A DNA stretch of 64,000 nucleotides from Rhododendron vialii (lineage: Eukaryota > Streptophyta > Magnoliopsida > Ericales > Ericaceae). Below, piece by piece: positions 1 through 64,000 of this stretch; position 1 is the stretch's first letter, and each line of letters starts with the position of its first letter. The translations under genes were made by a program, and so were the position numbers. The notes beneath the pieces are model-generated. The model made no database searches. It worked only from the letters and a program-made list of their open reading frames with translations, and was not told the DNA's origin. The DNA is taken from assembly GCF_030253575.1 (NCBI RefSeq), contig NC_080558.1:23938611-24002610 (forward strand). The letters run 5' to 3'.

Positions 1-152
1 AGAACAGGAAGAATTAGTTTCCAGACAGGCCTGAATTGAAAGATGTTAATCATCACCGGATTTCTTTTTGTCATTTTAATATATATATAGAGAGAGTGTC
101 CCCTCCACATAAAGGTGTCCTCATTTTAAAAAAAATGCGGACGTCCCATTTT

Positions 153-425
153 CTCTCATTTTTCGATCAAATTTTGATGATCCAAGCCGCTCAATGTTTT
201 CAGAACGTGATTTTAAAGGAATTGTCATGAAATCAGCAAAAAAAGAGACCTGGAAAGGCTTCATCCGAACAATTTGTTATTGAACTTTATTGAACGGTTC
301 AATAAAAAAATAATCAAATCAAGTCCTTTCCGATTATTTTGTTTGCCAATTTCTTGACGGGTATCGTTAAAATCATGTTCTGAACACATTGAGCGGCTCG
401 GATCATCAAAATTTGATCGGAAACT
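153..425. repeat. Fold-back (inverted) repeat, MITE-like
   Basis: The left arm (about 153-225) and right arm (about 360-425) are imperfect reverse complements around a roughly 130-bp spacer. Both contain a GAGCGGCTCGGATCATC-type core. The same core occurs twice in the larger fold-back element at 16993-17868, so the two belong to related repeat families. No clear terminal target duplication could be assigned, so the outer limits are approximate. An AT dinucleotide run at about 490-506 follows. This is probably a non-autonomous transposon remnant. Confidence 0.6.
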
Positions 426-1597
426 ATGAGATTAAGATTTGAAGGGTTTTTTTAGAGGGTTTTTTTATGGGTTCCCAGAACCGCCCCGATATATATATAT
501 ATATATTACATTACTTTAGCAGGGTTAAAAAAATCCTTGGCATTTGCTCAAATTTCCGGCGCGAATTGTTTTTTCCAGTTCATCTGTTTTGAAGAAAAAT
601 CTAACCATTCCGACTCATAATTTTTAAAGTATATTTATTGTAACATTTTCAATAAGTTATCTACATCGAAACTATGTGGGTTATTACTTACTGCCGTCAT
701 AGTATGGTACCATATCAATATATCATGGTTTGATATATACGCAACAAATTAAACCATAATGTCTGTACAAAAAAAAAAAAAAATTAAAAAAAATAAATAA
801 AACCGTATTGTTATTCATTAATTCCACAGTATTTTCTTCCTCAAGGCTCAATGAAAGTTTCATGTTGTGGGTTTCATGTTGTGGGTTACATCACAAGAAT
901 CGTATCAAAAAATAGTGATATGTTTATTCTTTAGAATCATATATATCGCATCCTAGATCTAATGATGAATTAGGATAATTGAGACAATATTTGACGAGAA
1001 ATTATTCTTTGCTCTTGGAGTAAGACCATGTGGTGCTCCACATATGTTGTGATTGGTTAAAAGTACTGTAGGACCCAAGACTTTTGTGTTGATAAATTAG
1101 GAGACAAAATGACACGTGGTTTATTGTGATTCAGGCTAATCGATTATTTTTGTTTCAGGTCTCACAAATACATTACATAACAATGTTGGAGATGATTTTA
1201 CTTGTAGATCAATAACACTTGTGAATTACTACTATATATATATATTCATAAATTAGTTATATTACTTTCTTGTGAACTGCTACGTACCCCATATAATTGT
1301 TCTCTTCCACCATGAAATCAACTGAAAAGCTTGGCACTTTTGGCCCCACAGTAATGATACCCACTACCCTCCTCTGCCCTTTTCTAAATTAGTAGCAATA
1401 TCTATCTCTCTTAATAAAGTACGATTATAAATCTAGTTGTATCTCTCTTGTCTCCCTTATCATCCATTAGTCATCACTCATCCTCTTATTGCTCCTTTAA
1501 AAATCATGTCATGTTAAACAAAAAGAATGATACAAAGAGTGGGATTCTGGTAGATTAGTGTCTATTTTGATCTTCAGAAGATGACATTTTGAAAACA

Positions 1598-1612
1598 TAC
1601 ACACACACACAC

Positions 1613-1646
<34 letters not shown>
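1598..1646. repeat. CA/GA microsatellite in the presumed 5' UTR
   Basis: A short CA run is followed by about 16 GA units and ends five bases before the ATG at 1651 of the cytochrome b561-type gene. GA-rich tracts are common in plant 5' leaders. Its position makes it likely to be transcribed. Confidence 0.75.
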
Positions 1647-1647
<1 letters not shown>

Positions 1648-1650
1648 AGA

Positions 1651-4600
1651 ATGATCAAGAAGCTGGCTTATTCCACCGCTCCTACAAATTTGATCTTTCT
1701 TACTCTTCCATTAGTCGGTTGCTCTCCACATGAACAGCTCAACAAAGCCAGCAGCCATAGCATCAAGCAAAACAATCACAAGGTGTGTCATTTATTGATC
1801 GTTTCTTCCTTTCACAAAAACCCATGAACATAAAAGCAGTTTAGAGCAACTATCCAACGCGAAATGCTCTTCCTAGCTATCTAAAACTGAAAGCCTTCAA
1901 ATGCTTAATTTTGGCCTAAAAGGCTCCAATGCCAAGGTTTAGAAGCTGCAAAATCTCTGGCACGGGAAATAGATTTTTTTGCAAAATTTTCCCACTTTAT
2001 CTGGCTGTGCATTGAAGCTGCATATAGTGAAGGGCCAAGGTCCACTTTTTTAAAATTAGTTTGTACCGTGTTTCTGGCTTAATTTTGCAGATGCTGAGCG
2101 ATTTGAATTTTGATTATTAATTCTCAAAAAAAGCGAGTAATCTTGACTTATGTATTTTTTGCCAAAGGTCAAATAGGTATTGTTTTGACTTTTGAGTGGG
2201 AGAGTTAAATGGTTAGTTACTTTTACAGATGAGTCATCAGATGACATCTGAGATGACAGTTCATGGGCTTCTCTTATGGGCTTCAATGGGCCTCTTAATG
2301 CCCCTTGGGATACTTACCATTAGAATGTCCAACAGGGAGAAATGCAGGAGATGGTTCAAACTACTCTTCTATATGCATGTCATTTTGCAGGTTTGACATT
2401 CTTCTGCTTAGTGTTAGGTTTTCTCAATTAAAAAAATACACAACAGCAAAAGAAAAGAAAAGAAAATAAATTAAGTTGGTTGGAAATTTATATCTATGGG
2501 ACCAAATAATGCTCCCTCCTTTCCAGAGTCACAAGATGCTATCATTGAAAATTTATATTTGTTTTGCTACATATATAGTCATAGCACACTTTAGCTTTTA
2601 CTTTCTTTCTTTTTTTTAATGCTGGTTAGAAGAATTATATTGGAAACTTTGTGGTGTACAAACAAATTTATATATGCGCCAACAGTTTGATGATAGTCTA
2701 TCGAAACGGTTTTTGTAACACCCATCATATCGGAAGTCTAGGTGATCTTGGGTATATAATGAACCATGTAAGTAAGCTACTACTAGTCCGTTGGGCTTAA
2801 GCATTTTGGACAATGTGGTGTGGCTTGTGGATCAAGATCATGGTATTGAGTCAATGGTCTACATGAGGCGTTACAATTTTAATTGATCATGTTTATCACG
2901 AGTAATTTGGTGGCAGGAAAAATACTAGTTACTATGCAACATTTAGGCCGTGTTTGGATCATAAATTAGGAGACTGATGTAGACAAAAGATTAGAAAATT
3001 ATACAGATATTCAGTTGTTTCACTTCTTTACTTGTCCACTCTCTTATATTTGCTTCCACAAAAATCCTCCACAGATCCGTGACCATACAAATACACCCTT
3101 AAGAAAACCATCATGGTTTATCAAATTCTTTCTTGTAGATGAAGGTAATGATGAAAGGATGTTCAATATTTGAATTAAATTCTCCTTTTTTCTTTTCATT
3201 TAGCAAGGAAAGAGAATATTGAACAAGATTATCGTGCAATATGGGTAATAACATGAAGATGCTAATTAATGTTTTATGATAATTAAATAAACATGGTTTA
3301 AATTGCAATTTTCTTTTTTACTGTATATGTGATAAATCATGTTTGCTTCCATTATGTTCATTGAAACAGACAGTTTCAGTGCTTCTTGCCACTGCTGGAG
3401 CAGTCCTATCCATAAAAAGTTTTGAGAACTCATTCAACAACCACCACCAAAGAATAGGCTTAGCTCTTTATGCCGCCATTTTGTTGCAAGCCTTCATTGG
3501 ATTTCGCCGGCCTCATAGGCAAGTTATTTCATTTCTCCACACTTAATTTTTGAATTTCCGAAAGCCGCCGTCATTAACCAAATATTATTCTAATACTAGC
3601 TAGCTATAACATAAATCATTGCTAAAATATTTAAAGAGAAATGAGTATACTAATTAATAGATGCAAGACTAACAGACCCTTCATGATTACGCAATTGCAT
3701 CCCTCTTTGCTATGCAATCTAACATTGGCAATCACAAGCCTATGTTGCTGAGTAATTTGACATTGAACTTAATTATCTTTGTCTATGTTGAGCCTCAAAT
3801 CTATGTTGATCAGACCTAATAGTCACACAATTGCATCCTTTCTTTGGGTTTACAATATAAGTACTCTCATTCCATAATTTTTTTTCCCATAGATAAAGGG
3901 AGTGAAAAAATTAGAGTAATTTAACCTGCTTTTTGTGTTCTATTGTAGACTTGATGCTGAAAATTTTCAAAACCGCGTTGTTAGTTTTTACCATCTATTT
4001 GCGTGTTTACATTATATCCTTTTTGTATCTATTTGTACATTTTTTAGGCTTATATACGTTTTTGGTCCCCAATATACTTTTTAAGTGTCATTTTCCCCCC
4101 CAAGCTTTCAATTGCATTATAGACTTACTTAAAAATGTCTATATTGAGGACCAAAATAATACCCAATCCATAAAAGGAGGACCAAAAAGGTGAATATAAT
4201 ATATTGGCAAAATGATTACAAAGCCTCCAAGTGTTGACAGCAAAAAGAAATGGTGTTTTGGGTCAGGGATGAATTTGATGCACATTTAAACATTGAGGAC
4301 GAAATTTGTGCAATTGAAATTTGGGGCTTACGCTTGTTCATCAGATAGAAGAGTGAAGATTTTTTTTCCTAATAGTCAAAACACAGTGTTGCAAATAGGT
4401 AAATGATCAATGATACATTTTTTCTTTGTAATTTTGTAAGGGAATATTACACTAAACCATTAAATAATTTCACATTTCTAAATGCGGTTCTTCAACAATC
4501 TACATTTTTGAACTTGACCCACTTAGTAACTAATGCCCAATTTTTTAATGAAAAATAACGTTGAATCTCTCTCATTTTGGCTTCTTAATTTACGCATTTT

Positions 4601-5724
4601 CGCTTTCCTTGTCGACTATTGGACTTTTTCATTTTAACCTTCTAACTACTGTTCTTTCTTACTTCGGTCCTTTGGTTTAATGTCACGTGGCCTTTTCTGG
4701 TAGAAAACTTTATAGGGTTGCTAACTGAAATAATATTATTCACAGAAATGGAATAGTTTAAGAGTCGAAATTGACAAAATCTAATGTTTAAGGGCCAGAG
4801 TGAAAACCCTCCAGTACTCCAGGAGTGCGAACGTTTAGAATTGTATAATGCGTCATTGTTTGGTACAACTTTTATGTTTTTCGCTTAAATTTTAAATTTA
4901 AGAGACTCCGATCTTGTAGTTTTTTTTTTTCTTACTCTGCTAATAATAATTATCACCTTTCATCATAAGTTAAGGCGGTTAAGCTCTAACAAAGCACTTT
5001 AACCATTGAATTTCAGCTATTGTTTTTACGCGCATGCTAATTTAAATCCAATTATACTCTTTTGATCGAGTTTTACAAACTCTATGATGCCTTTTGGCTT
5101 TGATTTTGGGGACATAGTTCTACAGCAAAACATCTCTTTAGCTCCTCTGTTTCTTGGAGGTATAGGGGACTACTATTTCAGTGGTATTTTGATAACAGCT
5201 ACTTTGTGCATATGTTGTCCAAAGTTCGGTCTGACTCTAATCTTTTTCCGCCCATACCTCCAATGATTTGGGACTAGATGGGCTCTGTTGTTATTGTTGT
5301 TCGAGTTTTACAAACTTTACCCTTCATTTTAACATTTTGCAGGAAATCAAAAGGTAGAAGTTTATGGTACTTTGCGCATTGGGTACTTGGAACAACAATT
5401 TCCCTAGTCGGAATTTTCAACATCTACACGGGATTAGAAGCCTTCCACAAGAGAACATCAAGAAGTACAAGGCTTTGGACCATCCTTTTCACAGCACAAA
5501 TATTTTTCATGGCATTTTTATACCTTTTCCAAGACAAATGGGATTACATTCAAAAACAAGGGATTGTTTTGGGGAATGAGGCAATTTCACCGTCTGATCA
5601 AACAATTCCACCCCCACAGGAAAACCAAAAGGAGTCGAACTTTGAACCATCTACGAAAAGCAATTCCCTTGGGAGTTATTTTTCCAAAAGCAATGCCCTC
5701 AAGAAATTATTCCAACTAACATGA
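1651..5724 (+). CDS. Cytochrome b561 domain-containing protein (4 exons)
   Basis: The four exons are 1651-1782, 2229-2390, 3370-3518 and 5343-5724, which join in frame to 274 codons plus stop. Introns 1 and 2 are GT-AG. Intron 3 starts with GC in a perfect AG|GCAAGT context and ends in AG. The product is a polytopic membrane protein of the b561 family, which carry electrons across membranes using two hemes. An N-terminal hydrophobic segment (about 12-23) could be a signal peptide. Four or five further hydrophobic segments lie at about 55-76, 88-115, 125-143, 157-178 and 192-210. Histidines at residues 56, 94, 123/124 and 160 fit the four heme ligands of the CYB561 core. The C-terminal 60 residues are polar and low complexity. 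The lack of a DOMON domain places it with the short plant proteins of the At2g30890/At4g18260 type. The ATG at 1651 is the first in frame after the GA-rich leader. An alternative start at 2229 would drop exon 1. Confidence 0.85.
3519..5342 (+). other. GC-AG intron 3 of the cytochrome b561-type gene
   Basis: The donor reads AG|GCAAGT and the acceptor TTTTGCAG. Splicing completes a split arginine codon and keeps the frame. No suitable GT donor lies at the exon border. The 1.8-kb intron is AT-rich, and I see no other gene in it. Confidence 0.75.
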
Positions 5725-6534
5725 GAGAGGTTATTGCCAAAAACTTATCGGTCTTTTTCTTTTAAAAAAAAAAACTTTTCGGTACTTTTATTTTCTTAAT
5801 TGTAGTGTACTGTTCTTTTTTTTTCTTTTTCTTTTTTTGATGGGCATAATGGTGCTCCTCTTTTTTATGCTTCCACTTTATGTGAGAGAATGTCCTTCTT
5901 CTTTTCTTTTTTTTACTGTATTTATTACTAAATGAACGTGCGCTAAAAGGGGAGGGAGTAAAATGTATTTCTTTTTATTACAAGAACTATTGTACATTCA
6001 TGAAAATAAATAGTTGATATATTGTTGTTTATACCAATTTATGACCTTGGTAAGAACGTGATTTTCCATGCATTTTCAACTTCCGTAAGTGCTTTAGATT
6101 CGATTCAATTCAATTAATTATATTTTTTCGCAATTCATAATTGTCAGATGGATTAATTAGATATTTGTCATTCGATAATTTGCCGGTCACCGCCATGCCA
6201 TTTGAAACAAACTGGCCAACGACCATTTTAAACCCACTGCGTTTCCAAGCCCAAACTCATTCCTTGTACAGTTCAAAAAATCTTCTACGGGAAATTACTA
6301 GCCGGTTCCTTTTTTGTTTGGTGTTCCGTGTGGATCCTCTTTTGTCGCACTATCTCACCCCTGGGCCCTTTTTTTAAAGATATTTCTATTATTTTGCCCT
6401 CATTTTGGAGGTCGCTCCCTCGCATGGATAACATATAAACCTGTGGTTGATTTTGACAATGTGGACATATTTTGTTTTTGTTACTTTTTCTATTATAAAG
6501 TTTAAGATTTGATATCTTTTATTATATATATGTA
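5725..6534 (+). other. 3' flank of the b561-type gene and transposon-end-like sequence
   Basis: The segment is T-rich, with an AATAAA hexamer at 6005-6010 that could serve polyadenylation. From about 6290 to 6425 it resembles, in reverse, the sequence at 12190-12316 and 14945-15082. All three have a GGGAAATT or AATTTCCC edge followed by a GGGCAAAATAGTAA-like stretch, and so look like ends of one transposon family. No coding sequence is supported. Confidence 0.4.
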
Positions 6535-7059
6535 TCTATATAATAAAACAGCTCAGTATTTGAATCATATAGTCATAAATCTAACGGCCCAATCTCTCAT
6601 AAATCCTATTGAAATCCTATTTTCAATATTCTTTAATCTTTCCTATTCCAACTCTCTTTTGTTATGGAAAGATAGAAAGTAATAAAATTTCATTGCCAAA
6701 AAAAGAGCCGGATTTTGAAATAACAAAGGGAAGTAATTTTGAAACCTTAGCACTCTCTCTCTCTCCGAAGAAGGGCGAAATCTTTTCTAACTTTTCCTAT
6801 CTCAATTCTCTTTTGTTATAGAAAAATAGAAAGTACTAATAAAATGGGGAATTTAGAAGCCATCCCCAAAAAGTAGGTTCGGACTTAATTTAGTCCTGAC
6901 AAAAATATTCCTTATTTATTTCAATCATTTTTCTTGACTTTTCATGCATTTTTACTATTTTGTCAATTCTTCTTAACTTTTTGTGTACATGTCCATTTTT
7001 AGTAAAATTTATATTTTTAGAATCAACTCCTGATCAATATTATTTCAGACAAAAATACC

Positions 7060-8250
7060 TTGGCTATGTGAACTGGCTATGAGAACTGCCAATTCTCATA
7101 GCCAGTTAACATAATATTTCGAACAAAAATATTCCCACCAGTCCACATAGCCCGAGTTAACATATTATTTTTGACAAAAATACCCCTAAACTATGGCTAT
7201 GAGAACTGAGGCTATGAGAGCTATATTTTTAGAATCAATTCCTGAATCATATTATTTCGGAAAAAAATACCATTGCCTATGTGAACTGACTATGAGAATT
7301 GCCAAGTCTCATAGTCAATTCTATGATAACTGGCTATGCGAACTGGCTATGTGAACTCCCAATTCTTATAGTCAGTTCTATGAGGATTGGCTATGAGAAG
7401 TGACTGTTCTCATAGAAAACTAGCTTTGTGAACTGAATTATGTGAATTGGCTATGTGAATTGAAAAATACATAGTTCACATAGTCTTAACACACACTAAA
7501 ATACACAATTCTCATAAAAATTATATAGTTCTCATAGAAAATACACGATTCTAATAGACAGTTCTTATAGATAATACACAGTTCTCATAGAAAAATACGC
7601 AGTTCTCATAAAAAAATACACACTTCTCATAGACAGTTCTTATGAACAAAACACAGTTTTCATAGAAAAATATACAGCTCTCATAGAAAATATACACACG
7701 AACAAAAATTGAACAAAAATAAAAAGGTAATCAAAATCAAATATAGTTATAAAATGTTCTGGGTCTTTAAAAAGTAATCAAAGTAAAAAAGTAATAGTTC
7801 ACATAGGAATAAATTGATTTAGAATTGAATTTTTACATCCAAGTCTCATAGTCAATTCTATAAGAACTGCTCAGTTCTCATAGAGAATTGGCTATGTGAA
7901 CTGAACTATGAGAACTAGTTATGTGAACTGCAAATTTTCATATTCAGTTCTATGAGAACTACTAGTTTTCATAAGAATTGGCTATGAGAACTAGTTTTGT
8001 GAACTGGTTATGAAAACTGGACTATGTGAACTGAAAAATATACAGTTCACATAGTCTTACAACACATTAAATACATAATTCTCATAAAAAATATATAGTT
8101 CTCATAAAAAATATACGATTCTAATAGACAGTTCTCATGAACAATATACAGTTCTCATAGAAAAATACACAATTCTTATAAAAAAAATATACAGTTCTCA
8201 TAGAAAACTCTCATAACAATACACAGTTCTCATAGAAAAATACACACACG
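7060..8250. repeat. Field of short direct and inverted CTATGAGAACTG repeats
   Basis: Dozens of variants of CTATGAGAACTG and its complement CAGTTCTCATAG alternate here, with spacers such as GAAAAATACA. Copies are plus-oriented on the left of each sub-block and minus-oriented on the right, so the stretch can form many hairpins. It lies inside the Helitron at 6535-9360. No coding sequence is supported. Confidence 0.8.
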
Positions 8251-8459
8251 AACAAAACTTCTAACCTTGAAATTAGTGTGAGAGTAAAATCCTAACCTTA
8301 AAATTAAATTACAACAGCCATAGTAGAGTGTAATATGGAGTTACGGATGACGAAATAGTTGGGCAATTCGATTGAGAACACATAATTGATGAAAATTAAC
8401 TAGATAAAATAAAATTTTAAATAAAATAAATAAAGCCAAAGTATCCTAACATGAGATCT

Positions 8460-9060
8460 AATTACTTGAATCTTAAAGTAATCTGCGAGATTCCAGCAAA
8501 AAGAGTTCCCAAGCATTTGGTTGATGGTTTCAGACACACTGTCAAGAACAATATCCACAACAGAAGTTGGCCGTTACCTAAAGACAGGACTAACAAGTCT
8601 TCGACGCCGTGATTTTCTCCTTTCAAGTCTTCAAAGCCATGATTTTCTCCTTTCAAATTTATCGAATTCGTCTGCTGATTCCGCTCCCTTGAGGATCGAC
8701 AACATTGACCAGAATTTTTCATCGGAGACGACTGAGCACAACGAGGAAAGTCGCAGAGCAGCAGCTGGATATGTTTTCGGATTACCTTCTCGATTCACTC
8801 GTCGAAGAATGCAAATTCTTGTCGGAGAGGAGCCGGCGGCCATGGTCGGCCATCGGTGGAGGGAGAGCGAGAGAGAGGAGTTGGTGTGTCGATGACAGTG
8901 GTTTAGAGAGAGAGAGAGAAGGGAGAGGGGTTTCAGTTTTTATGTTTGGTCGTGGAATATATTGGGGGGCAAAAAAGTCCTCCAGTAACATAACCGAGCC
9001 ATCTAGTTTCGGTAAAAAATATTTAGGGTTGGGATCAAACCAAACCTGAAAAGGAGGACT
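8460..9060. other. Gene-like segment inside the Helitron, unassigned
   Basis: Base composition rises from AT-rich to mixed or GC-richer here, and overlapping reading frames of about 70-125 codons exist on both strands. The minus-strand frame from 8843 starts MAAGSSPTRICILRRVNREG and resembles a first exon, while the plus-strand frame 8521-8895 is an alternative. A local direct duplication of GATTTTCTCCTTTCAA lies at about 8612-8660. A captured 5' gene fragment near the Helitron 3' end is plausible, but I do not recognise the family. Confidence 0.3.
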
Positions 9061-9360
9061 GACCTCTAATTTTCTATAATAAAATTTCATGTATAAAATT
9101 AGTGTAAGGGAAATTGTAAACTAAACAAAGCGTAAGAAATAATTTTGTTTATCGGTTGATCAATTTCAATTTTTTTTGTGTGTGTGTTTTTTTTGGTAAA
9201 CTAAACAAAAGGGTAAGAAAAAAATCTGTTTGATCCTAATTTAAGAAAAAATCTTTCCATATAAATTAGTTTCATTAGCGGGGGTGGTCAATAATTTCAC
9301 AATTCATTTTAGGTGTTCAAAATGCGTTGCGCTGTGCCTTCAGACATGGGAAAACTCTAG

Positions 9361-9842
9361 TATATATATAATATAGATATACACATATAAAATTTAGATT
9401 TTTAGAACATACTCAACAAGATCTATCCAACAAGACCCATATTTAATTTGAATTTATTTGCAAAAAATCGCAATTTTTGGGGGTGTAAATTGTTTGATAT
9501 CGAGAATTGTGGACCGTCTATTGGACCGTCTATTGTGTGTGAGTTTTGTATAATAATGAGTGTAAATTTTTTGTTATTGGGGGTGTGAGTTGTTGTGTAT
9601 TTTTAGGTGTGAATTGTCTGTTGTAATTAAGGGTGTGAATTATCTGTTATAGGGGTGTGAATTGTTGTATAAGGGTGTAAATTACGTGTCATGTCCTAAA
9701 TTTTAAACATAATAATAATTTTCTCATAAAGAAAATATCAACATTATACCGTTCCCCAAATGACATGCCATATCATACATTGAACCCCCATGTTTCAAAT
9801 ATTACAACCAAATGGGTCACAACCCACATTTCATAAGTAATA
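9361..9842. repeat. AT-rich flank with GGGTGTGAATTGT repeats
   Basis: At about 9478-9700 variants of GGTGTGAATTGT recur every 20-35 bases. The motif is related to the larger GTGTGAATTC fields at 11270-12190 and 13500-14080. No gene is seen. Confidence 0.6.
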
Positions 9843-10114
9843 CTCCCTTCGTCCATTTTTAAATGTCCTATTTCGTAACTCCAACTTATTAAAAAAACAT
9901 CATCATTATACCTTTCACATCAACTTTTTCCTCCACTTTCCCTACTTACCCATCATCATTACACTTTTTACTCAATAACTTTTCAAAATGGAATCTACTT
10001 TTAGGGACAAAATAGACAATATACTAACTTTTACCCACTAACTTTACCAAATGGACACTTATTAAGGGACAGCCCAAAATGAAATACTGGACTATAATAA
10101 GGGGACGGAGGGAG
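9843..10114. mobile_element. Stowaway-type MITE (Tc1/mariner), 272 bp, copy 1
   Basis: The termini read CTCCCTTCGTCC and GGACGGAGGGAG, the canonical Stowaway inverted repeat, and TA duplications flank them at 9841-9842 and 10115-10116. It has exactly the same length as the copy at 26629-26900 and is nearly identical to its reverse complement. Non-coding. Confidence 0.92.
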
Positions 10115-10715
10115 TATATAGAAGATAAAAAAAGTTAAGTGTTTTACATTCATCCCAATTATTGATAGATAAAGTAAAAGGTTATATTTCCATCAACAAA
10201 ATAGGATATACATACACGGTAAAATAACTCATAGATGTTAGCTCTTCAATAGAATGTTAGTATACGCACGTCAAACATTTCATGCTACTGACTTTGGTTT
10301 GTACCCAAAAAAGAAAGGGTTGAGCATACATTTGCCTAGTACGAAATTCTCTACTAACTGTAAATGTATATGAGATAACAGGTATGAAGGATAAACGTAT
10401 TGTGAGTAATGAGGAACTCAGATACAACATGTCAAGTGTGACCCACATTCTGGAAATTTGGGACTTTGTACGTCTCTTGCCTAGTGACACACATGAAGGT
10501 GGTCCTAGTCTGTGTCCCTTGGGATTCTTCCAGGCTGGCCCAAATTTGTCACTGTCTACCTGTCTAAACCCACTGTGTGTCAAGTCCATTCCACATAAGC
10601 CCTGTTTTAAATAAACTGTCAAAAGTACCCCCACCCTCACCCTTACAGACCATACTCACACACACACACACTCTCTTTTCCCAGTTTCCACAGTTCTCTT
10701 CCGATCTACAGAACA

Positions 10716-11039
10716 ATGGAAGGCGAAGAAGAAGATCCGTCGAATGCAACCCAAACAATGGAAGGCGGTGGAGGTTACGAAGGCAGTGGTGGTGGCGCCG
10801 AGTATGAAGGCAGCGGCAATGGAGGATATGGAGCTTGTGACGGTGGAGGTTACGGCGATGGCGGCGGCGGGAGTCGTGGTGGTGGCGGCGACAGAGGAGG
10901 AGGCGGCGGCGGCGGATATGGCAGTAATTCACAGAATCGAGATGCTTCCAGTTTTGTCCGAGTTAACTCGGCTGAACGGGTTGGCGCTCCATTCCGATTT
11001 CCCCAATTCTGCTGGTTAGTCGGAAGCCTAGAAGCTTGA
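10716..11039 (+). CDS. Small glycine-rich protein ORF (107 aa)
   Basis: The frame opens with an acidic stretch (MEGEEEDPS), continues with a Gly/Tyr/Ser-rich block at about residues 18-71, and closes with a non-repetitive tail containing FRFPQFCW. Gly-rich blocks like this occur in plant cell-wall and RNA-binding proteins, but no RNA-recognition motif is present and the tail matches nothing I know. The 5' flank holds a CA run (about 10657-10670) and pyrimidine-rich sequence typical of a plant leader. GGN repeats open several frames, so the ORF could be an artefact of the repeat or the first exon of a broken gene. The flank at 10520-10640 is similar to that at 12315-12895, which suggests the whole unit is a dispersed repeat. 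Confidence 0.35.
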   Translation: MEGEEEDPSNATQTMEGGGGYEGSGGGAEYEGSGNGGYGACDGGGYGDGGGGSRGGGGDRGGGGGGGYGSNSQNRDASSFVRVNSAERVGAPFRFPQFCWLVGSLEA

Positions 11040-11269
11040 AGTTCATCCCGACTCTGTTTTCGGAGGGAATCTCCTATGATACGATTGGACTCTATCAGCA
11101 TCGCCTTCTTCCCCATTTTCCATTTTCCAACTTCAAAGCTTCATTGGCTTTGTTTCTTATTTTACACTAGATCTCGTGATTTTTTCAAAAGTTGCTTTAT
11201 TTGTTTTTTTTTAAAGTTTAATCAGTTGTTTACCAGAATTTAGATTTTTTTTTTCCTACAATGAATTTA

Positions 11270-12195
11270 GAGGCGTGAATTGTGCAGTTTTAATGTGCAG
11301 AATGCAATTGTGAAGTGAACTGTGCATTTAGGAGTGTGAATTGTGTAATTTGGAGTGTAAATTCTACATTTAGGGGATGTGAACTGTATCGATGGCATAT
11401 GAATTCTGCGAAAAAAGATGTAAATTCACATTTTCAAGAATTCATCTAGAATTCACATTGAGAATTTATATCCCAAGAATTCACACAAACAATTCATCCA
11501 AAATTCACCAAAAATTCACACATCCAGAATTCACCCAGAATTCTTTGATTTTTGGGGATTTACACCAATAATTCACACCTAGAATTTACACTCAAAATTT
11601 ACCTCAAGAATTCTGGGAGTGTGAATTCTGCATATGGGTGTGAATTCTGAAAAGATCTGAAGATGTGAATTTTAGAGAGTGAAATCTAGGAGTGTAAAAA
11701 GTTTATAAGGGCAAAATAGTAAGAACATCTTTAAAAAGGGTTTGGATGAAATAGCAGGCAAAAAAAGTGTGAATTTCTCATTTGCGTGTGAATTGTATCT
11801 TTTTAAAAAATTTGAATTCTGATGGTGTGAATAGTGAAGGCGTGTGAATTTTAGTGGTGTGAAATCTTGTAAAGAGGGTGTGAATTCTGCAAATGGATGT
11901 GAATTCGGAGGTGTGAATTCTTGCAAAGAAGTGTGAATTTGGGGGATGTAAATTCTGCAAAAGGATGTGAATTCGGGGGTGTGAATTCTGCAAAGGGATG
12001 TGAATTCGGAAGTATGGATTCTTGCAAAGGGGTGTAAATTTGAGGGGTGTAAATTCTGCGAAATGATGTGAATTCGGAGGTTGCGAATTCTTGCAAATGT
12101 GTGTGAATTCTGCAAAGGTGTGTGAATTCTTGGCGGTGCAAATTCTTCAGAGAGGTGTGAATTCTGTGGGGGTGTGAATTTTGTGGGTGTTAAAA
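11270..12195. repeat. Degenerate GTGTGAATTCTGCAAA repeat field
   Basis: A unit close to GGTGTGAATTCTGCAAAG recurs tens of times with variable 20-35-base spacing, mostly in one orientation from 11720 onward and with inverted copies at 11400-11600. Minus-strand frames of up to 183 codons rich in HPSEFT-like words are translations of the repeat and not genes. Related fields occur at 9478-9700 and 13500-14080. Confidence 0.8.
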
Positions 12196-12395
12196 AGTGA
12201 AAAGGGCAAAATAGTAAAAGCATATTTAAAAAGGGCCTAGATGGAATAGCACTTACAAAAGAGGGTTTGCATGGAACCTATACAAAAAAATAGGACCCGC
12301 CAGGAATTTTCCCAATCGGGGTTCTGACTGGCCGGTCCCTTTTTGTCCGCGTCCACCCATCCAAACCCATCCTTTGTCAAGCTTATCTTGCATAA

Positions 12396-12852
12396 GAGCA
12401 TCCGCAATGAGAATAATTAAAATCAATAACCAAAATGTGTCACGTCAGCATTTGATTATCCATTTAGTTCATAATCAAACTTAACAAATTTTACCTCCAC
12501 ATTGGTTATTTTTGCATCCCTATAAAAAAAAACCCCCACAATACGCAATGCACCTATGTCCAATTACAAACGAGTTCTAATCACGCACCCGACCACACCA
12601 AATTATTCTTCTCGATGAGACGATTCTAATGTGGGGTGTTTTTTAGTTTTTTAGTTTTGAATTTGGTTATTGGGTTTGATTATTGAGTTTTGGTTATTGA
12701 TAAAAGTTGTTAAATTTGGTTATGGAATGGGTGGAATTTGGTTATTTGCTAAAAGACTTGTAACTTTACTTATTACAATGTGAGATATTTTTTTAACATT
12801 GTTGTTAAGTTTACTTATTTATACCAATTTGTTTATTACAATGTGAATGCTC
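12396..12852. mobile_element. Tourist-type MITE (PIF/Harbinger), 457 bp
   Basis: The ends are GAGCATCCGCAATG and, in reverse complement, GAGCATTCACATTG. A TAA duplication lies on both sides (12393-12395 and 12853-12855). This fits the Tourist/PIF-Harbinger class, which targets TWA trinucleotides. The sequence at 10590-10630 resembles the two flanks joined with a single TAA and so looks like a related empty site. Non-coding. Confidence 0.8.
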
Positions 12853-12869
12853 TAACCCCAGTTTTAGAT

Positions 12870-13200
12870 AAATTATTGAAAATACCCCGCTCTCCCTCGA
12901 CCTCTACCGCTACACCAAGCACAAAGCCTAGAGCCTCGAAGACGAGCTCCAAACCAGACTCACTCTCCGGCGCCCCCAACTCCCACTCCTCCCGCCGCAA
13001 CCTCCTCCAGCGTTACTACCGCGCCCTCTCCGCCGCAACGCCACCTGATCCTCGTCGTCAGCCCCCGCCGTCCAGTCTAGATCGTTCGAAACTCTAGCTC
13101 CTGGTCCACGATTGCCGACGCCACCGACAACCTCGAGGATGGCGACAATGACTGTGCTGATGATCGGGACGGCGCCGGCGATTCCATGTAAGATCCAAGT
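12870..13200 (+). pseudogene. GC-rich gene-like fragment, unassigned
   Basis: GC content rises sharply, with codon-like CTC/CCG/GCC usage. Several frames are open in part: one across 12780-13097, and another that ends in an acidic LEDGDNDCADD-like stretch around 13130-13190. No single frame stays open, so this looks like the decayed 5' coding part of a gene, possibly carried by the repeat whose flank is shared with 10520-10715. The family is not recognised. Confidence 0.3.
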
Positions 13201-13499
13201 TCGCTGACGAGAACTTCTTTTAAAAAAAAACACCGGCACGGGGATCTGGTTTGGTCTCTAGTCCAAGTTTGCCGACGAGAGCTAAAGTAAAAAACACGCG
13301 GACGAGAACTTGATTATAGATTTTTGTATCTGGTGTCTTTTTTTTCTCTTTCCCCTTGCCTTGTACAGTAGTGCCTTTTTTAAGTTTTTTCAATTTGAGT
13401 TTTCATTCTCGTAAATTTCTTTTGTTTCTTTTTCAAAACCAATTTGTTTTTTAATTTGAGTGTTATGGTTTTGTTTGAATTACAAATTTTGTAAGTTGT

Positions 13500-14080
13500 T
13501 AAAACATGTGTGAATTTTTTATTTGGAAATGTGAATTCTGTCTCAAAATTCTGAATTCACACCAAGAATTCATCCAGAATTTACACCCAAGATTCACACC
13601 AAAACTTCACTCAGAATTCACATCCCAAAAAATTCACACCTCCAAGACACAACATTGGTTGATTTTCAGTTGTGAATTGTGTATTTTTTTTGGTGTAAAT
13701 TGATATGTGAATTTTAGGGACGTGAATTCTGTAAAGGTGTGAATTTTACAAATGGTGTACTAGGGCCAAATTCACACACTCAAGAATTCATATCAATAAT
13801 TTACCCAGAATTTTGAGAGCGTGAATAGTACAAAGGGGTGTGAATTCTTACAAAGGATTGTCAATTCGGGGGTGTGAATTCTTGCAAACGGATGTGAATT
13901 CTGAAAAAGGGAATGAATAGTAAAAATGAGATGTGAATTCTGCAAAGTGGTAAAATTCTGAAAAAGGATGTGAATTCTGGAAGGTGTGAATTTTGTGAGG
14001 TATGAATTCTGAGGGGTGTGAATTCTGTGAAGTGTGAATTCTTAGGGTGTGAATTCTTGAGGTGTGAATTATGTAGATGT
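13500..14080. repeat. GTGTGAATTC repeat field, second block
   Basis: This is the same degenerate unit as at 11270-12195. It appears in minus orientation around 13550-13650 and plus orientation from 13690. It runs straight into the palindrome that starts at about 14093. Confidence 0.75.
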
Positions 14081-14092
14081 GAATTCTGTGGA

Positions 14093-14908
14093 CGCGGGGG
14101 CTCTGCTGCCACCATGGGCAGCAGCCCCAACCCACACCTCACACACGGCACCGTTTTGACCGTTTTGACAAAGGAAAAAAAAAAACAAACTCTTCCGTTT
14201 ACAATCCTATAGAGCAGAAACGTGATTATGAGAGCCCTAGAGTTAAAATTTAATTATGTCTCTGTAGAATAATATGATCAGAATAATAAGATCTTCGCGT
14301 CAATTCAAACGGATTGAAAATTGAAGCACTTAATTTTTTAATCATATTTTTTTAATATATAAACGGTCTAAAAAAAATTAAAAGTGTGACAATTTTTAAT
14401 TCGTTAAAAATAAGTACGAAAATCTTATTATTCTAATTATATTATTCTAAAGAGATATAATTAACTTTTGTCTATAAGACTCTCATAATCACGTTTCTGA
14501 TCTACAGAATCCTAAATAAAGAGCAGATACTTAATTATGAGAGCCGTAGAGACAAAAATTAATTATGATACTTTAGAATAATAAGATATTCGTAATTCTT
14601 CAAACGAATTTTTTGGCGTACTTAATTTTTTTATAGACATAGACAATTTATATATTAAAAAATATGATTAAAAAAATTTAAGTGCTCCAATTTTCAATCT
14701 GTTTGAATAGACGCGCAGATCTTATTATTCTGATCATATTGTTCTAAAGAGACATAATTAAATTTTAACTCTAGGGCTTTCATAATCACGTTTCTGCTCC
14801 ATAGGATTGCAAGCGGAAGAGTTTATTTTTTTTTTTTGGTCAAAACGGTGCCGTGTGTGAGGTGTGGGTTGGGGCTGCTGCCCATGGTGGGCAGCAGAGC
14901 CCCCGCAT
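14093..14908. repeat. Large nested palindrome, MITE-like, about 816 bp
   Basis: The outer arms are near-perfect reverse complements. They start with GCGGGGGCTCTGCTGCC, pass through a CACACGGCACCGTTTTGACC segment and continue through an AT-rich part to about 14345 on the left and 14650 on the right. The centre (14345-14650) holds further inverted copies of the AATAATAAGAT and CATAATCACGTTTCTG motifs. The T/A run lies symmetrically at 14180 and 14825. It is a fold-back element or the head-to-head fusion of two copies. No coding capacity. Confidence 0.75.
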
Positions 14909-15159
14909 CCGAATTCTGTGAGGTGTGAATTATTGGGGTGTGAATTTTGTAGGCTGTTGAAAAATCAAAAGGGTAAAATAGTAAAAACATATTTAAAATG
15001 CGACTGAATGGGATAGCTCTACAAAAAGGAATTTGCATGAAACTCTAAGCAAAAAATGAGACCGGGCAGGAATTTCCCGGTGTCCTTTTCATGCATTAGG
15101 TATCCACATTTCTCATTTCATCATTAAACATATCATTCAAGTCAAGTAGTTAACACTCT

Positions 15160-15840
15160 GCCACGTTTCAAACATATAGAAATGGCCTCAATCTCATGAA
15201 TATACATGTAAAAGAATTCAATATTATGAACCACGGCCTTGGAATACGTAAACAGAAAATTTTACAAAAATCTACAGGTGCTACCGGTAAAACCCAAAAT
15301 GGGCTAGTGGTAGTTAGATCTCTAGCATCTGGTTTTAGAAAGCTGCTACCGGTAGGAACAAAAAGGTGGTAGCGGTAGGAGTAAAACACAAGTTTCAGTT
15401 CAGAGACTTGGCTACAAGTAGGAGTAAAATTGGATTTTCAATTCAGAGAGTTGGCTACCGGCAGGAGCAAAATAGTGCTACAGGTAGCAACTGGGTTTTA
15501 GACAGCATGATTTATAGCCTTAATAGCTTTTCAACCAAGCACAAAATGGAAAATCAAACACAAGTTTTGAGCACCAAATCAACTTATAAACATATAGAGA
15601 GATGATAAATCTCTACCTCACAAAACAAAGAGCAACTCCTCAAGATCCACCAAGCTCAAGGCTCCCAAACTTGAGATCCACCAAAATACACCTCTTTCGA
15701 GCTTGAACACACAATTTTCAAGAGTGAGAGGGTGAGGGAGTGAGAGACGAGGGAGAAAGGCGTGAGAGGTGAGAGAGAGTGAGACGTAGATAAAAAGAAA
15801 AAAGAAAGAAGGAAAATGTGATTTTTTCAGGTGTCTCTTA
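15160..15840. other. Low-complexity stretch with GCTACCGGTAG motifs, no gene seen
   Basis: Variants of the palindromic word CTACCGGTAG recur at 15280-15490. They are followed by direct repeats of AGATCCACCAA/GCTCAAGGCTC at 15640-15700 and a GA-rich stretch at 15720-15810. Short open frames here are not protein-like. Confidence 0.4.
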
Positions 15841-15848
15841 TATATATA

Positions 15849-15883
15849 CTAGCGCATGTCCGTGCCTGAAGGTACGGCTCGAA
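15849..15883 (-). mobile_element. Helitron 3' terminus, minus strand
   Basis: Read on the minus strand, a stem-loop (15883-15866, seven-base stem with one wobble pair and a TTCA loop) is followed by a short spacer and CTAG (15852-15849), then T, at a TA-rich site. The stem sequence matches that of the Helitron ending at 9360. The 5' end should lie at higher coordinates but was not found, so the element's extent is unknown. Confidence 0.65.
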
Positions 15884-15884
15884 C

Positions 15885-16990
15885 ATCGGTACTCAATTCT
15901 ATTTTGAGTGTTCATAATTAAGGTGTGAGCAAAAAATGAAGGAAAGTAACTTGGTGTCAACTGAGAACCATTTCTAGTGAAGTTGGTTGCTCACCTCTCT
16001 CCCCCAGTGGTGACCAAAATTCAAGTCCCACAGAAGACGAGACTTTGGGGGCTAGGGCTATGAATAACCTTTGGGGTTCATTTACATCAAATAGACAAAA
16101 TTCTGACAAAATTGTATATTTCGTAGATTTGGTTGGACTGTTGGAGCACTGATACTTCGTTTGGTTTTCGTCATCTTATTTGCTTAATTTAAACACAAGA
16201 AGCAAATATATAAAAAAAGAAAAAGAAAAAAGAACAGGAATTATAAAACACAGGAAGCAAATATAATGGTCTGACCCTAACGTTCTTTACTCACTAATTC
16301 TATCTACCAATTACATAAATAAAGGGCAAATAAACAAAAAGTTTAAGTCCTACATTTTGCTTATTTAGGCCCGTTTTCATTAACAAAAAATACTAAAAAC
16401 TTAACGCATTTTATCATCTCGTTTTTGCTAATAAAAAAGTTTCAGCATTTTACCATTTCGTTTCCATTAACAAAAAAGTTGTCAATAAAAACTGTTTTTA
16501 TATAACTCTACTCACAAAAAGTTTTTGCATTTTACTATTTCATTTCCACTAATAAAAATGTTGTTTTTTTTTTGGTAAATCAGCTTGAAATTAAAAAAAG
16601 GGCTAACCGAATATATAGCCTATAAGGAGCATACCCTAGGGCCCAGGAAGAAAATAAAACAAAAGAAAAAAGAAAATTGATTACGCCTATGCCAAACGGC
16701 TACAAAGCGCTATAGAGATCTTGGAGACGAATGTTTCCGGCCCATCTACGCATAGAGGGAAATGAAACAAACTACTTTTAATGTACAACTGGAATGTGCC
16801 ACAGCTGCGGCACATTAATGCCAAACCCCTTAACTCACACCTGAGACTTACATGACTTCAAGGGCCTTCAAAAAGTACTAACAAGACCAAGGCCATGAAT
16901 GCATAATTATAATCCAGCAATATCGACACCAACATTAGCAAAAACCAGCACAAAGCAGCTTCGTAGAGATTAGCAGCTTCACTACTGAAA
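15885..16990. other. AT-rich intergenic stretch, no gene seen
   Basis: AT-rich sequence with loose repeats of CATTTTACCATTTCG and CACTAATAAAAA at 16380-16560. A run of T at 16565-16573 could be the poly-A tail of a minus-strand retroposon, but no LINE or SINE body was recognised. Confidence 0.35.
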
Positions 16991-16992
16991 GA

Positions 16993-17868
16993 GGGAAAAT
17001 TTCAAAATATCCCCCCAACCTTTACACCAAAATTCAATTAGACTCCCAACCTTTTAAAAACTTCAATTTTACTCCCAACGTTATCTTTCCTTAATCAAAA
17101 AGCCCCCTTCCGTCCGAATGACTAACGGATTTCGTTAAAAGCTCCATTAAATAGCGTCCCGATCGAATTTCGATGATTCGAGCCGCTCAATGTGTTCAAA
17201 ACGTGATTTTAAAGGCAAGAAATCAACAAAAAAAATGACCAGGAAGGGCTTCATCTGAATAGTTTTTTATTGAATAATTTAATAAAAAACTGCTCAAATC
17301 AAGCATTTCCCGGTCAATTTTTTTTTGCTAATTTCTCGCGAGGACCTTTAAAATCACGTTCTAATCACATTGAGCGGCTCGAATCATCGAAATTCGATCG
17401 GAAAATGAGAGGTGCAGACCGAAGCTAAATTCGGACGTCTAGACTTTAACAAAATCTGGATCGATCTGCACCTCCCATTTTTCAATTGAATTTCGATGAT
17501 CCGAGCCGCCCAATATGATTCAAACATGATTTTAAGGGTACCCGCGAGAAATCAACAAAAAAAAATGATCGAAAAGGGCTTCAATAAAAAACTGTTCAGA
17601 TGAAGTCTTTTCCGGTCTTTTTTTTTTTGCTGATTTCTCATGGATATCTTTAAAATCATGTTTTGAACACATTGAGCGGCTCAGATCATCGAAATTTGAT
17701 CGGAATGCTATTTAATGGAGCTTTTAACGAAATCCGTTATTCATTTGGATTGAATGGGGCATTTTGATTAACGGAAGATAACGTTAGGAGTAAAATTGAA
17801 GTTTTTAAAAGATTGAGAGTCTAATTGAATTTTGGTGTAAAGGTTTGGAGATATTTTAAAAATTTTCC
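16993..17868. mobile_element. Fold-back Mutator-type MITE, 876 bp
   Basis: Long inverted arms of about 200 bp run inward from GGGAAAATTTCAAAATAT and its counterpart ending AAAATTTTCC. The flanking 9-mers ACTGAAAGA (16984-16992) and ACTGAAATA (17869-17877) differ by one base, which fits a 9-bp Mutator target duplication. Inside are two more pairs of inverted segments carrying the GAGCGGCTCG core also seen at 153-425. No transposase is present. Confidence 0.75.
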
Positions 17869-18142
17869 ACTGAAATATGATTCCAGATTCTTCAAGAGAT
17901 TAGCAACTCAGTAGCAGCCACTGTGGAAAGAGCAGTGCTGATTCCCATAAAATGAAATGAGCAGCTACAACCTTTTACACAGTAGCAATAAGGGGATTTT
18001 GAGACTGCAACATGTGCAACCAACATCAACAGTAGTTAGCTGCTACTACTACAGCAGCTTGCAGCAGTAAAACAGCAAACAGTAGCAGGTAGCAGCAGAA
18101 GCAGCAAATAGACCAGCAAAACAGTAAGAAAAGCAGCATAAC

Positions 18143-20335
18143 TGTAACGCCCCGATTTTTGGGAACGTTAATTTAATAAATTTTTCACATTTATTAAATA
18201 GAAAGAAACATAAAGTCATTACAAGCCAACTTATCTGCAAATTCGTGTTACACTTATTTAAATAGATAAGGGAGGGGTACTAGGGTAACTTCTACTCCTC
18301 TGGACGTCCATCTTCTTCTGCTCAGCACCAAACTCTTCGAAATTATAAAATTCCCCCTGTACGTCTCTAAACTCTCACATAAGATGCCAGGGTCACAAAA
18401 GTAACACCGTGAGCAATTAAGCCCAATAGCTAACTCTTACCCCTATATCCCATACACTAACAAAAATAACATATAACAATTTATCAAAAACAAAATTGAG
18501 CATCACAAAAATACTCAAAGGTGTCGGTGTCTTTCAGAGTTATCGCAGCGTATCGTAAACAGTGTCATCATTTTCCAAGTATCGATTTCACTTTCCATTT
18601 TATTCTCTCGAGCACTGGTTTCGCTGACCATCTTTCAAGACCTATCGGGCTCCCAGGCTAAGTTCAGATTTTGCCACCCAAAAGCACTGATTCCGCTGAC
18701 CGTCTCTTTCAGGACCTGCCGGGTTCTCAGTCTTTAATCATTTTCCATTTCATAACGCACACAGGGCACTAGTTCCGCTAACCATCCTTTCAGGACCTAC
18801 CGGGCTCCTAGGCCACACACGCACACTCGAGCCATCATTCCGCCGACCATTCTCTCAGGACCTACCGGGCTCTCATGCTCACACACGCACACTTGAGCCA
18901 TCATTCCGTCGACCATCTTCAATGGATCTACCAGGTTCTCATGCTCACACAATCATCAACCCTTTTACATTTTATTTTCTCATTTCTTTTCGTATTCCAT
19001 TTCTCGTTTCTCGTGTTTCGTACACATGCATCATTTCGCGCATTCACATTATTCTTTCAAAGCTTGCTAAAGTTATACGGTAAAATAGATTTCTATTTTC
19101 ATGCGATTCTAATTTCATTAACATCAAATACTATAACGACACATAATAAAAGAGTAACACCTTGTTGGTAAACACACTTGATATTTTACAACTAAAGTTA
19201 ATAACGTACACTAGTTGGTTTCAAATTTCCATTACCTAGTTTCTAAGTCATGCTTTTCTTAGTAAAAATCAATAAAAGACAGTGAACCAACTGTTCTAGC
19301 CACATAATACCATTCTAAGTTTTCAGGTAACTTTTCATTTTTATACAATTAGCTTAAAAATTGATTTCTTTATAATCAACAAAGATTATAACGATCATAC
19401 TCAAACTCCAACATTTTCAATTCCAATCATCTGAATATTTTGCTATGATAACTTAGATTAACATCTTCAATTCTTCTAACAACTAATATGCTGGTAATTA
19501 GAAAACTCTCTATTTTTTTTAATAGAACAATACTTTTTAAAATCAAACGAACAAGTAACACTACTATATTTAGGGGAGAAGATAAGAGGTTTCTACTGTT
19601 CTTCTTGGCGGTAGAGCGGCTACGAAATACGTCGGGTGAAAATGCGGGCGGAGCAACGTCGTTTCGGCTTGATCGAAGAATAAAAAGAGAATAGTTTTTT
19701 TTTTTTTCCTTCTTTCCCTCTTTTCTTTCTCTCCTTCTATTCTCTCCTTCTATTCTACTTACTTGGTGATGTGTGTGGTGTGTGGAATGGAGGGGAGGGG
19801 TGAAGCCTATTTATACCCATGGAAGAAGAATCTAGAAAATCATAACTATATCTTATATAATCATAACCATATCTTAGAAAATCTAATAATATCTAAATCA
19901 AATCTAAAAAAATCCAACTATATCTAATAATATCTAATCAAATCTTATAATATCCAATAAAATCTATATAATATCTAACAAAATCTTTATAATATCTAAT
20001 AGAATCCAATCAAATCTTAATATATCTAAGTATATCGTAGGATATCCAATCAAATCTTATCCTAATCATATCATATCTTATCCTAATCCAATGTAATCTT
20101 ATCCTAGATTTTTAGGATTATGAAGTAGGGCTAGGGTTCTATAATAGTTGGGTATAAGGATATCAAGGTACAAGATATGGAAAGAATAAAAATAAAAATC
20201 ATATGATATCAAAGGGTTTTTAATGGCTAGCTCCTAAGGTTAAATTATAATACAATCACTTTAATAAATGATAAAATAATTTTTAGTAAAAGAATTATAA
20301 TAAAAAAAATTGACGTGGAAATTCAGGTCATTACA
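18143..20335 (-). mobile_element. Solo LTR, 2.19 kb, Ty3/gypsy-like, with 5-bp TSD
   Basis: The sequence begins TGTAACGCCCCGATTTTT and ends CATTACA. Identical ATAAC 5-mers flank it (18138-18142 and 20336-20340). The minus strand has a TATAAATAGGC promoter motif at about 19806-19816. Internal structure includes about five diverged copies of a TTCAGGACCTACCGGGCTC-type unit (18610-18950) and an AATCTAATAATATC-rich repeat (19830-20100). No primer site or internal domain remains. It belongs to the same family as 58223-61022, in opposite orientation. The superfamily assignment is inferred from LTR length and terminal style only. Confidence 0.85.
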
Positions 20336-20340
20336 ATAAC

Positions 20341-21540
20341 AACAGCTGCCTCACAACAAATCAGAAGCAGACAACAAACAAACAACTAGGGACAGCCCCC
20401 TAGAAAAGCATAAACAATCCAAGGGATAACCCCCAAGGATAGGTCAAAACTACTTGAAAATCAACTAGAATAGCAAAATAAAGAAATGTAAAACTAAAAA
20501 CAGTTGCTTCCAACAGAAAACAGCAGCAACAGTAACAAAATTGTAGAAGCAACTGCCTTCACATCCAAAACTGAATGCTTAGGCACAGCAGCAGAAACAC
20601 AGCAGAATCAGACACAACAACAGGTTACAAACACTACAGAAATGCAAATAATAGAATAAAAAAAATTGTTAACCAAAATTGTGTTTGTTACAGCACTTTA
20701 CCATTTAATTATGGGAGATTTTTGCAAAGGTCCACTATAGCACTTTCCAAACCCTTTAAGTCCATTTCTAAATTCTAAAACCCCTTAAGTCCACTAATTT
20801 ATTAGTAAGGATATAATAACCCCGCTTCGTCTAATATACCCCTGCTTTCAAAAAAACAATTTGCCCCGTTTTTTTCTCCATTTCAAAAAGATTCATTTTT
20901 ATCCCATTACAAAACCCATCCCCGCTCCCCCCCTTCCCCCCGCTACCCCCCGCTCCCCCCCTTTTCAAAACGAACCAAACTCTTCGGGAGAAACCCTAGG
21001 CGATTTGCTCCTCCACCTCACTAGATTGTCGTCGGCCCTTCTTCGTGGTCAGCCTTCTTCGTCGTCGTCAGCCCTTCTTCGTCGTCGGCGTCAGTCGCGT
21101 TCGTTCACCAACGATACCAACGGTCGCACCCATCACCGTCACTTCCAGTTGCCGTCATCATCGCCACCCACCTTCCGTCACCATCGCATCCCGTCCTGCT
21201 TCCCCGATCTCACCTCGGCTTCATTCCTATCGCCCTTTCCACTGTCACCGTTGTTTTCAACACAAACAAGTAAGTCAAATTTAGTTTAGGGTTGAACATA
21301 TAAGGTTATTTGTTACTATTTGTGCAGATTTGGTTTGGTTAGGGTCTTGGATGAACTTATGGAATCATATAATGTTATATATGAGCTTTTGAAATTATTT
21401 TCATTGCAGTAGAAGAACATATGATACTATATGTTTACATCGGATTCTTTAACATATAACCCTAATTACGTACAGATTGTAATATAATTAGGTCAAGTTC
21501 TATGGCCGAAATTACACCCCAAGTCTTTAAAAATATCGTT
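20341..21540. other. Intergenic stretch with GC-rich exon-like block, unassigned
   Basis: From 20900 to 21290 the sequence becomes C-rich with CCCGCTCCC runs and TCGTCGTC repeats. It opens a frame (20861-21289) that is mostly Ser/Pro/Arg. It resembles a GC-rich plant leader or first exon ending near a GTAAGT at 21270, but no protein family is recognisable. Confidence 0.3.
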
Positions 21541-21543
21541 TTC

Positions 21544-21599
21544 GCTGAACTACTGCTGTGGGGGCTCCGCCCCCACACCTCCGGGCTGAACTACTGCTG
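21544..21599. repeat. GC palindrome between 15-bp direct repeats
   Basis: GCTGAACTACTGCTG occurs at 21544-21558 and exactly again at 21585-21599. Between them is a 26-bp GC-rich insert containing the perfect stem GTGGGGGC/GCCCCCAC with a TCC loop (21558-21576). It stands out in very AT-rich surroundings. Confidence 0.8.
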
Positions 21600-23490
21600 A
21601 AGGTTGCCTGCACCATTAACAGTGGAATCATCATATATGGTTATATGTACATAGCTATGTAATTTATTTTTTTACTCGATTAATTTGTGTGTTTAACTGA
21701 CATATATGGTTATATATCTAAATTTGTTCTCTACATGTTATAGAAGCCAGTCAATGGGGCCGTTGCGCGGACCAATTCAATATAGGTAATGGACAATGGA
21801 GTAGGGTTTTGATTGTTTAAGTGACACATATGGTTATATGCGAGTCTTTGTAATTTGTAAATTTAAAAATAGAGAACATATAAAGTTTAGTATTTGAGTT
21901 GTTTAACATATGTGATTATCTATCTATAGAATGACTAGAGTCGTTTGAAGTGAAGTTAGGTGCTTTATTAATGACTTCCTATTTCAAAAATGGTAGTCCA
22001 ATTGCACTGAAACTGATTTTTTGCTGGCTTTGGAATGTTTTTTGTACTTTTTTTTAAGCTACTGTTGAGTAACATATATGGTTATATATTCAGGTCTGTG
22101 CTCATACATACATACATATATACATACATACATATACATATATATATATATGTATGTATATATATATATGAGTTCAAATGTAAACATATAACATTAGGTT
22201 ATAACATGTAACATTACAATGTTACATGTTATCGCGTAATATTATATGACGTTATATATTCTCATTTTGGTTGTTAATATATATCATTTGTTCTGGTCGT
22301 CATTTTATTATGTGAATATATATAGTTATATATCCAATTCTGTACCATATATCATGTTATCATATGGTTACATGTGGACTGTTTTAATATGATTATATGG
22401 TTATATATTCAGATCTATTAGACCACTGCGCGGACCAATTCAATAAGATAAATTTAATAGTTTTATTAGTTTTCATGTATGAATGTATTAGTTTTATTTG
22501 TACATATAATCATATTTAAAGAAAATATGGTATGTTATCTGTATATGAGACACATATGATTATATATCCAATAATGTACCCTGTATTATGCCATCATTCA
22601 TAATATATATGGTTATATGTGATTTTTTCTATTATAGTGTATCATGAGATATATAACATTTAGGTTTTCGTTTGACAGTCGATATCATGAAACATATATG
22701 GTAATATACGAATTCTTGAATCCTTTTTTTAACATATAAAGTTATATGTTTCCATTTGTTTAACTTTTTTCTTAAATGTGCAGAAATGACGAATTCAAAC
22801 GAAATAGGAGTATGGTTTCATGAAGTTCCTAATCCAATTTATTGCAAATTGGAGTATCACCACAATGACACCGTGATAATGGAGTTTAGGATGAATTCCA
22901 ACCTCAGAAGAGCCCTTCACATCAAATCTTTTTACCAAAGGTACCTGATTGTGTTGAAGGGGCACATTAGGATCGTTGAGCCTGACAAGACAGCCAAGAA
23001 CATTAGATTTAGAATTTTAATTTGGTTAAAGTCTTTTGGTGTAATTTCTTTATCGTGTTTTCATATTGCTATTCAGAAAACTCTCAATCCATTTTGTAGA
23101 TCAATCGATCAAATTTATAACTATGTAGTTGAACAATAGCAGACTTTGAATCCATTTTTTATTTATTTTGAACACAAACGTTTTGATTGGCGGATGTAAT
23201 CGTTTCAATGATTGTTACTAATTGTTAAAACTTGAACATGTATATGCATGAACATATAACCATATATGTTACCATAACCATATATAACCATAGACAATCT
23301 TATATGAATTGGTCCGCGCAGCAGCCTAACAGATCTGAACATATAATGTTAAAACTTGAACATGTATATGCATGAACATATAACCATATATGTTACCATA
23401 ACCATAGATAACCTTATATGAATTGGTCCGCGCAGCGGCCTAACAGATTTGAACATATAATGTTATCTGTGTAGCGGCAGAGCAGGTGAG
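21600..23490. repeat. AT-rich region of ACATATATGGTTATATG repeats
   Basis: The words ACATATATGGTTATATG and AACATATAATGTTA, and a CGCGGACCAATT/AATTGGTCCGCGCAG pair, recur irregularly across the region. A direct repeat of about 110 bp spans 23230-23345 and 23346-23460. The only notable open frame is at 22790-23139. Confidence 0.6.
22790..23139 (+). CDS. Hypothetical ORF within AT repeats, 116 aa from ATG
   Basis: The frame follows a TTAAATGTGCAG acceptor-like site and starts MTNSNEIGVWFHEVPNPIYC. Its first 75 residues look like ordinary protein (mixed charge, aromatic residues), while the remainder is hydrophobic and AT-driven. It could be one exon of a decayed gene or transposon gene. No family is recognised. 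Confidence 0.3.
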
Positions 23491-23495
23491 ATCTG

Positions 23496-23608
<113 letters not shown>

Positions 23609-23609
23609 A

Positions 23610-26600
23610 CTGTCAAAATTCAAAAAAATGGAAAAAAGTGGGCAAGGACATTTTTGTCTTGTATTAATTCCTTTTTGGCTTGACAAGGGCCTAGTTTGGC
23701 AACACAAAAAATGAAAGAGAATAAAAATATATTTTTTAGTCTAAACCAAACAAAGCCCTTGTCTGAGTGGACCTAGTGGGTTACAAACTTGAGAGGTGGA
23801 CTTAGTGGGTTACAAACATGCTATAGTGGACCTTAGACCAATTTTTTATTTAATTATTTCATCTCACTCAACATTGCTTTCTCGTTATGGTTGATAGGAT
23901 GCTGCCGCTCTGACACCCATGCATGATAGGATTACTTCTGAAAATAAATAAAAAAAAGAGAGAATGGAGAAGAAATTGATCACTTCGAGGGGATAGAACA
24001 TCAAAAGCCTTTAGGCAATTGTAATTTTTGTTATTATTGCATAATGAGTTATACAATTTTGATCGAAATTCATAATTTAAAAAAAAAACAAAAAAAAGTA
24101 AAAAAATTGTTAAAAAGGTATAAAATTTTAATTGAAATTCATAATTTAAAAAAAATAAAAAGAAGTAAAAAAAAAGAAGTTATTTTTTGACTTATTTTTG
24201 TATTTATTCAAAAAATTATGAGTTTCGATCAAATTTTTTTACTTTTCCGATTCTTGTCGTCGAAACGAATTAATAACTCACAAAAATTTGACACAAAATA
24301 AATAAATATAAAAAATATATTTAAAAAAAACAAAAAAAATAAGTTAATTAACTTTTCAAGTCTTTTTTTTGGGAGTTTATAAATGCAACTGCGAATTCAC
24401 TGCATATAACTACTACTAAATAAAACACTCAAATTTTATAAAAATTTGCTACCTATAACCCCCAAAATTGCCCTTCTATCCCCAAAACCTAATCTACGTT
24501 GCAGACAACCCTCCTCCTTCCCCATTCTCTCTCTCCCCCCCTACTCCCCTGTATTCCCTTCCCCCTCTTCTCTTCTACGTTAATCTCCTGCCCCAACACC
24601 ACCGCACCACCACTAACACACCACGTCACCACAACCAGCAGCAGCTTCCACCACCACCCATCGGCCATCCTCCACCTCACAGTCGGCCACAATCCCAGCA
24701 GTACACCTCCATAATTGCCGCCCACCACCACCCCTACCTCCATAACTGCCGCACCACCACCACCACTAGCGACCCACCATCATCAACTCCATTATATTAT
24801 ACGGTAGTGTTCAATCCTAAACTTCAATTTTTTTCATATTTTACGCATTTGGGGTATGAATTGGTTTACAATTGGGAGTTAAACTTCAATTTCTTTGACT
24901 GGTTCTTTTGGATTTTAGAAGCTGATTCATCTTAAAATTTTCGGATATATGAACCTGAGTAGTCAAAACATTTTCAAACTTATGAATCCGAAAAAATTGA
25001 AAATTTTCGAACTTGAGTATCCGAACTTAAGTATTCATTGCCACCAATTGTGTGTCTACAGAAATGGGTATGCTGCGTTTATCATAGGGTTTTCTTTGAT
25101 CTATAAATTGAATTGGTAATCGGACTATTGAACCTCTTGATGTGGGGGTTTTCATCCAAAAACCCCAACACTCAACTCGACCAATGTGAGAGAGGGGGGT
25201 CGGGAGATGGTGATGGCAAGTAAGTGGTCCTATGGGCCTTCTTATGTTTTTGGCACGGCTACAGATACCATTGTGGTACTATTATGGCTGAACCTAGTGT
25301 AATGCCTTGTTTTGCTAATGGAGAGGTTGTTATATTGTTCTGTTGATGCTGCTATTGCTTTGCTTACTAGTGCTTCTAAGAATAAAGTTTTAGGACTGGT
25401 ACATCCATGTCATATTACCTTTGGGTATTTACAATTAGTGAACTAATTTACGGATGGACATTTAAAAACAGTTGTTAAAATTGGTCTTCTATTTTCCAGT
25501 TTTTATATTATTCTAGGTGCTAAAGTTTTATTGCTCTTAATTGGTGGATACATGAAATGAAGAGGATTCATCCTACTGTTTCAGCAAGGAAGAGGAACGT
25601 CGAGCAAACTTCACTTTCGGAAGTTAGAAAAGTTGGAGGAGAGGGCAACCATAGAGGCTGGAGGAGGTTTACAAAGAGGGCGGGGAGGAGCAGACCGAGC
25701 CCGAGGCATGTCCAGAGGTAGAGGAGGATGATTCACATGAGTTAGAGCCATTTACTTGACATTTGGTTTCGATATTGCATTTTCTGGTGGAGTATGACTT
25801 TTGTTTTATCATGGATGCGGAATACCACATTTTGATCATGTATATATTTTGGACTAATTCGTAGAAGGGAGTTCTTGGTGGATATATGTTATTCTCTCTT
25901 TTTTCGTATTTATTTTGATCATGTATATATTTTTTGGGAAAATTAAAATCATACGTTGATGTCAAATATGTTGCCGATACATGTTTGCTTATTCATGTGT
26001 TTGACAAGTACTTGCAGATGAAATAAATTACTGAACAACGAACACTACAGTGACAAAATTTTGATTATTGGAGTAGAATTTAAATTTTTTACAGATTTCA
26101 AACACAAGAACTACTCGAAATATTAAATTTCGAATTCTAGGACTCAAAATATTACATAATTTTCAGGTTTTACAATCTGAATTTCTTTGCTTTTTTCGGG
26201 TGCTAGAATTTGAAAGTCCTTCAACCAAGTCTATTTTGATTATCTCCTTAGTCGCCACATCGTTGCCCACTATCCTTTGAAACTCTTTGATCTGCTTTGA
26301 GTACAGTGTATCCCATCTATCGGTGTCGTTTGCTTGTACATCTTATCCACTCAACCAACTCTTCATCGGACGAAAACACCTGCACAAGCATAACGTTGAG
26401 GAGTGGGAGTAGGATTAATTGCGGGCCCTACATGACTACCAAAAGTTGAAGTGTCACCCTAGACACCCAAAGAAAAATCAACTAAACACACTCTACAGTT
26501 TCATTCACAGACATAAAATCTAAAAAATTTAATAAATTTTGAACACAAGAATTTGAAAATATTACAAAATTTCGGTTACTAGAATTTGAATTGTTTGAAA

Positions 26601-26628
26601 GTTTTCGAATATTAAAATCTAAATGGTA
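23610..26628. other. AT-rich intergenic region with unassigned exon-like pieces
   Basis: 24468-24800 is C-rich, with open frames on both strands made of Pro/His/Thr or Gly/Val runs, which is low complexity and not a recognisable protein. A short frame at 25556-25725 begins MKRIHPTVSARKRNVEQ and is followed by Arg/Gly-rich sequence. It might be the tail of a decayed coding exon, but its family is unknown. The remainder is AT-rich with no supportable feature. Confidence 0.3.
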
Positions 26629-26900
26629 CTCCCTCCGTCCCCTTATTATAGTCCAGTATTCCATTTTGGGCTGTCCCTTAATAAGTGTCCATTTGGTAAA
26701 GTTAGTGGGTAAAAGTTGGTACATTGTCTATTTTGTCCCTAAAAGTAGATTCCTTTTTGAAAAGTTAGTGAGTAAAAAGTGTAATGATGATGAGTAAGTA
26801 GGGAAAGTGGAGGAAAAAGTTGATGTGAAAGGTATAATGATGATGTTTTTTTAATAAGTTGGAGTTACGAAGTAGAACATTTAAAAGGGGACGGAGGGAG
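26629..26900. mobile_element. Stowaway-type MITE (Tc1/mariner), 272 bp, copy 2
   Basis: The termini are CTCCCTCCGTCCC and GGGGACGGAGGGAG, with TA on both sides (26627-26628 and 26901-26902). It is the near-identical reverse-orientation partner of the copy at 9843-10114. Non-coding. Confidence 0.93.
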
Positions 26901-26936
26901 TATTAAACCTCTAGGCATTTAATACAAATTTTGAAT

Positions 26937-27140
26937 TTTAGAATACAATATATTTTCTACAATATTCATACTCTAGAGTTTGAAATTTCGGCATAATTTC
27001 AAATTTTAGAATATGATATTGTCTACAATATTCAAACTTTAGAGTTTGAAATTTTGGCATAATTTCAAGTTTTAGAATATGATATTCTCTATAATATTCA
27101 AACTCTAGAGTTTGAAATTTTGGCATAATTTCGAGTTCTA
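26937..27140. repeat. 66-bp tandem repeat, about three copies
   Basis: A unit containing TTTTAGAATATGATATT, CAATATTCAAACT and GGCATAATTTC repeats head to tail with a 66-base period. Since 66 is divisible by three, the minus strand stays open as a 22-residue repeat (MPKFQTLEFEYCR-like). This is probably incidental. Confidence 0.85.
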
Positions 27141-27689
27141 GAATTTGATAATGTCGGGACAGAATTAGGTTAAAAATTGAGAAGTGATGGGTTACCTCTT
27201 GCTACAGTTTGGCTCCCAAACTACAACATCTGTGACTACCTCTTCCTTGTTAACTTCCATTTCTATTGCATACCATTCCAATCCCCAATCAAAATGCACA
27301 TTGCTCTAATTTTTTAGATCCAAGACTTCTTCTTTTTGCTCTAATTTTTTAGATCCAAGACTTTTTTTTTACCAATAGAGGGAGAGGAAGCAATGAAGGT
27401 TTCCATTGAGAGTTGGAGGTGAGAAAGTTAGGAGGCAGAGATGGATTTGGTTTATGGTGGGAGGTGGGAGCTCCTGGGTTGCAGTCACCAATGGCGGTGG
27501 TGAACCTGGCTGGAGCTGGATGGAAGAAGATGAAGAATTCTGATATATGGAGGAAATTGTGGATTATGTTTTAGATGTAGTTGTATGTTTGTAGTTTTGC
27601 ATGTAGTAAAAGTAGGGGTATTTTTGTCTATTTTTTTGAGGGCTTTTTTGTCCGAATATTATTTACCAAAAACAGGCTACATACAATAA

Positions 27690-28907
27690 ATTCGCAGTTG
27701 TATTTATAAACTCCTTTTTTTTTTCGCTCTGCTGCTGTCTTCGATCTGGAACGATTTTGTTACTTCTCTCTTTTTCCTTTTCGATCTGGTGCGAGCTCGA
27801 TTTGGTCAGAATTTCGGGCCAAGCGGTGGAGATTCCAGATCTACTTTTCCTTCTCTGTCTTTCCCTGGCACGATTTTGGGGGCCCTCCGACAAAGAAGCA
27901 CCGCAAAAGTCCGAAAACCCATAATTTCGAATTTTCCGACGAAACTCCCACACAGTAGAAAGAGTTCTGGTGCGGCTCGATGCTGTGCTTCTTTTTCGGT
28001 ATATTGTGTGATTTGGGTCGGTTGGATGTGTCTCTCCGGAATGCTCGAAAATGGGACACTACAACCTTCAAAGACTGGTTCAAGGTCTAGGTTAATCTTA
28101 TCTTGTAATTCGTAACTTTTTTTTTTTTTTTGGAACTGGGTTTGGGTTAGTTTTTCCATTGGGCTCTTGTTTATTTCTGTTTTTCCCTCTTTTACAGCGA
28201 GCAAGAAGATCTCACAAACATCAATCTCTAGGGTTTCTGCAATCTTCATAGTTGTTACAGCATATTCGTTTTCAAATTAACAAATTCTTCTTTAACTGAT
28301 GCTTTACTACGGCATGAAGTAATTTCGTTACACTTATAAAACCCATTGCTGAGCTATATATTACTAATTTCTTTGAAAACTTGATCTCTGTGAAAATTGC
28401 TGCTGCGTGATCGATTACTCCATATTGACTTATGTCCTTTCTAATACTGACTTTGCATAGTGATCGATTACTCAAAACTTTTGGCCTTGGTCCAAGGACA
28501 TGGATGTACAGTAAATACTACTACGTTTTCAACTACTATGTAATGTGAACTTGTATCCTCGGGGCATGTATGAATGCACCAACTTATGCCCTTTCTGTAA
28601 AAAAAAGGAATGTTCGGAGGTTGTGTCCTCAGCTCATGTATGATGTGGTTCTTGTATTTGCTTCTTGTTCGATTCATTTCTCAAGCAGTTAAGTTGATCG
28701 AGTTCTTTCTTATTTTGCTTTATAGTTGGTTCAGAGTTTAGTTGTCAAGAGGTAAAAACTGCCCGAATATGGCATCAGTATTTCCATAGAAATCGAGGGG
28801 ATTTACAGTTGAGAGATTACAGAATTGATCGGTTTCGGGTTGATCAGTTCAAACGCCGAGTGGATCTTACGAGGACATTAGCTACAATCAAGTCTATGAC
28901 GTGGTTT
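27690..28907 (+). pseudogene. Gene-like 5' region interrupted by the pararetrovirus, unassigned
   Basis: 27700-28090 has leader-like and exon-like composition and a short frame from 27979 that ends in RKWDTTTFKDWFKV. A second open stretch at 28752-28907 reads TARIWHQYFHRNRGDLQLRD and continues basic up to the viral junction at about 28909. The two may be exons of one host gene, the second truncated by the insertion. I do not recognise the protein, and no continuation was found beyond 42400. Confidence 0.3.
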
Positions 28908-29028
28908 AGTTTGCAGACACAAAGTAGGTACAAACACAAAGTTGGTTAGGATCAAAGAGAGTCACATGATATATTACTAGAAAACACTGACTTGCATTCA
29001 CTTAGGTTTTACAATGGTGAGAGCCCTC

Positions 29029-29036
29029 CTTTTATA
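29029..29036 (-). promoter_or_regulatory. TATA box in the distal promoter repeat, minus copy
   Basis: TATAAAAG on the minus strand within a GCCTATAAAAGGAGGG context, identical to that of the plus copy. It points out of the element toward lower coordinates. Confidence 0.65.
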
Positions 29037-29445
29037 GGCAAAAGGAGGGGTTGATTACATTATGCTTACATAAGCCTAGCCTACTATATGCCAAAGCCTA
29101 TACATGCCACACTTATTACACCATACTGTTACACATATGACCTTTTACACCACGTCTGCTAACTATTACGTACAACTCATAATTGAAGTTTTCTGTGCAC
29201 ATGTCTTCATCAGTACTTTACACTTAGACTTTACTACCTTATGCATTTATGATTCTCCTAATTCACCCCTTCCGGAAAGGAGTGATATGACTAGCATTAT
29301 ATTACATTACACACCAATTATCAGTACAAATAGTACACACCAATAATTTACATCTTTAAACAGTACACACCAATAATATTACCCTCTCCTGGAAATGGAA
29401 AGGGGGCACCACACAAAAGAGACAATTGGCCTGAACACAGTGATG

Positions 29446-30162
29446 TTATTCGGGATTATCTGAACCACTGCTTCTAGAATAGTCTTCAGTTCTGTCCGTC
29501 AAGTAATACTGTTCCAAAAGATAGCGGATATTTTGGCGCCATTCTTCCGGATAAGTATCATTGAATTTCCAATTTGCAGATTCATAATGGAGGAGAGATG
29601 AGGGAACTTCTGTAGGTGTCAATCCATTGAGTGAACACAGTGTTTGAGTCATGACCAGATAATTTCCACTGTCGCTTTGGATGTTCTGAGACTCTGGATA
29701 TGCAGAGAGAAATATAGTGTGATACTCTTTCTGCCAAGTGATAGAACCATCTTGATTGGGATGACTCAATGTTGTTGCGATTTGTCCAAAAAGCAAATTG
29801 AAGATCTCCGCCTGCACTGTTGGGGATTTGTCTGATCTTCTGTTGCCAGTAAGATATGCTTCCAAAGAGTAGGAGAAATTTCAAAAGAAATCCTCTGGAG
29901 GATGGACCTGATTGAACGCTGCATGTGCCAGATACATCAATACTGTTGATTTATTAAAACAGACACTTATAGTATACACATCAACTAAATACCATAAGAG
30001 GAGATAGACTTCTTTTTTGAAATAAAAGACATTGTGGTAAGACACTTCAAACTGGGTGAGAAAATGATAGACAGGATGGAAAGGTAGACCTTTTATGGAA
30101 CCTTCATCAAGACCATATTTGAAAATACAGAGATGTTGAAGGTTTTGACACATTTTGGACAC
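29446..30162 (-). pseudogene. Terminal viral ORF, minus copy, frameshifted
   Basis: Two adjoining frames (30162-29881 and 29865-29446) together match the 264-aa ORF of the plus copy at 40752-41546. A frameshift around 29870-29885 separates them. The conserved parts include YHNVFYFKKE and FGSISYWQQK. The function of this protein class is unknown. Confidence 0.75.
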
Positions 30163-30379
30163 ACCTGCAAAGAAGGGTTAACTCTAGAATTTGACACTGA
30201 AGGTGGACAGAAAATTTGACTGGGTGGAAACAGTAAATCATTGAAAAACAACCAGGGATAAAGGAATGTGATTTTGTTTTTGAAAATTGGTTGATTTCTT
30301 TTTTAAGCCTTGACAGAAAATCAGGAAGGACATTTGTTTTTCCTTTTACGTGAACAGCCTCAAAACTCCAATTGGAAAA

Positions 30380-30838
30380 TCAATTTGCCCATCTGAGTAA
30401 CTGTGCCTTTAGAAGGTGCTTCTGTTTGAACTTGAGCATGTTGGAAAAACTCATCATATCAGTCTCAATTAGGAAATGATGACCGATTAGATGAAATTCA
30501 AACTTTTCAATGCTTCTTTTGATTGCCAGAATTTCTTTGTAAGTAGAGTGGTAATGAAGTTCTGCTGGAGAGAAAGTACCACTTTTGTATCCACAAATTC
30601 TGCGCTTTTTAACTGAATTTTCTTCCAAAAGAACTGCTCCCCAATATAGATCAGAGGCATCTGTTTGAAAGACTCTCTTTCCATCTGAAGGTATGGTTAA
30701 TGGGGGAAGAGTTTTGACTATATCTTTGAGGTCTTTTATAGCTTTGGTACAAAGGGCTGACCAAGGAGGAGTGGTTTTCTTTAGTAGAGCTGAGAGAGGA
30801 GTTTGGTATTGGGCAAGGTTGGGAATGAAATCAGCCAT
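30380..30838 (-). pseudogene. Viral RNase H region, minus copy
   Basis: The frame starts in the RT thumb/connection region and includes the RNase H signature TDASDLYWGAVL with its catalytic Asp. It is separated from the RT core (31318-31046) by a damaged segment (31045-30839) with stops and a frameshift. Confidence 0.8.
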
Positions 30839-31045
30839 ATAGTTAACAATTCCAAGGAACTGTTGAACTTGTTTGACTGTGAGATTTTCATCTGGAAAAT
30901 GGTCAAGTTGGGAGGCTATATGAGGTTAAAGGGTATATTGACCTTTAGAGATATGCATCCCTAAAAAATCAATTTCTGGTTAGGCAATAAGCATCTTTTT
31001 CTCTAAAAGCATGATACCATGGGTTTTGACCAGGGAATGAAAAAT

Positions 31046-31318
31046 TTATAGTAAGACAACATGAGACTCAATATCTGGAGAAAAGAGTAGGATGTCATCA
31101 ATGTAGACAAGTGCTGAGGATAGAATAGGAGCAAATACCCAAATCATGGCCTTTTGAAACAAAGATGGAGCTGTTTTCAATCCAAAAGGCATGACTGACC
31201 ACTGGAAATAGTGATCTGGAATGCAAAAACCAGTTTTGGGACGATCATCTGGATGGATGCCCAGCTGCCAGAAACCTGTTTTTAGGTCAAACTTTGAGAA
31301 AATTTGAGTTTTAGGCAA
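31046..31318 (-). pseudogene. Viral reverse transcriptase core, minus copy
   Basis: Contains KFDLKTGFWQLGIHP, MPFGLKTAPSLFQ and the catalytic VYIDDILLF motif. The polymerase motifs are intact, but the frame is cut off on both sides by stops or frameshifts. Confidence 0.85.
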
Positions 31319-31786
31319 GTTTGCAAAAAGAACACTTCTCCGAGGAAGAGGGAATTTATTATCCTACAAAAAATGATTAAGAGGCTGGTAGTTGATAACC
31401 AGGCGAAGCTTTCCTCTTATCTGCTCTGTCCTCTTATTTACATAAAATGCTTCACATACCCACTGAGAGGTTGTGGGCTTGATCAAACCTTCTGACTGGA
31501 GTTGCTGAAGCTATTGAAGAGCAAGCTGGTAATGTTCTGGGTTCATTCCATGATGGGTGGCTTTGGTGGGATTGATGTCTTCATTTTTCTTAAAAGGAAG
31601 AGAAATGAAGAAATCTGGGTTTTTCCAAAGTGGGTTAGAGCATTTGGTGAGGAACTGAGAATAGGATTTAGCACAGAAAGTTTGGATTATGGCTTCTTTG
31701 AAGGAAGAGAAATTTTCTATGGAAAATAGATTTGGCTGAATGGTCTAGGGTAATAGGTAGTTTTGTATTTCAAGCCTTTTTTTGAG

Positions 31787-32314
31787 CTAGGAGACTTTGC
31801 TGAGATTTTGGAGGATATCAAAGCCTAGCAATAAATCTTTTCCTAGGAGATCAAGACCATAGACTTGGTGTTTTATAGTGTATCCAGGAAAAAGTTGGAT
31901 GATAATAGGCTTATTGATTAGAGTGATGACAAAAGTTTCTCCATTGGTTACTGTAAAGGGTCTAAAACAAGATTGCCAATAGGACCTGGGGAGGATTGCT
32001 GGGTTGAGAATGGAGGCTGCTGCATCAGTATCAAAGAAAGCTATAACTGGTATATGCTTCTCATATTTTCCAAGTAAGATTTTGACCTTGGCTAAAGGTT
32101 GAGCCAGCATGATGTTGGAGAACCCAAATATTTGGACTTCATAGGGGAATGAGTCAGAATCATCAGAATAGTCATCTGATTCTGATGAATCATCTGAGTC
32201 AGAAAAGGTGAATGCTAGGACTGCTTCATCTGTTGCTTCATCATCAATGGAAAATAGTGATTCAACATCAGCATCTTCAAGATTATCATTAGAGAGAGCC
32301 AGAGAGCTCACCAT
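31787..32314 (-). pseudogene. Viral aspartic protease region, minus copy
   Basis: An acidic, Ser/Asp-rich linker leads to the retropepsin-like core. The active-site triad reads DTD where the plus copy has DTG, so the catalytic glycine is lost. A GKDLLLGFDIL stretch near the end matches the usual second half of the domain. Confidence 0.82.
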
Positions 32315-32338
32315 CTTGTCCCTTACTGTTTTATTTGG

Positions 32339-33018
32339 TCATTGTTTTGCATAGTGCCATTTCTTTCTGCATATATAGCAGCGATCAGACTTTCGCTGCC
32401 CTCTGAACTTTTTCTTCTTGAAAAATTTCCATTTCTTCCGGCGTGAGAACTTGCCAGATTTTGAAAACTTTGAAAACTTGCCAGGAGATTGAAACTTTAT
32501 TTCTGAAAGTGTTTGGACTTCCGGTATGAAGGACGGCAAGTGCATTTCTTATCTTTGCACTTTATGGATAAGTCTGCCCGATCACATGCTTTGCTAAAAA
32601 GTTTTCCCTGTTCTTTAAGAGTTTTGAGGAATTTCTGGTGATTGCACAATTTTTCCAAGGCAATCAAAGAGTGCTGGTAAATACCACCAAAAGATGTTGC
32701 ATTCAGCGTCAATCCTTTTGTCTGAAGTAACCTTGTTGTCTCATTTCCCAATGGTTCAGGAAGGGAATTGAAAAAGGCTTGCTTGAGGTTGACATCATCC
32801 ATGCCGTTGAGAAGATAAAATCTCTGAGACATACGGTCATAATGAATCTCGAGATCTTTCCTTTTGAATGAACAACACTTCATGCTGAGATATTCTTCTC
32901 GAACAAACTCTTTTATGTTGTTGTGGTCACCAAGAAACTCAGTATGCAGGATTGAGATGAATTGATCAAGGGTTGGCAATTGTTTAAGCTGCAACTGTCG
33001 GTATTCATCAAGAGCCAA
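32339..33018 (-). pseudogene. Viral coat protein with broken zinc knuckle, minus copy
   Basis: The frame at 33018-32497 matches the coat-protein core of the plus copy, and a frameshift leads to 32545-32339, which holds the Lys-rich stretch and the zinc knuckle. The knuckle keeps the first two Cys and the His, but its last Cys is replaced by a stop and the glycine before the His is Trp. Confidence 0.8.
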
Positions 33019-33074
33019 GTACTATTGACGAAGACGGCCAAGGAATTTTGCTGTACACTTAGTAAGAACAATAC

Positions 33075-33878
33075 TCAGTGTAGCGTTTGGGGAAAGCATA
33101 GCAGCAGTGTACCAAGCATGAATCTCATAAAGCTTATCCAGCCTTTTTGATGGGGGAATGTTATCAAAGGAGAAACCTTGGTATGAATGTTGGAATGTGA
33201 GAAGGAATCAAAGGTTGGGATTTCTGGAGGTGGAGGTGTATCAAACTCAGGACCTTCTTCAATAATAAGATCTTCAACATGTTCTTCAGGAAGATCTGGG
33301 TTCATCATAAAAACATGAGGAACTGGCATAGAGTCGATGGATTCAGTATCCGAATCAAACTCAATGGTTGGTTCAGGAGATGGGGTTTCTGGTATAGTGG
33401 CTAAGGTATGTAGGAGAGTGGAGATTGGATTTTTGGAATGGCTAGAAATTGACTAAACCATTAACCGAGGTGACTTTGAATTTGGATCAGCTGGTTTAGA
33501 AAGAGTGGAGGTAGTAGGAATTGAGGTAGAGGTAGTTGGTGGAGACGGAACTGTTGGAAATTGGATAGATTTTATCTGGGGCTTTGGGAAAGGAAGTTTT
33601 GATGGAGATGGTCTTTTTGGTGGAGGAAGGAAAGTTGATGAGCTTCCAAAAATGGAGCTTGACTCACCAAATTCTGAGGTAAGGTTTATAAGTAAAGGTT
33701 GAGACATTTGAGGATACTCAAATAAACTTTGTTGAGAGGAAGATGTGACCATGTCAAAAGGGCTTTTCTGCTGAGAATACGGCTCAGTTTGAAGTGAATA
33801 AAGCTGATTCTTTAGATGCTTCATTTCAACATCCTTTTGGTAAAAAGCTACTGAAAATACTTGATTTGCATATGCCAT
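33075..33878 (-). pseudogene. Viral coiled-coil and Pro-rich region, minus copy
   Basis: The frame at 33878-33453 carries a heptad-like segment (YQKDVEMKHLKNQ) and then a Ser/Pro-rich linker. The frame at 33329-33075 holds the acidic EEHVEDLIIEEGPEFD stretch preceding the coat protein. Stops separate them. Confidence 0.7.
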
Positions 33879-33998
33879 CTGGAGAAGTTATTGGAGAACA
33901 TTTTGAATTTTCTGCTACAAATCTCTGATAAGAAGTTCCAAAGATGATAACTTCTTATGGGCAACATTGTCCTAATTTTGCTGAGAGTTAGCAATTCT

Positions 33999-34184
33999 CT
34001 AAAGAATTTTGTTCTGAGCCAGAGAATTTGCTGACTGCCAATTTATTGCTGCTTTTGCTGCTGACACTGCTACTGCCAAGTACTCAAGATTAGGAGAAGA
34101 TGCAGAGGAACTTCTACTATTGGACGATCTTGAAGGAATTAAGGATGACGTAGCAGAGGAGTAGGTGGAATACAGATGACTCAT
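33999..34184 (-). pseudogene. Viral N-terminal ORF fused across the movement-protein deletion
   Basis: The first 36 residues match the start of the plus-copy ORF at 35523 and the rest matches the end of the ORF at 35785-36984. The middle, including the whole movement-protein domain, is absent. The join lies in the codons after SSASSPNLEYL. It corresponds to loss of about 35630-36910 in plus-copy coordinates. Confidence 0.8.
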
Positions 34185-34517
34185 TCTTTATAGATTAAAA
34201 TCTGGGTTTTTCATTTCCTCATACAACAAATCTTTTTTTTTTCAATGTAAAATCTTTTAACCAATTTTGATTAATAAAATTCTGTATACCAGGGTAAATA
34301 AACTGAGACACACCGCTCAAAAGCCAAAGTCTCAAGGTACTTTTAACACACTGATACAAAATTCTTTAGCCAAAATAGTTAATGAAGTTTCTGATGTGGA
34401 GGATCCTTTAAAAGGCAACCACAGAGCATATGGTTCAATTTTTCCTTTTAGAAAATATTTGAAGTAGTTTTGGAAAAGAAATTCCCAGAAGGGGTTTAAG
34501 CTAGAATGAACAACATT

Positions 34518-34530
34518 GGCTCTGATACCA
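34518..34530 (-). other. tRNA-Met primer-binding site, minus copy
   Basis: TGGTATCAGAGCC on the minus strand fits the tRNA-Met-complementary primer site of Caulimoviridae perfectly. It marks the conventional genome start of this copy. Confidence 0.85.
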
Positions 34531-34651
34531 AGTTTGCAGACATGAAATGGGTACAAACACAAAATAGGTTAGGATCAAAGAGAGACACAAGATATATTAC
34601 TAGAAAACACTGACTTGCATTCACTTAGGTTTTACAATGGTGAGAGCCCTC

Positions 34652-34659
34652 CTTTAATA
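34652..34659 (-). promoter_or_regulatory. Mutated TATA box, proximal promoter of minus copy
   Basis: Reads TATTAAAG where the other three promoter copies have TATAAAAG, within the same GGAGGG context, so it is probably weakened. Confidence 0.55.
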
Positions 34660-35044
34660 GGCATAAGGAGGGCTTGATTACATTATGCTTACATAACCTA
34701 GTCTACTATATGCCAAAGCCTATACATGCCACACTTATTACACCATACTGTTACACATATGACTTTTTACACCACGTCTGCTAACTACTACGTACAACCC
34801 ATAATTGAAATTTACTGTGCACATAGAATCATAAATGCATAAGGTAGTAAAGTCTAAGTGTAAAGTACTGATGAAGACATGTGCACAGTAAACTTCAATT
34901 ATGGGTTGTACGTAGTAGTTAGCAGACGTGATGTAAAAGGTCATATGTGTAACGGTATGGTGTAATAAGTGTGGCATGTATAGGCTTTGGCATATAGTAG
35001 GCTAGGCTTATGTAAGCATAATGTAATCAACCCCTCCTTATGCC

Positions 35045-35052
35045 TATAAAAG
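35045..35052 (+). promoter_or_regulatory. TATA box, proximal promoter of plus copy
   Basis: TATAAAAG inside GCCTATAAAAGGAGGG, about 130 bases upstream of the primer site. This fits a pregenomic RNA promoter. Confidence 0.7.
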
Positions 35053-35173
35053 GAGGGCTCTCACCATTGTAAAACCCAAGTGAATGCAAGTCAGTGTTTT
35101 CTAGTAATATATCCTGTGTCTCTCTTTGATCCTAACCTACTTTGTATTTGTACCCATTTCATGTCTGCAAACT

Positions 35174-35186
35174 TGGTATCAAAGCC
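35174..35186 (+). other. tRNA-Met primer-binding site, plus copy
   Basis: TGGTATCAAAGCC differs by one base from the tRNA-Met-complementary consensus found intact in the minus copy. Confidence 0.85.
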
Positions 35187-35522
35187 AATGTTGTTCATTC
35201 TAGCGTAAACCCTTCTTCTGGGAATTTATTTTCCAAAACTATTTCAAATCTTTTTCTAAAAGAAAAAATTGAAGCGTATGCTCTGTGGTTGCTTTTTAAA
35301 GGATCCTCCACATCAGAAACTTCATTAACTATTTTGGCTAAAGAATTTTGTATCAATGGGTTAAAAGTACCTTGAGACTTTGGCTTTTGAGCGGTGTGTC
35401 TCGGTTTATCTACCCTGATATACAGAATTTTATTAATCAAAATTGGTTAAAAGATTTTACATTGAAAAAGAAAAGATTTGCTGTATGAGGAAACGAAGAA
35501 CCCAGATTTTAATCCATAAAGA

Positions 35523-35783
35523 ATGAGTCGTCTGTATTCCACCTACTCTTCTGCTACGTCATCCTTAGTTCCTTCGAGATTGTCCAATAGTAGAAGTTCG
35601 TCTGCTTCATCTCCTAATCTTGAGTACTTATATGAGTTTGAATACCTTCTTGATGATAGTAAGGTTCCTCTTACTGATCTCCCTTTCCTCAACCCCTATA
35701 ATGCTTTTGTCAGACCGCAAACCTCTGTAAAAAAGACCGTCACCCAACTCTTCTCCACAAAACGTCCAACCTCCGTAAAATAG
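35523..35783 (+). pseudogene. Viral N-terminal ORF, plus copy (86 aa)
   Basis: A Ser-rich N-terminus (MSRLYSTYSSATSS) is shared with the minus copy. The frame ends one base before the movement-protein frame opens at 35785, so a frameshift may have separated the head of one long polyprotein from the rest. No domain is recognised. Confidence 0.6.
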
Positions 35784-35784
35784 T

Positions 35785-36984
35785 ATGTTCAAGCCTCTAA
35801 GTTTGGATCAGTGTTTCATAGCAGCTACAGAAGCTGAAAAACTTTTACCCCTGGAAATCCCGGTTGATTTGCCTCGCCTTTGGCAACAACAAGGATTTAC
35901 TCATCTTCACTTTGGAGCAATCAGATTGGCTGTTACTTTTCATGGCAGAAAAGGCTTACCTGTGCCTTCCAGACTTGCTCTGGTAGACACCAGGTTTCTA
36001 CAGTATCAACATGCATTTATTGCTACAGTTCAAACCACCTTAAATGCTGGAACTATGATCTTTACCTTTTACCCCAATTTCAATATGTCACTAGCAGATC
36101 CTCATTTGCTATCAGCTTTGAAGGTCCAAGTTCAAATTGGTGGTGTCTCCCAAATTTCCACCACATATGCAGCAACCCTTCACTACCAAATGGCATATCG
36201 CCTTCAAAACCATGCCTTTGACATGTCATTACCCTCCTCCACAGATGAAGCCCTTTTCCTAACTGTCAACGCACCTCACCAAGCTTCTTGTGTCCATGTT
36301 CCACGTCAGATTTCCCGACCTGAGCTTCTCAAGCTTCTCCCAGAGTCTTGGGTTACAGCTTATGAGAAAAACCAACAAAAGCCCATCCCAGTTCAATCCT
36401 TAAATCCAACTTTCATCCCAAAACCTGATGGTACAGTAGAGATTTCATTCCCAAAAGAAGTCTCTGCCTCATTCTCCACCCATCTTGTTATTTTTCCCTT
36501 GAGAATTGACATGTTTGTAGATGGTTCTGGACCTGGCCCTCCAATAAAATACTTCCAACGTAGTGGCCTTCCAGTCTTCTATTTCAAAAATACACAAACA
36601 GGTCATTGTTATGCCTGTGACTGTGATGAGTGTTTAGAAGAAAGTCTTCTAGAGGACGAAGAAGACTTTGAAGAACCATGTCCCTTATGTCCTCCGTCAC
36701 CTTCCACTCCTTGTAAATCTTTACCTCCTCCTCAACCTCCATCTGATGATGACTCTTCGAGTCAACCAAGTGGGTGTTTTATGTTCACCTCATCTCCTTC
36801 CTGGACTGAAGCAGATTTTCCTCCTCTGGAATTTCATAGTTCTCAAGAAAGAACAACCCACCGTCATAAATTTTCAGACCTTACTACCAATCTCCCTGAT
36901 GGTAGCACCAAAGCTGTGTCAGCAGCAGAAGCAGTAATAAATTGGCAATCAGCAAATTCTCTGGCTCAGAACAAAATTCTTTAG
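35785..36984 (+). pseudogene. Viral movement protein (30K superfamily) ORF, plus copy
   Basis: An open frame of 399 codons. Residues about 30-200 match the 30K movement-protein fold of Caulimoviridae, with the LHFGAIRLAVTFHGRKGLP region, a conserved LVDTRF and a TFYPNFNMSL segment. Members bind nucleic acid and enlarge plasmodesmata for cell-to-cell spread. A Cys cluster (CYACDCDEC and CPLC) with an acidic linker lies near residues 274-302. The frame ends at a stop just after AQNKIL, although the same frame continues with viral sequence at 37042. The region is missing from the minus copy. Confidence 0.85.
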
Positions 36985-37041
36985 AGAATTGCTAACTCTC
37001 AGCAAAATTGGGACAATGTTGTCCATAAAAAGTTATCATCT

Positions 37042-37308
37042 TTGGAACTTCTTATCAGAGATTTGCAGCAGAAAATTCAAAATGTTCACCAAGAACTTCT
37101 CCGGATGGCATATGCAAACCAAGCATTTTCAGCAGCTTTTTACCAAAAGGATGCTGAAATGAAGCATCTAAAGAATCAGTTTCATTCATTTCAAGCTCAG
37201 CAGTATTCTCAGCAGAAAAGCCCTTTTGACATGTTCACATCTTCCTCTCATCAAAGTTTGTTTGTGTATCCTCAAATGTCTCAACCTTTACCTATAAACC
37301 CTACCTAA
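37042..37308 (+). pseudogene. Viral coiled-coil region, plus copy (88 aa)
   Basis: A heptad-like segment (ELLIRDLQQKIQNVHQELL) is followed by Gln/Ser-rich sequence, in frame with the movement protein upstream and coat protein downstream. Stops at 36982 and 37306 bound it. Coiled coils here may mediate virion-associated interactions, by analogy only. Confidence 0.65.
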
Positions 37309-37674
37309 GAATTTGGTGAGTCAAGCTCCATCTTTGGAAGCTCATCAACTTTCCTTCCTCCACCAAAAAGACCATCTCCACCAAGACTTCCTTTCCCAAA
37401 GCCCCAAATAAAACCTATCCAACCTCCAACAGTTCCGTCTCCACCAACTACCTCTACCACAATTCTTATTACCTTCACTCATTCTAAACCAGCTGATCCA
37501 AATTCAAAGTCACCCGAGTTAATGGTTCAGTCAACTTCTAACCCTTCTAAAAATTCAATCTCCACTCTCCTACATACCTTAGCTACTATACCAGAAACCC
37601 CCTCACCTGAACCAACTATTGAGTTTGATTCGGATTTTGAATCTACTCACTTTATTTAAATTCCTCATGTTTTC

Positions 37675-38508
37675 ATGATGAACCTAGATCTTCCTGAAGA
37701 ACATGTTGAAGATCCTATTATTGAAGATGAAGATCCTATTATTGAAGAAGGTCCTGATTTTGATACACCTCCACCTCCAGAAATCCCAACCTTTGATTCC
37801 ATTTCACATTCTAACATCCATACCCAAGGTTTCTCCTTTGATAGCATTCCCCCAACAAAATGGCTAGATAAGCTTTATGAGATTCATGCTTGGTGCACTG
37901 CTGCTATGCTTTCCCCAAACGCTACACTGAGTATTGTTATTACTAAGTGTACAACAAAATTCTTTGGCCGTCTTCGTCAATGGTACTTGGCTCTTGGTGA
38001 ATACCGACAGTTGCAACTTAAACAATTGCCAACCCTTGATCAATTCATCTCAGTCTTGCATACTGAGTTTCTTGGTGACCACAACAACACAAAAGAGTTT
38101 GTTCGAGAAGAATATCTCAGCATGAAGTGCTATTCATTCAAAAGGAAAGATCTCGAGATTCATTATGACCGTATGTCTCAGAGATTTTATCTTTTCAACG
38201 GCATGGATGATGTCAATCTCAAGCAAGCCTTTCTCAATTCCCTTCCTGAACCATTGGAAAATGAGACAACAAGGTTACTTCAGACAAAAGGATTGACGCT
38301 GAATACAACATCTCTTGGTGGTATTTACCAGCACTCTTTGATTGCCTTGGAAAAATTGTGCAATCATCAGAAATTTCTCAAAACTCTTGAAGAACAAGAA
38401 AAACTTCTTGGCAAAGCATGTTATCGACCAGTTTTATCCATAAAGTGCAAAGACAATAAGTGCACTTGCTGTCCTGCATACCGAAAGTTCAAACACTTTC
38501 AGAAATGA
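37675..38508 (+). pseudogene. Viral coat protein core, plus copy (277 aa)
   Basis: An acidic N-terminus with two DPIIE repeats precedes the capsid core, which has a WLDKLYEIHAWCTAAML segment, a LDQFISVLHTEFLGD segment and IHYDRMSQRFYLFNGMDD. The order fits the Caulimoviridae coat protein, which ends in a basic region and zinc knuckle. Here a stop at 38506-38508 separates core and knuckle, in the same frame. The minus copy and the fragments at 42095-42380 derive from this region. Confidence 0.82.
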
Positions 38509-38616
38509 AAGTTCCAATCTCCTGGCAAGTTTTCAAAATTTGGCAAGTTCTCACGCCAGAAAAAATGGAAATTTTTCAAGAAGAAAAAGTTTAGAGGGCA
38601 GCGAAAGTCTGATCGT

Positions 38617-38658
38617 TGCTATATATGCAGAAAGAACGGGCACTATGCAAAACAGTGT
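38617..38658 (+). pseudogene. Viral CCHC zinc knuckle, plus copy
   Basis: CYICRKNGHYAKQC is a perfect C-x2-C-x4-H-x4-C knuckle after a Lys-rich stretch. It lies in the coat-protein frame beyond a premature stop. Confidence 0.85.
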
Positions 38659-38682
38659 CCAAATAAAACTGCAAGGGACAAA

Positions 38683-39102
38683 ATGGTGAGCTCTCTGGCT
38701 CTCATTAATGATAATCTTGAAGATGACGATGTTGAATCATTATTTTCCATTGATGATGAAGCAACAGATGAAACAGTCCTAGCATTCACCTTTTCTGATT
38801 CAGATGATTCATCAGAATCAGATGACTCTTCTGATGATTTTGACTCATTCCCTTATGAAGTCCAAACGTTTGGGTTTTCCAACATCATGCTGGCTCAACC
38901 TTTAGCCAAGGTCAAAATCTTACTTGGAAAATATGAGAAGCCTATACCACTTATAGCTTTCTTTGATACTGGTGCAGCAACCTCCATTCTCAACCCAGCA
39001 ATCCTCCCAAGGTCCAACTGGCAGTCATGTTTCAAACCCTTTATAGCAGCCAATGGAGAAACTTTTGTCATCATTCTAATCAGTAAGCCTATTATCATCT
39101 AA
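38683..39102 (+). pseudogene. Viral aspartic protease, plus copy, truncated
   Basis: After an acidic Ser/Asp linker, the core carries the active-site FFDTGAATSILNPA motif. A stop at 39100-39102 falls before the second half of the domain, whose GKDLLLGFDIF stretch still follows at about 39150-39190. It is in frame with the coat protein upstream. Confidence 0.85.
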
Positions 39103-39623
39103 CTTTTTCTTGGATACACCATAAAACACCAAGTCTATGGTTCTGATCTCCCAGGAAAAGATTTATTGTTAGGCTTTGATATTTTCCAAAATCTCAGCAA
39201 AGTCTCCTGGCTCAAAAAAATGCTTGAAATACAAAAACAACCTATTACCCTAGACCACTCAGACAAATCTCTTTTCTATAGAAAATTTCTCCTCCATCAA
39301 AGAAGCCATAATCCAAACATCCTGTGCTGAATTCCATTCTCAGTTCCTCACCAAATGCTCCAACACACTTTGAAAAAATCCAGATTTCTTCATTTCTCTT
39401 CCCTTTAAGAAAATGAAGACATCAACCCCACCAAAGCTACCCATCATGGAATGAAACCAGAACACTACCAGCTTGCTCTTCAAGAGCTCCAGCAACTCCA
39501 GTTAGAAGGTTTGATCGAGCCCACCACCTCTTAGTGGGCATGTGAAGCATTTTATGTAAATAAGAGGACAGAGGAGATAAGAGGAATCGCCTGGTTATCA
39601 ACTACCAGCCTCTTAATCATTTC

Positions 39624-40613
39624 TTGCAGGATAACAAATTTTCTTTTCCTCGGAGAAGTGTTCTTTTTGCAAACTTGCCTAAAGCTCAAATTTTCTCAAA
39701 GTTTGACTTAAAAGCAGGTTTCTGGCAGCTGGGCATCCATCTAGATGATCGACCCAAAACTGATTTTTGCATTCCAGATCACCACTTCCAGTGGTCAGTC
39801 ATGCCTTTTGAATTGAAAACAGCTCCATCTTTGTTTCAAAAGGCCATGATTCGGGTATTTGCTCCCATCCTATCCTCAGCACTTGTCTATATTGATGATA
39901 TCCTACTTTTTCCCCCAGATATGGAGTCTCATGTTATCTTACTACAAATTTTCTTTTCCCTGGTCGAAACCCATGGTATCATGCTCTCAGAGAAAAAAAT
40001 ATTTCTTGCTCAACCAGAAATTGATTTTTTAGGGATGCATATCTCTAACGGTCAATATGCCCTCCAACCTCATATAGCCTCCCAACTTGACCATTTTTCA
40101 GATGAAAATCTCACAGTCAAGCAAGTTCAACAGTTCCTAGGAATTGTTAATTATATGGCTAATTTCATTCCCAACCTTGCCCAATACCAAACTCCTCTCT
40201 CAGCTCTACTAAAGAAAACCCCTCTTCCTTGGTCAGCCCTTTGTACTAAAGCTGTAAAAGACCTCAAAGACATAGCCAAAACTCTTCCTCCATTAACCAT
40301 ACCTTCAGATGGGAAGAGAGTCCTTCAGACAGATGCCTCTGATTTATATTGGGGAGCAGTTCTTTTGGAAGAAAATTCAGATCAAAAGCGCAGAATTTGT
40401 GGATACAAGAGTGGTGCATTCTCTCTAGCAGAACTTCATTACCACTCTACTTACAAAGAAATTCTGGCAATCAAAAGAAGCATTGAAAAGTTTGAATTTC
40501 ATCTAATCGATCATAATTTCCTAATTGAGACTGATATGATGAGTTTTCCCAGCATGCTCAAGTTCAAACAGAAGCACCTTCCAAAGGCACAATTACTCAG
40601 ATGGGCAAATTGA
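39624..40613 (+). pseudogene. Viral reverse transcriptase and RNase H, plus copy (329 aa)
   Basis: An open frame of 329 codons holds KFDLKAGFWQLGIH, MPFELKTAPSLFQ, catalytic VYIDDILLF, a thumb region and the RNase H motif TDASDLYWGAVL. The first RT blocks lie upstream in damaged sequence (39420-39620), in a different frame and with a stop after IEPTTS. The frame differs from that of the protease. The end of RNase H (WSFDAVHVKGKTNVLPDFLS-like) follows a stop at 40611-40613. Confidence 0.88.
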
Positions 40614-40751
40614 TTTTCCAATTGGAGTTTTGATGCTGTTCACGTAAAAGGAAAAACAAATGTCCTTCCTGATTTTCTGTCAAGGCTCAAAAAAGAAATC
40701 AACCAATTTTCAAAAACAAAATCACATTCCTTTATCCCTTGTTGTTTTTCA

Positions 40752-41546
40752 ATGATTTCTTGTTTCCACCTAGTCAATTTTTCTGTCTACCTTCAGTGTC
40801 AAATTCTAGAGTTAACCCTTCTTTCCAGGTGTGTCCAAATGTGTCAAAACCTTCAACATCTCTGTATTTTCAAATATGGTCTTGATGAAGGTCCCATAAA
40901 AGGTCTACCTTTCCATCCTGTCTATCCTTTTCTCACCCAGTTTGAAGTGTCTTACCATAATGTCTTTTATTTCAAAAAAGAAGCCTATCTCCTCTTATGG
41001 TATTTAGTTGATGTGTATACTATAAGTGTCTGTTTTAATAAATCAGCAGTATTGGTGTATCTGGCACATGTGGTGTTCAATCAGGTCCATCCTCCAGAGG
41101 ATTTCTTTTTGAAATTTCTCTTACTCTTCGGAAGCATATCTTACTGGCAACAGAAGATCAGACAAATCCCCAACGGTGCAGGCGGAGATCTTCAATTTGC
41201 ATTTTGGACAAGTCGCAACAACAGGAGTCATCCTAATCCAGATGGTTCTATCACTTGGCAGAAAGAGTATCACACTATATTTCTCTTTGCATATCCAGAT
41301 TCTCAGAACATCCAAAGCGACAATGGAAATTATCTGGTCATGACTCAAACACTGTGTTCACTCAATGGATTGACACCTGCAGAAGTTCCCTCATTTCTCC
41401 TCTATTATGAATCTGCAAATTGGAAATTCAATGATACTTATCCGGAAGAGTGGCTCCAAAATATCCGCTATCTTTTGGAACAGTATTACTTGACGGACAG
41501 AACTGAAGACTATTCTGGAAGCAGTGGTTCAGATAATCCCGAATAA
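40752..41546 (+). CDS. Terminal viral ORF of unknown function, plus copy (264 aa), uninterrupted
   Basis: The longest unbroken frame in this copy outside the MP, CP and RT regions, located after RNase H and before the terminal promoter. The first 30 residues may be untranslated leader, and a likelier start is the internal Met in QMCQNLQHLC. It contains YHNVFYFKKEAYLLLWYLVD and FGSISYWQQKIRQ and ends in an acidic Ser-rich tail. Florendovirus-type elements carry a second ORF of unknown role at this position. The minus copy has a frameshifted version. Confidence 0.65.
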   Translation: MISCFHLVNFSVYLQCQILELTLLSRCVQMCQNLQHLCIFKYGLDEGPIKGLPFHPVYPFLTQFEVSYHNVFYFKKEAYLLLWYLVDVYTISVCFNKSAVLVYLAHVVFNQVHPPEDFFLKFLLLFGSISYWQQKIRQIPNGAGGDLQFAFWTSRNNRSHPNPDGSITWQKEYHTIFLFAYPDSQNIQSDNGNYLVMTQTLCSLNGLTPAEVPSFLLYYESANWKFNDTYPEEWLQNIRYLLEQYYLTDRTEDYSGSSGSDNPE

Positions 41547-41955
41547 CATCACTGTGTTCAGGCCAGTTGTCTCTTTTGTGTGGTGCCCCCTTTCCATTTC
41601 CAGGAGAGGGTAATATTATTGGTGTGTACTGTTTAAAGATGTAAATTATTGGTGTGTACTGTTTGTACTGATAATTGGTGTGTAATGTAATATAATGCTA
41701 GTCATATCATTCCTTTCCGGAAGGGGTGAATTAGGAGAATCATAAATGCATAAGGTAGTAAAGTCTAAGTGTAAAGTACTGATGAATACATGTGCACATT
41801 AAACTTCAATTATGGGTTGTATGTGGTAGTTAGCAAACGTGGTGTAAAAGGTCATATGTGTAACAGTATGGTGTAATAAGTGTGGCATGTATAGGCTTTG
41901 GCATATAGTAGGCTAGGCTTATGTAAGCATAATGTAATCAACCCCTCCTTATGCC

Positions 41956-41963
41956 TATAAAAG
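41956..41963 (+). promoter_or_regulatory. TATA box, distal promoter of plus copy
   Basis: TATAAAAG in GCCTATAAAAGGAGGG, identical to the proximal copy at 35045. It points out of the element toward the hairpin at 42095-42297. Confidence 0.68.
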
Positions 41964-42094
41964 GAGGGCCCTCACCATTGTAAAACCCAAGTGAATGCAA
42001 GTCAGTGTTTTCTAGTAATATATCATGTGTCTCTCTTTGATCCTAACCTACTTTGTGTTTGTACCCACTTCGTGTCTGCAAACTTGGTATCAGT

Positions 42095-42380
42095 AGATCT
42101 CAAGATTCATTATGACCGTATGTCTCAGAGATTTTATCTTCTCAACGGCATGGATGATGTCAACCTCAAGCAAGCCTTTCTCAATTCCCTTCCTGAACCA
42201 TTGGGAAATGAGACAGGTTTGCTTGAGGTTGACATCATCCATGCCGTTGAGAAAATAAAATCTCTGAGATATACGGTCATAATGAATGTCGAGATCTTTC
42301 GTTTTGAATGAACAGCACTTCATACTGAGATATTCTTCTCGAACAAACTCTTTTGTGTTGTTGTGGTCACCAAGAAACTC
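42095..42380. repeat. Inverted coat-protein fragments of the pararetrovirus
   Basis: After a truncated primer site, 42095-42215 is a sense piece of the coat-protein gene. 42216-42380 is an antisense piece of the same region. The arms 42095-42176 and 42216-42297 pair over 82 bases with few mismatches around a 39-base loop. The antisense piece continues further to 42380. It is a rearranged viral fragment. Confidence 0.9.
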
Positions 42381-42640
42381 ATTGCTAAACCCCAGGTTTG
42401 ATTTTAGAGTCCACTCCTATCATACTTTTATGTCCTGTGTCTCTAAATAAATCTCTTAAGATCACATTTTTGGAATAAAATCCAGTTAGAAAAGGATATC
42501 CAATTAGAGATAAACTGCCCATGAGCGTCATAGCATAGGCAAAAGAAACACCCCCCCCATATTGCTCATCCGACATGGCATGAATTACCAAACGTGCACC
42601 CTTGTCATGTAAGAGTGTTTCATGAATTACCGAACGTGCG
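42381..42640 (-). pseudogene. nad5: Mitochondrial nad5 fragment (NUMT)
   Basis: The minus strand (42591-42450) encodes [10 protein letters not shown], then [21 protein letters not shown], which match plant mitochondrial NADH dehydrogenase subunit 5. Several codons after DEQ are missing or replaced by a run of C on the plus strand (42551-42558). The reading frame beyond about residue 45 is unrelated. A short duplicate of the TGAATTACC(A/G)AACGTGC segment follows at 42620. It is a nuclear insertion of mitochondrial DNA, not functional. Confidence 0.75.
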
Positions 42641-43483
42641 CTGGTTTGAGAGTTTCAGTAGGCTAAGCTGAGAAAGAGATCATGGTGTCATTTTATGATG
42701 TAAAAAAGAAAAGAAAGTATTAGATATAAGGTTCATGGTTTCCATTCTGTGGAGTCCATGTTATTCTCTTTAGCGACTCTGATGGAATACCAGATTAGCG
42801 TCAACATAGGTTATTCGTTGTTGTTTACATACGTTAGAAGTTCTTCCGGGTAAGTTGCTTTTAAGTTCCCTTGTGTTGGAATGTGGAAATTTAGTAATGC
42901 CCTATCGGTTACTACTTTAAGATATCCTACAGAACTTTGTAGAGCATTTTACATTTTCTTACTTTATTTTAAGTTTTTTGTTTGTTGCAGTTTCAAGCAT
43001 AGATTGTGGGGGAGGCCCAAGTCTATATCCGCTGCACTGTTGCAAAACGTTTCACTTTGTAGGTGTCAAATTCATTCTTCATTCCCTGTTATGCAACAAT
43101 GATTAGAAGCTCAATGTCTTTTTGTTTAAAGGGCATTCAAGACCACCATGCCTACTTAGTTTTACTCATGCTTTCCAAGCAATTGTCATCTTATCCAAAC
43201 ACCGAGAGCATAATGGTGCGGGTTGCTCAAACCTATGGTTATTTCTCAACAGCCATATCTTTGCTGATTTTCCCAATTAAGCCCTTGCGTGGTGGCGTCT
43301 AACATGCTGCAGATCATAGCCTGCACGCTGCAATCTGCAAAACTTTGGTTGTAAATTATGTTCTCACTTCCAAACTCTTGATGTACATTGATGTAAATTA
43401 GAAGACATGCTTCTTTTGGAAATCTTCCCCAAAACTATCACAACGGGCATGGTCCTCGTGCATAGCATGAGGCAGCCCACCTA

Positions 43484-43484
<1 letters not shown>
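42641..43484 (+). mobile_element. 3' part of a Helitron (A), 5' end not identified
   Basis: The 3' end is a stem-loop, CCTCGTGC-ATA-GCATGAGG (43454-43472), then CAGCCCAC and CTAG (43481-43484) followed by T in a TA run. The same end type recurs at 54694-54721. An exon-like stretch at 42990-43110, preceded by TTGTTGCAG, reads FKHRLWGRPKSISAALLQN and is unassigned. The start coordinate is a conservative limit and not an observed end. Confidence 0.6.

Positions 43485-43518
<34 letters not shown>
43485..43518. repeat. TA microsatellite between Helitron ends
   Basis: A TA run separates the CTAG 3' end of one Helitron from the TCCAATCG 5' end of the next. Confidence 0.9.
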
Positions 43519-43521
<3 letters not shown>

Positions 43522-44223
43522 AATCGTTATATAAAAAGAGGCAGATTTTCGGATGCCAATTTTCAATTTGGGACGATTTTACCCTTTAATTTTTGGCAAT
43601 TTACCAATTGCCCAGCGTAGGGGGCAAAAGGGTCTTTTCTCGATAGCACACATGTCACGCTGGATGCAGAACGAAGATGCTTTTAGACAACTGAAAGTCT
43701 GAAAACATGAGAGAGAGAGATTTTGTTTTCTTCGTCTCTTTTGTTTTCTTCGTCTGAGATTAGAGGAGAGCAGACAGAAAGAGAGAGAGAGATAGAGAGA
43801 GAGAGAGAGCGAGCTCTCGCCTCCTCCGTGATTTCTCTCTCTCCATAGTGCATATACAACGATTCAGGCACTGGAATCTCTTCTCTCCGCAATTCAGCAG
43901 TCTTCGCACAGATAGGTAACCTATGACTCTTTCTTTTCTCCTGGTTTGCAATTTTTCTTTCTCTGTGTGTAGGGCTAAGCGTAGCGCGTGGTTCTAGGTT
44001 AGGGTTTTGTTCTTTTTTTTACCAGTGGATCTCACCCAAGGTTAAAGCCCTAACAATTATTGAATAGCCGTGGATTTTTCGTTTGTAGGAGATGTTGGCT
44101 TCTTCGACCTGAGATCTTTGGCCTGCTGATCGGTTCAGTTTCTTCCTGCGTTCAATGCTTGTATTGCCGGTTTGTTCTTCGATTCATGAGGTTTGGTTTT
44201 GATTTCTAAGCCTTTAAAATTTT

Positions 44224-46740
44224 GTGTTGTCCTTTGTAGTTTGGGTGAGCAAGTACGTATTTTTTTTACCAAAAAGTGCAACATTAATTATCTACAAATT
44301 ACGACTTCCAATATTTGTAATAGACTTCTATATGAATTGTCCAATTATCAGTACAATTCCAAGAATTAGTGGTTCCAACTTCCGAACACTAGGATGGGGA
44401 AGAAAAAGGCTTATCCCCCAAATCGTGAAATCCTATTTTAGGGCTAAGTCCATGGAAAAAAGCATCTTTTGGAGGAAACATAAGTAGTTCACAAATAAAA
44501 GAAGAATAGAATTTATGAATCACCTTCACAGTTCACATATGAAGCTATATATGTTCAAAAGCAATATAGAATAGAAACAAATGACGAGTGCTCACCCTAA
44601 AAAGGAGGATCTAATTGGTAAGCATTTCTTACCAGACCACATTCATTGCCGACAGCTAAACTTGTTGTGATCTACCTTCGTGCTTGCGAAATCGTGCTTC
44701 GTGTGGTTGGGTAATGAACAATCGAAGTTTTACGGACCGATTTGCGTGTTTTTTGGTTAGTATTTGTGCATGAGTGGTTTTATTCAGGCTGATTTGGTGG
44801 ATTGTGCGTTGCATGTGTGGTTTTATTCAGGCTAATTTGGTGGATTGTGTCCCTAAACTGGTTCATCCAATTTGCCCATTTATGGATCCGCCTCCCATGA
44901 GCAGAACCATCCATATTGTAGACGTCGTGGAGATTACCAATCATTCACTTCGCTAATCATCTTGATTGGATATTGACAAATATGACAATACCTTGAATTT
45001 ATGTTTGGCAAAATGTATCTAGAAAAATGATTGGTGATAATGTATTCGGGAAAAATGATTGATAAATATTTATGTTTCATACTGGGTCAAACTCATTTTG
45101 ATCTAGAAAAATGTATTTTGAATATCTGATAATAATGTGTTTATTGATATCCACAACATGATTTTTCGCTGGTTGTGGACTCTATCTCTAAAAAATGTAA
45201 GGTTCCTATCATCAAAGTGGGCTGAGAAAGGTCGGACTGAAGAGGAGTTGCTCCCTAGAGAATTAATCATGTTTTGACAGCGGACATGCTTAAAACTTTT
45301 GCAATAGAGTTTCCCAGAAGTTGTGTTATTTTCCAATAGATGTACGTATCATTTTAAATGAAGGTCAAAGAATGTCAATTCAAGGTGAATGTAATGAACC
45401 AAAATGTTTTGCCTATTTATAGTAGTAATGTACAGCAGGTAAAGGGTTGAAAGGACTGGGGTCTTAGTCTTCCTGAGGTGATTTTAGCATATCTTTGCAG
45501 TTTATTTTTTGTTCTATTTTGATTACCTCCCTACTTTACAAATGTGTTGTTTGCCTTTGCATGGTCTTCTCCTTCTTTGGATGATTTTACTAGACTGCTT
45601 TGCATAAATTTCCATTTACTTGAACTATAGTCTTCAAGATTGCCTGAATTTGTTTTCTTTGCATACTTGTTCAAATTGGATCAAGGTATCCCAAGTCCCC
45701 TGCACTTGTATGCTTTTATTTTTTGTCCCTTCAGTATTGGGATGTTCCTCGCAGTCCTTTTTTTTTTTTTTCATCTTTTATCAATTTTGGTAGCTTTGCT
45801 GGCAAAGCTGTTGGAGTGAAAATAGCTAGCCAAGGTGCTCCGGCTGAGGAAGTGAAAAAGGTTTGTTTTACAATCTTTCTTACTTGTCTATTTGGATATT
45901 CGAAGTACCACCATGGTGACATGCAAGTATGTTCTTTTTTTCAAATACTTCCTTGAATTCTTCGTTCCAAAACGGGACCAAACGGGAACTCCAAACCTAT
46001 CTTGATTCCAATATTTGGTCAATGCAATCACCTAACCTCCTTCCAACATTTGACATCTATTGAGTAAAGAGGATTGCTGATCTTACTTGTTGCAAGATCC
46101 AGTGATATACACTATAAAAGATACATTAAGTAACTCCATTACCTGTAAGGAAAGATCAGCTATGATCCTCTGTGAGCATATCTTGTCAAGATAAAAAAAA
46201 AACACTTAATAACCATTTTACAAACATTTTTAGAATGATGTGTTGCACATAATACAGAGTGGTATGCAATTTTGGTGCCCCCTATATATTAGCTCCCATT
46301 ACCACTCCAACAAAGAACCCAAACTAACATTAGTGATCATCAGTTTTTTGCATGCAAGGGCCGCCAAATGTAAAAAAAGCTGAATTAGTATCTTTATCAA
46401 TGTACTTTTATTAGATACCAAGAGAATATAGTCCTATTAAACCACATATTTTCAGTTTCTTACCCATTCTGCTCACCACTGCTTCTGGAAAATTCACCCT
46501 GCTGCTCCTGCTCATCTTGAGGACGCCATCTTCTTCTCTTCCTTTGCTGCCCGTGTCAAAATTAAATTTAGGTATGTTTTCTGCCTCTTATTTTTTCCAA
46601 CTTATATTAGTGCTGTATTCTTCCTGGCTATTTGTCTCAAGCATTCTCCCAATGATTCATGTTCCATCAAGGCTGATGCTGCTGAGGTTGTGAGGCAAGT
46701 GATTTCCACCTTCTTTTGCAAGCTGAATGGGTAAATGATC
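44224..46740 (+). other. Exon-like pieces in Helitron B, unassigned
   Basis: 45792-45859 reads FAGKAVGVKIASQGAPAEEVKK and ends at a GTTTGT donor. 46494-46571 reads AAPAHLEDAIFFSSFAARVK and ends near a GTATGT. 46620-46730 reads LAICLKHSPNDSCSIKADAAEVV. Each has splice-like borders and protein-like composition, which suggests captured exons, but I cannot name the genes. 44774-44870 contains a 42-bp direct duplication of a GGTTTTATTCAGGCTGATTTG-like unit. Confidence 0.35.
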
Positions 46741-47213
46741 CCTAACTTGTGCTTTATTGACTTTTTGTCTTCTAAGATCGTACCTGATCTTTCCTCCAAT
46801 AAATTTTCTTTTTTGCAGTTATTCTCAGAGATGATGGATTAATGTATTGGCTGGACTTCACGTCCTAGGACATGCTCAATCCTGGTAGTTTGATTGATAC
46901 TATTCTCATTATTTATTCGACGTATTTTCACTCTGCTATTAAAGGAAACATATGTCCAAGATGGACGTAAACCTATATTAAACTTTTGATGTTGATGGCA
47001 CGATGGCATCACTTTTACAAAGAGATTACCTTCCAAATCTTTCTTTATCTTCTGTTTCTTTACTTTCGGTTTGTTATTTGTCTGTTTTCAATTTTTTTTG
47101 TTAGTACCTTTTTCTTTTCCTTTTTTTTTCCTTTCTTTTTCCACTGGCCTTCACTAACGTGAACTACTGGTACTCACCTTCGCCGAAAAATGAGACTTCA
47201 ACTCCTTTTGTCG

Positions 47214-47260
47214 ACGCTAGCTATATGCTTAACACATGCAAGTCGAACCTTGTTTTCGGG
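47214..47260 (+). pseudogene. rrn18: Mitochondrial 18S rRNA 5' fragment (about 47 bp)
   Basis: The block GCTAGCTATATGCTTAACAC and the following ATGCAAGTCGAAC with TTGTTTTCGGG match the 5' domain of plant mitochondrial small-subunit rRNA almost base for base. Sequence on either side is unrelated. It is a short organelle-derived filler within Helitron B, not an rRNA gene. Confidence 0.78.
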
Positions 47261-48898
47261 AAGTCATCTTTGTCTGATGGAGCAACCGATCTTTGCTTTT
47301 GCGCAAACTCTTCTTGCTTGTATGAAGTATCTTTAAAGTAGCGAATGACCAAGAAAACTAACTTCCATTTTCTCAGACCTATTTGCATGCTGTGTACTTT
47401 ATACGAAATTGATGTTTTGGGCTATTATTGTTTTCGTTTGCACTCTTATACGTTAAAACCAATGGGACGCTAATAAAAAAAATTGATAAGCTTCTTAAGA
47501 AGCTTTCTATGTGATATATTGAAGTTTTTTAAAACATCGTCAAAGAGGGAAAAAATCTATACTTTTTGACATGCATATTGCACATTATCCTTGCTTAGTT
47601 ATTGTATTTACGTGGCTTCTCAAAGGTATTTTCATGTGCTAAGCAGCTTGGAAAGAATCTCAGATATGTTGCTACGAAGATATGTTCTGTTTTACTATTG
47701 TTTCCCAAAAAATCTTTCAAAAAGTTAATTTTCTTGTCTGATGATAACAAATCTTTTTTCTGGTCTAATGGATAAGCTTAGAAAATGGTTTACGTACTCT
47801 TGGAAAAGGTTTGTTACCCTAAGTTTATGTGATGAAATTCATTGGACCATGAAAACTGATTACATATGTCTATCATGTCAAAAAATTTGTGTAAATGGTA
47901 GACCATAATAAGGATTGTAAAATTTTTGGCCTTGTGGTTGCTATGAATTACGAGATTTTTCAAGTTCGCTAGGTAGTTTTTTGTGATATTTGTTTGTTTT
48001 AGTTTTATCAGTGATATGTAAGTGGTAGACCATAATAAGGATTGTAAATTTTTTTGCCTTGTGATATTTGATAGTCTTGCAGGGATTGTTTTAGTGATTC
48101 CTGATTCTTTTCCTGATTCTTATTTCGTTCTTGTAGGACTGTTGAGTCGTGTTTGCTTGTTGGAGCTCCAACAATAGGTAAGGAAATGCTTCTCACAGTT
48201 ACAGAGTTCATCACTTTTTCTGTTTTGTGTTTTGAAAGTTTTGGAGCTTTTAGGTGTTCTAAACTCCTTAAAAACATGGAAAAGCTATGCCTGCTAGAAT
48301 CAACAGGGCTACATGCACAAAATGGATGACAGATTTGAAGACCTATGGATATAAGTTTTTATTAGGATATCAACACAAGGATTTAGGAATGTCATGTTTC
48401 ACTTTTGTTGGCTACGATTTTGAATTTGTATTTTCTAGCACGTCTACAAATTCGGCAAAGTGTAGAAAGTAAATTGTGAACTCAGAGTTGGAATTGCTTT
48501 GTTAGCAAAGCAGAATCCTCCTATGTGATCTTCATGTGAAGAGAAAGGAGCCCGCCACGGTCTCATTTTCACGATAGCTATTCTGATTTTATGTCTTGAT
48601 TTGTAAATTATTCCGGCATAAAATCAGGTTAATTGAATGTGGTTAACCATCCCATCAAATTGTGTTTGTTTGATGATATTATTCCAGCATGACAATATTG
48701 TCAAATTCACTCTTCTCAAATTCAAAACCTAGATATTCCTTCAAATGCTTATCCAATTTTAGCCTTAAGAGCATACTATAGTCTACTGTGCATTTGTAGC
48801 TATTACCAACTACTTCTTACAGTTCCAGCGATGCAGCTAAAACCCCCAAAAAAATTACTACCCTCAAACATAACTTCTTCCCTTCAACAGGCATGGCA

Positions 48899-48940
48899 TT
48901 CGTGCCTTGCACGAACAGAGAACCTACTTAATATAAAAAG
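48899..48940 (+). mobile_element. Degenerate Helitron 3'/5' junction
   Basis: A perfect stem TTCGTGC-CTT-GCACGAA (48899-48915) is followed by CAGAGAAC and CTAC (48924-48927), where CTAG is expected. TTAATATAAAAAGGAG then directly resembles the subterminal 5' sequence of Helitrons B and C, without a TA spacer and with the first few 5' bases lost. Confidence 0.55.
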
Positions 48941-50600
48941 GAGTGCTTCGGTTGCCAATTTTGGTCCCAATTTTTCAATTGGGTCCCTCGCAACCTCACT
49001 CCTGCGTGGTTTCATCATTCCGCTCCGCCTTTGCCTGTGTAGTACACCTTTTCACGTGGCGCGATCTCCAACGCTTTCTCCCACCTACCGCTTTCTCCTT
49101 TTCCTTTACGTTTTATAGAAAACGGCTTTTTTTAGAGAGAGAGAGTGAGGACGATGCCAGTAAAAAAAAAAGAGAGTGAGGAAGATGAAGGCGGCCACGA
49201 CGGCGATGATAACGATGACGATAATGATAATGACGACAAAGAGGAAGAAAAGGACGGCAGTCAAAAAAACCCAACCGGCGCTGCTGTTTAGGGTTCTTCT
49301 TCATGTCTCCGGTACTGTGCGCTGCTATTTAGGGTTCTGCATGCCCTCCAAGGGTTGTTCTGGTTTCTGTTGCGATTAAGGGTAATTACTATTCCTCATC
49401 TAGAGATAAATTGGGGGTTGTTCATCTTGCTTCTTCTTGATCAGGTACTGTGCGTTGCTGTTTAGGATTTCGTGTCGCCTCTAATGGTTGATCCAGATGC
49501 TGCTGCGATTCAGAGCAAGTACTATTTTTGGTGCAATTATTGCTATATATTATGCTTCCTTGCATGTCGATTGAGGCTACTACAGACTACAGTTGTCCGA
49601 TGAGTGCTATTTTGGGTAAAAAAAAATTGATTCTGAGAATTTCTTTGAATGTTTAAATTAGGTTGGATGCTTTGGTGTACAGCGTCTTCTGTTTGCATCT
49701 TCAGTGGAGTCTTTTTATGCTTGGGTTCAATTAATGTTGCTTTTGTGTGATTTCTGAGTGTGAATGGTTTGGACATTTGTTGATTTAGTTTTTTTTGAAG
49801 ACGGGTGTTTCTGCGCAGAACATTTCTGCGCATCTGGATTTTTTCTCTTTATTTGCTTCTGTTTACTGGATGCTTTAATTTTGCATTTATATAGCTATGG
49901 ATTGCTTGAGATATTGAAATCTATTGTTTTCTTAAAAAAAATTCTATATCTATATTATACTCGATCGAGTAGAAATTTATAGTATGCATCTAAGAAATCC
50001 CAATAACTGAGCTTTGTTTTACTGGTTGTTTACACTTGGATTGAAGCTCCGATAGAGGGTTTGTCTTTTTGGTTTCAGATCATTTAAGTAGTTTGTAATA
50101 ACTCTTGCTGTGACTCACGCTTAGTGTATTTTGTTCATTTATACAATATACACATAATTTATAGTTTTTATGGGTTTTAATGATAAAGCTTGTTTGGTAG
50201 CGTTTGTATTCTGCTTTATAGGTTTACGTTTGTTCTGTGCATTATTAACTCTAGGCCTCAGTATTTTACTGATTTCCTCAGTTTTTGTTTGACAAAAACT
50301 TGCTCTTTTGTGTATATTGGTGAACAAATTGTACTCAATTCATTCGTAATGTATATGCTGTATTTTGTAGTCTTATGCTGTTATGTTTTGTATTGATTTA
50401 GATTATTAATTCAAGTCTTTCTCTGCACCACTATGGCGATTGAATCTCCATTTATTCAATGGACTATTGAAAAGCATCCAACATATGAACATGGTGTTTC
50501 CAAGTTTTATTACCTTCTTGCTCTTTTGGGAGCAAATTCCTGATACCATTATTCAGCAAGTAGTGTCTAATATGGCTGAATTGGAAGCAACCCTCAGTGA
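48941..50600 (+). other. Leader-like and AT-rich sequence, no gene recognised
   Basis: 49130-49380 has a GA stretch and GACGAT repeats giving short charged frames, consistent with a captured leader or first exon. The remainder to 50600 is T-rich and intron-like. 50430-50600 has a protein-like look (FIQWTIEKHPTYEHGVSKFY) but is unassigned. Confidence 0.35.
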
Positions 50601-50608
50601 CTTCTGAC

Positions 50609-51474
50609 ATGGAATCAAGAAATATAGTTTTTGAGCCTATTTCTAGAGGGAGGGGGTCTTCAAATTTGATTGTACTTCGGACTATAGGAATGCGGCATTA
50701 CTGAATGTCTCTTTTATTAATTCCAAAGATCGGGATACATTGTATCCAATGATGGGTAGTCAACAAGTTCCTTCTTATACCCCTACTTTTGAATGTATTC
50801 ATGGACAACAAATTGTTCAATTGAAAGTCAGTTATATATCATTTTTTTCATCTTTTCCCGCCTTCCAATGATTATTTTGTACTTTAATACATACAACAAT
50901 ATGTCGATGTTCATTTTGTGAATTTGTTGTTCATTTCCCTTATGGAATTGGATTTTTGGTTCGATTTAACTTCCAATCGGTATCTCATTCTATGGAACTG
51001 GAGAAGTTAGTGTACAACTTGAACGGACAGGGACGAGAGTAAGTTATTTTGGCTTGTGATCATTTTTGAAATTTTTGTTCATTATTCTGTATCTTGTGTA
51101 CTAATTAGTTATGAAATAAGCAGGTTTTTACGTGGAATACGGATGCATGGGGTTATGGCCCTGGGATCACATCCTTGTACCAATCTCATCCTTGAGTACT
51201 AGCTGTTCTTCCAAGCGGTGAGGCACTAGGAGTTCTTGGCGATACTACGAGACGATGTGAGCTACATGTGAACTTTGGATTCCTGATTTGTGTCTTTTTC
51301 ATGTATATGACTGTCAAATGTTTAGTGATTCTAAGTCAATTGGTTTTGGTTAGGTAGATTGATTTGCAGAAAGAATTAACTATAAAGTTCATCTCTCCAT
51401 CACCGTTTCCTGTCATTACATTTGCTCCATATGCTTCACCAACCAGTGTTTTGATATCTTATCTCATGCAGTTG
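50609..51474 (+). pseudogene. Captured alpha-glucosidase (GH31) fragment, HGL1-like, broken
   Basis: Four exon-like blocks remain: 50609-50826, 50970-51038, 51124-51256 and 51356-51474. They read MESRNIVFEPI, YRNAALLNVSFINSKDRDT, SFYGTGEVSVQLERTGTR, VFTWNTDAWGYGPGITSLYQ, LPSGEALGVLGDTTRRCE and FPVITFAPYASPTSVLI, and correspond in order to the N-terminal part of plant GH31 alpha-glucosidases of the HETEROGLYCAN GLUCOSIDASE 1 (At3g23640) type. Donors at 50827 and 51039 and an acceptor before 51124 are preserved. It is broken by a frameshift in the first exon, a Trp-to-stop change (HP-stop-VLAVL) in the third and a lost base at the fourth. The catalytic domain is absent. Its position inside Helitron B fits gene capture. 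Confidence 0.85.
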
Positions 51475-54400
51475 GTAATCTCGTCGAGCGCTTGATAGTT
51501 GTTCCATTACATGTTCAATATGAACTTTTTGAATGCATTCTTTGGCACAGATGCAGATAGAGTGCCTGCATATTAATATACGTCGTTGATTCTATTCTCG
51601 CTATTTCTCAGATGCATTCTACGTTTATTTTTCATTGGTGACAATTCTCTTAGCATAACATCTCTACAATTTCAATTTTTCTATTTAGTTTGGAAGCATT
51701 GAAAATTCTTGGACTTAAGCATTCTACAATAAATTATAGCAGTCATGCTAATAACTTTGGCTGCTTAAAAGAAAGGAAAAAATAAGAAAATATAGTGCAA
51801 AAAAAAAAACATTATATATCCTCAATCCATCTTCATATAAATGTTGATATTTGATAGTAAAATAGAGCACACCTCTCCCTTTAGACCAATGCATGGACCA
51901 ATGGTCTGATTCTTGAAGTGTGCATGTTTTTTGATGAGGTATAATAGTTGCCTAGAGTGATAGATAGATAACACGTTTTCTTACCATCACAGTTGTGGTT
52001 ACAAACTTGCACATGGTTTGGGCAATCATGTTTCTAAACCAAATTTGGTGCATCCATTTAACCAATTTTGAAGCTGATACGTAAAGAGGAAAAAAAGAGA
52101 CTTAGTCTTTGCCTGCATCTTTGTGTCACACGTGGGAAAATCTTTCTAGCAATATAGCTCTTTAATAGAGATTTGGTGCAATGTGAGTTGGCATGTATTG
52201 GAAGCGTGTAAGGAAATCTCAAAATGACACACAGAAGCGTAATGAAAAGTTTTACTATCATGCTTTAGTTTCATATTGGCTATTGGACAGTTACAACTGT
52301 CAAGTGGTTGAACATAGGAGGGAGCTCATTGGAAATCCCCATTTCTGATTATGTTCCATGTTCCATGAACTGCAAAAGGAGACTTAAACCTATAGCTACA
52401 TGTTATGGTGCAAAGCCATTTATGCACTTCTCCCCTTATGTTTCTAAATTTTTTCTAAGTTTCAGCATGGTGAAGGAAGAAAGAAAGTGTAATATCTTTA
52501 TATTAAGAATATTGATTCTTGCATGTAAGCTTTAGGAGGCATATAAGTGAGGGTGTGTGCACGTGGGAAGCAGGTAAGCTTGAAACATGACAAAAAATAA
52601 TAGATAGGCTCATACCATATGATAGCACACAAAGGAATAGCAGACAAAGTTAAAAATAAGACAAACAAATATACTAGACTATCAAATGGAGTGGATATAT
52701 TTGCAAGTGAGAGCAATAAAGAAAGGGCCACGTGTGATGTGGTGGTGTCATAGTTTGAATGACGAGGATTACAAGGACAGAGGATTTTACCATTACAAAG
52801 GGAGGAGAAAGGAGGAGGAGGGAAGACCCTTTTCAGTTTTCACTTCCATTCTCGGTGGGGGAATGGTTTAGATAAGAGCCAAGCTAGACGTGAGACAAGA
52901 AGAGGAGTATGAGGTGTGAGTTTTTGTAAAAATTATGCAAGTATTAGGAAAGCGGGTGATGGCATTCGTTAGTTGTTGTTTATTGAGTTGGTAGTGTAGA
53001 ACAATCAATTTTGTTAATAAGTATGGAGACAAACTACCAGTTGGCGATCTACTGAAATGGAAAACAAGGACAGGAAAACAAGGACAGACTTGGACATTTG
53101 GATGAACCAACAAATATACTTCTCGCATCACATTGAATAAAGTAAGTTTAAATATTCACCATAGCTATAAGCGTATTTTAATTTGCATATAAATATATAT
53201 GGTTTAAATTGCAGCTTAGTTGTAATTATAGCTCACACAAAAATATGCTATTCCTTCTTGTTGTTGTAGATAACCACATCAACTGGTTTACTATGCTCTT
53301 TAACAACGAAAGTGCCATTGGTCACCCGTTTAGTTTAATCTCAAATGCTCTAACTGCTATTACCTTTACATATTCTTTTAATAATGCTTGTCAAAGCTTT
53401 AATTATTAAACTGTCCTTGAATACCATCCTTATATGGGGTTTCCAATAACATAGTTATTTCCAACTGGTCACACGGTCACTGCTCAGATGGAGGCCTCAA
53501 GCATTTGGGTTTTATTCAAAGTTGGATACCAACTTCATCCAATACATGTTGTCAATAACAAGCTGAGCTTTGGGTGGCTCCATTCTGGGTCAAGCATAAA
53601 TTGGAATCAGGATTTAGGTTGTTGATTGGGGCCGAACAAAAATGGGTATTTTAATGTCATTGTTCTAGATGAAGGGTTGAATTATGTTAATTACTACTGG
53701 GATACGGGAAATAACAAACTCAATATTCCACATCCAATGCCTGGTCAATCTTAACAACACTACCTTTGAAATTATAATTTCAATACATGATTACCTCTGT
53801 ATAGTGTAATTTCATTTGGTACAGTTTCAGCAACAACTATATCACCTTTTGTTTTACTAGAGCAACACTTCTGTTTGTAGTTTGGTCATCTCTATACCAG
53901 CTTTGAATCTTTCAACCAACTATGTCATCACATCGTTAAATTCTATACTTGTCACACCATCTCTAAATTATATTTGATAAGACTCATCATTATAGAAATT
54001 TATATTGGGCTTCCATTGTTTCTTGGAAAACATCCACCTACAAACTATCTGCTTTCGAATAGGCAGCAAACAATGGATTTTACCAATCTATAATCAACAC
54101 TTCCAGCCGCACAGCCTTCTCCTGCTGCAGCGGCATTTGGGTTTACAACAACAGGACTTCATCTACATTGCAGCTCTCAACCCTAAAGAAATCTGGGTAT
54201 TAGTTTTCAATGCAGATGGAACTGAGCATCTTTATGCTTAATATGTCTGGTTATTCCTTAGCTGTAATCTATAACTTACATTTCAGCTTTAACTTTCTGC
54301 ACTTAGTGTCAACTGTTGAAACTACTGCATTATGGCTTGTATAGATTCTTAGCATGTATATGGCTACTATATTTGGTCCAGTAACAACTTATGTATCTCT

Positions 54401-54660
54401 GTAATATATATCTAGGCTTGAGGATCGCTATGTTTTGTTTTAATTCCACTTAATATGTGTGAAGCAATTTGTATTCTGACTAATCATTTCTTGAATTCTC
54501 ATTCATTCACATGCATTTCAGCTTCCAAAGAAACAAATCCCCGCTATCAACCCTCATACATTTTAAACTCCCATTGAGCTTCACATGAACAAAAGCTTCC
54601 CTAGATAACCAATAACAAAAAAAAAACACCCATCTCAGCCCTAAAACATAACCAAAAACA
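51475..54660 (+). other. Helitron B 3' half, AT-rich, no intact gene
   Basis: 53200-53760 has stretches with protein-like words (NNKLSFGWLHSGS, VNYYWDTGNNKLNIPHPMPGQ) in one frame, interrupted by stops. 54090-54240 reads PAAQPSPAAAAFGFTTTGLH in another. None is identified. From about 54240 onward the sequence resembles 57830-58200 plus 61200-61340 and forms the conserved Helitron 3' subterminal region. Confidence 0.4.
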
Positions 54661-54720
54661 AAAAATCTTATGCAACGGGCAATGGGCATGGTTCTTGTGC
54701 CTTGCACGAGGCAGAACCTA

Positions 54721-54721
<1 letters not shown>

Positions 54722-54771
<50 letters not shown>
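54722..54771. repeat. TG/TA microsatellite between Helitron ends
   Basis: (TG)n followed by (TA)n lies between the CTAG end of Helitron B and the TCCAACCG start of Helitron C, mirroring 43485-43518. Confidence 0.92.
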
Positions 54772-54774
<3 letters not shown>

Positions 54775-54973
54775 AACCGTTATCTAAAAAGAGGCAGATT
54801 TTCGGATGTCCAATTTTCAATTTCGGACACATTTGCCCCTTAATTGCAAATAGTGCAAACCTTACCAGCGGGGCAATTTGGTCTTTTCGGCGTAGACAGA
54901 ATGGGTGAACGTTATTAGGCCACATTGACCCCACTCCCTCTTCCTTTCCTTCGTCTACTTCAGATGCAAACAG

Positions 54974-55024
<51 letters not shown>
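54974..55024. repeat. (TA)n(GA)n microsatellite
   Basis: A TA run followed by a GA run in the leader-like part of Helitron C. Confidence 0.9.
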
Positions 55025-55029
<5 letters not shown>

Positions 55030-55062
55030 TGAGATTCCGCTTGCCGTTAGGTAACCATCGCG

Positions 55063-55133
55063 ACTGAGAATCTCACTGGCACAGCTCACCAATGCCGTCT
55101 TCAGAAAACTGAGAGCCAAGTCCGAGAACATGG
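55063..55133 (+). pseudogene. Exon-like first segment upstream of the HSP90 pieces
   Basis: Reads RISLAQLTNAVFRKLRAKSE and ends ...NATG|GTGCGT at a good donor. Splicing to 55879 would join it to the HSP90 exon in frame. It does not resemble the endoplasmin N-terminus, so it may come from a different gene. Not identified. Confidence 0.35.
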
Positions 55134-55878
55134 TGCGTATAGTTCAGATCTGTTACAATTTTTTTGGGTAGATCACTCGATTCTGATTTCCTTCGGGGCG
55201 GTTTTCTTCTTCCAGATCTGGTTGTGCGGCTTGCGTGGATTTTGCTTCGTGTTTGTGGCTTTGGCATAAATTTTGGTTGGGATTGTTTTGACTGTAACTC
55301 TCTCTCTCTCTCTCTCTCCGTATTTTTACTGTATTCTAACTGTTTATATGTCGTAATTTTGAATTTTTGGACTGTGTTCGGATTTTTGCTCACAAGCTTT
55401 GATTTCCGAATTCAGGGTTTTTGGGTGGTCTGATCACAGACTTTGATTTTTAGTTAGGATTTTGATTTTGGGTTTGAATTTTTGGTTAGGATTATTACTG
55501 TATATATGGAGTAACTCTTTGTGAATCAAATTTTGGGGTTACGGTTTTGTCGCTAGAGAGAGACATGGGCTGATTTGAAAAATTGATAGAAAGTTGGGGG
55601 TTATTAGATGTGAATGTTCTCCTCATCAAGTGCATTCTTTGTGATAGAAAAAATGTTCATTTCAATAATAATTTGATTAGCCTTTGGTTCGGCAGCACAA
55701 TCTTAGATTTCCTTTCTTGACTTGGCTTTCGCTTTCTCCGCTCTGGCATATTATTGTATTTTACTTACAGGCCTCTCTTTGGTCTGGGCTGTCCTCTGTA
55801 TGAAATGGTGATGTAAATCAATTACATATAGCGTCCCCTTTCCATACTAATTATAGAAGTTATTTTGTTCACTTTCAG

Positions 55879-56359
55879 GCGCTGGATAAGATTAGGTTCC
55901 TGTCACTCACAGAGAAGGATTTTTTGGGTGAAGGTGATGATGCTAAGCTTGAAATTCAGGTCAGTTACTTATGGTTTCACTATCTTATAATGGTCTCAAT
56001 CAGTGATAGGTGTAGAACTTTTGTTGTCATTGAAATGTAATAGTATGTTGAAATTGGATTCATATGTAAATATGATTTGTTCCCACCACTAATCAATGAA
56101 CTGAAAGTCAAATACAAATTGGATTCCTTGACTTCCTTCCGAAGCTTATAATATGAAAAAAAATATGCAGATTGAATTAGACAAAGCAAATAAGATTCTA
56201 TCCATTTGTGATAGAGGTATAGGTAAGACAAAGGAGGATTTGATCAAGAACTTGGGTACCATAGCTAAGTCTGGAACTTCAAGTATCATTTTTCTTGTTA
56301 ATGCTACATTATTAGATGACCTAGGTAATTTAGTTGGTCAATTTGGGTTCAGAGATTAG
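55879..56359 (+). pseudogene. Captured HSP90 (endoplasmin/HSP90-7 type) exons
   Basis: Exon 55879-55959 (ALDKIRFLSLTEKDFLGEGD, ending KLEIQ at a GTCAGT donor) and exon 56171-56359 (IELDKANKILSICDRGIGKT, KEDLIKNLGTIAKSGTS) match consecutive parts of the N-terminal ATPase domain of ER-type HSP90. The conserved DRGIGM motif reads DRGIGK. The segment after GTS is altered, and the GQFGVGFYS motif breaks to GQFGFRD and a stop at 56357-56359. The ER chaperone role of the parent cannot be retained. It is inside Helitron C. Confidence 0.88.
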
Positions 56360-56762
56360 GTGAAGGTTTCTTAAACTTCAATTTCATGGGGCACCCATTG
56401 CTTCGCCTGTAAGTACGTGATTGGAATTACTTACCACAGAAAAAAGTATGAAGGGATTAGAGTAGTGATTTGGTGAGAAATGTAGGAAAATGATTTTCGT
56501 TGATTCAGTCCTGCCCTTCCTCTACATGTCTCACTAGATATGTACATAATTACAACTTATAATACTTCTTTTCCATAAAAGTTGTGATATAGTATTGAAC
56601 TGGAGATGGGTGCTGATGAAAAAGGGGCATATTAATGCAAGAAGTATTCTTTTTCCATTTTCAGTAGTGAGTAAAATGCACATATCTGATTTTTTTTCCT
56701 TTGTCAAGAATTTAATTTTGCCTTCTATTTTGGTTTTTTCGACTAAAGGAGAGAGAGAGCAT

Positions 56763-57200
56763 GAGGTGTTCGTGCTCGGCGGGTTGTCTCGATTTGGTTA
56801 TGGTTTGTGAGGAATTTGTGGAGAACATGGATAGATTTTTTGGTATGATGGACGGGGTGTCGAATGGGGTTTTTTGAGGGAGGAGAAGTGGGTTGGGGCA
56901 GGAATGGATCGAATTGGACTGGTTGAAGGAGAAAGGGTACTATGGGATTGAAGAGTTCGTGGCGAACTGGTTGGAGGTGGTGTTGAGTTTATCATGGTTG
57001 AATTGTTGTAGTAATGGCAAGAAGAAGGGTGTGAGATTGAAAGAAAAGGCAAGCGCTGCAGGTGTGGCGGCGAATGCGTATTGGAGGAAGAAGGGATGCG
57101 TGGACTGGTGGGAGAAGTTGGATGCTTCAGCTAGGAAGAACGTCTTTCGGGTCATCTTGGGAAAATCAGCTAATCTCTGGACTTTTTTGGGTACTTTCTT
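56763..57200 (+). pseudogene. Fragment of a plant protein of unknown family
   Basis: A frame with one stop (near 56878) reads CEEFVENMDRFFGMMDGVSN, then WIELDWLKEKGYYGIEEFVA and AYWRKKGCVDWWEKLDASAR, and ends near a GTACTTTC border at 57191. The composition is clearly that of a real protein. I believe related sequences occur as uncharacterised plant proteins, but I cannot name the family. Confidence 0.45.
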
Positions 57201-57266
57201 TTTTTGCTTGCTTTTGTTCGACGCATTGAATCTTACTGATTCTCACATCCTAGGACTGCTGCGTTA

Positions 57267-57675
57267 ACCAAAGTTTTTGAATGAGAACACTAGAGTAGTG
57301 GGTTATGCTAGCAAAGATTGTAGAAAGGAAATAGTTTCCAAATTCCAAGTAACAGATATCTATCAAAATAAAAATGTTTTAGAAGTTGTAATTCACCATG
57401 AAGAAGATCCTTAAGGTCCTGTGTATATGAATTTATGGATTGATTGGTGGCGTTTGTCTGGTAAAAAAAAAAAAATTCTTCTTGTAGGGGCTATTACTTC
57501 TATCTGCGGAGCACCTTGGAGAAAGCATCTAGAAGTAATCAAAAAAGTTAAGAATAAGCATCTTTTAGAATCAAGGCCTAATGTGCCCAAAACTGGCACT
57601 GCGGAAAGGAGAGAAGTGCGTCGGATATGGGTATTGGGAAGGCCTTCTTTGGCAAAAAGTCCCAGTATTGTATGA
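57267..57675 (+). pseudogene. Unassigned coding-like segment
   Basis: One frame stays open except for a stop at about 57412. It reads NENTRVVGYASKDCRKEIVS before the stop, and LLVGAITSICGAPWRKHLEV and KTGTAERREVRRIWVLGRPS after it. It is lysine-rich and follows the previous fragment directly. No family is recognised. Confidence 0.3.
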
Positions 57676-58222
57676 AGCTCATACGGGTTCATGTCCGTCA
57701 TATAATTTTTGTGATGCATGAAGTCTTGATATGATGACATAACGTAGATGTATTATGGTTTGTTTGTCTCACGTTCCTGATATTGATTTCTGTCAAAAAG
57801 TATCAGTGGCTGGAGAGAACAACCGCTCAAATTTACTTGCAACATTCTCACAGGGCTGTCAGGTTGTTCCTTGGATGTAATCTCTAACTTTGATTTCAAC
57901 TTAATCTTTCTACAATTCATATGAACTCTGGGAACTACTATGTTATGACTAATATGAACTCTTTGCATGTATATGGCTAATATGTTAAGTTGTCTTCCAA
58001 AGGAACAAATCCTTTATCTACTCCCTGTAACAATGCAGTATATAATGGGGGTTGCTTTTAATATATATTTAACATCTACTTTTTTCAGAGTATCTACTTC
58101 TAAAAATTTGTCATGTATTCTCTAACTCATTTTTAAAGAGTTAGACTATTTTCTACATGCACTCCTAATATTTTGTATTTATTTCAATGATTGTTTACCC
58201 ACTCCAAGGTCATGGTTCTCAC

Positions 58223-59200
58223 TGTAACAACTCCGATTTTTCGTTCAATAAAAATCTCGTTGTTATTTGAAATTTCTTAATTTCTCTTAATTGCTCGTTG
58301 ATTTTCTTAATTGATTCCTTGTGGTTGTATTTAAGCAATCGAACGCCTTATTATCGTAATCCTCGTCTAGTAACCCTAATTACACTTTAGCCCTCAAGGA
58401 TCGTTTCTTGACTTATAAGCCCTACTTAGCAAGCCTAGTTAGCTTCTAACCGACTTGTTGGCAAACCAAACTAGGAAGTCACCTAGTTACTTTTCCCTAA
58501 CCGTAGTTGCCCATCTTGAACCTTTTGAACCTTTGAACCCTAGACTAGAAATGGTTTAATTGTTTTCTTTTATTATTTTAACTTTATTCTTTATCCTTTG
58601 GACGATAAATGTTAGGGAAACTATTATCCATTGGATAATAGAAACCCAATTCTTTATATTAAAAAGATTTTTGAAAGATTTAAACAAAGTACTATGATAA
58701 TTACTTTAAAAGTACTTTTCGATTATTTTACTAATAAAAGTACCCTTGTAGCTATGGACCATTGGGCAATAACCATTAGGGTAATCTTTACCCATTGGAC
58801 AAAAGCCTTTTCTTTATTTCATTTGGTAAGTACATATATATATAAACACATGTGTAATGACAAAAAGGACATGTAGTCTTTTTCAAAACTTAGTTTAGTA
58901 TTTAAAATACTCGTACCTTATTATCCTTTGGTTAATAACCGTTAGGGGTTTTAGTATCCATTGGGTAATGGGTTCATCTTCCAACTAAGTACTTAACCCA
59001 TTAAAATAATATTTTGTTAAGATTCCCGGGAGTACAAAAGTACATTATTATATTAATTAAAGTACTCGTACTTTTATTTTAGTTTAAAGAGTGAATCTTG
59101 ACCTTAAGTCATTTTAGATTTTAAAGTACCAAAGTACCCTTTTATTTATTTGTGTTCTTACATATTAGTACATACATATATATATGTATATAGCTAGTAC

Positions 59201-59238
<38 letters not shown>

Positions 59239-61022
59239 GCCGAGAGAGAGAAAGAGGGGGAGGGAGAGAGAGAGAAGGAAAGAGGAGGGAAGAAGAAGAA
59301 ATATTTGATGTGTACCTTGACATTAGTCTTCCAAAGTACTTCAAATCTTTGGTGATTTCTTTTCCTAGCCAAATCTTAACTCCATTGTCTTCCATTGTAC
59401 AACTTTCAATTGTTTAACCAAGAATCTTGTACCAATGTCTCCTCCTTTCCAAAAAATCTTCCAAAGATCAAATCCAAGGACTAACCTAGCCATGCAAGCC
59501 TACCAAATTAGCTTCCAACCTTTCAATCAAACCCTGACATGTGAAAGAAAGGTGAGGGAGAAAGAGAGAAAGAGGGATTCGGCTAGAGAGAGAGAGAGGG
59601 AAGCCTTTGCCTATAAATAGAAGCTCATTCCAAGCTTAAACTCACACCTTCAAACCATTGCTCCAACTTCTCTCTAGAAATTCCAAAAGTTCTTGCTTTC
59701 AAAGTTCTAGTTTTCTTATGTTCTTGAGTATTCTTGAGAGAAACCACCAAACCACCTCCCAAAACCACTGTTAGATCTTTTAAAGTAGCTTAGTTAAGTT
59801 AGAAAATTGTTTCTAGGAAAAGAAAGTACAACTCTTTTCCCTTCGAAGCAAACCGACGCCGTTACGCCGCCGAAATCCAAAACCGACGACCGAATTTTCA
59901 TAACCGACTACTACCCCCAAGAAGCACGGTAGGAATTCCTTATCCCTATTCCTAAGTATAATGTAGGATATCCTTATCTTCTATCCCAAGTAGTTATCCT
60001 TACCTATTTTCCCAAATATAGTCTTGTACCTAATTATAAGTTCGTTAGGAAGAAACTTTAATCATGTCATTTAAAGTAGATAATGTTATCTTTCGTTGAA
60101 AGTATATGAAATGCATGATGTTCGTTATTAAGTGATTCAAGCATGTCAAGTAGTTTTAAATGGATGATCTTGTTACATTGAATATTACAATGAATGATAT
60201 CGTATGTGAAAAGTCCCACCGCGAAGTCTATGCATGAGAAACGAGACACGTAAATCAAAAAAATAGAAACATGACATCTAGGATGTGGTTTATGAAAAGG
60301 CGTGTTTTGAAAAGTGTGAAATGTTTTGGAAACCGCAATGTGGCCGGACGTTGTAGCCCATTGTGTGGTGTGTGTTTTGTGTGCCAATGGGAGACCAGGA
60401 CGGCGGAACCATTGTGAGGATACTCGGGAGTCCGGAACGGCGGAACCGAGGTTGGTTGTGTGCTTGGTTATCCACGTTACGGAGCCAATGCAATGTGTGC
60501 CAATGGGAACCCGGGACGGCAGAACCATTATGAGGATACTCGGGAGTCTAGAACGGCGGAACCGAGGTTGGGTGTGTTAAAATCGAGTTTTTGAAAAGGT
60601 GAAACGTTTATGAAATATGGAAAATGATGACACGATCTACGAGGAGTCACATAGGAAAAACTCACAAATCTTGGACACCAACGTTGATGGTTTATCGTAT
60701 GCGAATGTGTTGTTGGTTTATTCTATTGAGCGTTTAAGCTCACGGTGTTGCCTTTTTGGTGACCCTGACTTATTATATTGGTGGCGACGCCGGTATAATA
60801 TGTCAGACCTCATAGATGAACAGGGTGAACTTTACACCTTGGAGGCATTTGAAGCCGAAGAGCTAGCCCGGATGGAAGAACAAGCGGAGCAGTAGTTAGG
60901 AACCTTAGTTTCCTTCCGTTTGTAATAAAAATACTTCTTTTAAGTTTTGTAATAAAGAGCCAGACTCAGTTTATTTTCAATAAAATGTTTTCTTTAACGT
61001 ACCCAAAATTCGGGGCGTTACA
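58223..61022 (+). mobile_element. Solo LTR, 2.8 kb, Ty3/gypsy-like, with 5-bp TSD
   Basis: Begins TGTAACAACTCCGATTTTTCG, ends ATTCGGGGCGTTACA, and is flanked by CTCAC on both sides (58218-58222 and 61023-61027). A TATAAATAG box lies at 59612-59620. The 3' half contains a tandem pair of about 117-bp units (60382 and 60499) with the GGACGGCGGAACC motif. The GAGCGTTTAAGCTCACGGTGTT segment near the end has a reverse-oriented counterpart in the solo LTR at 18143-20335. An open frame of 92 codons at 60617-60895 lies within the LTR and is not a recognised protein. It interrupts Helitron C 3' subterminal sequence. Confidence 0.87.
59200..59290. repeat. GA-rich microsatellite in the solo LTR
   Basis: About 30 bases of pure GA, then interrupted GA/GGAGG. 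It precedes the TATA box of the LTR. Confidence 0.85.
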
Positions 61023-61199
61023 CTCACTACACCTTTTTGTGAGAATTGTTAGGCGTGGAAAATATTCTCGATTCCAACAACCAACATGTTCTGTCATTTA
61101 TCTATTCTACGTTTGTTACTCACTGTATCCCCAATTTGTACATATTTCCTCTGCAAGCATGCTTCATTCGTCATCTTTAAAAGCCTATGTTACTATCTG

Positions 61200-62120
61200 T
61201 TCTCATCCATTTTGCGCTTCCAATGAACTTCAGACAAACAATGCAAAGTACAAAGTGATTGCCAACAAAAGCTTTTCTAGATGACCACCAACAAAACCAT
61301 CCATTTCAACCCCAAAACACAACAAAAAAATCCTCGCCGCTGCCAATCGCCATCGATAGGTTACTGTTCTGATTGTTGTTTTCCTTATGCTCTATTCTTA
61401 GGCCTTGTTTCGGTGTTTTCCTCTACGATTTGTCCAGCGCTTGTAGTTTGTTGCGATCGTTGTTGTTTTCACTTTCGAATTTGCTTGTGCCTTTATTGTT
61501 CAGCCGTTCGGCGTTGTGTTTTCCCAGTACGGGTCATAGAGAAAAAACAAGGGCAATAGATTTGAGGGAATGGAGGTTGATCTGAAGACCAAATTTTGCA
61601 CCACCTGGTCCCGCAACTTCCTCAACTAGAAGGTATGGAACCCTCTCCCCTGTATTCCAACCAGCACCGCAAGTGGATCACCGAGCAAACCCACGCCCAA
61701 CACCGGCACCGCGCCGAAGTGTTCCTTGAAGCTTAAAAATCCAAGGGCATAACAGAAGACAGAAAAGTCTCTGTTAAACAACAAACAGGCAAGTGCACAA
61801 TGAAAATTATAGACTATAATATTATTTGTGTAAATTAAAGACTATAATTATGTAAATTAAACCTTCCAATTGATTTGTGGGCCATCCCAATGTAACTCAG
61901 GTTTCTTTCTATTGATTGTTGATAAGAATAGACAGGTTGTTTATGTGCCGAAGAGTTCTTTAGTTTAAAAATCCGATTGATGACAGAAAAGTCTATGAAT
62001 ATACCCTTCACCATCCATGGGGACTTACCACAACTCTTAAATATTATTTCTGTTTTTCATGCCATTGATTTGTGTGAAATTTCAGGAGGAAACTATTTTC
62101 TGTTTCTTTCTTTTCTTTTC
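61200..62120 (+). other. Helitron subterminal homology and leader-like sequence
   Basis: 61200-61340 resembles 54530-54660 (ACAAAAGCTTTTCTAGATGACC-type). From 61340 the sequence is unrelated and richer in GC. Short frames at 61281-61585 look like translated leader. An ATG at 61570 opens 18 codons (MEVDLKTKFCTTWSRNFLN) before a stop. No gene is assigned. Confidence 0.35.
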
Positions 62121-62127
62121 TTTTCAG

Positions 62128-62274
62128 AAAGATATTGTATCAAACGTCGATGAGGTTGACGGGGAGGAGTCATCGAGGCTGAAGTTCATGTTCCCGTTTT
62201 GTGCAGAGGATTACGATGTCGTTGGAATCTGTTGTCATATCGATGAGGAGCATGCGGTGGAAGTGAAAAATGGG
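62128..62274 (+). pseudogene. Captured Di19 zinc-finger protein exon
   Basis: A 49-codon exon between a TTTTCAG acceptor and a GTGAGA donor. It contains VDEVDGEESS, then FPFCAEDYDVVGICCHIDEEH and VEVKNG, matching the start of the Di19-type zinc-binding domain of plant drought-induced 19 proteins (transcriptional regulators in the nucleus). The first Cys of the usual C-x2-C pair is absent (FMFPFC where the family has F-x-C-P-F-C). The neighbouring Di19 exons are missing, so this is a fragment. Confidence 0.83.
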
Positions 62275-62619
62275 GTGAGATGGTTTTCTATTGCTTGTTT
62301 TTTTGTCTAATTTTTGCTTTTACTTCTTTTTCTTTTGGGGGCAATCTGGCTTTAAAACTTGTGATGAGTTTGCTTTTCGTTAACATGAACAAAAAGTTTC
62401 ACTTTAGTATCCCCACACGATCCTGTTTTCCTTGTGAGCCTTTGAATGCATATTTGTCCTGGTTTGGAAAATTAAGTTTCTTTTGTCAGCTTCTAGAATT
62501 GGTTGGAGCAAACAAAATCTAAATGAACAAAAGTGATAGTGGATGAACAAGAATGACTGCTATTGGTTGAGAATCTTCGCTAGATTTCTTTAATTGAAGA
62601 TTCTCTTGTTTGGAATAGT

Positions 62620-62839
62620 TCTCAATTCATGCAAGATTAAGGGTTGAATGTTATAGCAAAGGGATTGGATACACTGGAAAACATGGCTAATGACTTAAAT
62701 AAGGTTTGCTTTGTTGGTTCAATTGATGCAAGTATTCTTGTGCATATCTTGCTGCCTCTAATTTTTTTCTTTTCTTTTTTGGCACTTGTGACAGGAATTA
62801 GGTAGGCAAGTGCCACTGATGGATAAAACAGATGACAAG
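62620..62839 (+). pseudogene. Captured SYP7-type Qc-SNARE exons
   Basis: 62641-62703 (GLNVIAKGLDTLENMANDLN, then K and a GTTTGC donor) and 62795-62839 (ELGRQVPLMDKTDDK, between ACAG and GTCAGT) match consecutive parts of the SNARE motif of plant syntaxins of the SYP71 group (typical form GLDVISEGLDTLKN then ELDRQVPLMDEIDTK). Upstream the frame continues as SSQFMQD and meets a stop at 62638-62640. The central-layer region and membrane anchor are absent. Unrelated to the Di19 exon beside it, so the two were brought together by capture. Confidence 0.72.
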
Positions 62840-62842
62840 GTC

Positions 62843-64000
62843 AGTCCTGTATTTTAACCAGCTTATCCTCTTTACACCTACAGGAGATATGGCATTAGTT
62901 GAGGGGAAAATGGCCTCAATACCCTTCCAGACCAACAGTTGTATTTGATTTTACGAAGTACCAACTATATGCAATTTTTCCCTTACTTTTGAAATATTTT
63001 GAAAACTGACCATACCAATGCAAAATAGTTTTCTTTTCCAATTTCCATGACATAACAAACTAAGCTCTTCCTTGGCAAGTGAAAACTCTACATGCTAAAA
63101 AAAAAGCTCATGTGGAGTGAGACACTATGTACTACCTGTTTTCTCTTGCTCTTTCTCCTTCTCCTTCTTGCCACTAAAAACTATATTTTCAGGACTTCCC
63201 AACTTGTTTAGCATTACCAGGCTACACTGCTATTCTGACAATGTTACTCACAGTCAAACACTGCTATTTTGATCTTGGCCTTTTTGATTGCTTTATACTG
63301 TTTCACTTTTGAGTATGTCTTTAACAAATTTGTTGATATATTTATGAGGTTTGTTGACTTTGCATTTTTATTGCAAAGTCATACGTACAACTTGCAATTT
63401 GATTGATGTGCATGCACGTGAAGTAATGTATTCGGAAAAACTTATCAATCAGCCATTCTTTTGTAATTAAACCACGGTAAGCATAATTGTAACTTGATTT
63501 TAGTTTTGTTTTAGCAGGAAGAAACTCTTTTCTCAATGACATGCGGTCTGTCTTTCAAAGGGGATATAGATGGAAAATACTACAGAAAATTGAGGCAACA
63601 ATTTCTCACCAATTACGAGTGTGTGAAGCCCCTCATTCATTGAAAGAGGGAGTAGTGTAAGGTAATCATTATCCGCAGTAGTTAACTCATTTTCTGATTA
63701 GTGAAGCTAAAAATATTTGTTATCTGAACACTTTAGTTGGCTCATTGTGCAAGAGTAACAATATTTGCGAATTTGGAAAATGGAATTACTTTTGCTTGTG
63801 CGAATGAGATATATAGTGAAGGAGTACTATTTGCAATGGATATGAGACACTAGAGGAAGCCATAAAATGGAATTGTCGAATTTTGACGTGTTAATACCTT
63901 GAAGTTTAACTTTTAGATGTGAAATCTTAACATACTAGACATCGTAGGAAATCTTTTCATGTGCATGATTTGCAACCATGTTTATTATTCTAACTTCACT
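62843..64000. other. AT-rich sequence to window end, no feature supported
   Basis: Intron-like, T-rich sequence. No open frame or repeat with recognisable identity was seen on either strand. Confidence 0.5.

Follow-up and report, generated by a model that had tools for sequence, protein, structure and literature searches.

Natural inverted repeats of endogenous viruses have been proposed as seeds of heritable RNA immunity in plants, and how such inverted repeats arise is seldom visible. The closest described systems are the tomato TSAs (transcriptionally competent siRNA areas), rearranged endogenous pararetroviruses with inverted repeats that yield 22-nt siRNAs and silence in trans (Valli et al. 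2023, Mol Biol Evol msac240, as related in excerpts of PMC10377300 and PMC12904150); 22-nt pararetroviral small RNAs are also described in tomato hybrids (excerpt of PMC9124383). In soybean, inverted repeats derived from a caulimovirid, a transposon and a cucumovirus give small RNAs (Jia et al. 2020; da Fonseca et al. 2016, both via excerpts of PMC10377300). A system of another kind is break repair in yeast, which can insert a pair of overlapping fragments from a single locus, one inverted relative to the other, with 2-11 bp of microhomology at the junction and a gap of ~2-20 bp; these foldback insertions arise within single-stranded DNA too (excerpts of PMC11724301).

The locus described here lies in the window, by which we mean the whole 64-kb stretch of DNA that was analysed. 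It resembles the tomato TSAs in being a rearranged endogenous caulimovirid in inverted-repeat form, that is, an inverted repeat of endogenous pararetrovirus sequence, here adjoining viral promoter sequence. The TSAs are defined (in the excerpts cited) by their 22-nt siRNA density and by trans-silencing; the stem of the present locus is short (95 nt). With the yeast foldback insertions, as far as the excerpts of PMC11724301 describe them, it shares two overlapping inverted fragments, microhomology at the turn, a short gap, and outer ends with little microhomology; it differs in belonging to a plant germline and not to yeast, in a turn of 13 nt with two mismatches, and in the position of the insert at the end of a viral integrant. 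It agrees with the soybean examples, as excerpted, in being a natural virus-derived inverted repeat in a plant chromosome, and differs from them in host, element and expression evidence.

Young plant MIRNA genes are explained by an inverted-duplication model. The locus follows that model in having an inverted duplication behind a promoter, which would give a self-complementary transcript, and departs from it in its viral rather than host-gene source and in that no single mature product is known. Assignment to a known miRNA family was unsupported: at gathering thresholds, Rfam gave no match anywhere in the window.

We consider the hairpin to be most likely fold-back filler that was captured at integration (with a probability of roughly 0.72), situated at the rearranged edge of an inverted dimer of caulimovirid copies and an unselected by-product; it has the look of repair debris such as has already been described in other plants. 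As a source of siRNAs it would most likely be weak or conditional at best. The features concerned are these:

28908-34832, minus strand: minus copy of the virus (self-BLAST, repeats, Pfam RNase H matches on one ORF piece)
34825-42093, plus strand: plus copy, with ORF pieces for movement protein, zinc knuckle and RT/RNase H; frame broken
34825-35181, plus strand: inner copy of the 357-nt terminal redundancy (promoter and primer-binding site)
41736-42092, plus strand: outer (terminal) promoter region of the plus copy (self-BLAST)
41956-41963, plus strand: TATA box TATAAAAG (direct reading)
42085-42093, plus strand: truncated primer-binding site TGGTATCAG, at the end of the plus copy
42095-42215, plus strand: left arm, sense fragment of probable coat sequence; 97% identical to 38148-38268, 98% to the minus copy
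42177-42189, plus strand: native repeat, first half TTTCTCAATTCCC; 11 of 13 positions pair with 42203-42215 in the left arm
42203-42215, plus strand: native repeat, second half GGGAAATGAGACA; turn point and presumed fold-back primer
42203-42381, minus strand: right arm, antisense, from the same segment; 94% identical to 38064-38242 reversed
42254, plus strand: further AATAAA motif, within the right arm
42446 and 42474 (42446-42479), plus strand: AATAAA motifs 3' of the hairpin, possible poly(A) signals

The hairpin is located at the edge of a near-palindrome of ~13 kb (28908-42093), in which two endogenous caulimovirid copies with a viral unit of 6,911 nt stand head-to-head, and the plus copy stops within its primer-binding site. 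This dimer and its ends are directly observed: 28908-34071 is a 93% inverted match to 42084-36912, the centre (34078-35629) is self-complementary (self-BLAST), the minus copy has no counterpart of 35630-36911, and by direct reading the two copies begin ~49 nt apart in viral coordinates. Promoter sequence is present at both ends of each copy, 34825-35181 corresponding to 41736-42092 (96.6% identical, K2P 0.0345) and 28908-29202, in the minus copy, to 34531-34824. A longer primer-binding site, TGGTATCAGAGCC, occurs on the minus strand at 34522, with variants at ~35175 and 42085; the motif TGGTATCAGAGCC / TGGTATCAG at the genome end we take to be the tRNA-Met primer-binding site of an endogenous caulimovirid. 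Pfam searches of separate ORF pieces returned the movement protein (MP, 2.2e-16), the zinc knuckle (zf-CCHC, 9.4e-5) and the reverse transcriptase (RVT_1, 5.9e-25), giving movement protein, coat/zinc knuckle and RT-RNase H in the order of such elements; ten ORFs elsewhere in the 64-kb window gave no Pfam match. Among the 120 of 354 matches listed for the RT piece, the best near-full-length relative is 61% identical and partial matches reach 89-91% over 44-47% of the query; the listed relatives are mostly plant proteins, with names that give no genus (Florendovirus, Petuvirus or other). A peptide-pattern search of IMG/VR returned no match to the RT piece, and PDB no useful match for the coat-region piece.

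The preliminary description had named coat-protein sequence as the source of the inverted repeat, an attribution that is probable rather than proven. The source segment of the arms is placed between the movement-protein and zinc-knuckle matches, and the minus-copy piece matches Caulimovir_coat_dom below the cut-off (17.7 bits against 27, E 0.0047); the corresponding plus-copy piece has no coat-domain match in Pfam. From its position and this match, the segment is probably the coat gene.

A search of the genome (532.6 Mb in 13 chromosome-size contigs) for the palindrome centre scored all 14 candidates, and only this locus matched over the whole length. K2P distances are 0.035-0.060 among the four promoter copies and 0.061-0.088 over five body segments, and the bodies of the dimer are 92-94% alike. 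In the coat region the plus and minus copies share 93.9% identity. Other copies were compared where an alignment exceeded 600 nt, which left 37 (three of the 40 fetched windows had none and were dropped): one of the 37 comes nearer to the minus copy than its partner in the dimer does, and for the plus copy there is no such case. The margins are small (medians of the other copies 91.6% and 92.1% vs 93.9% within the dimer). The core promoter part, 41930-42084, with its nearest scored relative outside the locus at 93% over 115 nt and the rest at 79-86%, points the same way; the upstream part, 41736-41831, with relatives at 95-98% elsewhere, points the other way. We see moderate support for a dimer derived from one viral lineage, and the hairpin, to judge from the divergences, need not be younger than the dimer. 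A transcript entering 28908-42093 from outside would itself fold into a hairpin of kilobase length, beside which the 95-nt stem is small.

The arms of the hairpin were first given as 82 nt with a 39-nt loop; those 82 nt do pair, and the full structure is larger, with arms of 95 nt each (42095-42189 / 42203-42297), 93% complementary, around a loop of 13 nt. Both arms derive from one segment of the plus copy (self-BLAST, repeat search), and the right arm outruns the left by 84 nt on the outer side. The predicted RNA fold has -154.5 kcal/mol vs a shuffle mean of -52.7 (z -25.8; none of 200 shuffles as good) and a stem of 90 base pairs, two of them G-U. An 836-nt inverted repeat elsewhere in the window (14081-14916) has a still stronger fold (z -44, 20 shuffles), so that the strength of the hairpin alone is unremarkable in this DNA. 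Just beyond the hairpin, 42382-42458 (77 nt) matches two places on C8 at 88-90%, and this virus is absent from the 3-kb loci there; the piece may be additional filler or a repeat of the host.

The coat segment of the family contains a native imperfect inverted repeat of 13 nt with a 13-nt spacer; the left arm passes through its second half, GGGAAATGAGACA, and then turns into the complement of the first half, TTTCTCAATTCCC. At both unpaired positions of the native repeat the right arm carries the bases of GGGAAATGAGACA: the turn lies at a native repeat and the bases of the presumed primer are kept, as in a fold-back templated insertion. Among 54 coat copies (52 fetched and two in the window), the right-arm turn base is found in one at 38231 and in none at 38237. 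A whole-genome search for the turn pattern (<=3 mismatches) gave 23 matches, of which only the hairpin's turn was exact; the other 22, comprising the hairpin's own left arm and 21 places elsewhere, never carry both turn bases, and one of them (C12:20212902) carries one of the two. The arm ends are 26 nt apart in viral coordinates, and 26 nt out of a unit of 6,911 nt is a proximity that a random inverted join would give in ~0.8% of cases (our own arithmetic). As we read these bases, the turn is the signature of fold-back-primed synthesis, and since the hairpin bears such a repair signature, its origin needs no selection.

We infer from the junction sequences the following route. The plus copy ends in its primer-binding site, the usual end of terminal copies in this genome; a strand with the probable coat sequence would have folded back on the native repeat TTTCTCAATTCCC / GGGAAATGAGACA and been extended; and the snap-back piece would have been joined to the viral end as filler by end joining, with one unmatched T (42094) now standing at the junction after TGGTATCAG. 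The turn sequence favours a particular route, in which fold-back synthesis began at a native mini-hairpin while viral DNA was being captured; ordinary break repair would then lead directly to the origin of a potential silencing locus. No description of a fold-back turn in an endogenous caulimovirid was found in the titles and abstract openings of the papers listed by the literature searches.

The same hairpin could also have been made from two separate coat fragments of opposite orientation, joined by microhomology and without intramolecular fold-back; a join of this kind through the 13-nt microhomology, with fragments from different copies, would leave the same picture. Fold-back synthesis would make arms identical at birth. 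The divergence of the arms is what an origin from separate fragments would leave: they differ at 5/82 positions outside the turn, and random family pairs differ by 5.6% on average, 49% of them at least as much as the arms. Minority bases point mildly to separate sources, with the left-arm base at 38155 common to 4/54 copies, the right-arm base at 38227 to 5/54, and the two arms carrying different bases at both sites; over all sites with a minor base in at least 5% of copies, the arms disagree. Rare bases number five in 166 in the right arm and none in 121 in the left. The native repeat pairs at 11/13 in the left arm's version and at only 10/13 in the plus copy itself, and shuffled sequence is nearly as rich in short inverted repeats (five comparable native ones in the plus copy, at least 11/13 with a loop of at most 30, against 0-4 in ten base-shuffled controls). 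However, a join of separate fragments would not be expected to place the arm ends within 26 nt of each other, nor to use one of the few native inverted repeats, and, more weakly, the arms agree at all six sites with a minor base of at least 10%, as do 207/1431 random pairs. Weighing these, we regard separate fragments as unlikely though not negligible, and keep fold-back filler as the preferred origin.

The layout was compared with other copies in the genome. The 203-nt hairpin query returned 251 candidates, and among the 40 scored a full match was found at this locus only, the others being single coat segments; as the exact turn is also unique genome-wide, a family-wide hairpin variant is unsupported. 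Of the 52 coat segments fetched, 40 were taken with 3-kb windows, and none of these 40 other coat-region windows contained a viral inverted repeat with a short spacer (>=60 nt, 75%); one of them, L075, contains a non-viral 77-nt palindrome. The promoter query gave 564 candidates, 40 of them scored, and 1.3 kb from the promoter onward was taken at the 37 listed places outside the window (one partial row excluded), which are partly non-independent, some being the two ends of one element. Eleven of these continue into the viral 5' body (L128 reaching it after a second promoter piece); L124, L147 and L152 enter a shorter stretch of that body, and the other 23 places are terminal. In 22/23 the terminal promoter stops within viral 42077-42089, reaching the primer-binding site or falling just short of it; the promoter of L116 ends at 42058.

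Antisense viral sequence within 40 nt behind a promoter was found at three loci. Two are among the 23 terminal promoters and run into antisense viral body, L130 (C7:31427133) at once into 39684-38541, and L148 (C2:19643866) after 37 nt into 39043-37933. The third is L075, found through the coat search and not the promoter search, where positions 1176-1551 (C11:15481775-15482150) consist of promoter, 9 nt, and then antisense coat 38325-38110; it is a natural promoter-antisense layout in a related element. L147 and L152 are one locus (C2:25851593-25853139) with a viral inverted repeat beside the promoter (195-nt arms, 92%, 340-nt spacer), consisting of two tandem promoter copies and then an inverted one, and L116, L129 and L139 have inverted repeats downstream that do not match this virus. 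Among the 40/251 scored coat candidates, five other pairs of segments lie in opposite orientation within 3.5-5.5 kb, which indicates that inverted pairs recur. From these counts, the promoter-to-hairpin layout is one rare outcome of a recurrent type of rearrangement. They provide a first base rate: with hundreds of candidate copies in the genome, promoter-proximal viral hairpins were rare in the samples examined.

Another reading takes the hairpin for an active, maintained siRNA source, in which a transcript from the promoter would fold, be cut by Dicer-like 2/4, and give 21-22-nt siRNAs that silence related viruses or family members in trans. The layout on which this idea was built in the preliminary description is real: the TATA box at 41956-41963 is unmutated (TATAAAAG is read there), and the promoter is followed by virus-derived arms that fold. 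A transcript would start at ~41986, with the hairpin starting ~110 nt later, and could extend over ~500 nt as far as the AATAAA motifs; its 95-nt stem would be a possible substrate for Dicer-like enzymes, transcription and dicing both being inferred. Because the AATAAA at 42254 lies inside the right arm, some transcripts could stop short of a full stem. At least one exact 21-mer is shared with the left arm by 54/54 coat copies and with the right arm by 41/54, counts that are biased upward by the choice of these copies for their similarity to the hairpin. Given the tomato and soybean precedents (excerpts of PMC10377300), the silencing idea is reasonable and a silencing role is plausible.

Maintenance fits the evidence less well. 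The exact motif CTATAAAAGG is found in 3/4 promoters of this locus and in 34/37 sampled promoters elsewhere in the genome, a sample of best matches to the 41736-42092-type promoter that leans towards an intact TATA; with the intact TATA box as the family norm it is no evidence of maintenance, and the reading of it as a maintained promoter is rejected. The stem gives no sign that pairing has been retained, two of the five arm differences outside the turn becoming G-U and three being mismatches, such a hairpin is lacking in all 40 other coat-region windows, and endogenous caulimovirids are reportedly methylated in the few species examined (excerpts of PMC10377300). A common TATA box, the fold-back signature and family-typical arm divergence together weaken the functional reading; we see no sign in the sequence of selection on the hairpin, and consider an active, maintained source quite improbable. 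That the integration scar, by setting a dsRNA-forming copy of the probable coat gene behind the virus's promoter, became a host hairpin gene, silencing the coat regions of the family and related viruses in trans, would be a long shot; if true, it would amount to a heritable acquired RNA immunity, made in one step by integration itself. An assembly or sequencing artefact (a fold-back chimeric read or a misjoined palindrome) has hardly any probability left, for although fold-back artefacts are known from long reads (excerpt of PMC12870357), such a read predicts near-identical arms, whereas the arms here are only 93% alike and the dimer bodies 92-94%, which rejects a read artefact on the assembled sequence, and the right flank is low-copy sequence.

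The promoter itself shows an uneven pattern of relatedness. Its core, 41930-42084, is with its three sister copies 79-86% identical to most scored promoters elsewhere and 93% to one, the closest relative outside the locus being 93% identical over 115 nt among the 40/564 candidates scored. The upstream part, 41736-41831, has relatives elsewhere at 95-98%, and the left arm of the hairpin, unlike the divergent core, matches many coat segments at 97-99%. The core is possibly a recombinant or fast-changing region.

Further repeats occur in the window. The 836-nt inverted repeat at 14081-14916 has GAATTC at both ends and arms 80% alike, and is MITE-like; another inverted repeat, of 875 nt (16994-17868, 78%), has related pieces at 153-431. 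A pair of 279 nt in opposite orientation (9838-10116 / 26627-26905) is 96% identical, its members lying 16.5 kb apart.
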